This document shows, piece by piece, positions 1-57,821 of a DNA stretch of 57,821 nucleotides. Position 1 is the first letter of the stretch; each line of letters opens with the position of its first letter. Source of the stretch: Sphingomonadales bacterium (GTDB lineage Bacteria; Pseudomonadota; Alphaproteobacteria; Sphingomonadales; Sphingomonadaceae); assembly GCA_017309275.1 (NCBI GenBank), contig JAFKLT010000060.1, positions 1 through 57,821 on the forward strand. The letters are read 5' to 3'. The position numbers and the translations under genes were made by a program. A model generated the notes under the pieces. That model saw only the letters and a list, made by a program, of their open reading frames with translations, was not told where the DNA came from and did not search any database.

Positions 1-1862
1 TCCTCGGCTATGCGCTGGCGATCATCGCGGCGCTGATCAGCCATGTCCCCGGCGGACTCGGCGTGTTCGAGGCGGTGGTGATCGGCGTGGTACCGGGCGA
101 CAAGGCACAGCTTCTGGCCGCGCTGCTCGCCTATCGCGTCATCTATTATCTGCTGCCGCTCCTTTGCGCGGCGCTGCTCCTCGCCTGGCACGAAAGCCGC
201 GCATGGCGGGCGCCGGCAAAGGAACTTGCCGCGGCGGGCCAGTCGCTGCTGCGCGAGCTTGCGCCGCCGCTGCTCGCCGCGCTTGTCTTCGCCGGGGGTC
301 TGATCCTTCTCCTCTCGGGATCGACCCCGGCGGAGGCCGCGCGGATGCACGACCTCAAGCATTTCCTGCCGCTGCCCTTTGTCGAGGCATCGCATCTTGC
401 CGCCAGCCTTGCCGGCACGCTGTTGCTGTTCCTTGCGCCGGGCCTGCTTCGCCGCCTCGACGGCGCGTTCGTCGCGACGCGCGCGCTGCTGGTCGCGGCG
501 ATCCTCTTCTCGCTCGCCAAGGGGGGCGATTATGAGGAGGCGCTGATCCTGACCGGCATCGCCGCGGCACTGCAATGGAGCCGCGCGGCCTTTTACCGCC
601 GTACCGCGCTGATCGATGCGCCGCTGTCGACCGGCTGGATCGCCGCGGCGCTGACGGCGATCCTCGCGTCGGCCTTTGCCGGCTTCTTCGCCTACAAGCA
701 TGTCGCCTATTCGAGCAGCCTGTGGTGGCAGTTCAGCCTGCGCGGCGACGCGCCGCGTTTTCTGCGGACGCTGTTCGGGATCGCGGTGCTGCTAGCGGGG
801 CTGGCGCTGTGGCGGCTGTTTGCGCCGTCGGCGCGGTCTACGCGGAGCAGCGCGGTGCGCTTCGACCAGCTCCAGCCGGCGCTGGCGCTGGCCGACCAGA
901 CCGACGCCTTTCTGGCCTATACCGGCGACAAGCGCTTCCTCCTCGCCGACGAGGGAGACGCCTTTCTGATGTATCGGATCGAGGGCGCGAACTGGATCGT
1001 GATGGGCGATCCCGTCGGGAACGAGGCGCGCTGGTCCGACCTGCTGTGGAAGCTGCGCGAAAGGGCCGATGCGGCGCAGGGGCGTATCCTGCTCTATCAG
1101 ATCGGGTCGCGCTGCCTGCCGCACGCGATCGACCTTGGCCTCGGGATCGTCAAATATGGCGAGGAGGCCCAGGTCGAACTGGCCGACTTCACGCTGGACG
1201 GACCGCAGGCGAAATCGCTGCGCCACGCGCAGCGGCGCGCGGTGCAAGACGGCGCGGAATTCGCGATCATCGCGGCGGCTGACGTGTCGGCGCATCTCGA
1301 CGAGCTTCGCGCGGTGTCCGACGACTGGCTCGCCGCGAAGAAGCAGCGTGAAAAAGCCTTCAGCCTCGGCAGCTTCGACCCCGCTTACATGGCGCATTTC
1401 CCGTGCGCGGTGGTGCGGATCGACGGGCGGATCGTTGCCTTCGCGAATATCCTGGCGACCGAGAACCGTGCTGAAATGTCGGTCGACCTGATGCGCCATA
1501 TTGCCGCCATTCCTTATGGCGTGATGGATTTTCTGTTCATCCGGCTCATGCAACATGCGCAGGCGGAGGGATATCGGCGCTTCACCCTGGGCATTGCGCC
1601 CCTGTCGGGAATCGACGGGCGCAAGCTAGCATCCGCCTGGGCGCGCGGCGCGGCTTTCGTCTTCCGGCACGGCGAACCGCTTTACGGGTTCGAGGGCCTC
1701 AGAAGCTATAAGGCGAAGTTCGCGACGCATTGGGAGCCGCGCTATATCGCGGGACCGCGTGGCATGGCGTTCGCGCAGAGCATGGCCGCGGTTCATCGGA
1801 TCGTCAGCCGCCCGCCCGCGCCGCGGAAGAAGGGCCAGCGCCCGATCGCGGTGCTGATCTGA
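1..1862 (+). CDS. mprF: MprF-like phosphatidylglycerol lysyltransferase, 5' partial
   Basis: Only the 3' part is present: the frame is open from the first bases and begins inside a membrane region with the SHVPGGLGVFE motif typical of the flippase domain, so the GTG at 63 is not the real start. About 619 residues are visible. Several hydrophobic membrane segments come first. The C-terminal half is a cytosolic DUF2156 synthase domain, with GDKRFLL, VMGDPVG, AKKQREKAFSLG and GIAPLSG motifs. Family members transfer lysine or another amino acid from tRNA to phosphatidylglycerol and flip the product outward, lowering negative surface charge and sensitivity to cationic peptides. The stop overlaps the next ATG by one base, so it appears to head an operon that includes a two-component system. 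Which amino acid is transferred cannot be told. Confidence 0.9.
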   Translation, partial: LGYALAIIAALISHVPGGLGVFEAVVIGVVPGDKAQLLAALLAYRVIYYLLPLLCAALLLAWHESRAWRAPAKELAAAGQSLLRELAPPLLAALVFAGGLILLLSGSTPAEAARMHDLKHFLPLPFVEASHLAASLAGTLLLFLAPGLLRRLDGAFVATRALLVAAILFSLAKGGDYEEALILTGIAAALQWSRAAFYRRTALIDAPLSTGWIAAALTAILASAFAGFFAYKHVAYSSSLWWQFSLRGDAPRFLRTLFGIAVLLAGLALWRLFAPSARSTRSSAVRFDQLQPALALADQTDAFLAYTGDKRFLLADEGDAFLMYRIEGANWIVMGDPVGNEARWSDLLWKLRERADAAQGRILLYQIGSRCLPHAIDLGLGIVKYGEEAQVELADFTLDGPQAKSLRHAQRRAVQDGAEFAIIAAADVSAHLDELRAVSDDWLAAKKQREKAFSLGSFDPAYMAHFPCAVVRIDGRIVAFANILATENRAEMSVDLMRHIAAIPYGVMDFLFIRLMQHAQAEGYRRFTLGIAPLSGIDGRKLASAWARGAAFVFRHGEPLYGFEGLRSYKAKFATHWEPRYIAGPRGMAFAQSMAAVHRIVSRPPAPRKKGQRPIAVLI

Positions 1863-2284
1863 TGGGCGACGTGCGCCTTCGTCCGATGCCGCCTGCGGGT
1901 GCCATGCTGCTGACCATGGCGGCGGTGGTCGCGCTCGCGGCGCATCTGGCGGCGGCGCCCTCGCTGCGTCCGGGCGATCAGATTCCCGGCCTCACCTATG
2001 AACCCGAGCGCGGGGCGCCGCACGCTCCGCTCGCTTTGATCGTCACCAGCGTGCAGGACGGCAGCGCCGCGGCGAAGGCCGATATCGCCGCCGGCGACGT
2101 GATCGACCGCATCGATGGCAAGCCGATCCCTTCGGTCTCGGCGGTCGCGCGTGCCGTAAAGGGGGATGCCGCCAAAGGCGTCGAGCTTCATATTCGCCAT
2201 GAGGGCGAGAGCCGCTATAAGCATCTGCCGCCAGTTCGCGCGAAGGAGCCGCATGTCGCAGAAAATACTCGTCGTCGAGGATGA
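1862..2284 (+). CDS. small membrane-anchored PDZ-domain protein
   Basis: A 140-residue protein whose ATG shares one base with the upstream TGA (TGATG). One hydrophobic segment lies near residues 15-31, either an uncleaved anchor or a signal peptide. A PDZ-like domain follows (about residues 60-125), with the APLALIVTSVQDGSAAAKADI and AAGDVIDRIDGKPI pattern that binds C-terminal peptides. There is no protease domain. Its 3' end overlaps the response-regulator start by 32 bases. By context it could help sense envelope stress or misfolded proteins for the adjoining kinase, but that is inference. The start is set by the coupling and by the signal-like N terminus; a longer upstream extension would overlap mprF. 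Confidence 0.8.
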   Translation: MGDVRLRPMPPAGAMLLTMAAVVALAAHLAAAPSLRPGDQIPGLTYEPERGAPHAPLALIVTSVQDGSAAAKADIAAGDVIDRIDGKPIPSVSAVARAVKGDAAKGVELHIRHEGESRYKHLPPVRAKEPHVAENTRRRG

Positions 2285-2939
2285 CCCCACGACCGCGGAC
2301 TTCATCGTCAAAAGCCTGACTGGCGAGGGCTTTGTCGTCGACCATGCCGCCGACGGGCGCGACGGATTGTTCCACGCGACCGACGGCAGTTACGACGCGA
2401 TCATACTCGACCGCATGCTGCCCGGCATGGACGGGATGGCGGTGCTCGCCGCCCTGCGCGCGGCAAAGGTCGCGACGCCGGTGATCATCCTGTCGAACCT
2501 GGGCGCGGTCGATGCGCGGGTCGAGGGGCTGACATCGGGCGCGAACGACTATCTGCCCAAACCCTTCGCCTTTTCCGAACTGCTCGCGCGGCTGAAACTG
2601 TTGCTCGCGAAGCCTTCGGGCGGCACGCAGGTCGAAACGATGCTGGCGTGCGAGGATCTGGAGATGAACCTGCTCAGCCGCCGTGTGACGCGCGCCGGCC
2701 GCCGGATCGAACTGCAACCGCGTGAATTCCGCCTGCTCGAATATCTGCTGCGCCACAAGGAACAGGTGGTGACGCGCACAATGATGCTCGAGGGCGTTTG
2801 GGAGTATCATTTCGACCCTGGGACAAACGTCGTCGACGTCCATGTCAGCCGGCTGAGACGAAAGGTCGACGACGGGTTCGACAAGCCCCTGGTCCACACG
2901 ATCCGCGGCGCGGGTTACATGCTCGGCAAGGCTGATTGA
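2253..2939 (+). CDS. OmpR/PhoB-family response regulator
   Basis: A 228-residue regulator. The ATG at 2253 follows AAGGAG with good spacing and gives the standard MSQKILVVEDD N terminus. The receiver (about residues 1-120) has the acidic pair EDD, phospho-acceptor Asp in ILDRMLPGMDG, and Lys in YLPKPF. The C-terminal winged-helix domain has QPREFRLLEYLLRHKEQVVTR and VDVHVSRLRRKVD, the usual OmpR DNA-binding pattern. It is the partner of the kinase that follows, whose start overlaps its stop. Position after mprF suggests control of envelope charge or antimicrobial-peptide responses, comparable in logic to PmrA/PhoP systems. The specific signal is unknown. Confidence 0.95.
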   Translation: MSQKILVVEDDPTTADFIVKSLTGEGFVVDHAADGRDGLFHATDGSYDAIILDRMLPGMDGMAVLAALRAAKVATPVIILSNLGAVDARVEGLTSGANDYLPKPFAFSELLARLKLLLAKPSGGTQVETMLACEDLEMNLLSRRVTRAGRRIELQPREFRLLEYLLRHKEQVVTRTMMLEGVWEYHFDPGTNVVDVHVSRLRRKVDDGFDKPLVHTIRGAGYMLGKAD

Positions 2940-4315
2940 CGGCAGTGCGGCGGGGGTTCTTCCAGTCGACCACGGTGCGGCTTGCGCTCGCGCTGTTGCT
3001 GGCGCAGGTCGCGGCGCTCGCACTGGGCCTGACCGTCATCCATCGCTTCACCGAGGCGACGATCCTGGCCGATGCGCGCACCGCGGCCGAAGTGGCGCGC
3101 GACGATTTCTCCGAAGAGTATCGGCAGGAGGGCGAGGCGGGGCTGGTGCGCGCGATCCGCGACCGGATCGCCGCGCGCGACGACCAGAATTTCGTCGTCT
3201 TGTTGAAGGGGCCGGACGGCGCACCGATCATCGGCAATCTTAAGCAATGGCCGGCGACGGTCGGCGATGCCGAGCGTTGGCGCCGGATTTCGCTGTTTCG
3301 TGAAGGCGGACTGGTCGCCGAGGAAATGGGGCTGGTCACCGTCAGGCTTCCCGAAGGCCATGTGCTGCTGACCGGCGAGGTGCTCGAGGCACAGGCGCAG
3401 CTTGCGAAGGCCAGCCAGGCGGCGTTCCTCTACGCGCTGGCGGCAGGAATATTGATCGCGTCGATCGTCGCCGCACTCGCGGCGTGGATTCTCTCGCGGC
3501 GCGTCAATGCCTTTGCGCGTGCGGCCTCCGCGATCGCGGCGGGCAAGCTCGATGCGCGGGTCGAGCGCGACGAGACCGGCGATGCTTTCGACCGGCTCGG
3601 TACGTCGATCAACGCGATGCTCGACCGGATCGAGGCTCTCGTCGGCGAATTGCGCATGGTCACCGATTCGATGGCGCACGACCTGCGCTCGCCCGTGTCG
3701 CGGATGAAGGCGACACTCGAACAGGCGCTGGGACGCACACGCGACGAGCAGGCGACGGGCGCGCTTGCGGCGGCAATCGACGAAGCCGACGGGCTCCACC
3801 GCCTGCTCGACACCGCGCTGGAAATCAGCCGCGCTGAGGCAGGTATCGGCCGCGACCAGTTCGCGCGCTTTGCCCTCGCGCCGCTGCTTGAAGATCTTGC
3901 CGAGGTCTATGGCCCGCTGGCGGAGGACGAGGGCTTCGCCATAACGGTCGACGCGCCCGCCGGGCTGGTCGTGATGGCGCATCGCGAAATGCTGCTGCGC
4001 GCACTGTCGAACCTGATCGACAACGCGCTGAAATATGCCGCCGGCGGCGCGACGATCCGGCTTTCCGCCACGCGAAGCGGCGCCGAGGTGGCGCTGTCGG
4101 TCACCGACGACGGCCCCGGCATCCCCGAAGATCGGATCGGCGAGGCGGCGAAGCGCTTCGTACGCCTCGACCCGGCGCGCGGCGGCTCGGGCGCAGGGCT
4201 TGGCCTGTCGCTGGCCCAGACGATCGCGCACATGCACGACGGGACGATGACGATCGGCCGTGCGGACCCGCACGGAATGGTCGTCACTTTTCGTCTGCCG
4301 ATTGCTTCGGATTGA
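2936..4315 (+). CDS. membrane sensor histidine kinase
   Basis: A 459-residue kinase starting at a TTG that overlaps the regulator stop (ATTGA); an in-frame GTG at 2945 is an alternative start. A transmembrane segment near residues 13-33, a periplasmic domain of about 130 residues and a second membrane segment near 164-186 are followed by a HAMP linker. The phospho-accepting His is in DSMAHDLRSPVSR. The ATP-binding domain has NLIDNALKYA (N box), DDGPGIPED (G1) and GSGAGLGLSLAQ (G2). The order sensor, HAMP, HisKA, HATPase is standard for EnvZ/QseC-type kinases. The periplasmic sensor has no recognised fold, and the ligand is unknown. Confidence 0.94.
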   Translation: MTAVRRGFFQSTTVRLALALLLAQVAALALGLTVIHRFTEATILADARTAAEVARDDFSEEYRQEGEAGLVRAIRDRIAARDDQNFVVLLKGPDGAPIIGNLKQWPATVGDAERWRRISLFREGGLVAEEMGLVTVRLPEGHVLLTGEVLEAQAQLAKASQAAFLYALAAGILIASIVAALAAWILSRRVNAFARAASAIAAGKLDARVERDETGDAFDRLGTSINAMLDRIEALVGELRMVTDSMAHDLRSPVSRMKATLEQALGRTRDEQATGALAAAIDEADGLHRLLDTALEISRAEAGIGRDQFARFALAPLLEDLAEVYGPLAEDEGFAITVDAPAGLVVMAHREMLLRALSNLIDNALKYAAGGATIRLSATRSGAEVALSVTDDGPGIPEDRIGEAAKRFVRLDPARGGSGAGLGLSLAQTIAHMHDGTMTIGRADPHGMVVTFRLPIASD

Positions 4316-4367
4316 CGCCGAAGTCGACCGGGTCGCGCTAGTCCCGGGATGATTTGCGCGCCAGCCT

Positions 4368-5024
4368 GTGCGCGTGAGCGACAATGGGGGGCATATTCAT
4401 CTGATCCTGCCGGACGCAGTCGAGCGTACGGCTTGCTTTCGCGTCCTTGCCGAAACCCCGGGACGGATCGTGCGCAGCTTCGCCAGTGCCGAAGCATGGG
4501 TAGAGGCGGGGGCCGACACCGACACCGACTGTGCGATCCTGCTTTTTCACTGGCACCAGCCCGGCGCGATCGACGGTGCGGCACTGCTCGCTCGCCTTGC
4601 CGGGCAGGTTGGCATCGCCGCCTTTGTCGCCGCGAGCCGGCTGACGATCTACGAGGTGCGCGCGATTCTGCGCGGCGGGGCGCACGACCTGCTGCCCGCG
4701 CCGCTCGATCCAAGGCTGGTCGGGCGCGCGATCGACGAAGCGGTCGCTGCGCGGCGGCAGCACCACGCCGTCTTTGCACGGCGCCGCGAGGCCGAGGCGC
4801 GGCTTTCGGGGCTGACACCGCGCGAGCGCGACATATTGGACGCGATGGCGTCGGGCCTGGCCACGAAAGCGATTGCGCGGCGGCTCGAACTGAGCCCGCG
4901 GACGGTCGAGGTGCACCGCGCGAATATCATGCGCCGTGCCGGGGCGGCCAGCGTCGCCGAATTGCTGCGTCTGCAGTTCACCGCCGAATGGGCGGCCGGC
5001 AATCGCGTCCATTTCGGTCCATGA
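4368..5024 (+). CDS. LuxR/FixJ-type regulator with degenerate receiver
   Basis: A 218-residue protein with a GTG start (another in-frame GTG lies at 4374). The C-terminal region (about residues 145-207) is a clear LuxR helix-turn-helix: LTPRERDILDAMASG, then the AIARRLELSPRTVEVHRANI recognition helix region. The N-terminal 120 residues fold-match a receiver, but the phospho-acceptor site reads LFHWHQPGAIDG where LLDVRMPGMDG is expected, so the Asp is replaced by His, and the acidic cluster near the N terminus is reduced to one Asp. It probably works without phosphorylation. It lies 52 bases after the kinase on the same strand, so co-transcription is possible. Targets are unknown. Confidence 0.85.
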   Translation: MRVSDNGGHIHLILPDAVERTACFRVLAETPGRIVRSFASAEAWVEAGADTDTDCAILLFHWHQPGAIDGAALLARLAGQVGIAAFVAASRLTIYEVRAILRGGAHDLLPAPLDPRLVGRAIDEAVAARRQHHAVFARRREAEARLSGLTPRERDILDAMASGLATKAIARRLELSPRTVEVHRANIMRRAGAASVAELLRLQFTAEWAAGNRVHFGP

Positions 5025-5040
5025 CCGCGCCAGGCGCGGC

Positions 5041-5078
5041 CGGGCCGGCGAAAGATCGTCCACGTCTTCGCCGGCCCG
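5041..5078. terminator. 12-bp stem-loop between convergent genes
   Basis: CGGGCCGGCGAA at 5041-5052 pairs perfectly with TTCGCCGGCCCG at 5067-5078 around a 14-base loop. It fills the gap between the LuxR stop (5024) and the malonyltransferase stop (5083), so it could end both transcripts. There is no clear T-run on either side. A smaller CCGCGCC/GGCGCGG repeat lies just before it (5025-5039). Confidence 0.6.
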
Positions 5079-5082
5079 ATAT

Positions 5083-6129
5083 CTATCCGGTGACGAGAGT
5101 CCGCTGTTCGGGGCGGCCCATCGAAAGCAGGATGGGATCGGTTCCCTGGCGCGCCATGAAATCCTGTTTTCCGGAAAGGCCCTGCCATTCGATGCCGATC
5201 AGCGACTGCGCGATCGCGCCGCCCAGCGTGTCGCCGGGGCCGGGCAGGATGATGACGTCGGGCGCGAACTCCATGACGGCAACCTGGACCGACCGCGCGA
5301 AATCATAGGGCGCGAGAATCTGGTGCCCGAAGGTATAATCCCACATCCTCTGCGGGTCGGACGAGAAGCGCCGCCAGATATGGCCGCGACCGTCGACCAT
5401 CGGAACGTCGGGAGCGCCGAACAGCGACGGGGGCAGTTCGGCCTTCGCCTTGTCGGAGCTGCCGAACATCAGCGGGGTGTGAAAGGGGCCATGGCCGGCG
5501 AGGCGCAGCGGATCGCGTCCCGGCGTCGGCGGGACTTCGGCCAGCAGCGCCGCGAGGCCTTCCTCATTGCCCGCGAGGACGAGCATGCCGGCAAGGTCGA
5601 TCGACAGTGCGAGCGCATGGCCAGGTCGCGCGGCGATGTCGGCGACCAGGGCGAACAGCGCGTCGCGGAGGCCGGGGACCGGGCGCCAGTCCTCGTCCAC
5701 CACCTGCAGCAGGATTTGACCGCCGGGCCCGTGGGTCTGGCTGTTGAGGCCCATCGCGTTCGAAATACGAAAGCCGTCCTCGATCGACACGGCGCCGCCC
5801 AGCGCCAGCGCGCTGTACCAACCCATCGAATTGCCGGCGACCGCGACCACGTCGAACCGTTCGCGATCGATGCTCAGATAGTCGAGCGCGGTTGCCGCAT
5901 AAATCAAGGGCGCTGCGACGTCGCCGCGCATGTGGGTTGCGACGCTGAAACGGTCCGCGCCGTCGAGTTCGGTCACTGTCGGCTGGCTACGCTCGCCGCG
6001 CTGCGCGTCGAAATTCGCGATCAGCCCGGCAAAACGGGCACCGTGCAGCCGCGCGATGCTGCCGAGTTCGCTTTTGCCATAGGTACCCCGGCCGGGCGCG
6101 ACGACAAGCGCGGTCTGCCGCGCGCTCAT
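5083..6129 (-). CDS. malonyl-CoA:ACP transacylase-family acyltransferase
   Basis: A 348-residue protein; the ATG at 6129 overlaps the E1 stop by four bases (ATGA), which fixes the start. It has the acyltransferase nucleophile elbow GNSMG (Ser about 101) and a downstream GHGPFHTPL containing the expected catalytic His, as in FabD. Members transfer malonyl or related acyl groups between CoA and acyl carrier protein. It is not in a fatty-acid synthesis cluster; instead it is translationally coupled to a fused 2-oxoacid dehydrogenase E1, which suggests a special acyl substrate or a carrier-linked product. The housekeeping fabD is probably elsewhere. Family assignment is firm; substrate is unknown. 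Confidence 0.82.
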   Translation of the reverse strand: MSARQTALVVAPGRGTYGKSELGSIARLHGARFAGLIANFDAQRGERSQPTVTELDGADRFSVATHMRGDVAAPLIYAATALDYLSIDRERFDVVAVAGNSMGWYSALALGGAVSIEDGFRISNAMGLNSQTHGPGGQILLQVVDEDWRPVPGLRDALFALVADIAARPGHALALSIDLAGMLVLAGNEEGLAALLAEVPPTPGRDPLRLAGHGPFHTPLMFGSSDKAKAELPPSLFGAPDVPMVDGRGHIWRRFSSDPQRMWDYTFGHQILAPYDFARSVQVAVMEFAPDVIILPGPGDTLGGAIAQSLIGIEWQGLSGKQDFMARQGTDPILLSMGRPEQRTLVTG

Positions 6130-8333
6130 GCGAGCAGCTCCTTCGCGGCGGCATAGATCGAATCGCGGCTCGGCAGCGTCAGCGTTGCGGCCTTGCCGAG
6201 CGGGATGAAGCTGTCGTCGGCGGCGATCCGCGCGAGCTTCCTGTCCGGCATGCGCTCGACGAAGGTCGCCATCAGCGCCTCGCTTTGCGAGCCGGTGATG
6301 CGGCATTCGTCGACGATCAGGATGCGCTTTGCGTCGCCGACGGCCTCGACCAGCTTTTCTGCGTCGACCGGGCCGAGCCAGCGCAGATCGATCACGCGCG
6401 CCTTCACGCCGTCCGCCGCGAGCAATTTCTCGGCCTGGCGCGAGAGGTAGTAGCCGTTGCCATAGGTGACGATCGCCAGATCGGTGCCGTCGCCGTGCAC
6501 CCCGACATCGCCCAGGCGGATCGGCGCGCCCTCGCCTGGCGCCTCGTAGAGGCTGGTCCACAGACCGTCGCCTTCTTCGTGCAGATCGCGGGTCATGTAG
6601 AGCGCGATCGGTTCGACGAACACCACGACCCGCTGCTCCTCGCGCGCCAGCCGCACGCATTCGCGCAGCATCGCCACGGCATCACGGCCGTTCGACGGCA
6701 CCGCGAGGATCACGCCGGGAATGTCGCGGAAGACCGCCAGGCTGTTGTCGTTGTGGAAATGGCCGCCGAAGCCCTTCTGATAGCCCAGCCCCGCGATGCG
6801 GATGACCATCGGGTTGGTGTACTGGCCGTTCGAGAAGAAGCTGAGCGTCGCCGCCTCGCCGCGAATCTGGTCCTCGGCATTGTGAACATAGGCCAGGAAC
6901 TGGATTTCGGGCATCGGGACGAAGCCATTGTGCGCCATGCCGATCGCCAGGCCGAGAATCGCCTGTTCGTCGAGCAAGGTGTTGACGACGCGCGCCGAAC
7001 CGAAGCGCTGGTGAAGCTTTGCGGTGACGTTGTAGACGCCGCCCTTCGGCCCGACGTCCTCGCCTGCGACGATGATCTCCTCATGCGCCAGCATCAGGTC
7101 GGCAAGCGCCCAGCTCAGGAGGCGCGCCATATGCATCGGCTTGTCCATCTGCCCGGCGTCGCTGCCGAACATCGCGCGCCGATCCTCGGCCGAAGGTGTG
7201 TTCGCCCGCGTCAGTTCGCGCTTCGGCGGGACCAGGCTTTCCATGACATGCGCGGGCGTGGTTATCTTCGGCCGCAGAATCGCCGCCTCGGCCTGCCGCG
7301 CTAGCGTCGCGCCGATCTCTTCATAGGCGTCGGCGACTTCGGCGGGGGTCATCCAGCCCTGCTCGGCCATCAGCGCCGCGCCGGCGAGCAGCGGATCGCG
7401 CGCCTCATCGGCCTCGATCAGTGCTTTGGGAAGATAGGCGCCCTGTACGTCGGATCCGGCATGCCCATAGAGACGCACCGTCGCCATATGAAGGAAAACC
7501 GGCTTGCGTGTTCGCCGAGCATAGTCGGCCGCAGCCTTCGCACCGGCATAGGCCGAGGCAAGGTCGGTACCGTCGCACTGGATGTAATGCAGCCCCGCGC
7601 GGTGGCGGAACTGCGCCTCGATCCAGCCGGTGGGCGTGCGCGTCGAAATGCCGATGCCATTGTCTTCGCACAGAAAGATGAGCGGCATGGGTGATCCCTG
7701 AAAGGCCGCCCAGCCCGCTGTGTTGAACGCGCCCTGCGCGGTCGAATGGTTCGCCGACGCATCGCCGAAGCTGGTCAACACGACCGCGTCGTCGGGCAGC
7801 GGAAGCCCGCTGCGGCCAAGGCGCCGCGCGATGCCGATCGAGAATGCGGCACCGACCGCCTTGGGCAGGTGCGAGGCGATCGTGGACGTTTGCGGCGGAA
7901 TGTTGAGCGGCTTCGAACCGATCACCTTGTGCCTGCCGCCCGAAATCGGATCGTCGCTTGATGCCGCGAAGCTCAGCAACATATCCCACGTTGCCGTTTC
8001 GCCGGGGACCTGGCGGGCGCGGTGAAGCTGAAAGGCGTTCGAACGATAATGCAGAAAGGCCATGTCGGTGACGCGCAGTGCCGCCGCGACCGCGGCATTG
8101 CCCTCATGCCCCGAAGACCCGATCGTGTAGAAACCCTCACCGCGCGCCTGAAGGGTGCGCGACAGCCGGTCCATCTGGCGGCTCGTCAGCTGCGATAGAA
8201 AAATGTCGGTCGCGTCGGCGCGCGAAAGGCCGGCGACGGCAGGGTCGGGCGCGTCGGTGTTGCGGCTGAGTGCCCCGCCTGCCAGCGCCGCGAGAAACTT
8301 TTCATGCACTGCCTGTGCCGCGTCCACCGTCAT
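6126..8333 (-). CDS. fused E1 alpha/beta 2-oxoacid dehydrogenase
   Basis: About 735 residues joining the two E1 subunits in one chain. The first half (about 1-370) is the thiamine-diphosphate alpha part with HYRSNAFQL and GDASANHSTAQGAFN, a variant of the usual GDG...N motif. The second half (about 400-735) is the transketolase-like beta part with GEDVGPKGGVYNVT, LLDEQAILGLAIG and a C-terminal domain with VIDLRWLGPVD. Such enzymes decarboxylate 2-oxo acids and hand the acyl group to a lipoyl E2, but no E2 or E3 gene is in this window. It precedes and overlaps the acyltransferase gene. Start choice between ATG 8333 and GTG 8327 is discussed under the ribosome-binding site. Confidence 0.88.
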   Translation of the reverse strand: MTVDAAQAVHEKFLAALAGGALSRNTDAPDPAVAGLSRADATDIFLSQLTSRQMDRLSRTLQARGEGFYTIGSSGHEGNAAVAAALRVTDMAFLHYRSNAFQLHRARQVPGETATWDMLLSFAASSDDPISGGRHKVIGSKPLNIPPQTSTIASHLPKAVGAAFSIGIARRLGRSGLPLPDDAVVLTSFGDASANHSTAQGAFNTAGWAAFQGSPMPLIFLCEDNGIGISTRTPTGWIEAQFRHRAGLHYIQCDGTDLASAYAGAKAAADYARRTRKPVFLHMATVRLYGHAGSDVQGAYLPKALIEADEARDPLLAGAALMAEQGWMTPAEVADAYEEIGATLARQAEAAILRPKITTPAHVMESLVPPKRELTRANTPSAEDRRAMFGSDAGQMDKPMHMARLLSWALADLMLAHEEIIVAGEDVGPKGGVYNVTAKLHQRFGSARVVNTLLDEQAILGLAIGMAHNGFVPMPEIQFLAYVHNAEDQIRGEAATLSFFSNGQYTNPMVIRIAGLGYQKGFGGHFHNDNSLAVFRDIPGVILAVPSNGRDAVAMLRECVRLAREEQRVVVFVEPIALYMTRDLHEEGDGLWTSLYEAPGEGAPIRLGDVGVHGDGTDLAIVTYGNGYYLSRQAEKLLAADGVKARVIDLRWLGPVDAEKLVEAVGDAKRILIVDECRITGSQSEALMATFVERMPDRKLARIAADDSFIPLGKAATLTLPSRDSIYAAAKELLA

Positions 8334-8338
8334 CCTCC
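8334..8338 (-). promoter_or_regulatory. ribosome-binding site touching the annotated E1 start
   Basis: On the minus strand GGAGG directly abuts the ATG at 8333, with no spacer. The in-frame GTG at 8327, two codons on, has a six-base spacing and would be the better served start (VDAAQAVHEKF). The two choices differ by only two residues. Confidence 0.5.
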
Positions 8339-8482
8339 GTCCGTTTGCCGGAAAGTTGCATCCGCAACCAACCGCCCTGTTTCGGCGCGCGCTAGAACGG
8401 GGCAGTCCGAGGCGCAAGCATCTCTTGCCTTGCCGCGCCGCCTCGCGCTACCACCTTTCCCGATGACAGACCGGGGCGGGCT

Positions 8483-8488
8483 TAGAAT
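8483..8488 (+). promoter_or_regulatory. candidate -10 box, possibly leaderless start
   Basis: TAGAAT ends six bases before the ATG at 8495 and there is no Shine-Dalgarno sequence between them. Transcription from such a box would begin at or next to the start codon. No good -35 hexamer is visible 16-18 bases upstream, so this is tentative. Confidence 0.35.
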
Positions 8489-8494
8489 TTCAAC

Positions 8495-9196
8495 ATGATG
8501 TCGCTGTGGATCGCGCAGGCGTCGGCCGCCGCGACGGCGCCGAATGCGGACGGGGGCGAGGGCTGGCTCCTCGATCCCGAACTCGTCGATCCCGGCTATG
8601 GCCAGACGATGGCGGGCGGCGACATCCAGACCAGCTTTCCGCCGCCACCTCCCGCGCGTGAACCGTCGTCGGGCGGCGACCTGTCGTGGCTGCGCGATTT
8701 CTTCGAATGGAGCGCCCCGGCACTGAAGCCGATGGTGTGGATCGGCGCCGCGGTGCTGCTGCTGATCATCCTCTATCATTTCGTGCCCGCCTTCGCCGAC
8801 TGGGTCGACCGCATCCGCTATGGCCGCCGGCGTGGCGACGACGAGGAGGAAGAGGTGATCGGCGAGGCCGAGGCCGGGCGTGCCCGGGCCCGTCTGGCTG
8901 ATGCCGACGCGCTCGCCGCGGCGGGCCGCTTTGCCGAAGCGATCCATCTTCTCCTCTATCGCAGCGTCGAGGATATCGAGGGTCGGCGGCCGGGGCTGGT
9001 CCGTCCGGCGATGACCTCGCGCGAACTGGCCGAGGCGCATGACCTGCCGCAGGTGGCGCGCGGCGCCTTCAGCAGGATTGCACGCGCGGTCGAGATCAGT
9101 CTGTTCGGCGGGCGTCCGATCGACGAAGGTGCGTGGACCGAATGCCGGAGCGCCTATGCCGAGCTGACGGTGCCGCAGAATTGGGCTCGCATATGA
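8495..9196 (+). CDS. DUF4129 membrane protein of the MoxR operon
   Basis: A 233-residue protein. The first 30 residues are signal-like but weak; a clear membrane helix lies near residues 78-98 (MVWIGAAVLLLIILYHFVPA). An acidic stretch and a C-terminal cytosolic helical domain follow, with HLLLYRSVEDIEGRRPGLV, TSRELAEAHDLP and EISLFGGRPIDE, which matches DUF4129. This domain is commonly found beside MoxR ATPases and DUF58 proteins. It is first in the operon and its stop overlaps the next start (ATGA). An alternative ATG is one codon downstream (8498). The molecular role is unknown. Confidence 0.82.
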   Translation: MMSLWIAQASAAATAPNADGGEGWLLDPELVDPGYGQTMAGGDIQTSFPPPPPAREPSSGGDLSWLRDFFEWSAPALKPMVWIGAAVLLLIILYHFVPAFADWVDRIRYGRRRGDDEEEEVIGEAEAGRARARLADADALAAAGRFAEAIHLLLYRSVEDIEGRRPGLVRPAMTSRELAEAHDLPQVARGAFSRIARAVEISLFGGRPIDEGAWTECRSAYAELTVPQNWARI

Positions 9197-10422
9197 GCGA
9201 GGCCGGATCGACGAGCCACAACAGCTTCAATCCGCTGCTGATCGCGGGGGTCGTGGTGGTCGGCGTGTTCGCCTTCATCGCGCTCTGGGCGCTCGTCGCG
9301 TTCGGCCCGCAACTGTCGAGCGGCAATGACGGTGGCGGCCATTCGCTGTCGAAGGCGGCGCCGGGCTATGCCGGCATCGTCGACCTGCTCGAACGTGGCG
9401 GGGCCGATGTCGAACTGCGTCGACGCGCCGGCCCGTCGACGAACGCGGTCGACGAGCCGTTGCTGATCCTGACGCCCACGCACCGCACCAAGCCGCACGA
9501 GATCGAGGAGCTGCTGAACAAGCAGGGCAAGCGCGCGCTGGTGGTGTTGCCAAAATGGCAGACCATGCGCGTACCGGGCCAGACGCAGAAGCCCGGTTGG
9601 GTCAGCCAGGGCTTTGCAATCACGCCGTCGGACGATTTGCTTCCCGCCCAATTCGGCAAGGTTTCGGTGAAGGCGCCCGCCGCGAAGGCACAGATGGTGG
9701 CCGCCGATCTGAGCGGTCGGTCGTTCTCGGCCTATTTGCCTGACAATGCGCAGACCGTGACCGGCGATCGGCTGGAACCGCTGATCGAAGGGGCAAATGG
9801 CGGCGCGGTGCTGGCGCGCCTGAAGGGCGGCGATCTCTATATTCTCGCCGATCCCGATCTGATCGACAATCTGGCCTTCTCCTCGCGCGACAAGGCGCGT
9901 GCAGCGGCGTTGCTGATCGACGCGGTGGGCGAAGATGCCGATGCCAATTCGGTCGCGTTCGACCTGACGCTGAACGGCTTTGGCGGTCAGCGCTCGCTGC
10001 TGCGTTTCGCCTTCGTCCCGCCCTTCATCGGAATCACACTGTGTCTGATCGCCGCCGGCTTGCTCGCGCTGTGGCAAGCCTGGATGCGCTTCGGCCCCGC
10101 GATCAAGCCGGCGCGGGCGATCGCGATATCGAAGGCGGCGCTGATCGCGAACAGCGCCGATCTGATCAAGCAGGCGCGGCGCGAGCTCGACGGGGCCGAT
10201 GCCTATGTCCACAGCCAGCGGATGGCGATCGCGCGGCGGCTGCACGCGCCCACCGGACTCGACGCGGATGCGACCGACGCGTGGATCGACAAGAGGCTGA
10301 AGGGTGGCAATCTGTTTTCGGCGCTCGCGCGGCGGCTGCCGCTCGCGCGGAACCGGCATGAGTTTTTGAGCGACGCGCAGGCGCTGCACGACATCAGAAA
10401 GGAATTATTGCGTGACGGCTAA
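9193..10422 (+). CDS. DUF4350 membrane protein
   Basis: A 409-residue protein with the ATG at 9193 overlapping the previous stop. A membrane helix lies near residues 14-36 and another near residues 282-302 ([26 protein letters not shown] region). Between them is an extracytoplasmic domain with [20 protein letters not shown] and [19 protein letters not shown], resembling the GATase-like fold of DUF4350. The C-terminal tail is cytosolic, helical and basic. DUF4350 proteins accompany MoxR/DUF58 genes in many bacteria. No catalytic residues are apparent. Its stop lies 11 bases inside the moxR gene. Confidence 0.82.
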
Positions 10423-11374
10423 TATCGAGAGCGTCCAGGCGCTCGGCGCCGCGATCGAGGGCGAGGTCGCAAAGGTCGTGTTCGGTCAGGGACCGCTGAC
10501 CCGCATGGTGACGATCGCGCTGCTCGCGGGCGGGCATGTGCTGCTTGAAGGTCCGCCGGGAACGGCGAAGACCCTGCTTGCGCAGGCCTTTGCCCGCGCG
10601 GTCGGGCTCGATTTCGGGCGCATCCAGTTCACCCCCGATCTGATGCCGGGCGACATATTGGGGTCGAACCTCTTCAACTTCCAGACGTCCAGCTTCACGT
10701 TGACCAAGGGGCCGATCTTCACCGAACTGCTGCTCGCCGACGAAATCAACCGCACCCCGCCCAAGACGCAGGCCGCATTGCTGGAGGCGATGCAGGAGCG
10801 GCGCGTGACGATCAACGGCGAGCCGCATGCGATGAGCCCGCGTTTCACCGTGCTCGCGACGCAGAATCCGATCGAGCAGCAGGGCGTCTATCCGCTGCCT
10901 GAGGCGCAACTCGACCGCTTTCTGTTCAAACTGGTCGTCGACTATCCCGACGCCGCCGAGGAACGGCGCATCGTCGCCGACCATGGCGGTCGCTTCAAAA
11001 GCCCGTCTGTGTCCGATTTCGGCGTCGAGAAGATCACCGACGCCAAGGCGATCGGCGAGGCGATCGACGCCATCGCGGCGGTGCGGCTCGCCGACGAGGT
11101 CGTCGACTATATCGTCCGTCTGATCCGCGCGACCCGCGCCAGCGCCGACCTGGAGTGCGGCGCTTCGCCGCGTGCTGCGACGATGCTCGCGCGGGCCTCT
11201 AGCGCCGCTGCGGCGCTTGAAGGCCGCGACTATGTGATCCCCGACGACATTCAGCGCCTTGCCGCGGGCGTGCTTCGCCACCGCGTCATCCTGTCGGCGG
11301 CGGCGGAGATCGAAGGCCGCAACGTCGAACAGGTCATCGCCGGTCTCGTCGAGCGCGAGGAAGTGCCCCGGTGA
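10412..11374 (+). CDS. MoxR-family AAA+ ATPase
   Basis: A 320-residue AAA+ ATPase with a GTG start inside the preceding gene, served by an AAGGAA site. Walker A is GPPGTAKT (about residues 47-54), Walker B is [12 protein letters not shown], sensor 1 lies in [23 protein letters not shown], and the AAA lid covers the last 120 residues. MoxR proteins act as chaperone-like motors that mature or assemble partner complexes, usually together with von Willebrand-like DUF58 proteins. The next gene, overlapping by four bases (GTGA), is such a partner. Family assignment is certain; the client of this locus is not known. Confidence 0.95.
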
Positions 11375-12687
11375 TCTATCCGACGCGCCGGGCGATCTAT
11401 CTGCTGCTGCTCGGCGCGCCTCTGGCATTGGCACTCGGCCTCCTGCGGCCCGAATTGTGGGTCGTCGCGCTCGCGTGGATCGGACTGATCCTGTTCGGCC
11501 TGCTGTTGGACGCGATGCTGGGCGCCAATCCGCGACATCTCGCGCTCGACGCGCAGGTGCCGCACCAGGTGGGGGTCGGCGACCCCTTCGACCTGCGCCT
11601 TGCGGCGACCGGCCGCAGCGTTCCCCGCCGCGCGGAGATCGCGCTGTCGGTCGACGAACGGCTGGCGCCCGGCGGCCGATTGGCGGGTGACATGGTGTCG
11701 GTCGAGACGGGCGACATGCTGGTCCGCACGCTGTCGCTGGCGGCGTCACGGCGCGGGCAGGCGCTGGTCGAGGCGCTGTGGCTGCGCTGGGCGGGGCCGC
11801 TCGGTCTCGTGTGGAAACAGCGCCGCTTTGCGCTCGACCGTGCGATTTCCGTCGTCCCCAGCCTGCGCGCGGTCACCGAGGAGGGCAGCCGCCTGTTCCA
11901 GCGGAACAGCTGGTTCGGCCTGCGCCAGCAACAAATTCGCGGCGAGGGCACCGAATATGAATCGCTGGCCGAATATCAGCCGGGGATGGACCGCCGCTCG
12001 ATCGACTGGAATGCATCCGCGCGGCACGTAAAGCTGCTCGCGAAGGAATATCGGGTCGAGCGCGACAATCGCGTGGTGCTCGCGATCGATGCGGGGCGCA
12101 CGATGGCCGAGCCGGTCGGTGGAATGCCGCGTGTCGATCGTGCGGTGTCGGCGGCGCTGTTGCTCGCCTATGCCGGGCTGAAGCTTGGCGACCGGATCAG
12201 CTTCTTCTCCTTCGCCGCAAAGCCGCAGGCGTTGACCCCCGCCTATATGCATATCCAGGATTTTCCGGCGCTGCAGCGCGCGGCGAGCAAGATCGACTAT
12301 GCGCCGGTGGAAAGCAATTTCACGCTCGCGCTGATGACGCTGTCGGCCGAGCTCAACCGTCGCTCGCTGATCATCCTCTTCACCGAATTCACCGACGCGA
12401 CCAGCGCCGATCTGATGATCCGTGCTGCTGGCCGGCTGGTCAAGAAGCACCGGCTTCTGTTCGTCGTGATCCGTGACGAAGAGGTCGAGGAAGAAGAAAA
12501 GCGCCGTCCCGAAAGCGCCGCCGACATCACCCGCTCGAACGTCGCGGCGGCGATGCTGCGCGACCGCCAGCTGGTGATCGCGCGGCTTCAGCGGCTGGGC
12601 GCCGACGTCCTCGAAGTCCCGGCCGACGCGATGGGTGCCGGGGTGGTCGAGGCCTATCTCGGCATCAAGCGGCAGGGGAGCTTGTGA
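11371..12687 (+). CDS. DUF58 (VWA-like) protein
   Basis: A 438-residue protein with a GTG start overlapping moxR. Two hydrophobic segments occupy about residues 8-45, anchoring it in the inner membrane. A beta-rich region follows, then the DUF58 signature [17 protein letters not shown] and a von Willebrand A-like domain. The metal-site motif is AIDAGRTM, a variant of the usual DxSxS, so metal binding may be altered. DUF58 proteins work with MoxR ATPases. The stop overlaps the GTG of the following SpoIIM gene. Confidence 0.9.
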
Positions 12688-13715
12688 TGCAGTCGGTGAA
12701 CGCCGCGGCGTTGCCCTCCTTTTCGACCAGCCGCTTTCGCGCCGAGCGCGAGGCCGACTGGATCGCATTCGACCTGCTGCTCACCAAGCTGGAAAAGCGC
12801 GGTGCGAAGGCGCTGACGAGCGAGGAACTGCTCGAACTGCCGATCCTCTATCGTGCGACCCTGTCCTCGCTGTCGATCGCGCGCGCGACCAGCCTCGACA
12901 AGGCACTGCTCGATCATCTCGAGGCGCTGTCGATCCGCGGTTATTTCCTCGTCTATGGTGTACGCGAATCGCGGCTGAGCCGCATCCGCCGCTTCTTCCT
13001 CTACGACTGGCCCGCCGCCGTCCGGTCGGTGTGGATCGAAACGATCATCATCGCGCTGATCATCACATTGGGCGCGTTGACCAGCTGGTCGCTCGTCGCG
13101 CACAACCCCGAATGGTATTTCAACTTCGTTCCAGAGGAACTGGCGGGCGGCCGCGATCCGCGTGCGTCGGTCGAGTTTCTGAAATCGACGATCGGGCACG
13201 GCAAGGCCCCGGCGGCGGAAGAACAGAGCGGGCTCCACATGTTCGCGGCCTTTCTGTTCACGCATAACAGCGGCGTGTCGATCATGTCCTTCGCGCTGGG
13301 CTTCGCCTTCGGCGTGCCCACGATGATGCTCGAATATTATCAGGGGATCAGCCTCGGCGCGATGCTGGCGGTCTTCACGGGGAAGGGGCTGGGGACCGAT
13401 TTCGGCGGCTGGCTGTTCATCCACGGTACCACCGAATTGTTCGCCGCCGCGCTGTCCGGCGCCGCGGGCCTGCGTATCGGCGCCGCGGTCGTGTTTCCCG
13501 GCGCGCGCGGGCGGCTGGAGGCGGCGGCCGACGCCGGACGCACCGCAGGAAAGGTGATGGTCGGCGTGATTCTGATGCTGCTCGTCGCCGGATTGCTCGA
13601 AGGCTTCGGGCGCCAGCTCATTACCGATACGCTGCTGCGCTATGGCATCGGGACGCTTATGCTGTTGTTCTGGCTCGCCTATTATTACATCCCGCGCCGC
13701 GAGGACGTCGCATGA
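12684..13715 (+). CDS. SpoIIM/stage II sporulation M-like membrane protein
   Basis: A 343-residue integral membrane protein. Translation may begin at GTG 12684 or at the adjacent ATG 12687. The N-terminal 100 residues are helical and cytosolic; the rest has about five membrane helices, with the family pattern HNSGVSIMSFALGFAFGVP and a conserved FIHGTTELFAAALSGAAGLRIG region. In non-sporulating bacteria this family is typically encoded next to RDD proteins and MoxR/DUF58 genes, as here. It overlaps the RDD gene by four bases. The role is unproven; a membrane assembly or transport-like function is often suggested. Confidence 0.87.
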   Translation: MMQSVNAAALPSFSTSRFRAEREADWIAFDLLLTKLEKRGAKALTSEELLELPILYRATLSSLSIARATSLDKALLDHLEALSIRGYFLVYGVRESRLSRIRRFFLYDWPAAVRSVWIETIIIALIITLGALTSWSLVAHNPEWYFNFVPEELAGGRDPRASVEFLKSTIGHGKAPAAEEQSGLHMFAAFLFTHNSGVSIMSFALGFAFGVPTMMLEYYQGISLGAMLAVFTGKGLGTDFGGWLFIHGTTELFAAALSGAAGLRIGAAVVFPGARGRLEAAADAGRTAGKVMVGVILMLLVAGLLEGFGRQLITDTLLRYGIGTLMLLFWLAYYYIPRREDVA

Positions 13716-14578
13716 CCGCCACAGCAAACGCCAAGGCCCGCGAATCGACCACCAAGAAAATCCGCCAGTTCGTCACCCCCGAGGGCGTCGATCTGCAGCT
13801 CAGGATCGCGAGTGCGGGTCTTCGGCTCGGCGCGCTGATCGTCGACCTTGTCCTGATCGTCGTCGCCCTGTTTCTTTTCACGCTGTTCATGGCGTGGGTC
13901 GGCTTCGCCGGCAGCGGAGACATTGCCTATACGATCTGGATGCTGGGCTTCTTCGCGCTGCGGACCTTCTGGTTCATCGGCTTCGAACTCGGCACGCGCG
14001 CGGCGACGCCGGGCAAGCGGCTGATGGGTATTCGCGTTGTCGCGCGCGACGGCGGACGGTTGACCGCCGACGCGGTGGTCGCGCGCAACCTGATCCGCGA
14101 ACTCGAACTTTTCCTGCCGCTGATGATGGTCGGCAACGGCGCGGCGGAGGATATGGTGTCGGGCTGGACCATCCTTGCCGGCGTCGTCTGGTCGCTGACG
14201 CTCAGCCTGTTCCTGCTGTTCAACCGCGATCGGATGCGGATGGGTGATCTGATCGCCGGGACATGGGTCGTCATGGCGCAGCGCGTGAAACTCGACAGCG
14301 ACATTGCGACCGCCGAGGATGCGCAAGCGATCCAGTTCAGCGATGCCGAGCTGGCGGTTTATGGCATTTTCGAGTTGCAGGAGCTGGAGCGCGTGCTGCG
14401 CGGCCGCGATGCGCGCGCAATGCGTGAGGTCGCCGATACGATCCGCGGCAAGATCGGTCGGCCGGTTGCCGAAGAGGATGACGTCTTCCTTCTTTCCTAT
14501 TACCGGCAGCTCAAGGCCCGGCTCGAACGCGGCCTGCTGCTCGGCAAAAGAAGAGAGGATAAATATGCCAGCGAATGA
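13712..14578 (+). CDS. RDD-family membrane protein
   Basis: A 288-residue protein with three main hydrophobic segments in the first 170 residues and the RDD signature: LRLGALIVDLVL near the N terminus and TPGKRLMGIRVVARDGG between helices. The C-terminal 110 residues are soluble and helical. The ATG overlaps the SpoIIM stop (ATGA). RDD proteins are linked to ion or compatible-solute exchange in a few organisms, but most are uncharacterised. It ends 14 bases inside the next gene, a nitroreductase, so the operon may continue. Confidence 0.88.
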   Translation: MTATANAKARESTTKKIRQFVTPEGVDLQLRIASAGLRLGALIVDLVLIVVALFLFTLFMAWVGFAGSGDIAYTIWMLGFFALRTFWFIGFELGTRAATPGKRLMGIRVVARDGGRLTADAVVARNLIRELELFLPLMMVGNGAAEDMVSGWTILAGVVWSLTLSLFLLFNRDRMRMGDLIAGTWVVMAQRVKLDSDIATAEDAQAIQFSDAELAVYGIFELQELERVLRGRDARAMREVADTIRGKIGRPVAEEDDVFLLSYYRQLKARLERGLLLGKRREDKYASE

Positions 14579-15263
14579 CAGTCTCCCCGCCCTTTCGGTC
14601 GCCGATGCATTGCGCCGCCGTCGTTCGATTCGCGCTTTTACGGGCCAGCCGGTCGATCCCGCCGTCCTGAAGCAGGTTTTCGCCGATGCGCAGCGCGCAC
14701 CCTCGGGCGGCAATCTCCAGCCGTGGCAGGTCACCGTGCTGACGGGCGAGCCGTGGCAGCGCGTCAAGGACGCGGTCGCGGCGCGCATCGCGATGGGACG
14801 CGACGGCCAGCAGCCCGAATATGACATCTATCCGCGGGGGCTGACCGATCCGTGGGAAAGCCGCCGGTTCGGCGTCGGCGAGGCGCTCTACGCCTCGCTC
14901 GGCATTCCGCGTGAGGACAAGCGGGGGCGTCTCGCTCGGTTCATGGACAATTACAGGGGTTTCGACGCACCGGTAATGCTTTTCCTCCATTGCTCGCGCA
15001 TCATGGGTCCGCCGCAATGGTCGGACATGGGAATGTGGCTGCAATCGGTGATGCTTTTGCTCGTCGAGCAGGGTCTCGCGAGTTGCCCGCAGGAATGCTG
15101 GGCGATGTACGGCCAGACGGTGCGCGAGGCGCTGGGGCTAGCCGAGGATCAGATTCTCTTTACCGGGCTTGCCATCGGCTACGCCGACGAGGGGCAGGCG
15201 GTGAACCAGGGGACCGTCCCGCGCGTGGGACTGGATGAAGTGATCGATTGGCAGGGTTTTTGA
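14565..15263 (+). CDS. nitroreductase-family flavoprotein
   Basis: A 232-residue NfsA/NfnB-type oxidoreductase that binds FMN and uses NAD(P)H. The start ATG at 14565 follows AGAGAGGA and lies inside the RDD gene; a longer frame upstream is only the shadow of that gene. The N terminus has RRRSIRAFTGQPVD and RAPSGGNLQPWQVTVL, the family FMN-phosphate motif. The middle has DMGMWLQSVMLLLVEQGLASC, and the end has LAIGYADEG. The natural substrate cannot be deduced. Its TGA shares a base with the lipoprotein ATG. Confidence 0.92.
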   Translation: MPANDSLPALSVADALRRRRSIRAFTGQPVDPAVLKQVFADAQRAPSGGNLQPWQVTVLTGEPWQRVKDAVAARIAMGRDGQQPEYDIYPRGLTDPWESRRFGVGEALYASLGIPREDKRGRLARFMDNYRGFDAPVMLFLHCSRIMGPPQWSDMGMWLQSVMLLLVEQGLASCPQECWAMYGQTVREALGLAEDQILFTGLAIGYADEGQAVNQGTVPRVGLDEVIDWQGF

Positions 15264-15778
15264 TGATGAGCCGTAAGCCTGTGTGGATGGGGCATGTTGT
15301 AGTGGGTGCGATGGCCTTTGCGCTCGCAGGCTGTGCGGCGGTGCCGACGCCGCAGGCTCCGCCGCAGCCGCAACGTCCTCTTCCGACGCCGACCCCCGCC
15401 CCGACCCCTGCGCCGACCCCGACCGGCTCGTGGGAGCGGCGCCCGGTCGACGGCGGATCGTGGCGCTATGATGCGGGAAGTCGCACCGCCAGCTTCATCC
15501 AGGCGGGCAATCCCGGACCACTGCTGACGATGGTGTGCAACGGCGGGAACATCCGCCTGACCTCCACGCTTGAAGGCAATTTCGCGCTGCGCACGAGCGC
15601 GGGCACCGACCAGATTCGCTTTGATGGCGGCAGTGCCAGCATGCCCGGACGCGATGTTCGCCTGGACCGGATCGCCTTCAGTCGTGGGCGCTTCGCACTC
15701 GAAACGTCCGACGGGCGCGGGCTGACGCTACCGGTGCAGTCCGAGATCGGGCGCGTGATCGAGGATTGCCGGGGCTAA
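15263..15778 (+). CDS. putative lipoprotein with Pro/Thr-rich linker
   Basis: A 171-residue protein beginning at one of two adjacent ATGs (15263, 15266). The signal peptide ends in a lipobox, ALAGC, at about residue 28. A low-complexity Pro/Thr/Ala linker of about 30 residues follows, then a small beta-rich domain (about 60-171) with two cysteines. I do not recognise the domain. It is coupled to the nitroreductase by a one-base overlap. It is probably anchored in the outer membrane or facing the periplasm. Confidence 0.75.
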   Translation: MMSRKPVWMGHVVVGAMAFALAGCAAVPTPQAPPQPQRPLPTPTPAPTPAPTPTGSWERRPVDGGSWRYDAGSRTASFIQAGNPGPLLTMVCNGGNIRLTSTLEGNFALRTSAGTDQIRFDGGSASMPGRDVRLDRIAFSRGRFALETSDGRGLTLPVQSEIGRVIEDCRG

Positions 15779-15839
15779 TCCTGCCCGTCGCAAGGCAATC
15801 GGGAGGCGGCGGCGTGTGGCGCCGAAGCGACGGGTAGGA
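15779..15839. terminator. 13-bp inverted repeat between convergent genes
   Basis: 15779-15791 pairs with 15827-15839 (13 bp, one G-T wobble), enclosing a 35-base loop that holds a smaller CGGCG/CGCCG stem. It lies immediately after the lipoprotein stop and before the convergent gene ending at 15879. It is a plausible bidirectional terminator, but there is no T-run. Confidence 0.45.
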
Positions 15840-15878
15840 CGTGCGCATCCGGCATGAAAAGGTCGGGTCGGACGGGCG

Positions 15879-16313
15879 TCAGGCGCCCAGTTGGACGGAC
15901 CCGCCCTTGATCCAGCCCCAACGGCAGGGCCCCTGATATTCGCGAGCGTTCCGCACGGACCGGGAGACGCCGCACATATCCTCGTCGGTGCCCGGTGCCG
16001 CAAAGACGATGCCGAACCAGGCGTCGTCGTCGGTCGCTTCGCACACCGAAACCTTTGCGCCGCCCGCGACCTTCGCCTTGACCGCGCGGGTTTCGCCTGG
16101 TGCCCAATAGACGTCGGTGCCGCCGGCCTTGACCCGGCTGATGCTCGAACAGGCGGGCAGGCTGGGCCCCTCGGTACCGATCATCACCGCGCGTGACGCC
16201 AGCGGTTCGCCGCCGACCGCGGGTGCATTGTCGACCGGCGGCGCGGGTTGGCTGCACGCGGCAAGCGAGACGGCGAGGAGGGCGGCGAGGGGTATCGGGA
16301 GACCTTGTTTCAT
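15879..16313 (-). CDS. small cysteine-containing lipoprotein
   Basis: A 144-residue protein with a signal peptide and lipobox SLAAC near residue 20. The mature part has four cysteines (in LPACSSIS, SVCEATDD, DMCGVSR and GPCRWGW), which would allow two disulfides in the periplasm. It contains no domain I can name; a small beta-barrel of the SH3 type is possible. It is transcribed away from gyrB, with about 100 bases between the two starts. Confidence 0.75.
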   Translation of the reverse strand: MKQGLPIPLAALLAVSLAACSQPAPPVDNAPAVGGEPLASRAVMIGTEGPSLPACSSISRVKAGGTDVYWAPGETRAVKAKVAGGAKVSVCEATDDDAWFGIVFAAPGTDEDMCGVSRSVRNAREYQGPCRWGWIKGGSVQLGA

Positions 16314-16326
16314 ATCCTGAAACTAG

Positions 16327-18966
<2,640 letters not shown>

Positions 18967-18983
18967 TCGCAGATTCCTCTCAG

Positions 18984-19022
18984 GGCGGCGCGGATGGCTT
19001 GCAAGGGCCGCCCCGCGCCGCC
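18984..19022 (+). terminator. GC-rich stem-loop after gyrB
   Basis: GGCGGCGCGG at 18984-18993 pairs with CCGCGCCGCC at 19013-19022 (10 bp), starting 18 bases after the gyrB stop. There is no T-run, so it may be a pause or rho-assisted site rather than a classical terminator. Confidence 0.4.
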
Positions 19023-19055
19023 TAGTGGCGCGCACCCACAGGGGGAGGCTGAAAC

Positions 19056-19436
19056 ATGCGGCGCTTGATGGCTATTGCCTTGCCGTTGCTGCTGGTCGTA
19101 CCGGCGGTCGCGCAAGAGCAGGACGGCGACGAAGACACCGAAATGGGCAGCGGGATGGCGAGCTATTATGGCCGCGAACTCGCCGGAAACCGCACCGCCA
19201 GCGGTGAATCCTTCGATCCCGACGATTTCACCGCGGCACACCGGACGCTCGCATTCGGCAGCAAGGTGCGCGTTACCAATCTTTCCAACGGCAAGAGCGT
19301 CATCGTGCGCGTCAACGATCGCGGGCCGTGGGGCCGCGGGCGCGTTATCGACATCAGCCAGGCCGCTGCCAAGGAAATAGGCATGCACCGCACCGGCACC
19401 GCCAAGGTGAGCATGACCTTGCTGGACGAAGACTGA
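19056..19436 (+). CDS. RlpA-like septal/cell-wall protein (double-psi beta-barrel)
   Basis: A 126-residue exported protein with a cleavable signal peptide (cut after about AVAQ, residue 20). The mature part is a single double-psi beta-barrel: GMASYYGRELAGNRTASGE, AAHRTLAFGSKVRVTN and VIVRVNDRGPWGRGRVIDIS, with the conserved Asp and His positions of the lytic transglycosylase RlpA. There is no lipobox and no SPOR domain, so it is shorter than classical RlpA and probably free in the periplasm. A role in peptidoglycan trimming is likely from the family. Confidence 0.88.
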   Translation: MRRLMAIALPLLLVVPAVAQEQDGDEDTEMGSGMASYYGRELAGNRTASGESFDPDDFTAAHRTLAFGSKVRVTNLSNGKSVIVRVNDRGPWGRGRVIDISQAAAKEIGMHRTGTAKVSMTLLDED

Positions 19437-19442
19437 TCGGCG

Positions 19443-20381
19443 TCAGCCCGACGTGGAGTCGAAAACGGACCAGCCCGCCGCATAGGCAAAATGTTCCAGC
19501 GCGATTGCGCCGACTAGAGACGTTCCTGCTTCGTTGAGGCCAGGCGACCAGACCGCGATCGACCCCTGCCCCGGCGCGATGCACAGGATGCCGCCGCCGA
19601 CGCCGCTCTTGCCCGGCAGGCCGACGCGAAAGGCGAATTCGCCCGAATTGTCGTAATGGCCACACAGCATCATGATCGCGTTGATCCGCCGGGCGCGGTG
19701 CGGCTCGATCAATTGTTCGCCGGTCAGCGGATCGCGCCCCTCCATCGCCAGAAACAGCCCTGCCTTGGCGAGCTGGCGGCAGCTCATGGCTATCGCGCAT
19801 TGGCGAAAATAGACGCCGACGGTGGCCTCGACCGGATGCCGCAGATTGTCGAACGCCTTCATGAAATAGCTGAGGCTGCGGTTGCGCGCGCCGGTTTCGG
19901 ACTCGGAGGACGCGACCTCCTGATCGATCGCAATGCTGTCGTCGCCGGCGCGGGCGCGAAGGAAAGCCAATATTTCGGCGACGGTCGCGTCTCCATCGCG
20001 CCCGTCGATCAGCCGGTCGGTCGTCGCGAGCGCGCCGGCGTTGATGAAAGGGTTGCGCGGCACGCCGCCTTCGTTCTCGAGCTGGACGATCGAATTGAAC
20101 GCACTGCCCGAAGGCTCGCGCCCGACGCTGTCCCACAGCGAACTGCCGACGCGGCCGAGCGCTAGGGCCAGCGTGAAGACCTTTGACACCGACTGGATCG
20201 AAAAGGGGATGTCGGCGTCGCCCGCGCAGTGCATCGTGCCGTCGGGAAGCGCGATCGCAAAGCCGAACAGGTTCGGATCGACCTTTGCAAGCGCGGGAAT
20301 ATAATCGGCAACCTTTCCCTGCCCGCGATGGGGCAAGGCGACTTCATAGGCTTCGGCGACGCAGCGGGCGATATCGGTCAT
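19443..20381 (-). CDS. glsA: glutaminase
   Basis: A 312-residue serine-dependent beta-lactamase-fold glutaminase (glutamine to glutamate and ammonia). The active-site pair is SVSK (Ser 64, Lys 67) in [17 protein letters not shown]. Other family motifs are [22 protein letters not shown] and [11 protein letters not shown], with a C-terminal [13 protein letters not shown]. The length matches GlsA of E. coli. The start at 20381 faces an AT-rich divergent region. The gene converges on the rlpA-like gene with only six bases between stops. Confidence 0.95.
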
Positions 20382-20418
20382 GCGAATCGCGTAGCATATT
20401 CGGGCGCGCAGGCATTTA

Positions 20419-20447
20419 TTTTCATTTTCCAGAAAATATTGTATAAA
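20419..20447 (+). promoter_or_regulatory. promoter with embedded 14-base palindrome
   Basis: TTTTCA (20419-20424) and TATAAA (20442-20447) are 17 bases apart and drive the VOC-ArsR-SRPBCC operon. Between them sits ATTTTC-CA-GAAAAT (20424-20437), a perfect 6-2-6 palindrome, placed where a repressor would block polymerase. The operon encodes an ArsR-type regulator, the obvious candidate to bind it. The AT-rich patch stands out strongly from the surrounding GC-rich DNA. Confidence 0.5.
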
Positions 20448-20481
20448 AGTGAAATCAATTCACCGACTCGGGAGATGAGAC

Positions 20482-20955
20482 ATGGCCGACCATCCGCGTT
20501 CAAAGGGGCTATCGAGCGCCATTTGTTACCGGGACAGCAAGACGGCTTTCCGCTGGCTGGAGGACGCGTTCGGGTTCGAGCCGCTGTTCGTGCTGCTCGA
20601 TGCCGACGGAAATCTGGCGCACAGCGAGATGGAATATGGCGCCTCGACGATCATGATCGGCAACGAATGGTCGGGCGATCATCGCAGCCCCGCAAACCTG
20701 GGCGGCAAGAATACGCAGACGGTGCATGTCCAGCTGGGCGCGGGCGAGGATATCGACGCGCATTGCGAAAAGGCGCGCGCCGCGGGGGCCGACATCATCG
20801 CGGCGCCTGAGACCCAATTTTACGGCGACCGCACCTATCGCGCGAAGGATCCGGAAGGGCATATCTGGACCTTTGGCGTCACCGTCGAGGAAAAGACGGC
20901 CGAGGAATGGGACGCCGAGGGTGGCTTTACCACCAAGACGCGGCTCGACGATTGA
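20482..20955 (+). CDS. VOC/glyoxalase-superfamily protein
   Basis: A 157-residue protein with the paired beta-alpha-beta-beta-beta arrangement of the vicinal oxygen chelate fold: DSKTAFRWLEDAFGFEP near the start, and YRAKDPEGHIWTFGV at the end, typical of the PhnB/glyoxalase subgroup. The start at 20482 follows GGGAGATGAGAC. Metal ligands are only partly evident, so it may be a binding or resistance protein rather than an enzyme. It is followed, with a five-base ATTGA overlap, by an ArsR regulator and an SRPBCC protein, a common trio in proteobacteria. Confidence 0.88.
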   Translation: MADHPRSKGLSSAICYRDSKTAFRWLEDAFGFEPLFVLLDADGNLAHSEMEYGASTIMIGNEWSGDHRSPANLGGKNTQTVHVQLGAGEDIDAHCEKARAAGADIIAAPETQFYGDRTYRAKDPEGHIWTFGVTVEEKTAEEWDAEGGFTTKTRLDD

Positions 20956-21278
20956 CCACGGCGCTCGACCGGACGCTGGTCGCGATCGCCGACCCCAAGC
21001 GAAGGCGCGCGCTGGCGCTGCTCGGCGAGCGGCCGCGCAGCGCGGGCGAGCTTGCCGAAGCGCTTGGCCTCGCGCCGCCGGCGATGAGCCGGCACCTGCG
21101 CACGTTGAAGGAGGGCGGGCTGGTCGAGGATGGGCACCCGGACTTCGACGCGCGGGTGCGCATCTATAGCCTGAAGGACGGCGCGACCGACGAACTCAAG
21201 CGCTGGCTTGCCGAGACCGAGGCGCTGTGGACGCATCAGCTCGCGGCGTTCAAGGCGCATGTCGAGGGTGGCGAATGA
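20952..21278 (+). CDS. ArsR-family winged-helix repressor
   Basis: A 108-residue regulator starting at a TTG that overlaps the VOC stop (ATTGA). The winged helix is clear: LVAIADPKRRRALALLGERP, then the helix-turn-helix SAGELAEALGLAPPAMSRHLRTL and wing KEGGLVEDG. There is no CxC metal-binding motif in the recognition helix region, so it is of the metal-independent subgroup that pairs with SRPBCC proteins. It probably represses its own operon through the palindrome upstream of the VOC gene. Its stop overlaps the SRPBCC start (ATGA). Confidence 0.9.
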   Translation: MTTALDRTLVAIADPKRRRALALLGERPRSAGELAEALGLAPPAMSRHLRTLKEGGLVEDGHPDFDARVRIYSLKDGATDELKRWLAETEALWTHQLAAFKAHVEGGE

Positions 21279-21742
21279 GCGCGGCGGTGATCGTCGCGCT
21301 TCGCGTCGGCGCCACGCCGGAGGCGGCCTTTGCGGTTTTCTCCGGCGAGATCGGGCGCTGGTGGAAGAGCCATCCGTTGTTCCCGCTATCGCCGAAGGGC
21401 GACGGAACATTGCGCTTCGATCCCGCAGGGCCCGACGGCCGGCTCGTCACGCGCTTCGACGATGGCGAGGAATGGGAGATCGGCCGGGTACGCCATTGGC
21501 TGCCCGGCGAACGGCTCGCATTCGAATGGCGCCTGCCGAGCTTTGCCGAGGACCAGGCGACCGAAGTCGACGTGCGGTTCGAGGCCCTCGGCGCCGAGAC
21601 GCGCGTCACGGTCGAGCATCGCGGCTGGGACGCCATTCCGCAAAAGCATGTCGCGCGCCACGGCTTCGAGCTGATGCTGTTCCAGCGCCGGCTCAGCGAG
21701 CACTGGCGCGGCCTGCTCGCGCACCTGGGCGCCGCGCTCTAG
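21275..21742 (+). CDS. SRPBCC/AHSA1-type protein
   Basis: A 155-residue member of the START-like SRPBCC superfamily (AHSA1 subgroup). The motifs RVGATPEAAFAVFSGEIGRWW, EWEIGRVRHWLPGERLAFEW and TRVTVEHRGWD follow the usual order; the fold makes a hydrophobic ligand pocket. It ends an operon with VOC and ArsR genes, which suggests a role in handling a small hydrophobic compound, though none is identifiable. Its TAG overlaps the TAG of the convergent gene on the other strand within the palindrome CTAG. Confidence 0.88.
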   Translation: MSAAVIVALRVGATPEAAFAVFSGEIGRWWKSHPLFPLSPKGDGTLRFDPAGPDGRLVTRFDDGEEWEIGRVRHWLPGERLAFEWRLPSFAEDQATEVDVRFEALGAETRVTVEHRGWDAIPQKHVARHGFELMLFQRRLSEHWRGLLAHLGAAL

Positions 21743-22176
21743 TCCTTCTTGGCGATCAGCGCGTCGATCTGCTCGTCGACGACGGCGAAGAGCTTGGCCT
21801 CGCTGGCGCTGAAGGCGTCGCAGGTCGCAAAATCCTCGGCGAAGACGGGCCCCTTCTGGCCGGCCGCCTTCGCCAGCGTGACCTCGGCCTTCGCCAGTTC
21901 GCTTTCGGCGTTGAACAACGTCTTGAGCGTGTCGGCGGTCAGATTGTCGTTGGCGTCGGTTTCGGCCATCGCCGACATGATGAGATAATATTGGAGAAAG
22001 CGGCGCGAGGCGAGAATCTGTGCGTCGCTTCCCTCGTCCGCGAATGTGCTCGATACGTCATAGACGGCGGCGCAGCGAAGCATTCCGCCAAGCTTTGGCG
22101 GCTTTTCGGTCGCGGCATAGGCAGTCGCCGGAAGCGACAAAGCCAGTACCGCCGCAGCGGCCCAGGTCGATTTCAT
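21739..22176 (-). CDS. small exported helical protein, unknown
   Basis: A 145-residue protein with a clear Sec signal peptide (cleavage after about ATAYA, residue 20). The mature part is predominantly helical with two cysteines, in MLRCAAVYD and FATCDAFS, which could form a periplasmic disulfide. I do not recognise a family. The start ATG at 22176 was chosen because it begins the signal peptide; longer extensions to 22389 look like non-coding shadow. It converges on the SRPBCC gene with a four-base overlap. Confidence 0.72.
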   Translation of the reverse strand: MKSTWAAAAVLALSLPATAYAATEKPPKLGGMLRCAAVYDVSSTFADEGSDAQILASRRFLQYYLIMSAMAETDANDNLTADTLKTLFNAESELAKAEVTLAKAAGQKGPVFAEDFATCDAFSASEAKLFAVVDEQIDALIAKKD

Positions 22177-22281
22177 GTGAATACCCCCAATCGCGCGACC
22201 CACACCGCTTATCGCCCGCTCGCCGCATGATGTCGAGCGCCGCGTGCGGGGCTTGCTCCTGCGCCGCGCGCGCTCCACATC

Positions 22282-24696
22282 ATGGCCATGCAATTGTCCG
22301 CCCCCTTTGCCGACTGGTTCGCCGCGCGCGGATGGCGGCTGAGGCGGCATCAGGCGGACATGCTCGCGGCAAGCGAGCGGGGAGAGCATGCCCTGCTCGT
22401 CGCGGCGACCGGAGCGGGCAAGACGCTATCGGGCTTTCTGCCCAGCCTGGTCGACCTCGCTGCGCATCCGTCGGATCGGTTGCATACGCTCTATGTCTCG
22501 CCGCTGAAGGCGCTTGCCGCCGACGTCGAGCGAAACCTGCTCGGTCCGATCGCCGAGATGGCGCTGGATATCAGCGTCGAAAGCCGCAGCGGCGATACCA
22601 GTTCGGACAAGAAGGCGCGGCAGCGCAGCCGCCCCCCGAACATCCTGCTGACGACGCCCGAATCACTGTCGCTGCTGCTGTCCTATCCCGACAGTTTCAC
22701 GATGTTCGCGGACCTGAAGACGGTGGTGATCGACGAGATTCACGCCTTTGCTCCGGGCAAACGCGGCGACCTGCTCAACCTTGCCCTTGCGCGGCTGCAA
22801 CGGATCGCGCCGGGCCTGCGCCGCGTCGGCCTGTCGGCGACGATCGCCGATCCCGATCAATATCGCGCGTGGCTGGCGCCCGATGCCGACGCCGAGCGCG
22901 TCACGCTGGTCGAGGGCGAGGCAGGTGCGGACCCCGATATCGCGATCCTGCTGCCAGAGGGTGCGGTGCCCTGGGCCGGGCATTCGGGTCGTTATGCGGT
23001 GCATCAGGTGATGGAAGAGGTCGCGAAGAATCGCACGACGATCATCTTCTGCAATACGCGCGGACTGGCCGAGCTGATCTTTCAGGAACTGTGGAAGGTC
23101 AACGACTTGTCGCTTCCCATCGCGATCCACCACGGCAGCCTCGACCGCGAGGCGCGGCAGCGTGCCGAGACCGCGATGGCCGAGGGACGGTTGCGCGCCC
23201 TCGTCGCAACGTCGAGTCTCGACCTCGGGCTCGACTGGGGCGACGTCGATTGCGTGATCCAGATGGGCGCGCCCAAGGGATCGTCGCGCCTGCTGCAGCG
23301 CATCGGGCGCGCCAACCACCGCCTCGACGAGCCGAGCCGCGCGCTGATCGTGCCGGGCAACCGCTTCGAATATCTGGAGGCGCGCGCGGCGCTGGACGCG
23401 GTGGAAGCCGGCGAACGCGATGCCGACCGCTTTCGCCCCGGCGCGCTCGACGTCCTGGCGCAGCATGTCATGGCGCTCGCCTGCGCGGCGCCGTTCCAGG
23501 AGGAGGCGTTGCTCGCAGAGGTGCGCAGCGCGGCGCCCTATCATTGGGTCGATGCCGACACTTTCGCGCGGCTGCTCGGCTTCGTTCGCGACGGCGGCTA
23601 TGCGCTCAAGAGCTATGACCGGTTCCGCCGCCTCGCGCCCGACGGGCAGGGCGGCTGGCGCATCGCGCACCCGCGGCTCGCGGCGCAGCATCGGCTCAAC
23701 GCCGGGATCATCGTCGACGCGCCGACGCTCGACGTCCGGTTCAAGAACGGACGGCGCCTCGGAAGCGTCGAGGAGTATTTCGCGAGCACGCTGACCCCCG
23801 GCGACACTTTCGCCTTTGCCGGGCTCAGCCTGGAGGTCGAGGCGATCCGCGACATGGACCTGCTCGTCCGCGCAACGACCCGTCCCGCGCGCATTCCGTC
23901 CTATGTCGGTGCGCGCATGGCGCTGACGACGCGGCTGGCCGACCGCGTACGAAATTTCCTCGCCGACCCCGCGAGCTGGCAGCGCTTTCCCGAGGATGTG
24001 CGCTTCTGGCTTGAGATGCAGCAGTTGAGGTCGGTGCTGCCGCGTCCCGGCGAACTGCTGGTCGAAACCTTTCCGCACGAGGGCAATCATTATCTTGTCG
24101 CCTATCCCTTCGAAGGCTGGAACGCGCATCAGTCGCTGGGCATGCTGATCACCAAGCGGATGGAACGTGCGGGGATGCAGCCGCTGGGGTTCGTTGCCTC
24201 CGACTATGCGTTGGCGATCTGGTCGCTGCGGCCCGTCACCGACCCCGGATCGTTGTTCGACGCGGAAATCCTGTCGGACGAATTCGTCGAATGGGTCGAA
24301 TCGTCGCACCTGCTGAAACGCGCCTTTCGCGAGGTCGCGGTGATCGGCGGGCTGATCGAACGCCAGCATCCGGGCAAGCGCAAGACGGGAAAGCAGGTGA
24401 CCTTTTCGACCGACCTGATCTTTGACGTGCTCCGCAAATATGAGCCCGACCATCTGCTGCTGGAGGCTGCATGGGCCGACGCGCGCGAAAGGCTGACCGA
24501 CGTCGCGCGGCTCGGCGACCTGCTCGACCGCGCGGCGGGGACGATGGTGCACAAGGCGCTCGACCGGATCAGCCCGCTGGCGATCCCGGTTCTGGTGTTG
24601 ATAGGGCGCGAGAATGTCGCCGCATCCGACCTTGACGACGCGCTGCTCGGCGAGCTGGCCGATACGCTGGCAGCGGAGGCGATGCGGTCCGACTAG
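22282..24696 (+). CDS. ligase-associated Lhr-like DEXH helicase
   Basis: An 804-residue superfamily 2 helicase. The RecA-like core has Walker A AATGAGKTLS (about residues 41-50), DEIH box VVIDEIHAFAPGKRGD, motif III GLSATIAD, and motif VI LLQRIGRANHR. The C-terminal half is the Lhr-type winged-helix and DUF4145-like accessory region. This matches the ligase-associated DNA damage response helicases encoded with an ATP-dependent ligase, an exonuclease and PdeM. PdeM is present 1.2 kb downstream; ligase and exonuclease are not in this window. An alternative ATG is two codons on (22288). Confidence 0.92.
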   Translation: MAMQLSAPFADWFAARGWRLRRHQADMLAASERGEHALLVAATGAGKTLSGFLPSLVDLAAHPSDRLHTLYVSPLKALAADVERNLLGPIAEMALDISVESRSGDTSSDKKARQRSRPPNILLTTPESLSLLLSYPDSFTMFADLKTVVIDEIHAFAPGKRGDLLNLALARLQRIAPGLRRVGLSATIADPDQYRAWLAPDADAERVTLVEGEAGADPDIAILLPEGAVPWAGHSGRYAVHQVMEEVAKNRTTIIFCNTRGLAELIFQELWKVNDLSLPIAIHHGSLDREARQRAETAMAEGRLRALVATSSLDLGLDWGDVDCVIQMGAPKGSSRLLQRIGRANHRLDEPSRALIVPGNRFEYLEARAALDAVEAGERDADRFRPGALDVLAQHVMALACAAPFQEEALLAEVRSAAPYHWVDADTFARLLGFVRDGGYALKSYDRFRRLAPDGQGGWRIAHPRLAAQHRLNAGIIVDAPTLDVRFKNGRRLGSVEEYFASTLTPGDTFAFAGLSLEVEAIRDMDLLVRATTRPARIPSYVGARMALTTRLADRVRNFLADPASWQRFPEDVRFWLEMQQLRSVLPRPGELLVETFPHEGNHYLVAYPFEGWNAHQSLGMLITKRMERAGMQPLGFVASDYALAIWSLRPVTDPGSLFDAEILSDEFVEWVESSHLLKRAFREVAVIGGLIERQHPGKRKTGKQVTFSTDLIFDVLRKYEPDHLLLEAAWADARERLTDVARLGDLLDRAAGTMVHKALDRISPLAIPVLVLIGRENVAASDLDDALLGELADTLAAEAMRSD

Positions 24697-24719
24697 CGTG
24701 CCGGCGCGGCTCCGGTGTT

Positions 24720-24736
24720 TCGCTTGCTGCAAGCGA
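24720..24736. repeat. perfect 17-base palindrome between helicase and protease
   Basis: TCGCTTGC-T-GCAAGCGA, an exact 8-1-8 palindrome, lies 23 bases after the helicase stop and 28 bases before the protease start. It could be an operator or a short stem-loop; there is no T-run after it. Confidence 0.55.
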
Positions 24737-24764
24737 CGATGAGGCGTAGATTGCCGCAAAATAT

Positions 24765-25826
24765 ATGGTGAGGATGCCTGCGATGACCCATGCTTCGAAG
24801 CACTCGGTCCCATTGGCCCTGTTTCTGGCGGCGCCGCTGCTGATCGGCGCGGCGCCCGCCCCCCCGCCAAATGGTCCGCAGGCTTCGCCAACGCCCGTAT
24901 CGGCGTCGCCGACCGACGCGGTGACCCCGCCCGTGGTGGTGGTCCCCTTCATACAGCCCTTCGACCTCGATGCCACGCGGCGCATGTCGGTCGAGGTGAT
25001 GGTCGGCGGCAAGGGCCCCTATTCCTTCCTCGTCGACACCGGGGCCGAGCGGACGGTGATCGCCCGCGAGCTCGCCGAACGGCTGGGACTTCTCGAGGGG
25101 CAGAAGCTGCGTCTTGCGACGATCGGCGGTTCGGCGACGGTGCCGAGCTATCGCATCGCCGCGCTGCAAATGTCCGACCTGCACTTGACCGGGGTCGACG
25201 CGCCCGCCTTCTTCGGCCGCCATATCGGTGCCGCGGGGCTGATCGGGGTCGACATGCTCGAACAGCGGCGCGTGCTGATCGACTTCCGCAAGGAGAGCAT
25301 GCAGGTCCTCGAAACGCGCCGCCGCGCGCCGTCGCTGATCAAGGATGACGATGCGATCGTGGTTACGGCGCGCAATTCGGCGGGACGGCTGATCCTGTCC
25401 GACGCGCGGCTGAACGGCAAGCGCATCGATGTGATCGTCGACACCGGCGCGCAGACTAGCGTCGGCAATCTGGCGTTGCAGAAGCTGGTCGCCGATCGCC
25501 GCGCGAACCGCTTTCCGTTCGTCGCGACGACGCTGGGCGCGGTTACCGGCGAGTCGGTGCCCGCAACGCGCACCGCGATCAAACGCATCGTGATCAACGG
25601 GATGGACGTCAATGACCTGCCGGTGAGCTTTGCCGACAGCCAGGCGTTTAGGGCGCTGGGGCTCAACGACCGTCCTGCGCTGCTGCTCGGGATGGACAGC
25701 CTTGCGCTGTTCGACCGGGTCGAGATCGATTTCCCGAACAAGCGCGTGGTTTTCGACCTTCCCGACGGTGCAAGCCGCGAGACCAAGCAACGCTTCGCCG
25801 CAAACACGGCCGTTCGCGGCACCTAG
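24765..25826 (+). CDS. exported two-domain retropepsin-like aspartic protease
   Basis: A protein of up to 353 residues; the start may be ATG 24765, ATG 24774 or ATG 24783, the last having GTGAGG nine bases upstream. A signal peptide or anchor (about residues 13-30) precedes a Pro-rich linker. Two aspartic protease half-sites are visible, SFLVDTGAERTV (Asp 91) and DVIVDTGAQTSV (Asp 226), each followed by a glycine-rich flap and a GVDMLEQ or LGMDSLALFD hydrophobic motif. A single chain carrying two copies could form the active site internally, whereas retropepsins usually dimerise. It sits between two repair genes but looks periplasmic, so a link is doubtful. Confidence 0.85.
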   Translation: MVRMPAMTHASKHSVPLALFLAAPLLIGAAPAPPPNGPQASPTPVSASPTDAVTPPVVVVPFIQPFDLDATRRMSVEVMVGGKGPYSFLVDTGAERTVIARELAERLGLLEGQKLRLATIGGSATVPSYRIAALQMSDLHLTGVDAPAFFGRHIGAAGLIGVDMLEQRRVLIDFRKESMQVLETRRRAPSLIKDDDAIVVTARNSAGRLILSDARLNGKRIDVIVDTGAQTSVGNLALQKLVADRRANRFPFVATTLGAVTGESVPATRTAIKRIVINGMDVNDLPVSFADSQAFRALGLNDRPALLLGMDSLALFDRVEIDFPNKRVVFDLPDGASRETKQRFAANTAVRGT

Positions 25827-25866
25827 GGCGCTTGCGGCGCGCGGGCGGCGAGCCCATAGCGGCGCC

Positions 25867-26571
25867 ATGTCCGCCGCCGCGACCTTTGATTTTGCCGGTC
25901 AGCAATTCCAGATGCTCGCCGGTCGCGCGTTGTACTGGCCGCGCCATCGCGCGTTGATCGTCGCCGACCTGCATCTGGAAAAGGCGAGCTGGTACGCCGC
26001 GCACGGCCAGCCCCTGCCCCCCTATGACAGCCACGATACGCTCGACCGGCTCGCGCGGCTGGTCGCCGAAACGGGCGCGGCGGCAATCTGGTGCCTCGGC
26101 GACAGCTTTCACGATCGCGACGCCGCCAGCCGCGTTGCCCCCGAAGTGGCCGAGCGACTGCGCGCGCAGGCGACGACGGCAAAGCTCGTCTGGATCGCGG
26201 GCAATCACGACGGGCTGACCGGCGGCGCGTGGGGCGGCGAGATCGCCGACGAGATGGTCGTCGACGACATCGTGTTTCGCCACCAGAGCCTGCGCCACGA
26301 AGGGCGGGCGGAGGTGTCGGGCCATTTCCACCCGAAACTGCGCCTCTCGCTGCGCGGTCGCCACGTCTCGCGCCCCTGTTTCGCGGGCGATCAAAGCCGT
26401 CTGATCCTGCCCGCTTTCGGCAGTCTGACCGGGGGTTTGGCCGCCGAAGACCCTGTGATCGCCCGAAATTTTGCTGGCCCCTATCACGCGATGCTCGTCG
26501 CGCGTGGCCGTCTGCTGTCCGTACCGTGCGGAAATGACGCTACGGCAAGCCGGATCCCCGCTGCCGGTTGA
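25867..26571 (+). CDS. pdeM: ligase-associated metallophosphoesterase PdeM
   Basis: A 234-residue calcineurin-like phosphoesterase. All metal-site motifs are present: VADLHLEK (DxH), CLGDSFHD (GDxxHD), AGNHDG (GNHD) and VSGHFHP (GHxH). This is the endonuclease/phosphoesterase of the ligase-associated DNA damage response set, encoded near the Lhr-like helicase here. The start ATG at 25867 lies 40 bases after the protease stop. The family's precise DNA substrate is not established by sequence. Confidence 0.9.
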   Translation: MSAAATFDFAGQQFQMLAGRALYWPRHRALIVADLHLEKASWYAAHGQPLPPYDSHDTLDRLARLVAETGAAAIWCLGDSFHDRDAASRVAPEVAERLRAQATTAKLVWIAGNHDGLTGGAWGGEIADEMVVDDIVFRHQSLRHEGRAEVSGHFHPKLRLSLRGRHVSRPCFAGDQSRLILPAFGSLTGGLAAEDPVIARNFAGPYHAMLVARGRLLSVPCGNDATASRIPAAG

Positions 26572-26729
26572 TCGGCGCGCGTATCGTCACGGGGTAGTTT
26601 CTCCTGTGACCAAAAAGCATCACCCATTGAAAAACGACGCAAAAGCGTGCCCCCCGCTAGATCATGGGGGCAATTTCGATATGTTCGCCGGGCAACAAAA
26701 AAAATGAAATGTTGAGAGGAGTGCCCACA

Positions 26730-29531
26730 ATGAAATCATCTTCCCTTCATGCTGCGCGTCTTTTGCGTACCAGCGCGCTCGGTGTGTCGCTCGCCGTGGC
26801 CGTCGTATCCGTTCCGGCCTTCGCGCAGGACACGGGCGGCAACACCAGCGACGACAGCGGCGATGCCCCCATCGTCGTGACAGCGCAGGGTCGTGCCCAG
26901 CTTCTGTCCGACGTGCCTGTCGCCATCTCGGCGGTCAGCGCTGAAACGCTGCAGAACAGCGGCGCGAACGACATCCGCCAGCTCAACCAGGTCGCCCCGT
27001 CGCTGCTCGTCTCCTCGACCGGCTCGGAAGCGAACGGCTCGGCGCGTATTCGCGGCATCGGCACCGTCGGTGACAACCCCGGCCTCGAAAGCTCGGTCCC
27101 CGTCTTCATCGACGGCGTCTATCGCTCGCGCTCGGGCATCGGTCTCAACGAACTGGGCGAGATCGATCGCATCGAAGTTCAGCGCGGCCCGCAGGGCACG
27201 CTCGGCGGCCGCAACTCGTCGGCGGGCCTGATCAGCATCTATTCGAAAAAGCCCGATTTCAATTTCGGTGCCACCGGTGAAGTCACCTATGGCAACTACG
27301 ACTTCTGGCGTCTCGCCGGCAGCGTGACCGGCCCGCTCGGCGAAACGCTCGCCGCGCGCCTCGACGGCGTGTGGGTGAAGCGCGACGGCTTCCTGCGCGA
27401 CACGAACAACAACCGCGACGTCAACAACCGCGATCGCTATTTCCTGCGTGGCCAGTTGCTGTTCGAGCCGACCGACGCGCTGTCGGTCCGCCTGATCGCC
27501 GACTATACCTATCGCGACGAGGAATGCTGCGGTGCGACCTATGTCAGCCAGTCGGTCAATCCCTATATCGGCAACCTGAACAACCCGAGCACGGTGGGCG
27601 TTGCGCCGACCGCGACGACGAACAACATCATCAACGTGCTGCGCGATCTCGGCCAGCCGCTGGCGGGGTTCAACCAGGGTTATGACCGCAATATCTCGGT
27701 CACGCCGGGCCGCAGCTTTTCCGGCCAGACCAAGGATTACGGCTTCTCGGGCCAGATCGACTATGATCTGGGCGGCGCGACGCTGACCTCGATCACCGCG
27801 TACCGCGAATATCGGTCGGGCCAGGCGGGCGACGTCGACTATAATGCGGTCGACATTCTCTATCGCGCGCCGAGCGACGACGCCTATCGCCAGTTCCACA
27901 CCTTCACGCAGGAAGTCCGCCTGCAGGGTGAGGCGTTCGACGGCAAGCTCGACTGGTTGGTCGGCGGCTTCTACGCCAACGAAAAGCTGACGGTGCGTGA
28001 TAACCTGCGCTTCGGCACGCAATATGGCCGTTTCGCGACCTGCCGCATCATTTCGGGCGGCGGTCTGGCCGGTCTCTACTCGCCGACCAATCCGCTCTGC
28101 GTGCTTCCGGGCGTCGGCCCGGCGACGATCGCGGGTGCCAGCGGCGCATCGGGTCCGGACATCGTCGCGGCCTTTACCGCGCTCGACGGCCTGAGCGACC
28201 GCGGCAGCATCAACGATGTCTATCGCCAGAATGGTACGAACTGGGCGTTGTTCACGCACAATATCTTCCACATCACCGACAAGCTCGATTTCACCTTCGG
28301 TGTTCGTTACACCAACGACAAGAAGAAGTTCGCGGCGACCTTCACCAACGACAACACCGTCTGCACCACCGTCCAGGGTCTGGTTCTCGACGATCTGTCG
28401 AGCGCCAACGCGACGGCACGCGCGCTGGCCGGCGGCCTGATCGGCCTCGCATGCCAGGGCAATTCGACCGCCGAACTGAACAATGTGTCGATCAACGACA
28501 AGCGGAGCGAGGATCAGTTCACCGGCACCGCGATCCTGTCGTACAAGCCGATCGACGACCTGATGGTCTATGCGAGCTATTCGCGCGGCTACAAGGCGGG
28601 CGGCTTCAACCTCGACCGTTCGGCGCTGAAATCGCCGATCCTGCCGTTCGCGGCAACCACGGGCGGGGCGCAGGGCCTGGTCGGCAATCTGCAGTTCGAC
28701 CCCGAAACGGTGCACAGCTACGAACTGGGCGCCAAATATTCGACCGGTCCGTTCGGCCTCGGCCTGACCTTCTTTCGGTCGGACTTCAGCAGCTTCCAGC
28801 TCAACACCTTCAACGGCACGGTCTTCCTCGTGCAGAATGTCAACGGGTGCACGAGCAGCCTGAACGGGGGCGATCGCGACCAGAGCAAGTTCACCGGCGC
28901 GCCGAACTATAACGCCGCGGCGGCGACGACGGGCGCTTGCGCGAGCGACGACGTCAGCTGGGGCGTGCGGTCCGAAGGCTTCGAGCTGGAGGCCTCGCTG
29001 GTCCCGGCCCGCGACTTCCGCATGACCGCGGGCCTGACCTATGCGAACACCAAGTATCGCGGTCAGCTCGTCGGCAATAATTCGGGCGCTCCGCTCGATC
29101 AGGCGCTCCGCCTGCTGCCGGGCAACAATCTGTCGAACGCGCCCGAACTGGTCGCGACCGGCAGCGTTGCCTGGACCCCCGATATCGGCAGCAGCGGGCT
29201 GTCGGGCCTCGTCTATATCGATGGTCGCATGACCAGCGACTATAACACGGGTTCGGATCTGTTCCCGCAGAAGGCGCAGGACGGTTACGCGATCTTCAAC
29301 GCGCGTATCGGCATTCGCGGCCCCGACGAGAAATGGGGCATCGAGTTCTGGGGCCAGAATATCTTCAACAAGCAATATGCCCAGGTCGCGTTCAACTCGC
29401 CGTTCCAGGAAGGCGGCACCTCGACGACCGCTGCCTTCGCTGACCCGCAATATCCGGGCGGCCGCCAGATCTTCTCGCAGTTCCTTGCCGAACCGCGGAC
29501 CTATGGCGTGACGCTGCGCGGCAAGTTCTGA
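26730..29531 (+). CDS. TonB-dependent receptor, first of a tandem pair
   Basis: A 933-residue outer-membrane receptor. The ATG at 26730 follows GAGAGGA and begins a signal peptide cut after VPAFAQ. A TonB-box-like PIVVTAQ, then the plug domain (SDVPVAISAVSAETL, RIRGIGTVGDNPGLESS, IEVQRGPQGTLGGRNSSAG), precede a 22-strand beta barrel ending in LRGKF with the terminal Phe needed for outer-membrane insertion. Several loops carry cysteine pairs, including a vicinal CC in REDDEECCGA-like context. It imports an unknown large or scarce substrate. Codon use is more biased toward C-ending codons than in neighbours, consistent with high expression. The next gene is a paralogue. Confidence 0.95.
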   Translation: MKSSSLHAARLLRTSALGVSLAVAVVSVPAFAQDTGGNTSDDSGDAPIVVTAQGRAQLLSDVPVAISAVSAETLQNSGANDIRQLNQVAPSLLVSSTGSEANGSARIRGIGTVGDNPGLESSVPVFIDGVYRSRSGIGLNELGEIDRIEVQRGPQGTLGGRNSSAGLISIYSKKPDFNFGATGEVTYGNYDFWRLAGSVTGPLGETLAARLDGVWVKRDGFLRDTNNNRDVNNRDRYFLRGQLLFEPTDALSVRLIADYTYRDEECCGATYVSQSVNPYIGNLNNPSTVGVAPTATTNNIINVLRDLGQPLAGFNQGYDRNISVTPGRSFSGQTKDYGFSGQIDYDLGGATLTSITAYREYRSGQAGDVDYNAVDILYRAPSDDAYRQFHTFTQEVRLQGEAFDGKLDWLVGGFYANEKLTVRDNLRFGTQYGRFATCRIISGGGLAGLYSPTNPLCVLPGVGPATIAGASGASGPDIVAAFTALDGLSDRGSINDVYRQNGTNWALFTHNIFHITDKLDFTFGVRYTNDKKKFAATFTNDNTVCTTVQGLVLDDLSSANATARALAGGLIGLACQGNSTAELNNVSINDKRSEDQFTGTAILSYKPIDDLMVYASYSRGYKAGGFNLDRSALKSPILPFAATTGGAQGLVGNLQFDPETVHSYELGAKYSTGPFGLGLTFFRSDFSSFQLNTFNGTVFLVQNVNGCTSSLNGGDRDQSKFTGAPNYNAAAATTGACASDDVSWGVRSEGFELEASLVPARDFRMTAGLTYANTKYRGQLVGNNSGAPLDQALRLLPGNNLSNAPELVATGSVAWTPDIGSSGLSGLVYIDGRMTSDYNTGSDLFPQKAQDGYAIFNARIGIRGPDEKWGIEFWGQNIFNKQYAQVAFNSPFQEGGTSTTAAFADPQYPGGRQIFSQFLAEPRTYGVTLRGKF

Positions 29532-29554
29532 TCGCACTCGTTACAAGATGTTCG

Positions 29555-29588
29555 GGGGCGGGGCACGCTGTGTCCCGCCCCTTCTTTT
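29555..29588 (+). terminator. rho-independent terminator after first TonB receptor
   Basis: GGGGCGGGGCAC (29555-29566) pairs with GTGTCCCGCCCC (29570-29581) around a three-base loop; 12 bp with one G-T wobble, followed by TTCTTTT. It lies 24 bases after the stop. This is the clearest intrinsic terminator in the window and separates the two receptor genes. Confidence 0.9.
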
Positions 29589-29751
29589 GCCTGAAAAGTG
29601 CGGCGGCAAAGTCAACCCGTCACATCTGACAGCTGTGGCACAAAAGACGCGCCCATTGTCTTATTGACGTTACGGCATGGCCAAGCGCTGGCCCGGGCCT
29701 GCCCGCCCATGATAGCCTCATCCCATAATAATCGGGAGAGGAGGGCTTATC

Positions 29752-32484
29752 ATGCAACGCTGTTCCTATCGTGCTGCCCATCTGCTGCGCTCGGGCGCGG
29801 CGGGGTTGGCATTATCCGCCGCAATGCTGTCGGCGCCCGTCATGGCGCAGGGGGGCGCCAACGGTGCCGAGACCGACGACAGCACGATCATCGTCACAGC
29901 GACGCGGCGCAGCGAGGCGCTGTCCGACGTGCCGATCGCCGTCTCGGCGGTCACCGGCGAGACGCTGGAAAAGACGGGCGCGACCGACGTGCGCGCGCTC
30001 GGTCAGGTCGCGCCGTCGCTGCTGGTGTCGGGCGCGACGAGCGAGGTCAACTTTACCGCCCGCATTCGCGGTATCGGCACGGTCGGCGAGAACCCTGGGC
30101 TTGAAAGTTCGGTCGGCCTGTTCATCGACGGCGTCTATCGCAGCCGTACCGGCGTCGGCCTGTCGGAACTCGGCGATATCGAACGCGTCGAGGTGCTGCG
30201 CGGTCCGCAGGGCACGCTGTTCGGACGCAACTCGACCGCCGGCCTGATCAATATCGTCACGAAGGGACCCGAACTTGGCGCGTTCAGCGGCAAGGGATCG
30301 ATATCCTACGGCAATTACGACTATTGGCGCGTCGACGGCACGGTGAACGCGCCGATCGGCGACAAGGCGGCCGTCCGCGTCGACGGCGTGTGGCAACAGC
30401 GCGACGGCTTCATCAAGAATGTGACGGCGGGCGAACCCGACATCAACGATCGCGACCGCTGGCTGGTGCGTGGGCAATTGCTGCTCGAACCCACCGAGAG
30501 CGTGAAATTCCGCCTGATCGCCGATTACAGCCAGCGAAACGAGAATTGCTGCGGCGGCATTTTGCTCAATCCGGTGCGCAACCTGACCCGCGGTGCCGAC
30601 GGTTTTCCTGTCGCATCGGCGAACACGCTGTTGCCTTTGCTCCAGCTACTCGGTGCGAACCATCAGGTCGCGCCGCTGGGGACGCGGTTCATCCGACAAC
30701 AGGCGACGACGCCCGGCGTACCCTATCGCTCCGATACCAAGGACTGGGGCGTTTCGGGCGAGCTCAATTGGGAATTGGGGGCGGCGACGCTGACGTCGAT
30801 CACGGCGTACCGCGACTATAAGAATGCCCAGGGTCAGGACGGCGACTTCAACGCGCTCGACATATTGCGCCGAACCGATCTCGATCGCCGTTTCCGCCTG
30901 TTCACGCAGGAACTGCGTCTGCAGGGCGATGCGTTCGACGGCCGGCTCGACTGGCTGGTCGGCGCCTATTACGCCAACGAAAAGCTCGATGTCGACGACG
31001 ACATCAAATATGGCAATGATTACGAACGCTTCGCCAACTGCCTCGCCGCGGCCTCGCTCGCGCCGACGCTGCTCAATCCCGCCTCGGCGACCTGTTCGAA
31101 CCTGCCCGCAGCGAGCTTCCCCGGTTTCCAGGGGATCGCGACCCTGCTCGGCGCATCGCGCCTGAACGGCACGGGCAACAATGGGTCGACCTTCAACCAG
31201 CGCAGCACCAACTATGCGCTGTTCACGCACAACAGCTTCGACATCGTCGAGGATGCGCTGACGCTGACCGTCGGTGCGCGATACACGCACGAGCGCAAGA
31301 CGCTGGCAGGCGACGCCAATTTCACGAACACGCTCTGCCCGGCGATCGTCAATTCGTCGCTGCAGGCGCTCGCGAGCCTCGCATGCGTGATCAACGGCAC
31401 CGCGCCCGATATCGTCAAGGGCTCGCCGGGCACCAAGTTCAGCGAGGGGCAATGGACCGGCACCGCGGTGCTGAGCTGGAAGCCCGATCCCGCATGGCTC
31501 GTCTATGCCTCGGCGTCGAAGGGGTACAAGGCGGGCGGGTTCAACCTCGACTATTCGGCGCTCGATCGGCCGTGCAGCACCACCGCAGGCTCGGTGGCGC
31601 AGAATGCCGCCTGCACCACGGCGCTGGCCCGTCCGGCGAACACCGCCGGCAACGGTCGCCCCGAAGCGAGCGACCTGCAGTTCGCGAGCGAAAAGGTCGA
31701 TGCCTATGAATTCGGGGTCAAATGGGACGGCCCGGGCATCGACGTCAATGTGGCCGCCTTCTGGCAGGAATATAGCAATTACCAGCTCAACACCTTCAAC
31801 GGCGTCAATTTCGAGGTGACCAACATACAGGCGTGCAAGGATGATCTCGGCACCGGGGCGATCGACAACAGCGCCACGACAGGGGCTTGCGCGTCCGACC
31901 GGCTGCAACCCGGGGTGGTCGCAAAGGGCCTGGAGATCGAGACCTTCCTGCGTCCGGCGCGCTATCTGTCGGTCAACATGGGGCTGACCTATGTCGACAC
32001 GCTCTATCGCCGCAACCTCGTCGGCACCGGCGGCCGGCCGCTGTCGCCCGTGTTGTTTCAGCTGCCCGGCCGCAGCGTATCGAACGCCGCCAAATATGTC
32101 GCCACCGCGGGAATCAGCTGGACCCCGCCCATCGGCGGTTCGGGCATGAGCGCGCTCGTCTATTTCGACACGCGGCTGCAGAGCGATACCAACACCGGTT
32201 CCGACCTCGATGTCGAGAAGATCCAGGACGCTTTCGCGATCTTCAACGGCCGGATCGGGCTCTACGGCGCCGGGCGTCGCTGGGGCATCGAGCTGTGGGG
32301 CCAGAATCTGTTCAACAAGAAATATTTCCAGATCGGCGCCGACATGCCGTTGCAGGGCAGCGGTTCGTTCCGCTCGGTAGCAGCACCGGCGGCGCTCGGT
32401 TTTCCGGCGACCGCGAACCAGTTGTTCGTGGGCTTCCCCGGTGAACCGCGCACCTATGGCGTGACGCTGCGCGGACAGTTCTGA
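29752..32484 (+). CDS. TonB-dependent receptor, second of a tandem pair
   Basis: A 910-residue receptor with the same plan as the previous one: signal peptide to APVMAQ, TonB-box-like TIIVTATRR, plug motifs RIRGIGTVGENPGLESS and VEVLRGPQGTLFGRNSTAG, and a beta barrel ending LRGQF. A ribosome-binding site GAGAGGAGG precedes the ATG. Alignment by eye runs nearly full length, so the two arose by duplication; differences are mostly in extracellular loops. The vicinal CC in the first large loop and other cysteine pairs are kept. The 220-base gap before it means it can be expressed separately. Confidence 0.95.
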   Translation: MQRCSYRAAHLLRSGAAGLALSAAMLSAPVMAQGGANGAETDDSTIIVTATRRSEALSDVPIAVSAVTGETLEKTGATDVRALGQVAPSLLVSGATSEVNFTARIRGIGTVGENPGLESSVGLFIDGVYRSRTGVGLSELGDIERVEVLRGPQGTLFGRNSTAGLINIVTKGPELGAFSGKGSISYGNYDYWRVDGTVNAPIGDKAAVRVDGVWQQRDGFIKNVTAGEPDINDRDRWLVRGQLLLEPTESVKFRLIADYSQRNENCCGGILLNPVRNLTRGADGFPVASANTLLPLLQLLGANHQVAPLGTRFIRQQATTPGVPYRSDTKDWGVSGELNWELGAATLTSITAYRDYKNAQGQDGDFNALDILRRTDLDRRFRLFTQELRLQGDAFDGRLDWLVGAYYANEKLDVDDDIKYGNDYERFANCLAAASLAPTLLNPASATCSNLPAASFPGFQGIATLLGASRLNGTGNNGSTFNQRSTNYALFTHNSFDIVEDALTLTVGARYTHERKTLAGDANFTNTLCPAIVNSSLQALASLACVINGTAPDIVKGSPGTKFSEGQWTGTAVLSWKPDPAWLVYASASKGYKAGGFNLDYSALDRPCSTTAGSVAQNAACTTALARPANTAGNGRPEASDLQFASEKVDAYEFGVKWDGPGIDVNVAAFWQEYSNYQLNTFNGVNFEVTNIQACKDDLGTGAIDNSATTGACASDRLQPGVVAKGLEIETFLRPARYLSVNMGLTYVDTLYRRNLVGTGGRPLSPVLFQLPGRSVSNAAKYVATAGISWTPPIGGSGMSALVYFDTRLQSDTNTGSDLDVEKIQDAFAIFNGRIGLYGAGRRWGIELWGQNLFNKKYFQIGADMPLQGSGSFRSVAAPAALGFPATANQLFVGFPGEPRTYGVTLRGQF

Positions 32485-32495
32485 CGCTCTCTCCT

Positions 32496-32517
32496 CCCTC
32501 CCGCCGAGCGGGAGGGG
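32496..32517 (+). terminator. first stem-loop after second TonB receptor
   Basis: CCCTCCCGC (32496-32504) pairs with GCGGGAGGG (32508-32516) around the loop CGA, nine bp plus a possible wobble. It precedes a second, stronger terminator and may form a tandem pair with it. Confidence 0.5.
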
Positions 32518-32523
32518 ATCGGA

Positions 32524-32571
32524 GGGCCTGCCGCGGCCGGGCACTGTCGCGGCAGGCCCTTTGCGTTTTTT
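32524..32571. terminator. rho-independent terminator between receptor and holA
   Basis: GGGCCTGCCGCG (32524-32535) pairs perfectly with CGCGGCAGGCCC (32548-32559), 12 bp, loop 12 bases, followed by TTTGCGTTTTTT. It sits between convergent genes ending at 32484 and 32590 and mainly serves the plus strand. Confidence 0.85.
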
Positions 32572-32589
32572 CGCTTGGGTCGCTGTCGC

Positions 32590-33621
32590 TCAGCGCGCGC
32601 GCGCGGCCTGGTGCGCGATATCGGTCATCAGCTTGCGGAACAGGACCGCTCCCGCCGTGCCGGACGATTTGAGCGCCCGCTCGCAATCGAGCAGCCGCGT
32701 CATCAGCCGCGCCACGCGCACCGAATCCCAGATGTGGAGCTGCGCGGTGACCGCATCGCGCTCTTTCCAGAAAACGCCACTGCTCTTTGCCGCGACGACG
32801 GTCGCCGGATGCGCGCCCGCGTCGACCTCTGCCCGCAGCTTCGCGAGCTGCATCGCCCGGATCGCGAGCGCACGGATGATGCGGATTTCGGCGACGCCGA
32901 CCGCCGCCGCGGTCGCAAGCATCGCGGGTAGGTCGCGCACCTTGCCGCCAAGCGCGACGTTGATGCACTCGCTGACGTCCTCTTCATGCGTCGCGGCGCC
33001 GAGCGCGGCGATGTCGGCGGCGGTTACCTGTCGCTGCCTGTCCTGCGCGGCGTCGAGATAGAGCGCGATCTTCTCGATCTCGCGGCGCATCAACGCCTGG
33101 TCGCCCGAGACGAGGTCGACGAGCAATTGCGCTTCGGCGTTGGCGAGCCGCAGCCCCTGTTCCTGCGCGGCATTGATCGCGATGCCGACGAGCGCGCGCC
33201 TGTCGGGCTGGTAACAGATTGCGGCGACCCCGTTGGTCGATCCTTCGACCAGCTTGACCAGCTTTGATTTGGCGGTGACCGACGCCCCGGTCGCAATCAC
33301 CGGATTGATGACGGTATCCGCGGCCAGCAGCGCCTCGACCGCCGCCAGGCTGTCGTCACCACTGCCCGAGAGTTCGAGCCGGATGACCCGGCTGGGCGAA
33401 AAGAGCGACATCGAGGCGGCTTCGGCGGCGAGCAGCGAGGCATCCTGCGACAATTGCGACCCGGTGAGGTCAAGCCGCTCCGCATCCTTGCCGGCCAGGC
33501 CGATCAGATGATTCGCGACGGCTTCCATCGTCGCTTCGTCGGGGCCGGTGAGGAGGGTGAAACGAACCGCGGGATCGAGGCGCGTCTGGCGTTCGAGTTC
33601 GTTCGGTTTGACCGGCTTCAT
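32590..33621 (-). CDS. holA: DNA polymerase III subunit delta
   Basis: A 343-residue clamp-loader subunit, needed to open and load the sliding clamp. Recognisable motifs are FTLLTGPDEATMEAVANHL near the N terminus, VIRLELSGSGDDSLAAVEALL, and the C-terminal helical collar with WDSVRVARLMTRLLDCERALKSSG. The length and low similarity are typical for HolA. The ATG overlaps the lptE stop by four bases. The leuS-lptE-holA order is widely conserved in proteobacteria and supports the call. Confidence 0.92.
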   Translation of the reverse strand: MKPVKPNELERQTRLDPAVRFTLLTGPDEATMEAVANHLIGLAGKDAERLDLTGSQLSQDASLLAAEAASMSLFSPSRVIRLELSGSGDDSLAAVEALLAADTVINPVIATGASVTAKSKLVKLVEGSTNGVAAICYQPDRRALVGIAINAAQEQGLRLANAEAQLLVDLVSGDQALMRREIEKIALYLDAAQDRQRQVTAADIAALGAATHEEDVSECINVALGGKVRDLPAMLATAAAVGVAEIRIIRALAIRAMQLAKLRAEVDAGAHPATVVAAKSSGVFWKERDAVTAQLHIWDSVRVARLMTRLLDCERALKSSGTAGAVLFRKLMTDIAHQAARAR

Positions 33622-34160
33622 TGCCCGCCGGGCGCCGGCGCATCTGCGGTACGGCCACCGCCGCGATTCGCGAAGACCGCAAGGCGGGCGACGATCTGAT
33701 CGGCGACACCCGACGCCAGCCGTTCGAGCGCCGAGCTTTCGGCGGCAATCGTCGCATATTCGCTGCCGACGACGTCGATCCCGGCGTCCTGCGCAGCGGT
33801 CGCGTCGAGCAGCACTTCGCCCGAAGCCGCATCGACAAGCTGATAGCGCGCGCGCAGTGCCCGCCGTTCGCGCGTCACCGCATCGTCGGCGCGAACGCCG
33901 AAGCCGGTGATCGAATCCTCCAGCCGAACATCGAGGCGCAGCCTTTTGCCCGCACCCGCGCCGCCCTGCGTCGCCTGCAGCCGGTCGCGCAACGCGTTGC
34001 GGACAAGCCAGCCGCTATGTCCCTCGATCGGTGCGACGTCGACGTCGGCCAGGATCTGGGCCACCGCCCCCTTGCTTCCGTTCGCATAGAGCGGTCGCAG
34101 CCCGCACCCGCCGAGGGTCAGCGAGGCGGCGACAAGGCAGGAGACGAAAAGGGTGCGCAT
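33618..34160 (-). CDS. lptE: LPS-assembly lipoprotein LptE
   Basis: A 180-residue outer-membrane lipoprotein with signal peptide and lipobox LGGC (Cys about 19), followed by GLRPLYA, the usual LptE opening. It plugs the LptD barrel and helps move lipopolysaccharide (in sphingomonads, glycosphingolipid may replace it) to the surface. The C terminus is Pro/Gly-rich. The ATG shares a base with the leuS stop (TGATG). Family similarity is low, so the operon position is important evidence. Confidence 0.88.
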   Translation of the reverse strand: MRTLFVSCLVAASLTLGGCGLRPLYANGSKGAVAQILADVDVAPIEGHSGWLVRNALRDRLQATQGGAGAGKRLRLDVRLEDSITGFGVRADDAVTRERRALRARYQLVDAASGEVLLDATAAQDAGIDVVGSEYATIAAESSALERLASGVADQIVARLAVFANRGGGRTADAPAPGGQ

Positions 34161-36715
34161 CAGGGTACGATATTGACCAGACGGTCGGGGACCACAATCA
34201 CCTTTTTCGGCGCGGCGCCCGCAAGCAGCTCGACGATGCGCGGACGCGCGAGCGCCGCAGCTTCCACTGCATCCTTGTCGAGGCCTTTTGCGAGCGTCAT
34301 CGTATCGCGCAATTTGCCAGCCATCTGGATCGCGATTGTCACCTCGTCATCGACGAGCAGTGCCGGATCGGCGGCCGGCCACGCGGCATCGGCGATCATC
34401 GCGGTCGTCCGCTGGCTGTCCGGCAGCGCGGCCCAAGCCTCTTCGGCAAGGTGCGGCAGCATCGGCGCGACCAGCAGGATCAGCGTGCGGCACGCCTCGG
34501 CCCGGGTGTCGGAGGGCTTTGCCTTTTCGATCTCGTTCGCGAGTGCATGGACCTTTGCGACGGCCTTGTTGAAGCCGAGCGCCTCGACGTCGGCCGCGAC
34601 ACCGGCGATCGCCTGGTGCAATTTCCGGGCGAGCGCCTTGTCCTCGCCCCCCTCGCCGACCGTCTCGGTTTCGCCGAAAAGACGCCACAGGCGCTGGACG
34701 AAGCGCCACGCGCCCTCGATTCCCGCCTCGCTCCACGGCAGATCGCGTTCGGGCGGGCTGTCGGAAAGCATGAACCAGCGCACCGCGTCGGCGCCATATT
34801 GGTCGAGGATGGCGTCGGGATCGACGACATTCTTCTTCGACTTCGACATCTTGATCACGCGGCCGACATCGACCGACGCGCCGTCGGCCTCCAGCGTCGC
34901 GCCGTCGGCGCTGCGCACGATTTCGTCGGGCGTGAAGAAGAGCGGGGGCAGGCCCTCGCCCTGTTCGCGGCTATAGGTTTCGTGCGTCACCATCCCCTGC
35001 GTGAACAGGCTGGCAAAGGGTTCGGTGATCTCGATCATCCCCAGTTTCTGAAGCGCGCGCGTCCAGAAGCGCGCGTAGAGCAGGTGGAGGATCGCATGCT
35101 CGATGCCGCCGATATACTGGTCGACCGGCAACCAGCGGCGGATGACCTCCGGATCGAAGGGCCGGTCGCTGGGCGAGCTGGCGAAGCGCAGGAAGTACCA
35201 GGACGAATCGACGAAGGTGTCGAGCGTGTCGGTTTCACGCACCGCTTCGCCCCCGCAGCTGGGACACGCGACATGCTTCCAGGTCGGATGGCGGTCGAGC
35301 GGATTGCCGGGGACCGAGAAATCGACATCCTCGGGCAGCACGACGGGAAGCTGGCTCTTGGGAACGGGCACCGTGCCGCACGCCGCGCAATGAATGAACG
35401 GGATCGGCGTGCCCCAATAGCGCTGGCGCGAGACGCCCCAGTCGCGCAGGCGCCACACGGTCGTGCCCTTGCCCCAGCCCTCATGCTCGGACCGCGCGAT
35501 GACCGCGGCCTTCGCCTCTTCGATCGACATGCCGTCGAGGAAGTGGCTGTTCACCAGCTTGCCGGGGCCGACATAGGCCTCGTCGCCGGTGAAATGCTGC
35601 GCGGTTTCGTCGCCGTCGGCGATCACGCGATGAACGGGAAGGCCATATTTGCGCGAGAAGTCGAGATCGCGCTGGTCATGCGCCGGGCAGCCGAAAATCG
35701 CGCCGGTGCCATAATCCATCAGCACATAGTTCACGACCCAGACGGGCAGGTGCCAGTTCGGGTCGAGCGGATGCTCGACCGAAATGCCGGTGTCGAATCC
35801 CATCTTCTCGGCGGTGTCGATCTGCTCGGCCGCGGTGCCCTGGCGGCGGCATTCCTCGATGAACGCGGCCAGTTCGGGCGAATCCTTCGCCAGCCGCTCG
35901 GCCATCGGGTGGTCGGGCGAGATGGCGGCAAAGCTGGCGCCGAAAAGCGTGTCGGGACGCGTCGTAAAGACGTCGAAACCCGGTGCGCCGCCGACGAGCT
36001 TGAAACTGAATTCCAGCCCTTGCGACTTGCCGATCCAGTTTTCCTGCATCAGCCGGACCTTGTCGGGCCATTTGTCCAGCGCCTCCAGCCCGTCGAGCAG
36101 GTCGTTGGCGAACTCAGTGATCTTAAGAAACCACTGCGACAATTTCTTCTTTTCGACCAGCGCGCCGGAGCGCCAGCCGCGGCCGTCGATGACCTGCTCG
36201 TTGGCGAGAACCGTCATGTCGACGGGGTCCCAGTTGACGTAGCTTTCCTTGCGCGCGACGAGGCCGGCGGCGAACAAATCCAGGAACAGAGCCTGTTCCT
36301 GTCCGTAATAATCGGGTTCGCACGTCGCGAGTTCGCGGCTCCAGTCGATCGCAAGACCCAGGCGCTTCAGCTGCGCGCGCATCGCGGCGATATTGTCTCG
36401 CGTCCATCCGCCGGGGTGGACGCCCTTTTCCATCGCGGCATTTTCGGCCGGCATACCGAACGCGTCCCAGCCCATCGGATGGAGGACGTCATGCCCGGTC
36501 ATCTTCTTGAAGCGCGCGAGCACGTCGCCCATCGCATAGTTGCGAACATGGCCCATGTGGATGCGCCCCGACGGATAGGGGAACATCTCGAGGATATAGG
36601 CCTTGGGTCGGTCGCTTCCGTCCGTTTCATTGGTCGCAAAGCTGTTCGCGGCTTCCCATGCAGCCTGCCAGCGGGCATCGGCGGCCATGGCGCCAAAGCG
36701 CGTTTCGCGGGTCAT
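34160..36715 (-). CDS. leuS: leucyl-tRNA synthetase
   Basis: An 851-residue class I synthetase that charges tRNA-Leu. The HIGH motif is HMGH (about residues 53-56) in [15 protein letters not shown], and the KMSKS motif is in [14 protein letters not shown]. Between them lies the editing domain, with the conserved TTRPDTLFG and the [15 protein letters not shown] loop. Bacterial LeuS length and domain order are standard. It is 46 bases downstream of the DUF3576 gene and overlaps lptE by one base. Confidence 0.98.
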
Positions 36716-36761
36716 TCCTGTTTACCCCGTTGAGTGTCTGTCGGCGCAGCGGCGCCGGGGA

Positions 36762-37214
36762 TTAGCCTTCGATGGCCGAACGGCGCAGGTCGCGGGCACG
36801 CGTGAGGATGATTTCCTCAAGCTTCTGCACCGTTGCCGCCTGCACGGGCGCGTCGACCCAGGTGCCGCCCTGTGCGACCTGGCGCGAGGCTGCGACGCGG
36901 AGCGCGTCGGCGCGAAGGTCGCGGTCGAGGATCGACACGGTGACCTTCATCCGCTCGTTCGGATTTGCGGGATTGGCATACCAATCGGTGATGATGACGC
37001 CGCCCGACGAATCCGCCTGAAGCAGGGGCATGAACGACAGCGCATCGAGCGAGGCACGCCACAAATAGCTGTTCACGCCGATCGTCGTGACCTGGCTCGC
37101 CGCGAGATCGGCTTTCGGCCGTTCCTTGCCGCCACAGGCCGCAAGGCCGAGCGTCGCGACGCCGAGCAGTGCCAGCGTGGCCGAACGCGAGGCAAGAACG
37201 GAAAGCTTGGACAT
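36762..37214 (-). CDS. DUF3576 lipoprotein
   Basis: A 150-residue protein with the start at ATG 37214; the signal peptide ends in lipobox LAAC (about residue 27). The mature domain has VNSYLWRASLDALSFMPL, GVIITDWYANP and ERMKVTVSILDRDLRADALRV, matching DUF3576, an alphaproteobacterial family of unknown function that is generally found directly upstream of leuS. It is probably periplasmic and outer-membrane anchored. An in-frame start at 37256 would add 14 residues that do not look like a signal peptide. Confidence 0.88.
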   Translation of the reverse strand: MSKLSVLASRSATLALLGVATLGLAACGGKERPKADLAASQVTTIGVNSYLWRASLDALSFMPLLQADSSGGVIITDWYANPANPNERMKVTVSILDRDLRADALRVAASRQVAQGGTWVDAPVQAATVQKLEEIILTRARDLRRSAIEG

Positions 37215-37482
37215 GCCGAAACACCTTATCATGAGGCGCCGCAAAGAATGGCGCATGCTGGAATTTGGCAGCGTCTCTATCGCCCTTGCCGCCGTCCGGC
37301 AAGCGCGGCAATTCGCTATTCTCCGCCATTCATCTTGCGGTCAGCTTGGAAGGGCAGTGTGGGATTCGCGCAACAACTTTGGCGAAAAGCCGGAGGGGTG
37401 CGATTAATCGGTCGGGAATCACTAGTATTATCTCCTTCAGGGTCCTATCTGACGATTCGATTGGGGATGGAGTCGCAGAGCA

Positions 37483-38202
37483 ATGGCGCGGAAACCGCGA
37501 CATTTTTGGAAAGCAGGACTGTTCGCCGCAGCGGCGATTTCAGTTGCGCTGCCGCCTGCCCTGGCCGCGATGACCCGCGCTGACCGCATCCGCGATACCC
37601 AGCTTTCCGAAACCCTGCTTGCGCAATTCACCCCGGCGTCGGGCGATCCGCGCCTGATCGAACGCTATAAGAAGATGTCGGCCGAAGCGCGCGGCAACTT
37701 CAGCTTCACACCTGCTGCGATCAGCCAGAACCGCGAAAATCGCGCGATAACCGTCGTCATCCGCGCCCGCGACGATGCGGCCAGCGCCGCGCGTACCGCG
37801 GCGCTTACGGCCGGCCGCGCCAAGGCGCCGATCACCATCGCGCCCGTCACCTACGACCTTGGCGCGTCGCTCGGCTTCCAGAAATTCGTCACCCCGGCGC
37901 TGCCGCGCGGAGTCGATATCAGCAACCTGCCGATCGCGAAGGCGCCCGAACAGGTTGCCGAGAAGAAGTCGCGTTTCGCGACCCGTGTGATCGCCCGGCC
38001 CAGCGACCCGGCCGGCGCGACCGACCGCGTTACCTCACCCGGCGACGACCAGAATGTCGATGTCGTCAGCAGCTATCGTTTGACGAAGAACCTCGATGTG
38101 ACGGCGGGTGTGCGTTATCGTACCGACGACCGCGTCCAGCCGCTGACCGATGCGCGCCGTGACAGCCAGGCGGTCTATGTTGGAACCGCGTTCCGCTTCT
38201 GA
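37483..38202 (+). CDS. exported protein with outer-membrane-like C terminus, unknown
   Basis: A 239-residue protein with a signal peptide (about residues 1-29, cut near ALAAM). The middle part has two repeated AT-rich-in-Ala regions without a known domain. The last 45 residues read as paired amphipathic beta strands (NVDVVSSYRLTKNLDVTAGVRY, then AVYVGTAFRF) and end in Phe, as outer-membrane beta proteins do, but the protein is too short and too soluble-looking to be a full porin. I cannot name the family. The gene is preceded by a 268-base gap with no evident feature except possible promoter-like AT pairs near 37420. Confidence 0.7.
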   Translation: MARKPRHFWKAGLFAAAAISVALPPALAAMTRADRIRDTQLSETLLAQFTPASGDPRLIERYKKMSAEARGNFSFTPAAISQNRENRAITVVIRARDDAASAARTAALTAGRAKAPITIAPVTYDLGASLGFQKFVTPALPRGVDISNLPIAKAPEQVAEKKSRFATRVIARPSDPAGATDRVTSPGDDQNVDVVSSYRLTKNLDVTAGVRYRTDDRVQPLTDARRDSQAVYVGTAFRF

Positions 38203-38789
38203 CGCTTTCGGCGGTTCGCCGCTTTTTCCTGCCACGCATCGATCGCCGCCCAGCCGGGTTTGACTGTGCTTGCTTGCTTCAGTCGGCGGGCCTTGAGGGG
38301 CGTTAATCCGCCCAGAGCAATCGCCTTTGCGCCGACCATCCGTGCGATCCGTTCCCACGCCGCGTGGCCAAGCGCGGGCGCCCCGGGATGCGAACGCGTG
38401 GGGTGGAGCGGGGAGACGAAGGCGCCGTTGACGCCGGCCCGCTTCGCGCGCCGCGCCTCGCGTGCATCATGTACGGGCATCGTTACGATAAGCCCGAGCC
38501 GACGCGCGCGCGCGGCTTCGCCGGCCGCGTGCTGGCGCAGGTGCACTCCGTCCGCGGCCCAGCGCTTCGCCTGCGCGGGCGATCCCGCCAACAGCAGCGT
38601 CAGTTTGCGTGAGCGCGCGATCCGCGCGAGCCGACGCATGAGGCGCCAGCGCGCACCCGCCGCCATCCTGTCGTGACGCAAGACGATGCCGCTGCCCGGC
38701 GGCAGGATTGCCGCATGTTCGGCGATGCTCGCGCCAAGCCGTTCGTCGCTGAGCAGCCAAATTTCAGGCAGAGGGTGGCGCCGGACCAT
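38175..38789 (-). CDS. ThiE/TenI-like thiamine phosphate synthase family protein
   Basis: A 204-residue TIM-barrel protein of the thiamine phosphate synthase family. Characteristic parts are WAADGVHLRQ (corresponding to GADGVHLGQ), VTMPVHDAREARRAKRAGVNGAFVSPLHPT, and the phosphate loop IALGGLTP. Residues that bind the pyrimidine pyrophosphate near the N terminus are not conserved, so it may be a TenI-like or divergent form rather than the main ThiE. It overlaps the convergent gene at 37483-38202 by 28 bases at their 3' ends. Confidence 0.75.
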   Translation of the reverse strand: MVRRHPLPEIWLLSDERLGASIAEHAAILPPGSGIVLRHDRMAAGARWRLMRRLARIARSRKLTLLLAGSPAQAKRWAADGVHLRQHAAGEAARARRLGLIVTMPVHDAREARRAKRAGVNGAFVSPLHPTRSHPGAPALGHAAWERIARMVGAKAIALGGLTPLKARRLKQASTVKPGWAAIDAWQEKAANRRKRQKRNAVPT

Positions 38790-38848
38790 CGCCCTTTCTA
38801 TAGGCGCGTCGCGGGCGCACGCAACGCGCGCTGTTCAAGGGAAAGTAT

Positions 38849-39508
38849 ATGGCAGACGCGGCGCACAGGTTGGCTGAGGTACAAGCGAACATCGCCGAAG
38901 CAGCGCAGCGCGCGCAGCGCAAGACGGGCGACATCCGCCTGATCGCCGTGTCGAAGACCCACGACGCCGACGCCATCCGCCCGCTGATCGCCGCCGGACA
39001 GCGCGACTTCGGCGAGAATCGCGTGCAGGAGGCCGCGGCCAAATGGCCCGAGCTGCGCGCCGAAACACCCGACGTGGCGCTTCACCTGATCGGCCAGCTT
39101 CAGTCGAACAAGGCCGAGGAAGCGGTGGCACTGTTCGACGCGATCCACTCGGTCGACCGTTCGTCGCTGGTCCAGGCGCTGGCCAAGGCCTGTACCAAGG
39201 CTGGCCGGCAGCCGCTGATGTTCGTGCAGGTCAATGTCGGCGACGAGGAGCAGAAGGGCGGCTGCGGGGTCGCGGATCTGCCTGCCTTGCTCGCCGAAGC
39301 AAAGGATGCCGGGCTGCGGATCGAGGGCTTGATGGCGATCCCGCCCGCTGATGTCGAACCCGCCCCTTATTTCGCCTTGCTCGACGAACTCGCCGAGCGT
39401 CACGATCTGCCGCTGCGATCGATGGGGATGAGCGGCGATTACGAGACGGCGGTCATGCTGGGGGCGACACATGTCCGCGTCGGAACCGCGCTGTTCGGCG
39501 CGCGCTGA
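38849..39508 (+). CDS. YggS-family PLP homeostasis protein
   Basis: A 219-residue PLP-binding protein. The Schiff-base Lys lies in LIAVSKTHDADAI; the following FGENRVQEAAAKW, HLIGQLQSNK and MGMSGDYETAVMLGATHVRVGTALFG match the family throughout. YggS proteins store and deliver pyridoxal phosphate and influence amino-acid metabolism without being classical enzymes. The start at 38849 follows AAGGGAAAGTAT. It stands alone, with a ThiE-like gene transcribed divergently 59 bases away. Confidence 0.94.
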   Translation: MADAAHRLAEVQANIAEAAQRAQRKTGDIRLIAVSKTHDADAIRPLIAAGQRDFGENRVQEAAAKWPELRAETPDVALHLIGQLQSNKAEEAVALFDAIHSVDRSSLVQALAKACTKAGRQPLMFVQVNVGDEEQKGGCGVADLPALLAEAKDAGLRIEGLMAIPPADVEPAPYFALLDELAERHDLPLRSMGMSGDYETAVMLGATHVRVGTALFGAR

Positions 39509-39564
39509 CACGGGTTCGGGCGCTCTTGGGATCAGGGCGCCGCGCGGTCGGCCTCTACCGCGCT

Positions 39565-40080
39565 CTATTGATATTCGACCGTCACCGGAATGCGTCCGCG
39601 ATAGTCGCCGTCGCCCAGGCCGGCGACCTGAAGTCGTCCGCCGAAGCGAAAGACCAGCCGGCCGTCGGGGCCTAGCCGCGGTGCGGCGTTAAGGTCGGTC
39701 GCAAGGCCGACGACGCGTGCGGTGCGGCCATCGCCGCTTTCGAGGTCGACCGTCGGGGGAAGGAAGACGCGCACCTCCGCGCCCGGTTCGCCGCGCACGG
39801 TGACGACCCCGGTGACGGCGAAGCCGCCGAGGTCGACGACGTCGCCGCGCAGGCGGCGCGCGCCGGTCAGCGGGTCGATCTCTACCTCGCCGCCCATCGC
39901 GCCGACGGCGACGCGCCCCATGTCGAGTTGGGTTTCGACGTCGACGCGAAGCGGGGTTTCGGCCTGGCGGCTCACGGTCGTGCCGCTGCCTTGATCCTTG
40001 CCGCAAAGCAGGCACTGCGCCGATGCCGCCGAAGGCGCGGCGACGCACAGGAAAAAGCCGAGGATCGGGCGCAGTTTCAC
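39565..40080 (-). CDS. DUF4402 secreted protein
   Basis: A 171-residue protein with a GTG start at 40080 and a signal peptide ending AASAQ. A CLLCGKDQGSG segment follows, with two cysteines close to the cleavage site. The rest is a beta-rich domain with VEIDPLTGARRLRGDVVDLGG, VVTVRGEPGAEVRVFLPP and GDYRGRIPVTVEYQ, typical of DUF4402 proteins, which resemble fimbrial or surface beta-sandwich subunits. No chaperone or usher gene is nearby. Its terminal strand resembles the donor pattern of pilins, but this is speculative. Confidence 0.8.
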   Translation of the reverse strand: MKLRPILGFFLCVAAPSAASAQCLLCGKDQGSGTTVSRQAETPLRVDVETQLDMGRVAVGAMGGEVEIDPLTGARRLRGDVVDLGGFAVTGVVTVRGEPGAEVRVFLPPTVDLESGDGRTARVVGLATDLNAAPRLGPDGRLVFRFGGRLQVAGLGDGDYRGRIPVTVEYQ

Positions 40081-40177
40081 GCCTTTCGCCTTAGCGTGCG
40101 CATGGTTAACCCGCGGTAAAGCCGTTTGCGCGCATATCGGCTGGCGGTGCCTCTCTTTTAGGTCTAACCAGCGCGCA

Positions 40178-41245
40178 ATGAGCACCGCACCGCTCCCCCG
40201 GCTGAACGCCCTCGCCACGGCGGTGCCGACCCACGACATCCACCAGGCTTTCATCGATTGGGCGACCCCTCGCCTCGACGACGAGCGTATTCGCGCGCTC
40301 TTCGCGCGCATGGCCGCGCGCTCGGGGATCGAGCACCGCTGGTCGGTGCTGCCGCCGACGGCGGAGGGCGGATCGCCGGTCGCCCCGGGCGGCTTTTATG
40401 ACGTCGCCGGGCTGCCCCCGACCTCGGCGCGTATGACCGCCTATGCCGAACATGCCCCTGAACTGGCGCTCCGCGCGGTCGCCGCGCTTGGCGACGCCTT
40501 CGATGCGGCGCGGGTGACGCATATCGTCGTGGCGAGCTGCACCGGCTTCGTCGCGCCGGGGATCGACCAGATTCTCGCGCGGCGCCTGGGGCTGTCGCCG
40601 GCTGTCGAGCGCGTGCTGATCGGCTTCATGGGCTGTTATGCGGGCGTCACCGCGCTGCGCACCGCCCGGCACATCGTCCGTTCCGATCCCGACGCGGTCG
40701 TGCTGGTCGTCAGCGTCGAGCTGTCGACGCTTCACCTCCAGCTTGAGGACAGGCCGGAACCCCTGCTTGCGATGCTCCAGTTCAGCGATGGCGCGGCGGC
40801 GGGAATCGTTTCGGCGGCGCCGGTCGGAATCGCGCTGGGCGAGGGTATCAGCATCGCGCTCGACGACAGCGCCGACCTGATCCGCTGGGACATCGGCGAC
40901 ACCGGATTTGCCATGCATCTGTCGGGCGAGGTGCCCGGGCGGCTGCGCGAGGCGCTGGCGGTGCCTGCGGTGCGCGACCGCCTGTTCGTTGACGGGAAGC
41001 CGCCCGAACTGCTGGCGATCCATGCCGGCGGCCGCTCGGTTCTCGATGCGGTCGAACACGCACTCGATGTGCCGGCGGAGGCGCTGGCCGACAGCCGATC
41101 GGTGCTGGCACGCTTTGGCAACATGTCGTCGGCGACGATCCTGTTCGTGCTGGCCGACATGAAGGCACGAGGCGCGAAGGGGCAGGGAATATCGATCGCC
41201 TTCGGTCCCGGCCTTGCTGCCGAGGCGATCCGGTTCGAGGCATGA
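40178..41245 (+). CDS. type III polyketide synthase
   Basis: A 355-residue chalcone/stilbene-synthase-like enzyme. The complete triad is present: Cys 153 in FMGCYAG, His 282 in AIHAGGRS and Asn 315 in RFGNMSSAT. It condenses malonyl-CoA extenders onto an acyl starter without a carrier protein, giving alkyl resorcinols, pyrones or phloroglucinols. It is coupled to a methyltransferase (four-base overlap) and a flavoprotein, the tailoring set expected for a methylated and oxidised phenolic product. There is no obvious ribosome-binding site before ATG 40178. The longer frame upstream is not coding. Confidence 0.94.
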   Translation: MSTAPLPRLNALATAVPTHDIHQAFIDWATPRLDDERIRALFARMAARSGIEHRWSVLPPTAEGGSPVAPGGFYDVAGLPPTSARMTAYAEHAPELALRAVAALGDAFDAARVTHIVVASCTGFVAPGIDQILARRLGLSPAVERVLIGFMGCYAGVTALRTARHIVRSDPDAVVLVVSVELSTLHLQLEDRPEPLLAMLQFSDGAAAGIVSAAPVGIALGEGISIALDDSADLIRWDIGDTGFAMHLSGEVPGRLREALAVPAVRDRLFVDGKPPELLAIHAGGRSVLDAVEHALDVPAEALADSRSVLARFGNMSSATILFVLADMKARGAKGQGISIAFGPGLAAEAIRFEA

Positions 41246-41955
41246 ACCCCTTCGCCAGCCTCCGCATGCCGATCGAGCGCGAGGAGGAAATGGACGCGGT
41301 CGACCTGCCGCCCGCACGCTATGCCAAGGTTCTTGCCGATCTGTCGCGCGTCAACGCGCTGACTCTCGCGCGGCGACCGACCGTCGGCTTTCTCGATCGA
41401 GTCCTCGCGCGCGGCAAGGGAACGACGCCGTGGCGCATCCTCGATGTCGGCTTCGGCGCGGGCGACATGCTCGCGCGGATCGCGCGCTGGGGCGATGCGC
41501 GCGGCGTCGCGCTCGAACTGGTCGGGGTGGATCTGAACCCGAAGAGCGCGCCCGTCGCCGAAGCGAAGCTGGGCCGGCGCGCCACGCTGATCACCGGCGA
41601 TTATCGCGATTTTGCCGGACAGCGGTGGGACATCATCCTGTCGAGCCTCGTCACGCACCATATGACGTCCGATCAACGCCGCGACTTTCTGCGCTTCATG
41701 GACAGGGAGTGCGCGCGCGGCTGGCTGGTGAACGATCTTCACCGCCAGCGGCTGCCTTTCGCGGGCTTTCCTCTTCTCGCGACGCTGGCTCTTGCCGACC
41801 CGATCGTCAGGCGCGACGGTCAGCTTTCGGTTGGGCGCAGCTTCCGCCGGGCCGAATGGCAGGCGATGCTGGCCGACGCGCTTCCCGAAAGCGCGGACGA
41901 CTGCCGCATCTTTCGCAGCTTTCCCTATCGGCTCTGCGTCGAGCGAATCCGGTGA
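41242..41955 (+). CDS. class I SAM-dependent methyltransferase
   Basis: A 237-residue protein with the SAM-binding motif ILDVGFGAGDMLARIARWG and acidic residue in LELVGVDLNPKSA, followed by DFAGQRWDIILSSLVTHHM, typical of the UbiE/methyltransf_25 group. It probably methylates the polyketide synthase product (C- or O-methylation cannot be told). It lies between the type III PKS and the FAD enzyme and overlaps both by four bases, so all three are translated together. Confidence 0.88.
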   Translation: MNPFASLRMPIEREEEMDAVDLPPARYAKVLADLSRVNALTLARRPTVGFLDRVLARGKGTTPWRILDVGFGAGDMLARIARWGDARGVALELVGVDLNPKSAPVAEAKLGRRATLITGDYRDFAGQRWDIILSSLVTHHMTSDQRRDFLRFMDRECARGWLVNDLHRQRLPFAGFPLLATLALADPIVRRDGQLSVGRSFRRAEWQAMLADALPESADDCRIFRSFPYRLCVERIR

Positions 41956-43049
41956 CCGACGCGATCGTCGTCGGCGCCGGGCCTGCCGGAGCGGCGGCGG
42001 CGATCGGGCTGGCGAACGCGCGCGCGCGGGTGGTGCTGCTCGAACGGACGCGCGAGACGGGCGATGCGCTGTGCGGCGGATTCCTGAGCTGGCAGACGCT
42101 GGCGCGGCTGGAGGCGCTGGGGATCGACCGCGCGGCGCTCGGCGGGCAGCCGATCGGGAGCGTGCGGCTGTACGCCGGCGGACGCCACAGCGAGACCCGG
42201 CTTCCCGGCGCGGCGATGGGCGTATCGCGGCGGCGGCTCGACAACGCGTTGCAGGCGGCGGCGATAGCGGCGGGTGCAGGTCTCGAGCGCGGCGTGCACG
42301 CGACCGCGCTCGAAGGTGGCGCGGTGCAGACGCGCGACGGCGCGGTGCTCGCGGCGCCGTCCATCCTGCTCGCTGCCGGCAAGCACGGTTTTCGCGGCTT
42401 TCCGCGCGAGCCCGCGAAATGGCAGCATTCCGACCCGGTCATGGGACTACGCCTGCGGCTGCCCGCATATCCTGCGCTTGGCCCGCTGATCGGCAATTCG
42501 GTCGAGTTGCATCTGTTCGACCGCGGCTATGCCGGGCTCGTCCTGCAGGAGGACGGCACCGGCAATCTGTGCCTCGCGGTCCATAAGTCACGGCTCGACG
42601 AAGCCGGGGGCGACCCGGCCAGGCTGCTGCGTGCGCTGGGCAACAGCCTGCCACATCTCGGCGAACGGCTGGCGCATGCCGACTGGACCCGCGGCATCGA
42701 TGCGATCGGGCATGTGCCCTATGGCTGGCGATCGGCCAACACCACGGCTGGCCTGTTCAAACTCGGCGATCAGGCTGGCGTGATCCCCTCGCTGGCGGGC
42801 GAGGGCATGGGTTTGGCGATCGCGAGTGCGGCGGCGGCGGTCGCGGCATGGCGCAGCGGTGGAGCGGAAGCCGCGCCCGCCTTTCAAAAGAAGCTTGCGG
42901 CGCGAATGCGGCGTCCCTTCTCGCTGGCCAACCTCGTCTGGCGCGCGGGAGAAACGCCCGCGACCGCCGCGACGATGGTGTCTCTGGCGTCGCTTTTCCC
43001 GCCTTTGGTGCGAATGGCATCGCGAATGACGCGGCTCGACGCGGACTGA
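41952..43049 (+). CDS. FAD-dependent oxidoreductase of the geranylgeranyl reductase/hydroxylase type
   Basis: A 365-residue flavoprotein starting at GTG 41952 inside the methyltransferase gene. The dinucleotide-binding motif is DAIVVGAGPAGAAAAIGLA, with the acidic end of beta 2 in LLERTRETG. A second FAD contact follows in LFKLGDQAGVIPSLAGEGMGLAIAS. It belongs to the group that includes aromatic hydroxylases and geranylgeranyl reductases. By context it probably hydroxylates or reduces the polyketide product, as in phenolic lipid pathways. No membrane segment is evident. Confidence 0.88.
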   Translation: MTDAIVVGAGPAGAAAAIGLANARARVVLLERTRETGDALCGGFLSWQTLARLEALGIDRAALGGQPIGSVRLYAGGRHSETRLPGAAMGVSRRRLDNALQAAAIAAGAGLERGVHATALEGGAVQTRDGAVLAAPSILLAAGKHGFRGFPREPAKWQHSDPVMGLRLRLPAYPALGPLIGNSVELHLFDRGYAGLVLQEDGTGNLCLAVHKSRLDEAGGDPARLLRALGNSLPHLGERLAHADWTRGIDAIGHVPYGWRSANTTAGLFKLGDQAGVIPSLAGEGMGLAIASAAAAVAAWRSGGAEAAPAFQKKLAARMRRPFSLANLVWRAGETPATAATMVSLASLFPPLVRMASRMTRLDAD

Positions 43050-43057
43050 CGCGCCTC

Positions 43058-43086
43058 TTGCGGCGGCCCGGCTTCGGACCGATATT
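43058..43086 (+). promoter_or_regulatory. sigma-70-like promoter for msrB
   Basis: TTGCGG (43058-43063) and GATATT (43081-43086) are separated by exactly 17 bases. The predicted start of transcription is about 43093, leaving a short leader that includes the AAGGAG ribosome-binding site. It overlaps nothing coding. Confidence 0.4.
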
Positions 43087-43109
43087 GGAGCCAACAAGGA
43101 GATGCTTCC

Positions 43110-43517
43110 ATGACCGATCCGAAAATCGACAAAAACCTGGACGCGATGGCGCACCATGTGCTGCGCGAGGGCGGCACCGAACGTGCGTTCACCGGCAAAT
43201 ATACCGACCACAAGGGCGACGGCGTCTATCGCTGCGCCGGATGCGGCGAACCGCTGTTCGACAGCCGCACCAAATATGACAGCGGCTCGGGCTGGCCGAG
43301 CTATACCGCACCCGCCGGCGAGAGTGCGGTGAGCGAACATCACGACATGACCCATGGCATGATCCGCACCGAAGTGCGCTGCGCCAGGTGCGAAGGCCAC
43401 CTGGGCCATGTCTTCCCCGACGGCCCCGGGCCGACGGGCCTGCGCTATTGCATCAACAGCGCGGCGCTTGACTTCGCGGAGCGCGGGCAGGATGAGGCGG
43501 AGGCTGGCAAAGGCTGA
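43110..43517 (+). CDS. msrB: peptide-methionine (R)-S-oxide reductase
   Basis: A 135-residue repair enzyme that reduces methionine-R-sulfoxide in proteins. Zinc ligands are two CxxC pairs (Cys 42/45 and 91/94), the catalytic Cys 114 is in RYCINSAAL, and the active-site region SGSGWPSY and [10 protein letters not shown] is complete. An AAGGAG site precedes the ATG. No signal peptide, so it acts in the cytosol. It stands alone between the PKS operon and the penicillin-binding protein. Confidence 0.97.
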
Positions 43518-43569
43518 TCAGCCAGCCGGCTAACGCAGCGGGGCTCCGCAAGGGAAGGAAAACACAGCT

Positions 43570-45768
43570 TTGCGCCGCGAACGACAGCAGGCTTCCTCGG
43601 GTAAATCGTCATCGGCAGGCAAAGGCGGCGGCTCGTCCGCGCCGCCGCCGCGCTCGCGTTTTCGCATCTGGTTCCGGCGGTTGTTCCGCTGGGGCCTTGG
43701 CCTTGCGGTCGTCGGCCTGGTCGCGGTCGTGGTCGCGGTCGGCATCGCGGTGCAGCGCATTCCCAGTTTCGAGGAACTGAAGAAGTCGCCCGCGGGTCAG
43801 ACGATCCGCGTTCATGCCGCCGACGGCACCGTATTTCTGTCGCTGGGGCCCAATTACGGCCGCTGGCTGACGCTCGGCGAAACGCCGCAGGTGATGCAGG
43901 ATGCGATGGTCGCGGTCGAGGATCGGCGCTTTCGCTATCATCCCGGCGTCGATCCCGTCGGCCTTAGCCGCGCGGCGGTGTTTGCCGCGCGCAACTATGG
44001 CACCGGCCGCCGTATGCAGGGCGCGTCGACGATCACGCAGCAGCTGGCGCGCAATATCTTCCTGTCGAACAGCTACACCTGGACGCGCAAGGGGCGCGAA
44101 ATGGTGCTCGCGATGGCGCTGGAATGGAAATTCTCGAAGGACGAGCTGCTCGAGCTTTATCTGAACAAGGTCTATTTCGGCGGCGGCAGCTATGGCATCG
44201 ACGCCGCTTCGCGCCGTTTCTTCGGCCATAGCGCGACCGAGATGTCCTTGTCCGAAGCGGCGGTCGTCGCCGGCCTCGTCAAGGCGCCGTCGCGCTATTC
44301 GCCCACCGCCGACGCGCAGGCCGCGCTCGGCCGCGCAGGCGTCGTGCTCGACGTGATGGTCGATGCAGGCGTGATCACGCGCAGCCAGGCCGACAACGCC
44401 AAGCCCGCCGATGTGCAGCTCGCGCAGGAAACCGGGCAGAACAGCGCACGCTATTTCTCCGACTGGGCCCTGCCGCAGCTCGACATGCTGATCGACGAAG
44501 GCAGCGAGGCGCTGGACGTCTATACGACCATCGACCTCGACATGCAGCGCGCAGCGACCGCGGCGATCCAGGCCGACACGCCGAAGGGCGTTCAAGGGGC
44601 GCTGGTGTCGATCGACCGCGACGGCGCGGTGCGCGCTATGGTCGGCGGGACCGACTATGTCACGTCGAACTACAACCGCGCGACGCAGGCGATGCGCCAG
44701 CCGGGATCGGCGTGGAAGCTGTTCGTCTATATGGCGGCGCTCGAGGCGGGGTATAAGGTCAGCGACCAGGTCGTCGACGAACCGGTGACGATCAACGGAT
44801 GGTCGCCGCGCAACTCGTCGGGCCGTTTTTCGGGCGCGATGGACCTGCGCAGTGCCTTTGCCTATTCGGTCAACACCGTCGCGGCAAAGCTGGGCGACGA
44901 GGTCGGCTTTGCCGCCGTTGCAAACATGGCGCGGCGTTTCGGCATCACGACGCCGATCAACACCCATCCGTCGATGGTACTCGGCAGTGCAGAGGTGCGC
45001 GTGATCGACATGACCGCCGCCTTTGCCGCCGTCGCGCGCAAGGGCGTTTCGGTCCAGCCCTATGGCATCACCAAGGTGACGACCGCCGACGGACGGCTGC
45101 TGTATCAACGCCCGCCCGAACGTGGGCAGGTGCTGGTCGACAGCTGGGTCGCGGCCGGGATCACCGACCTGCTCCAGACCGCGGTCAACACCGGTACCGG
45201 CAAGGCAGCGCAGATCGGCCGTCCCGTCGCGGGCAAGACGGGGACGACGTCCAGCAACAAGGACGGCTGGTTCCTCGGCTTTTCGAGCGGGCTGACCACC
45301 GGCGTGTGGATGGGCCGCGACGATGCGAAGCCCGTCGGCGGCCTGCAGGGCGGCCGCGCGCCGGCCAAGGCCTTTGCCGACTATATGCGCATCGCCGTGT
45401 CGCGGCGACCGGTCGAGGCCTTCGATACCGAGGTGAAGCTTCCCGACTGGCAGCTCGAGGAAGAAGGCGACGCCTATTTCGGCGAACCCGGCGCCGAGGG
45501 GCTGGTCGACGAAAACGGCATGCCGATCGAACTGCCTTCGGCCGCGCCGCCGCCTGAAGGCGATACTCCGCAACCGCCAGCCACTGACGAGGGTCCCGTT
45601 CTCAACCAGCAATGGATCGAAGAGCAGACGGGTCGGCGGCCACCGCCGTCGGATCTGGGGGCGGGAGCGAAGGCGGGACCGAACAAGAGCGTGCCTCCGG
45701 CCGCGCCCAAGGCGGTGCCGCTGATCAAGGGGCAGCCGCCGCGGCCGCCCAACAGCGAAGGCAATTAG
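43570..45768 (+). CDS. class A penicillin-binding protein (PBP1A type)
   Basis: A 732-residue bifunctional peptidoglycan synthase starting at a TTG with GGGAAGGA upstream. A basic cytosolic tail and a membrane helix (about residues 38-62) precede the glycosyltransferase domain, with EDRRFRYHPGVDPVG and QGASTITQQLARN. The transpeptidase domain has SxxK in QPGSAWKLF, SVN in AYSVNTVAAKL and KTG in VAGKTGTTSSNKDGW. The C-terminal 120 residues are Pro-rich and disordered. It polymerises and cross-links glycan strands in the periplasm. The 3' end overlaps the convergent YgjP gene by four bases (TTAG). Confidence 0.95.
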   Translation: MRRERQQASSGKSSSAGKGGGSSAPPPRSRFRIWFRRLFRWGLGLAVVGLVAVVVAVGIAVQRIPSFEELKKSPAGQTIRVHAADGTVFLSLGPNYGRWLTLGETPQVMQDAMVAVEDRRFRYHPGVDPVGLSRAAVFAARNYGTGRRMQGASTITQQLARNIFLSNSYTWTRKGREMVLAMALEWKFSKDELLELYLNKVYFGGGSYGIDAASRRFFGHSATEMSLSEAAVVAGLVKAPSRYSPTADAQAALGRAGVVLDVMVDAGVITRSQADNAKPADVQLAQETGQNSARYFSDWALPQLDMLIDEGSEALDVYTTIDLDMQRAATAAIQADTPKGVQGALVSIDRDGAVRAMVGGTDYVTSNYNRATQAMRQPGSAWKLFVYMAALEAGYKVSDQVVDEPVTINGWSPRNSSGRFSGAMDLRSAFAYSVNTVAAKLGDEVGFAAVANMARRFGITTPINTHPSMVLGSAEVRVIDMTAAFAAVARKGVSVQPYGITKVTTADGRLLYQRPPERGQVLVDSWVAAGITDLLQTAVNTGTGKAAQIGRPVAGKTGTTSSNKDGWFLGFSSGLTTGVWMGRDDAKPVGGLQGGRAPAKAFADYMRIAVSRRPVEAFDTEVKLPDWQLEEEGDAYFGEPGAEGLVDENGMPIELPSAAPPPEGDTPQPPATDEGPVLNQQWIEEQTGRRPPPSDLGAGAKAGPNKSVPPAAPKAVPLIKGQPPRPPNSEGN

Positions 45769-46493
45769 CCGAAGCGGTAGCGGTGCAGCCCGCGGCCCTC
45801 GCGGCGTAGCCACGCGCGCGCGGCCGATACGTCGCCGTCGTGCAGCTCGTCGACGAGCGCATGGAAATCGGCGCTATGGTCCATGTGCCGCAGATGCGCC
45901 ACCTCGTGCGCGACGGTCGCGCGGCGGACATGCGCGGGCGCCATGACGAGCCGCCAGCTATAGCGCAGGTCGCCGTCATGGGTGCAGCTGCCCCAGCGGC
46001 TGCGCGGATCGCCGACGCCGATGCGGCCGACGCGCAGGCCCGCGCGATCGGCGATCTCGCGGCTCTCGCGCGTCATCAGGTCGAGCGCCTCGGCCTTCAA
46101 CCAGCGTTCTATCCGGCGACCGACGGTGTCGGCGGGGCCACCGACACGCAGGTCGTCGCCATCGAGCCGGACGGCGCGCGGCGCCGATGCCGCCCATTCG
46201 ATCCGGCGATCGATCCCGTATAGCGGCACCTGTGCGCCCGGACCGATCAGGACAGGAGCGGCGCTCTTGCCGACTTGTTCGCTCAGCCAATCCTGCTGCT
46301 CGCTCGCCCATTTGAGGGCGCGCGCGGCATTACCCCGGCGCGGCAGAGTGAGCCGGAGCTCACCGCGCGCGCCGTCGAATACCAGCTTGTAACGCCGCGA
46401 CTGGGCATGATGGACAAGGCGCACCGGCCAGAGTGTTTCGCCGACCCGGATATGGGGCCCTTCGGCCGCCAGTTCAGACGACGCGTTCGACAA
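45765..46493 (-). CDS. YgjP/DUF45-family metallopeptidase
   Basis: A 242-residue zinc protein. The metal motif is HEVAHLRHMDHS, preceded by the domain signature SRWGSCTHDGDLRYSWRL, as in YgjP (SprT-like, M48-related). The TTG at 46493 is chosen as start because GGAG lies seven bases upstream and no ATG fits; the longer frame from 46616 overlaps YcgN heavily. The start lies 20 bases inside the preceding ycgN gene. It is likely a cytosolic protease. Its substrate is unknown. Confidence 0.88.
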   Translation of the reverse strand: MSNASSELAAEGPHIRVGETLWPVRLVHHAQSRRYKLVFDGARGELRLTLPRRGNAARALKWASEQQDWLSEQVGKSAAPVLIGPGAQVPLYGIDRRIEWAASAPRAVRLDGDDLRVGGPADTVGRRIERWLKAEALDLMTRESREIADRAGLRVGRIGVGDPRSRWGSCTHDGDLRYSWRLVMAPAHVRRATVAHEVAHLRHMDHSADFHALVDELHDGDVSAARAWLRREGRGLHRYRFG

Positions 46494-46923
46494 GATGATT
46501 CTCCAGCGGACCGGCCATATCCTCACCGACCGTCCAGCCGACGATCGACTCCCCGGCGCGGTGGACGGCGTCGCGGTCGCCACAAACGAGATAATGCCAT
46601 TCGGGCAGCGGTTCACCCTCGGCCCGCAGGCGATAGGCGCAGGTCTGCGGCAGCCATTCGATGTCGGCGACCTTCGCCTTGGTAAGCGTCAGGCAGTCGG
46701 GGACATGGCGGCGGCGGTGCTTGTAATCGCCGCAGCGCGCATTGGTCAGGTCGAGCAGCCGGCAGGCCACATTGGTCGGATAGATGCGGCCCGTGTCCTC
46801 ATCCTCCAGCTTGTGGAGGCAGCATTTGCCGCATCCGTCGCACAGCGCCTCCCATTGGCCGGCGTCGAGGCTGGCAAGCGGCGCTTCCCAGAAGGGGCGC
46901 TCCGATGTCGCCCCCGCCGGCAT
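46474..46923 (-). CDS. YcgN/UPF0260 cysteine-cluster protein
   Basis: A 149-residue protein of the CxxxCxxCC family. The cluster is LCDGCGKCCLHKLEDEDTG, with further cysteines in NVACRLLDL, ARCGDYKHR, VPDCLTLT, QTCAYR and YLVCGD, enough to bind metal or an iron-sulfur cluster. WLPQTCAYRLR and PEWHYLVCGD are the usual family blocks. The ATG at 46923 shares a base with the SCO gene stop (TGATG). No function is established for this family. Confidence 0.92.
   Translation of the reverse strand: MPAGATSERPFWEAPLASLDAGQWEALCDGCGKCCLHKLEDEDTGRIYPTNVACRLLDLTNARCGDYKHRRRHVPDCLTLTKAKVADIEWLPQTCAYRLRAEGEPLPEWHYLVCGDRDAVHRAGESIVGWTVGEDMAGPLENHLVERVV
46500..46504 (-). promoter_or_regulatory. ribosome-binding site fixing the TTG start at 46493
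   Basis: On the minus strand GGAGA ends six to seven bases before TTG 46493, inside the coding sequence of the upstream gene. It supports translational coupling and a rare start codon. Confidence 0.55.
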
Positions 46924-47567
46924 CACCTGACCCACTTCGCCAGATCGGCGGCAACCTTGTCGGGCGCGCCTTCGTCGGGGTCGGTCGAAGGATCGTCGAG
47001 CGGCAGCAGCGCGAGCGGCTTGCCCGTCGGATCCATCAGAAAGGCAAGCTGGCTGTGCGCCATCAGATATCGGTCGGGCGCCGACCCCGGCACCTTGTGA
47101 TAGGTGACGACATAGGCCTTCGCGACCGCGGCGATCTGTTCGGGCGTGCCGGTCAGGCCGATGAGGCGGGGGTGATAACGCGCGACGAAGGGCTTGAGCG
47201 CGGCGGGCGTATCACGTTCCGGATCGACCGTGATGAACATCGGCACGATCTTCGCACCGCGGGCCGCGTCGGACTTCTCGAACTGCGACAGGCCGCGCAT
47301 CAGCTTCTGGACGTCGACCGGGCAGATGTCGGGGCAAAAACTGTAGCCGAAATAGACGAGGCGATATTTGCCCGCGAAGTCGGTGTCGCGGACGGTCTTG
47401 CCGTCCTGGTCGGTCAGGACGAAGGGGCCGCCGATCTTTGCGCCGGCAAGCGGCGGCTGGGCGGCTGGAGCCTCCGCCGGAGCATTACAGCTCGCGAGCG
47501 CGGCGCCCAAAATCAGGAGCAGGCTTGAACGGGCAAGCTTTTGCCCCATAATTGCTATATTCATCAT
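46923..47567 (-). CDS. SCO1/SenC-family copper chaperone lipoprotein
   Basis: A 214-residue thioredoxin-fold protein that helps insert copper into cytochrome c oxidase CuA. The lipobox is ALASC near residue 27, anchoring it in a membrane facing the periplasm. The copper-binding motif is SFCPDICPVDVQ (CxxxC) and the distal His lies in VTYHKVPGSAPD. An alternative start at 47549 keeps the signal peptide. It is first in an operon with YcgN and YgjP; the start at 47567 follows AAGG. Confidence 0.93.
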   Translation of the reverse strand: MMNIAIMGQKLARSSLLLILGAALASCNAPAEAPAAQPPLAGAKIGGPFVLTDQDGKTVRDTDFAGKYRLVYFGYSFCPDICPVDVQKLMRGLSQFEKSDAARGAKIVPMFITVDPERDTPAALKPFVARYHPRLIGLTGTPEQIAAVAKAYVVTYHKVPGSAPDRYLMAHSQLAFLMDPTGKPLALLPLDDPSTDPDEGAPDKVAADLAKWVR

Positions 47568-47657
47568 GTGGCCAGCCTTGGTCGGCTAGGACGCGAAAAT
47601 CAACCTTGTCGTCGCATGTGCGGCGCATCAAACGACAGTCCTGGGGGCCTCCCGATC

Positions 47658-48275
47658 ATGTTTCGACGCGCGGAATTCCGTCTTGCCTCGCTTCTCCTGC
47701 TTGCCGCCGCCGGCGCGCTGACCGTCAGCCCCGCGCTTGCTCAGTTCCGGGGCGGCTATGCCTTCATCCAGGCGGTCGACAGCCGCGATGGTACCAAGGC
47801 GACCGAGGCGTTGAAGGACGATCCCTCGCTGATCAACACCCGGCATCCCGACACCGGCGAAACCGCGCTGATCATCACGACCAAGCGGCGTGACATCGCC
47901 TGGGTCCGCTTTCTGCTGGGCAAGGACGCCGATCCGTCCATCTCCGACCGGCAGGGTGTCACCCCGTTGATGCATGCCGCGCTGCTCAACTTCACCGACG
48001 GTGCCGAGGCGCTGCTGGCGCGCAAAGCGCCTGTCGATCAGGACAACCGGCGCGGCGAGACCGCGCTGATCCTGGCCGTGCAGGCCAAGAATGCGGCGAT
48101 GATCCGCCTGCTGGTCAAGAATGGCGCGAACCCGGACAAGGCCGATCATATCGCCGGCATGTCGGCCCGCGACTATGCCAAGCGCGACGATCGCAGCGGC
48201 CTGATCCTGTCGATGCTCGATGCGAAGCCCGACGGCCCGGTCCGCGATTCGGGAGCGGTTTTCGGGCCCAAATAA
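47658..48275 (+). CDS. exported ankyrin-repeat protein
   Basis: A 205-residue protein with a signal peptide ending SPALAQ (about residue 29). The mature part has about three to four ankyrin repeats, visible as the spaced TGETALIITTKRRDIAWVRFLL, QGVTPLMHAALLNFTDGAEALL and RGETALILAVQAKNAAMIRLL units. Ankyrin repeats bind other proteins, so this is likely a periplasmic adaptor. It diverges from the SCO operon across about 90 bases and is followed by the riboflavin genes on the same strand. Confidence 0.85.
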   Translation: MFRRAEFRLASLLLLAAAGALTVSPALAQFRGGYAFIQAVDSRDGTKATEALKDDPSLINTRHPDTGETALIITTKRRDIAWVRFLLGKDADPSISDRQGVTPLMHAALLNFTDGAEALLARKAPVDQDNRRGETALILAVQAKNAAMIRLLVKNGANPDKADHIAGMSARDYAKRDDRSGLILSMLDAKPDGPVRDSGAVFGPK

Positions 48276-48295
48276 CCCGCAATGTGATATCCGAA

Positions 48296-48324
48296 TTGAC
48301 AATCACACTGTGATGTGAAATAGC
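48296..48324 (+). promoter_or_regulatory. ribB promoter
   Basis: A consensus TTGACA at 48296-48301 is followed by a 17-base spacer and a weak -10 (AATAGC, 48319-48324). It lies 7-35 bases before the ribB ATG. The leader would be very short, leaving no room for an FMN riboswitch. Confidence 0.5.
48302..48314 (+). promoter_or_regulatory. 13-base palindromic operator candidate in ribB promoter
   Basis: ATCACA-C-TGTGAT is a perfect palindrome that fills the spacer between the -35 and -10. The half-site TGTGAT also occurs at 48283-48288, just upstream of the -35. Binding here would block RNA polymerase. The best candidate ligand is the helix-turn-helix at the start of the RibB protein encoded next to it. 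Confidence 0.55.
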
Positions 48325-48330
48325 GCGGCC

Positions 48331-49605
48331 ATGTCCACGCAACTCATCGATCGTATCCGCGCCATCGTCGAAGACGGCACCATGTCCCGCTCGGGACTGG
48401 CGCGCGCCGCGGGTCTTCACGCCAACAGCCTTCGCGACCTCGATTCAGAGGGCTGGAATCCCACCGCCGATACGCTGCGCAAGCTGGAAAACTGGCTTGC
48501 GCACGGCAGCGACCTGTCGCCGATGGCGACGCCCGAGGAAATCATTGCGGAGGCGCGCAACGGCCGGATGTTCATCCTGGTCGACGATGAGGATCGCGAG
48601 AATGAGGGCGATCTGGTCATTCCTGCGCAGATGGCGACGCCCGACGCGGTGAATTTCATGGCGACGCACGGCCGCGGGCTCATCTGCCTGACCCTCACCA
48701 AGTCGCGCGTCGATCAGCTCGGCCTCGAACTGATGAGCCGCAACAACGGCACGCGGCACGAAACGGCCTTCACGACGTCGGTCGAGGCGCGCGAGGGCGT
48801 GACCACCGGCATCTCGGCCGCCGATCGTGCACGCACGGTGTCGGTCGCGATCGACGCGTCGAAGGGTCGCGACGACATCGTCACCCCCGGCCATGTTTTC
48901 CCGCTGATCGCGCGCGACGGCGGCGTCCTCGTGCGTGCTGGCCATACCGAGGCGTCGGTCGATATCGCCCGTCTGGCGGGGCTCAATCCCTCGGGCGTGA
49001 TCTGCGAGATCATGAACGACGACGGATCGATGGCGCGCCTCGACGACCTGATCCCCTTCGCCCGGCGCCACGGGCTGAAGATCGGCACGATCGCCGACCT
49101 GATCGCCTATCGCAACCGCACCGACCGGCTGGTCGAATGCGTGTCGGACGAGCCGTTCGAATCGGATTATGGTGGCGACTGGCGATTGAAATCCTATCGC
49201 AACAAGGTCGACGGCACGATCAACCTCGTCCTGCAAAAGGGGCCGGTCGATCCCGAAGGCGTCACGCTGGTGCGCATGCACGCCGTGTCGATCTTTGACG
49301 ATATCATGGGCCGCCCGGGGCCGCGGAAGCGGCGCCTGCAGCGGTCGATGGACGCGATCGGCGAAGCCGGTGCGGGGGTGATCGTGATGCTGATGCGTCC
49401 GCTCCCCGGTTCAGCCGATGCCGAAGCGGCACCCGCCAGCGCCGGCATGGACCTTCGCACCTATGGCATCGGCGCGCAGATCCTGGCCGACCTTGGCGTC
49501 CATGCGATGGAACTGCTTACCCCCACCCACAGCAATATCGTCGGCCTCGAAGGCTATGGCCTGTCGGTCGTCGGCGAACGCTCAATTCCCGGAGAGGCCG
49601 AGTAA
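48331..49605 (+). CDS. ribB: 3,4-dihydroxy-2-butanone-4-phosphate synthase with N-terminal HTH
   Basis: A 424-residue protein with three parts. Residues 1-62 are an XRE-like helix-turn-helix ([19 protein letters not shown], then [15 protein letters not shown]). Residues 66-262 are a complete DHBP synthase, with [41 protein letters not shown] and [14 protein letters not shown], making the four-carbon unit of riboflavin from ribulose 5-phosphate. Residues 265-420 resemble GTP cyclohydrolase II, but the zinc-binding cysteine region is missing, while the end ([27 protein letters not shown]) is kept. The second activity is therefore probably lost. The ribH ATG overlaps its stop. Confidence 0.92.
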
Positions 49606-50030
49606 TGGCGCATGTCCTGATCGTCGAAGCCCGCTTCTATTCGCACCTCAACGATATGCTGCTCGACGGCGTGCGCAGCGCGCTGCAAGCCGAAGGGCAT
49701 AGTCACGACACGGTGACCGTCCCCGGCGCGCTGGAGGTTCCGGCCGCGATCTCGCTCGCCGCCGACAGCGGGCGCTATGACGCCTATGTCGCGCTGGGCG
49801 TCGTCATTCGCGGCGAAACCTATCATTTCGAAGTCGTCTCGAACGAGAGCGCGCGCGGCATCATGGCGCTGACGCTCGACGGGCTGGCGATCGGCAACGG
49901 CATCCTGACGGTCGAGAATGAAGAACAGGCGCTTGCGCGCGCCGACAAGACGCGCAAGGATAAGGGCGGCGAGGCGGCGAAGGCTGCGCTCGCGATGCTG
50001 GCGCTGAAGGAACAGTTCGGAATTGGCTGA
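49605..50030 (+). CDS. ribH: 6,7-dimethyl-8-ribityllumazine synthase
   Basis: A 141-residue enzyme that joins the RibB product to the pyrimidine to make lumazine, the precursor of riboflavin. Motifs are [27 protein letters not shown] and [23 protein letters not shown], with the catalytic His in the last. Its ATG shares a base with the ribB stop (TAATG). It also overlaps the next gene if that starts at TTG 50023. It forms a 60-mer or pentamer in other bacteria; that cannot be told here. Confidence 0.96.
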
Positions 50031-50034
50031 TCGC

Positions 50035-50661
50035 ATGCCCCCTGGCCGCTACTCCGTCGTCGAACGCGGCGGGCGGCTGGTGGTCATCGATCGCGATACC
50101 GGACAGACGCCGCTGAGCGCGGCCGAGCGCATGGCCGACCACGACCGGCGCATGGGGCATGAACCGAACCGGCCGGTGGAACGCGAAAAGGTGCCGGCCC
50201 CCACCCCCACGGCAGCCACCCCGGCCTCGCGCAGCATGGAGGCCCCCCCGGCGAACGACCGCATGGCGGCCGCCGTCGCCGGAATGAACCGCAAACAGCC
50301 GTGGAAGACGACAGCGGCGCCGAAGCCGTCGTCCGCCGCAAAGCCGGAACCCGCGCGCATTGCGCAGCGCCAGCAACCCTCCGCAGGTGCGCCTGCACGC
50401 GGGCGCAAGACGGTCGTTACCGGCAAATGGTGGGATTCGAAGGGGCCGCGAACGATCGAGCTTGGCCCAAAGGGTCAACAGACGCTGAGCGGCGGCTTCA
50501 TCACGCTTTTCTTCGTCGCGCTGATCGCGGCGATCGTCACGCTCTTCATCGCGCCGATTCTCTTTTTTATCGTAGCCTTCCTGCTCTTCCGCTTCGGGGG
50601 GCAGGTGCTGGGTCCGATCGGCGCGGGGATCGTCGACAAGGCGCTCGCCGAAAGAAATTAG
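50035..50661 (+). CDS. low-complexity protein with C-terminal membrane helices, unknown
   Basis: About 208 residues from ATG 50035; TTG 50023, preceded by AAGGA, would add four. A charged N-terminal part (RYSVVERGGRLVVIDRDTGQT) leads to a long Pro/Ala/Lys-rich disordered region, then a short TVVTGKWWDSKGPRTIELG module and a hydrophobic stretch (about 160-190) of one or two membrane helices. No known family is apparent. It is the third gene of the ribB-ribH unit, only four bases after ribH, so it may relate to riboflavin or simply be co-transcribed. Confidence 0.72.
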   Translation: MPPGRYSVVERGGRLVVIDRDTGQTPLSAAERMADHDRRMGHEPNRPVEREKVPAPTPTAATPASRSMEAPPANDRMAAAVAGMNRKQPWKTTAAPKPSSAAKPEPARIAQRQQPSAGAPARGRKTVVTGKWWDSKGPRTIELGPKGQQTLSGGFITLFFVALIAAIVTLFIAPILFFIVAFLLFRFGGQVLGPIGAGIVDKALAERN

Positions 50662-50684
50662 CCGGGCAACCCAGGCTGCCCGGC
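50661..50684. terminator. 8-bp stem-loop between convergent genes
   Basis: GCCGGGCA (50661-50668) pairs with TGCCCGGC (50677-50684) around an eight-base loop, starting on the last base of the upstream stop codon. The convergent old yellow enzyme gene ends at 50695. It could act on both strands. Confidence 0.55.
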
Positions 50685-50694
50685 CAATCCATCC

Positions 50695-51780
50695 TTATGC
50701 GGCGACCAGCGCCGGATAGTCGGTATATCCCTCCGGCCCCGGCGAATACCAGGTCTGCGGATTGTCGGCGGCCCATTCGGCGCCTTCGCGGATACGCTCG
50801 ACCAGGTCGGGGTTGCCGATGAAGGGACGGCCAAAGGCAATCGCATCGGCGACGCCGCTGGCGAGCGCTTCTTCAGCAAGCGCGACATTATAGTCGCTGT
50901 TGAGGATCAGCGGGCCCTTGAACGCGCGGCGGATCGCGGGCGACTGCTTCGGCACCTCGGTATTGCCGAACGTGCCGTCGGGGCCGGGTTCGCGCAGTTC
51001 GAGGAAGCCGATGCCCAGCGCGTCGAGCGCGCCTGCGGCGGCGGTGAACAGCGGTTCGGGATTGCTGTCGTCGACGCCCTGCGAATCGCCGTTGGGCGAC
51101 AGGCGTACCGACACGCGATCAGCGCCCCAGACGCCGATCAGCGCCTCGGTAACTTCGCGCAGCAGGCGGATGCGGTTCCCGACCGGGCCGCCGTAATCAT
51201 CGTCGCGGAAGTTGCTGTTGTCGCGCAGGAACTGGTCGATCAGATAGCCGTTCGCGCCGTGCAGCTGGACGCCGTCGAAGCCGGCCTTTTTCGCATTCTC
51301 CGCGGCCTTGGCATAATCCGCGATCAGGCGCGGAATTTCGTTCAGCTCGAGCGGACGCGCGATTTCCAGGTCGCGGCGACCGACCGGCGTGTGCGCGCGG
51401 CCGACGCCCTGCGTTGCCGATGCCGACACTGGCTGCTTGCCGTCGTTGAACACCGAATGGACCAGCCGGCCCATGTGCCAAAGCTGTGCGACGATGCGGC
51501 CGCCGGCTTCGTGCACGGCATCGGTCACCGGCTTCCAGCCCTCGACCTGCGCGTCGGTCCAAAGGCCCGGCGCCGACGGCCAGCCCAGGCCTTCCTGCGA
51601 AATGCCGGTGGCCTCGGAAATGATCAGCCCGGCCGAGGCGCGCTGACGATAATAATCGCGCGCAAGCTCGTTCGGCACGAAGCCGGGTCCGGCGCGGCCG
51701 CGCGTCAACGGCGCCATGATGATACGGTTCGGCGCCTCGATCGCGCCCAATTTGATCGGATCGAACAGTGATGCGGCCAT
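50695..51780 (-). CDS. old yellow enzyme, NemA-type alkene reductase
   Basis: A 361-residue FMN-dependent ene-reductase. ATG 51780 follows GGAGGAAAT. Recognisable motifs are NRIIMAPLTRGRA at the N terminus, QLWHMGRLVHS, the substrate-site HGANGYLIDQF, DDDYGGPVGNRIRL, and ILNSDYNVALAEEALASG near the FMN phosphate. These enzymes reduce activated double bonds, nitrate esters and other electrophiles, using NAD(P)H. It stands alone, transcribed away from the EamA transporter over a 113-base gap. Confidence 0.94.
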   Translation of the reverse strand: MAASLFDPIKLGAIEAPNRIIMAPLTRGRAGPGFVPNELARDYYRQRASAGLIISEATGISQEGLGWPSAPGLWTDAQVEGWKPVTDAVHEAGGRIVAQLWHMGRLVHSVFNDGKQPVSASATQGVGRAHTPVGRRDLEIARPLELNEIPRLIADYAKAAENAKKAGFDGVQLHGANGYLIDQFLRDNSNFRDDDYGGPVGNRIRLLREVTEALIGVWGADRVSVRLSPNGDSQGVDDSNPEPLFTAAAGALDALGIGFLELREPGPDGTFGNTEVPKQSPAIRRAFKGPLILNSDYNVALAEEALASGVADAIAFGRPFIGNPDLVERIREGAEWAADNPQTWYSPGPEGYTDYPALVAA

Positions 51781-51893
51781 ATTTCCTCCACGTCTCACTT
51801 TCAGGGCGACGGCCCCATCGGTCGTCGCTATGGGCCGCGAAGCTATGTAGGCCGCGGCGCCAACGCAATGGTGGGTAGCAAAAGAAAATCTAA

Positions 51894-52805
51894 ATGACAG
51901 CCAAGATCGAAAGCGTCGACGAAGCAGCGACGGTCGGCGTCCGGCCGGGCCGCTGGGCCTTTCTGGCGCTGCTCGCGGGCAATATCTCGCTGTCGATCGG
52001 CGCGATGCTCGTCCGTCTGGCCGATACCGGACCGACCGCCTCGGCCTTTTGGCGCATGTCGATCGCGCTGCCCTTCCTTCTCGCCTTCGCCTGGCGCGAG
52101 AGCGGCGGCCGTCTGCCGCCGCGCCCGGCGATCGGCGTCGCGGCGGTCGCGGGCGTGTTCTTCGCGCTCGACCTGGTCGCCTGGCACATCGGGATTCTGC
52201 AGACCAAGGTCGCCAACGCGACGCTGTTCGGCAATTGCGCCAGCCTGCTGCTCGTCCTGTGGACGATCTTCCTGACCCGCCAACTGCCGCGCGGGTGGCA
52301 GGCGATCGCGATCCTTCTCGCCTTCGCGGGCTCGATGCTGCTGATGGGGCAAAGCTACGAGCTTTCGCCCGCCTATCTGGTCGGTGACCTGCTCAGCCTG
52401 TTCGCGGGGGTGCTCTATACCGCCTATGTCATCCTGATGCAGCGCGTGCGCGGGACGCTGGCGCCATGGACCGCGCTCAGCATTTCGTCGGTCGTCTGCG
52501 TGCCGATCCTGCTCGTCACCGCGCTCGCGCTCGGCGAACGGATTCTGCCGCACAACTGGACCCCGCTGATCCTGCTCGCCTTTTCCAGCCAGATCATCGG
52601 GCAGGGGCTGATGACCTGGTCGCTGCCGCGCTTTTCGCCGCTCGTCATCGGGTTGACCTTGCTCGTCCAGCCGGCAGTCGCGGCGCTGGCCGGGTGGATC
52701 ATGTTCGACGAGCGGCTGGGCGCGATCGATATCTTCGGCGGCATGCTGGTCGGCGCGGCGCTGGTGCTGATTCGGTTGCCGAGCCGCACCGCACGGCCTA
52801 TCTGA
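51894..52805 (+). CDS. EamA/DMT-family transporter
   Basis: A 303-residue integral membrane protein with ten predicted helices in two EamA halves: the first has AFWRMSIALPFLLAFAW and VANATLFGNCASLLLVLWTIF, the second has LSPAYLVGDLLSLFAGVLYTAY and LTLLVQPAVAALAGWIMFDE. The latter FDERL motif is typical of the family. Members move metabolites or drugs across the inner membrane. No close functional hint is given by neighbours; COQ9 begins six bases after its stop. Confidence 0.92.
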   Translation: MTAKIESVDEAATVGVRPGRWAFLALLAGNISLSIGAMLVRLADTGPTASAFWRMSIALPFLLAFAWRESGGRLPPRPAIGVAAVAGVFFALDLVAWHIGILQTKVANATLFGNCASLLLVLWTIFLTRQLPRGWQAIAILLAFAGSMLLMGQSYELSPAYLVGDLLSLFAGVLYTAYVILMQRVRGTLAPWTALSISSVVCVPILLVTALALGERILPHNWTPLILLAFSSQIIGQGLMTWSLPRFSPLVIGLTLLVQPAVAALAGWIMFDERLGAIDIFGGMLVGAALVLIRLPSRTARPI

Positions 52806-52810
52806 AGCGG

Positions 52811-53488
52811 ATGGCCCAACCGCTGACCACGCCTCTGCCCGCCGATCCGACGCTGGACGAGATTCGCGCCGTGCTTGCGCCGCTGATCGCCGCATCGGCG
52901 GCTTTCGACGGTTTCAGCAACGATGCGCGCGACGAAGCCGCGCGTAGCCTGGGCATCGACGCGGACGTTGCGCGGCTGGCCTTTCCGGGCGGCGCGCGCG
53001 ACATGGTCGATGCCTGGTTCGCGTCGATCGACCGGCAAATGGCCGACCGCTGGCCGGCGGAAAAGCTCGCCGCGCTCAAGATTCGCCAACGCATAACCAC
53101 GCTGGTCGAAACGCGCATCGACCTGCTGGCGCCGAATCGCGAATCACTGCGCCGCGCGCTCGCCTTGCTTGCGTTGCCGACCAACGCGCCGCATGCGGCC
53201 AAGCTCGGCTGGCGCGCCGCCGATTTGATGTGGAATCTGGCCGGCGATACCGCGACCGACTTCAACCATTATAGCAAGCGCACGATCCTCGGCGCTGTCT
53301 ATGGCTCGACCATGGCGGTGTTCCTGAACGACGAGAGCGAGGATTTCGCGGAAACCCGGGCCTTCCTTGCCCGGCGGATCGATCAGGTCATGCGCTTCGA
53401 AAGCTGGAAGCACCGCCGCGCCGCGCGCGGCATCGAACGGCCCAGCCTTGCGCGGTTCGTCGGGCGGTTGCGCTACCCCGGTCGCTGA
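52811..53488 (+). CDS. COQ9-family ubiquinone biosynthesis protein
   Basis: A 225-residue helical protein. The N-terminal region resembles a TetR fold, and the C-terminal part has the COQ9 signature: GWRAADLMWNLAGDTATDFNHYSKRTILGAVYGST and DESEDFAETRAFLARRIDQVMRFE. COQ9 binds lipids and assists COQ7-type hydroxylation in ubiquinone synthesis. The ATG at 52811 lies six bases after the transporter stop; no strong ribosome-binding site is seen. Family assignment is firm. Confidence 0.92.
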   Translation: MAQPLTTPLPADPTLDEIRAVLAPLIAASAAFDGFSNDARDEAARSLGIDADVARLAFPGGARDMVDAWFASIDRQMADRWPAEKLAALKIRQRITTLVETRIDLLAPNRESLRRALALLALPTNAPHAAKLGWRAADLMWNLAGDTATDFNHYSKRTILGAVYGSTMAVFLNDESEDFAETRAFLARRIDQVMRFESWKHRRAARGIERPSLARFVGRLRYPGR

Positions 53489-53515
53489 CGCGTTTCGATA
53501 AAGGACTGGCGCAGC

Positions 53516-53540
53516 GCGAACGATATTGATAATCGCTCGC
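53516..53540 (+). promoter_or_regulatory. dyad over the feoA -10 region, candidate iron-dependent operator
   Basis: GCGAACGAT (53516-53524) and ATCGCTCGC (53532-53540) form an inverted repeat with one mismatch, separated by seven bases. It covers GATAAT (53528-53533), a possible -10 that ends nine bases before the feoA ATG. A Fur- or Irr-type repressor would fit such a place, but I cannot identify the regulator from the sequence alone. Confidence 0.4.
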
Positions 53541-53542
53541 AA

Positions 53543-53794
53543 ATGATAGCTTTGCTCGACAAGGCGCCGCTTGGCGTCGCGGTTCGGATTTCGCGGATCG
53601 ATTGGGGTGCGATGTCGCAGGACGAGGGTCGTCGCCTGCGCGAATTCGGCCTGATGGAGGGATGCGAAATCACCCCCCGTCACCGTGGCAGCATTTTCTC
53701 GCGCGATCCGCTCGCGCTGACCGTTGGCCGCATGCAGGTGATCATCCGCGCCAAACAGGCCGCCGCGATCGAAATCGAACCGATCGCAGCATGA
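53543..53794 (+). CDS. feoA: FeoA ferrous iron transport accessory protein
   Basis: An 83-residue SH3-like protein. It has a short N-terminal region and the family core RRLREFGLMEGCEITPRHRG, then SIFSRDPLALTVGRMQVIIRAKQAAAIEI. FeoA activates or assembles with FeoB. No good ribosome-binding site precedes ATG 53543. It is ten bases upstream of feoB and clearly in the same operon. Confidence 0.94.
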   Translation: MIALLDKAPLGVAVRISRIDWGAMSQDEGRRLREFGLMEGCEITPRHRGSIFSRDPLALTVGRMQVIIRAKQAAAIEIEPIAA

Positions 53795-53804
53795 GCAAAT
53801 CATA

Positions 53805-55664
53805 ATGACCGGTGCCATCCCCTCCATCGCGCTCGTCGGCAATCCCAACGCCGGCAAGTCCAGCCTGTTCAATGCGCTGACCGGCGCGCGGCAAAAGATC
53901 GCCAATTACCCTGGCGTTACCGTCGAACGGAAAGCGGGCCATGCCAGCTTTGCCGATGGCCGTCCGATCTCGCTGATCGACCTTCCCGGCACCTATAGCC
54001 TGACGCCGGCGAGCCTGGACGAGGCGGTGACGCGCGACGTCGTCCTCGGCCGACAGGAAGGCGAAAAGCGTCCCGACGCACTGATCGTCGTGCTCGACGC
54101 GGCCAATCTGGACAACCATCTGTGCTTCGCGCTCGAACTGCTGGCGCTTGGCCTGCCGACCGTCGTCGCGCTCAACATGCTCGACCTGGCCGAGCGCGAT
54201 GGACTGACCCTCGATCCCGAACGGCTGTCGCGCGAACTGGGCGTGCCCGTCGTGCCCACCGTCGCGGTGCGCAAGCGCGGACTCGTCGAGCTGCTATCTG
54301 CGATCGATGGCGCCATCCAGTCGCATCAGCCGCGCGAAGCCGTCGCCGCGCCGCGCAACGACGTCTCGCTTCACCAGCGCGCTCGCGCGATTGCGCGGGT
54401 CGCGACGGTCGATGAAACGCCCGTGCGCCGCTGGACCCAGCGCGTCGACCGCATCGTCCTGCATCCGGTCGGCGGCCTCGTCATCCTGCTCGTGCTGATG
54501 TTCGTGATGTTCCAAGCCGTCTATGCCTGGGCCGGTCCGCCGGCCGACGCGCTCGAAGGGCTCGTGGGAACGATGCAGCAATGGGTCGTCGCGACCCTGC
54601 CGGAGAATTTCCTGCGCGACCTGATCGTCGAGGGTTTGCTCGCGGGCGTCGGCGCGGTCGTCGTCTTCCTGCCGCAGATCCTGATTCTCTTCCTCTTCAT
54701 CCTGCTGCTCGAGGCGTCGGGCTATATGACGCGCGCGGCCTTTCTGATGGACGGGCTGATGGCGCGCGTCGGTCTGTCGGGGCGCGGCTTCATTCCGCTG
54801 TTGTCGAGCTTTGCCTGCGCGGTTCCCGGCATCATGGCGACGCGCGCTATTCCGGACGAAAAGGACCGGCTGACGACGATTCTGATCGCGCCGCTGATGA
54901 CCTGTTCGGCGCGACTGCCCGTCTATGCGCTGATCATCGCCGCCTTCATACCCGACCGTTTGGTCGGCGGCACGCCCGTCGGGCTGCAGGGGCTGGTGCT
55001 GTTCGGCCTTTATCTGTCGGGGATCGTCGGGGCGCTGGTCGTCGCCTTCGTCCTGCGTCGCACGATCGCCAAGGGCAGCGCCGCCGGTTTCATGATGGAA
55101 ATGCCGCGATACCAGATGCCGCAATGGCGCGACATCGCGCTGGGCCTGTGGCAGCGCGCATGGATATTCCTGCGCCGCGCGGGCACGATCATCGCGATGA
55201 CCACTGTCGTCCTCTGGCTGCTGCTGAGCTTCCCGAAGGCGCCCGAGGGACAGAGCCAGGTCGAATATAGCGTCGCCGGACGCATCGCGAGCGGGCTGGA
55301 GGTGATCGTCAAGCCGATCGGTTTCAACCATGACATCGCGCTCGCGCTGATCCCTGCGATGGCGGCGCGCGAGGTTGCGGTGTCGGCGATGGCGACCGCC
55401 AACGCGATCGATGCCGACGGCGACGAGGACGCGATGGCGCAGTCGCTCGGCGAGAGATTGCAGGGCAAGTGGAGCCTTGCCACCGCGCTCGCTTTCCTCG
55501 CCTGGTTCGTCTTCGCGCCGCAGTGTATTTCGACCATCGCGATCACCCGGCGAGAGACGAACGGGTGGAAATGGCCAATGTTCATGGTTGGCTATTTGTT
55601 CCTGCTCGCCTATGCCGCTGCTGGTACCACTTACTGGACGGCCGTCGCCTTCGGACTCGGCTGA
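53805..55664 (+). CDS. feoB: ferrous iron transporter FeoB
   Basis: A 619-residue inner-membrane Fe(II) transporter. The N-terminal G domain has [16 protein letters not shown] (about residues 12-27), the G2 region [11 protein letters not shown], the G3 motif [10 protein letters not shown] and NMLD. The membrane part has two Gate regions (including [14 protein letters not shown] and [14 protein letters not shown]). The chain is shorter than E. coli FeoB but typical for alphaproteobacteria. FeoC is absent, which is common. FeoA-FeoB works in anaerobic or microaerobic iron uptake. Confidence 0.96.
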
Positions 55665-55696
55665 TCCTCCCAACTTTAAAGCGGAGCGGAGCGGCG

Positions 55697-56257
55697 ATGG
55701 CTGGCAGCGTCAACAAGGTAATTTTGATCGGCAATCTCGGCGCCGATCCCGAAATCAAATCGTTCCAGAACGGCGGAAAGATCGCCAACATCCGCATCGC
55801 GACCTCCGAACAGTGGAAGGATCGCATGACCGGCGAGCGCAAGGAGCGCACCGAATGGCACAATGTCGTCATCAACGGTGACGGGCTGGTCGGCGTGGTC
55901 GAGCGTTACCTGAAGAAGGGCTCGAAGGTCTATATCGAGGGCTCGCTGCGCACCCGCAAGTGGCAGGACCGCGACGGCAACGACAAATATACCACCGAGA
56001 TCGTGATCGCCGGCATGGGCGGCACGCTGACCATGCTCGACGGCGCGCCCGGCGGTGGCGGCGGTGGCGGCGGTTCGCGCGGCGGCGACAGCTGGTCGCA
56101 GGGCGGCGGATCGAGCGGCGGCTGGGATCAGGGCGGCGGTTCGGGCGGCAGCTCGGGCGGCGGCTGGAACCAGGGCGGCGGCGCCAGCGGTGGCGGCTCG
56201 GGTGGCGGCGGGCGTCCGCCGTTCGACGACGATCTGGACGACGACGTCCCCTTCTGA
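55697..56257 (+). CDS. ssb: single-stranded DNA-binding protein
   Basis: A 186-residue SSB. The OB fold (about residues 1-110) has [67 protein letters not shown] Gly/Ser/Gln-rich linker of about 60 residues follows, ending in the acidic tip DDLDDDVPF, which recruits repair proteins. It coats single strands in replication and repair. The ATG at 55697 follows GGAG. It is 32 bases after feoB and 14 bases before mmcB, so it may share either transcript. Confidence 0.96.
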
Positions 56258-56271
56258 GGATCGATGGAGCG

Positions 56272-56739
56272 ATGAACGACCTGCTGACCGCCGCGGACGT
56301 CGCGCGCGGCGTATGCCGGCTGTTCGCGCAGCAGGGACTGGTCGCGATTCCCGAAGTGACGCTGCCCAACGGCCGGCGCACCGACCTGACGGCGATCGAC
56401 GCCAGGGGCAATATCACGATCGTCGAGATCAAGGTCAGCCGCGCCGACCTGCACGGCGACGGCAAATGGCCCGACTATTGCGACTGGTGCGACCGCTTTT
56501 ATTGGGCGCTTGCATCGGGGCTCGACCCCGCGATCCTCGAGACCGAGGATTATCGTCCTGGAACGTCGGGCCTGATCATCGCCGACCGGTACGGCGCGGC
56601 GGTGGTTCGCGAAGCCGCGAATTGCAATCTGGCGCCGGCGCGCCGCAAGGCCGAGCTGCTGCGCATCGGCCGGCTCGCGATGCGGCGTTCGATGCTTGCC
56701 GCCGATCCCGAACTCGCGGCGGGGTGGAACGAGGTCTAG
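56272..56739 (+). CDS. mmcB: MmcB-family DNA repair protein
   Basis: A 155-residue nuclease-like protein of the MmcB family. It has RRTDLTAIDARGNITIVEIKVSRADL, which contains the D...ExK pattern of PD-(D/E)xK nucleases, and KWPDYCDWCDRFYWALASG. In Caulobacter, MmcB takes part in the response to mitomycin C. The ATG at 56272 has GGAG a few bases before it and lies 14 bases after ssb, which fits a DNA repair context. The protein does not resemble other characterised enzymes beyond the motif. Confidence 0.88.
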   Translation: MNDLLTAADVARGVCRLFAQQGLVAIPEVTLPNGRRTDLTAIDARGNITIVEIKVSRADLHGDGKWPDYCDWCDRFYWALASGLDPAILETEDYRPGTSGLIIADRYGAAVVREAANCNLAPARRKAELLRIGRLAMRRSMLAADPELAAGWNEV

Positions 56740-56742
56740 GCT

Positions 56743-57096
56743 CTAGAGCGGCTCGGTGCGCTCATAATGAAGGCACCAGACCGCCAGCGCCGCCGACAGT
56801 CCGACCCACAGGATCAGGCCGACCAGCAGGTTGGCCTGCAGATACAGCGGCAGCACGATCAACAGCAGCCCGAGGGTGATCGATGCCAGCGCGCATCGCA
56901 GATAGGTTCGCAGCGGCCGCCGCGTCCGCTCTTCGACCAGCAGCAGCGCCAGACCGACGAGGACGAGCAGCGCGGTCGATATCAGGATGAACAGGTCCAG
57001 GCCGTGGGTGACCACCCGGGCGGCGATCAGAACGGCCGCGAGGATCAGGGCGCCCAGGCGGACCTTGGGCAGGATCGCGGCACTTCGCTCGGTCAT
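56743..57096 (-). CDS. small membrane protein in the ribD-ribE operon, unknown
   Basis: A 117-residue protein with about four hydrophobic segments and a basic loop (EERTRRPLRTYLR) in the middle; the N-terminal region starts MTERSAAILPKVRL. The ATG at 57096 overlaps the ribE stop (ATGA), so it is coupled to riboflavin synthesis genes. I recognise no family. A role with flavins is only a guess from position. The stop lies three bases from the convergent mmcB stop; a palindrome GCTCTAGAGC spans its stop codon. Confidence 0.78.
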   Translation of the reverse strand: MTERSAAILPKVRLGALILAAVLIAARVVTHGLDLFILISTALLVLVGLALLLVEERTRRPLRTYLRCALASITLGLLLIVLPLYLQANLLVGLILWVGLSAALAVWCLHYERTEPL

Positions 57097-57719
57097 CCCC
57101 GCGCCTGCATCCGGGCGAGATAGCGCGCGAGGATATCGATCTCCAGATTGACCGGGCGTCCGGCGGCCGCTTCGTCGAGCGTCGTCATCTCCTGCGTATG
57201 CGGGATGATGTTGAGCGTGAAATGCGCGGTGCCGTCGGCCTGGTCGGTCACTTCGTTGACCGTCAGCGAGATGCCGTCGACCGTGATCGATCCCTTGGGC
57301 GCGATATGTGCGGCCAACTCGGCGGGCGCGGCGATCACGACGCCGACGCTGTCGCCGACCGGGGTCACCGAAACGATGTGCCCGATGCCGTCGACGTGGC
57401 CGGTGACGATATGCCCGCCCAACTCGTCGCCGATCCGCAGCGCGCGTTCCAGGTTCAGGCGGCGTCCGGCGTCCCACATGCCGGGGGCGGTGCGCGCCAG
57501 CGTCTCGCCGCTTGCGTCGATCGCGAACCAGTGGCCTTCGCCGTCGGCGCCCTTGTCGACGACGGTCAGGCATGCGCCCGAACAGGCGATCGACGCGCCA
57601 AGGTCGATCGTGCCGGTGTCATAGGCGGTGCCGATGACGAGCCGCGTGTCGCCGCGATCCTCGCGGCTGCGGATGGTGCCGATGTCGGTGATGATGCCGG
57701 TAAACATGGGAGCGGTCAT
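57093..57719 (-). CDS. ribE: riboflavin synthase, alpha subunit
   Basis: A 208-residue enzyme that dismutates two lumazines into riboflavin. It shows the internal duplication of the family: MFTGIITDIGTI ... DLGASIACSGACLTVVD in the N-terminal half and GGHIVTGHVDGIGHIVS ... GSITVDGISLTVNEV in the second. A start at ATG 57707 would remove four residues. The ATG overlaps the ribD stop by four bases and the next gene overlaps its stop. It works with ribH (49605-50030) though on a different operon. Confidence 0.95.
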   Translation of the reverse strand: MTAPMFTGIITDIGTIRSREDRGDTRLVIGTAYDTGTIDLGASIACSGACLTVVDKGADGEGHWFAIDASGETLARTAPGMWDAGRRLNLERALRIGDELGGHIVTGHVDGIGHIVSVTPVGDSVGVVIAAPAELAAHIAPKGSITVDGISLTVNEVTDQADGTAHFTLNIIPHTQEMTTLDEAAAGRPVNLEIDILARYLARMQARG

Positions 57720-57821
57720 TCCTTCCTGATGCGCTCGTAGACGTCGATCCGGTCGCTGCCAAGCGTCCGGCTGTCGGCCAGGCGCCAGCGCCCGTGCGCG
57801 CCCGCCAGATCGCCGAGGCCG
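57716..57821 (-). CDS. ribD: RibD C-terminal fragment, cut by the window edge
   Basis: Only the last 34 codons are present, reading LADSRTLGSDRIDVYERIRKE before the stop. This ending and the coupling to ribE identify the bifunctional deaminase/reductase RibD, which makes the pyrimidine that RibH uses. The rest lies to the right of the window. Confidence 0.8.
   Translation of the reverse strand, partial: GLGDLAGAHGRWRLADSRTLGSDRIDVYERIRKE

Follow-up and report, generated by a model that had tools for sequence, protein, structure and literature searches.

Many sphingomonads encode a RibB-type riboflavin enzyme with a predicted DNA-binding head, and the promoter of the same gene carries a conserved site, which suggests that the protein controls its own gene. 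The case described here comes from a 57,821-nucleotide stretch of DNA from a Sphingomonadales bacterium (the window). From sequence comparisons, we consider it probable, at roughly 80%, that the encoded protein, RibBX, acts as an autorepressor with ribBX-ribH as its one target, standing where a riboswitch would. A helix-turn-helix (HTH) domain is fused to the enzyme, a 16-bp inverted repeat (the operator) occupies the ribBX promoter, the two co-occur and change together on a protein tree, nearly all good copies of the operator are sited at ribBX, and the FMN riboswitch is rare in the family (Sphingomonadaceae). The self-regulated riboflavin operon that an earlier note on this DNA had proposed thus gains support from the co-occurrence of HTH and operator and from the absence of a riboswitch.

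The open reading frame at 48331-49605 (plus strand) encodes a 424-residue product, in which an N-terminal HTH of about 64 residues precedes a DHBP synthase domain and a GCH2-like X domain (Table 1). The earlier note had described it as an HTH fused to a full RibB enzyme. The DHBP synthase is indeed intact, with its motifs kept in 33 aligned proteins, but the GCH2-like domain makes the protein a RibBX rather than a plain RibB. In the same 33-protein alignment, this second domain has lost the zinc cysteines, and HAVSIFDD...GPRK stands in place of the HSECLTGD...RCDCG segment of the canonical RibBA rows, which assigns the enzyme to the RibBX type. The ribBX stop codon overlaps the ribH start codon (TAATG), and a ribH motif follows ribBX in 79 of 115 loci; it was not seen in 33, many of which gave only about 400 nt for inspection, and 3 loci were too short. 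A gene for a putative small membrane protein (50023-50661, plus strand) lies directly 3′ of ribH, possibly in the same operon, and a Pfam search with its product returned no match at E 0.1.

Table 1. Features of the ribBX-ribH region; positions are those of the window
Feature	Position	Strand	Basis
Accessory half-site AATGTGA	48281..48287	+	Half-site spacing across 115 promoters
Putative -35, TTGACA, directly 5′ of the operator	48296..48301	+	Sequence; weak TTG preference
Perfect 13-bp palindrome of the earlier note, ATCACACTGTGAT, overlapping the operator	48302..48314	+	Sequence
Operator, 16-bp inverted repeat TCACACT-GT-GATGTGA, two mismatches to the consensus TCACATTNNAATGTGA	48303..48318	+	Comparison of 112 promoters; shuffles
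Putative weak -10, AATAGC, directly 3′ of the operator	48319..48324	+	Sequence; TA preference
N-terminal Cro/C1-like HTH domain of RibBX (likely; residues 1-64)	48331..48522	+	Alignments, predicted helices, Foldseek, weak Pfam/PHROG matches
DHBP synthase (RibB) domain, residues 69-260	48535..49110	+	PF00926, E 1.6e-84; TIGR00506 over cut-off
X domain (GCH2-like), residues 273-416	49147..49578	+	PF00925, E 6.9e-29; TIGR00505 far below cut-off
ribH, lumazine synthase	49605..50030	+	PF00885, E 3.7e-44

A separate ribA scored over the cut-off in 11 of 12 genomes tested. In the draft assembly to which the window belongs, no canonical ribA scored over it, perhaps owing to an assembly gap. The same assembly contains a second RibBX-like gene, which has no HTH (contig C31, L256:1404-2612, minus strand) and adjoins a putative flavin-reductase gene and putative enoyl-CoA hydratase genes; it may provide extra flavin for a catabolic pathway, or it may reflect contamination of the draft.

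The N-terminal domain scores below the Pfam cut-off (HTH_26, E 0.071, 13.8 of the required 22 bits), so that routine annotation may overlook it. Comparison with PHROG transcription regulators (E 0.0014) and with the aMBF1 profile (E 0.0015) gave better matches. An AlphaFold2 model built from 14 sequences (mean pLDDT 77) has helices at residues 2-15, 20-26 and 46-59, and DSSP assigned no helix to the recognition segment in either structure model of the domain. Searched with Foldseek, the model retrieved mostly HipB, HigA, SinR, the 434 and P22 (c2) repressors and C-proteins, as well as the N-domain of MuB; these matches had E values of 0.06-1, none of them below 0.05, with probabilities near 1 for the best ones and TM scores mostly of about 0.57. 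A profile search against PDB sequences gave six matches at E 0.089 or higher, among them three XRE proteins and one T4 lysozyme. Ten positions of the domain are invariant among 47 aligned rows. Since the PHROG and aMBF1 matches and the predicted fold concur, residues 1-64 likely adopt a Cro/C1-like fold, in agreement with the XRE-like domain that had been proposed for the first 62 residues.

Upstream of the gene, the perfect palindrome and the extra half-site reported in the earlier note are both present: the palindrome follows TTGACA and lies in the 17-bp spacer before a weak -10. Given the spacing rule described below, the half-site would point to another operator, 31 bp away from the main one. 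Because the -10 lies very close to the start codon, transcription would start at or near the ATG and yield a leaderless mRNA, which would have no space for a riboswitch. At up to three mismatches, the ribBX operator is the only site in the window; there is thus no operator 5′ of ribE within the reach of the contig.

As to which sequence forms the site, the conserved dyad at the promoter held up and the 13-mer as its unit did not, the 16-bp repeat taking its place. The 13-mer is exact in 4 of 106 promoters and the 16-mer in 27 of 106, even though the 16-mer has two more fixed letters; in the window, the perfect 13-mer arises because the spacer letters of the operator happen to be GT. ATCACACTGTGAT occurs exactly only once, both within the window and across the whole 5.1-Mb draft assembly, and its matches in the window at up to three mismatches (13, against a chance mean of 9.5) are not above chance. 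Across the same genome (G000), the 13-mer ATCACANTGTGAT occurs at up to two mismatches in 56 places, compared with 6 for a backwards control; base composition or another regulator is perhaps responsible for this excess.

The operator emerged when 108 HTH-ribBX promoters were compared by reading, which gave the consensus TCACATT-NN-AATGTGA (TCACAYT-NN-RATGTGA). The 134 HTH loci correspond to 115 distinct upstream regions, three of which (L217, L222 and L236) came from a search with the operator pattern itself; these were excluded from the main count, leaving 112, and still contribute to the RibBX tree and wherever 115 is the denominator. All 112 distinct promoters, picked independently of the operator, contain it at four mismatches or fewer. 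The best match has no mismatch in 28 promoters, one in 53 (81 of 112 at one or fewer), two in 20, three in 9 and four in 2. When 106 promoters were dinucleotide-shuffled ten times, a mean of 0.3 of 106 reached two mismatches and none had fewer. With no preset motif, a dyad count recovered TCACA-N6-TGTGA from 84 of the 106 distinct promoters; the mean over ten shuffles was 0.

Seven operator positions are 99-100% conserved among 113 aligned promoters, which further show a weak preference for TTG 5-7 bp 5′ of the operator (44-65% per column) and for TA directly 3′ of it (70% and 73%). The operator starts 25-31 nt 5′ of the ATG in 83 of the 112 promoters, where the nearness of the -10 again predicts a leaderless mRNA. 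At 30-33 bp from the main operator, 88 of 115 promoters have a second half-site, compared with 1 of 115 in one set with shuffled flanks; this distance, close to three helical turns, would suit two cooperating dimers.

The site goes with the domain. Whether the palindrome is kept where the HTH is had been suggested as a check, and the 112 HTH-bearing promoters, all with at most four mismatches, are set against the HTH-less ribB/ribBX loci examined in the family, where in 48 of 48 (27 + 21) the best match within 450 nt has at least five. An HTH profile search of the first 27 of these loci gave zero matches, and the remaining 21 were inspected by eye; the count excludes two loci cut inside the HTH (L178 and L190), includes one missed by the first motif (L183), and was made without thinning relatives, with two genomes (G010 and G015) contributing two loci each. 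A ribB match was absent in 4 of 55 genomes. Outside the family, 1 of 64 loci has a site at three mismatches and 8 of 64 at four within 450 nt; two of the latter (L018 and L037) are rows of the tree in which operator and HTH disagree.

In a tree of 149 RibBX rows from which the HTH part was left out, made by a quick search without a mixture model, the HTH changes 12 times. The genomes compared are related, and six independent pairs have supported branches: among these, the operator goes with the HTH in 5.8 on average and in the opposite direction in 0 (median p 0.03).

Within genomes, the pair looks like a one-target system. Among 25 genomes there are 17 sites at one mismatch or fewer, of which 16 are at ribBX; nine of the 25 have no such site, and one HTH-bearing genome (G163) has none even at two mismatches. 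The candidates for a wider regulon fell away, as the sole extra one-mismatch site (in G084) sits within a 418-codon open frame, and a two-mismatch site recurs in 4 of 25 genomes, its copy in L230 lying within a fabI-like frame identified by eye. The second RibBX-like gene on contig C31 was likewise rejected as a target: it is not among the five two-mismatch sites of its genome, one of which is that of the window, and an operator search at this locus found no site.

The HTH profile matched 249 of 298 family genomes at E 0.001, with up to 20 candidates scored per genome. In four of them (G005, G023, G067 and G248) the match lies in a frame of 105-246 amino acids that is not RibBX, and in G015 the HTH is a separate small gene. 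HTH-RibBX fusions thus occur in at most 244 genomes of the family, those in unfetched genomes being deduced from open-frame length, and the 49 HTH-negative genomes include at least one with a contig end inside the HTH (G179, L190). At the level of the order, the HTH profile matches 206 of 297 genomes with an E value of 1e-8 or lower; two lie outside the family, and neither match is RibBX. Among the best 80 of 589 relatives found in a collection of named genomes, 13 carry the HTH and 67 do not; by their titles all 13 are sphingomonads.

In keeping with the earlier note, which had seen no FMN riboswitch and had named one further upstream as an objection, no family reached its cut-off in an Rfam scan of the window, and a search of its genome for the FMN riboswitch (RF00050) found none. 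Of 298 family genomes, one has the element above the cut-off; for this count the search, as for any set above 40 genomes, used stricter filters that may lose weak matches, and a weak match in G250 (25.8 bits against a cut-off of 66.2) was set aside. The positive genome, G155, has no HTH match; its riboswitch precedes ribD-ribE-ribBA-ribH (L257:1551-5064, plus strand; ribD, ribE and ribH named by eye), where RibBA keeps its cysteines, and the locus was perhaps acquired. Since the riboswitch is also rare in family members that have no HTH, its loss may have preceded the HTH instead of resulting from it. The same G155 locus contains a sul1 RNA motif (RF03058; L257:6667-6722, minus strand) 5′ of a putative SulP-type transporter gene.

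We infer the following mechanism. Cro/C1-type HTHs, paired through RibBX dimers, would bind TCACATT-NN-AATGTGA in the -35/-10 spacer of their own promoter, and a second dimer might be helped by the half-site some three turns away. Bound RibBX would block RNA polymerase and thereby reduce transcription of ribBX-ribH, so that a protein-DNA loop would stand where many other bacteria have an FMN riboswitch. The likeliest signal would be a flavin or a pathway intermediate, read by the degenerate X domain or by the RibB site; plain concentration-dependent autorepression could also operate with no signal. In at least 26 of 115 loci, by motif count, ribE ends within 160 nt upstream of ribBX, with the operator between them. 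This arrangement would give ribBX-ribH a control of its own inside or beside the rib cluster, and ribD and ribE may escape it. The operator is sharply defined, which makes the predicted binding testable.

The placement of the operator bears on whether the HTH, once bound, represses at all. It might instead activate ribBX, as XRE regulators can, or simply stabilise the amount of the protein without responding to a metabolite. A flanking half-site is often found 5′ of the -35, as activation would allow, and any ligand is conjectural. The main operator, however, fills the -35/-10 spacer close to the start (25-31 nt from the ATG in most promoters, as given above), which is the usual place of a repressor, and we regard the activating or signal-free reading as rather unlikely.

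Autorepression by RibBX also presumes that the HTH is what contacts the operator. Were the operator the property of another, unlinked regulator, the HTH would serve elsewhere or as a dimerisation module; this is improbable, because operator and HTH occur and change together and a global regulator would have more targets than the 1 in 17 good sites found away from ribBX. CRP is a poor candidate for such an owner, since TCACA-N6-TGTGA differs from its site, the half-sites of which face the opposite way. Taken by itself, the window might suggest a chance or structural palindrome beside an idle HTH-like extension, given the weak HTH score and the shuffle-like frequency of 13-mers at up to three mismatches; the seven nearly invariant operator positions in 113 promoters and the ten invariant HTH positions in 47 rows make such a coincidence extremely improbable.

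Metabolic enzymes, or relatives of enzymes, that double as DNA-binding regulators include BirA, PutA, NadR and ThiR-type proteins, the enzymes of which differ from RibBX. Like BirA and the archaeal RbkR, RibBX combines an enzyme and a predicted DNA-binding domain in one chain, and a conserved operator lies on genes of its own pathway. In the excerpts available, RbkR is a riboflavin kinase with an N-terminal HTH (Rodionova et al, 2017; PMC8305020, PMC10746257). It resembles HTH-RibBX in that a single protein with an N-terminal HTH is both a riboflavin-pathway enzyme and a regulator of riboflavin genes; unlike HTH-RibBX, it is archaeal, and its enzyme part is a riboflavin kinase instead of a DHBP synthase. 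By analogy, RbkR is the nearest functional parallel, with an unrelated enzyme.

The RibBX proteins of Shewanella, Aeromonas and Bradyrhizobium resemble that of the window in joining RibB to a GCH2-like domain without zinc-binding residues; according to the portions of that study at hand, the ring-opening residues are missing as well, ribA is encoded elsewhere in Aeromonas, and the X domain of Shewanella regulates RibB activity by a mechanism described as unknown (PMC10012899). The same portions mention neither an HTH domain nor a self-operator for these proteins. The HTH-RibBX system offers a possible purpose for the X domain. In another alphaproteobacterium, Wolbachia, the available text reports that wBmxR1 and wBmxR2 bind the ribA promoter and activate a ribA reporter, while neither bound its own promoter (PMC3518464); they act, as proposed for RibBX, at a riboflavin-gene promoter but, unlike RibBX, are separate proteins.

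In its excerpted part, a recent review counts the FMN riboswitch among the key means by which prokaryotes control riboflavin (PMC12542839). This element (the RFN element) resembles the predicted operator loop in exerting feedback control at the 5′ end of riboflavin genes, but is an RNA aptamer and not a protein HTH. A family almost without the riboswitch has an apparent protein alternative, built into the enzyme itself. The earlier note knew of no RibB that represses its own operon in this way; likewise, in the accessible parts of the open-licence literature we recognised nothing that describes a regulator of the HTH-RibB or HTH-RibBX kind.

The HTH type is also found outside RibBX. In a different family of the order, 2 of 29 genomes have it fused to the N-terminus of CoaBC, an enzyme of coenzyme A biosynthesis (L242:208-1701, minus strand, by Pfam; L261:193-1677, minus strand, by eye), 3′ of a ubiB-like gene identified by eye; one type of regulator head is joined to two cofactor enzymes. 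A captured Cro-like phage regulator is a plausible source. More tentatively, and with odds that we place below even, the dead GCH2 domain of RibBX may have been kept as a sensor of flavin or an intermediate; it would act on the attached RibB and also, by way of a captured phage-type HTH, on the transcription of its own gene, with CoaBC having captured the same HTH type again. Stand-alone small proteins of this HTH type are encoded at L177:1453-1707 (plus strand) and L243:1423-1707 (minus strand), where their genes adjoin, in a Cro-like divergent position, genes that by eye resemble those of S24/LexA-type phage repressors.
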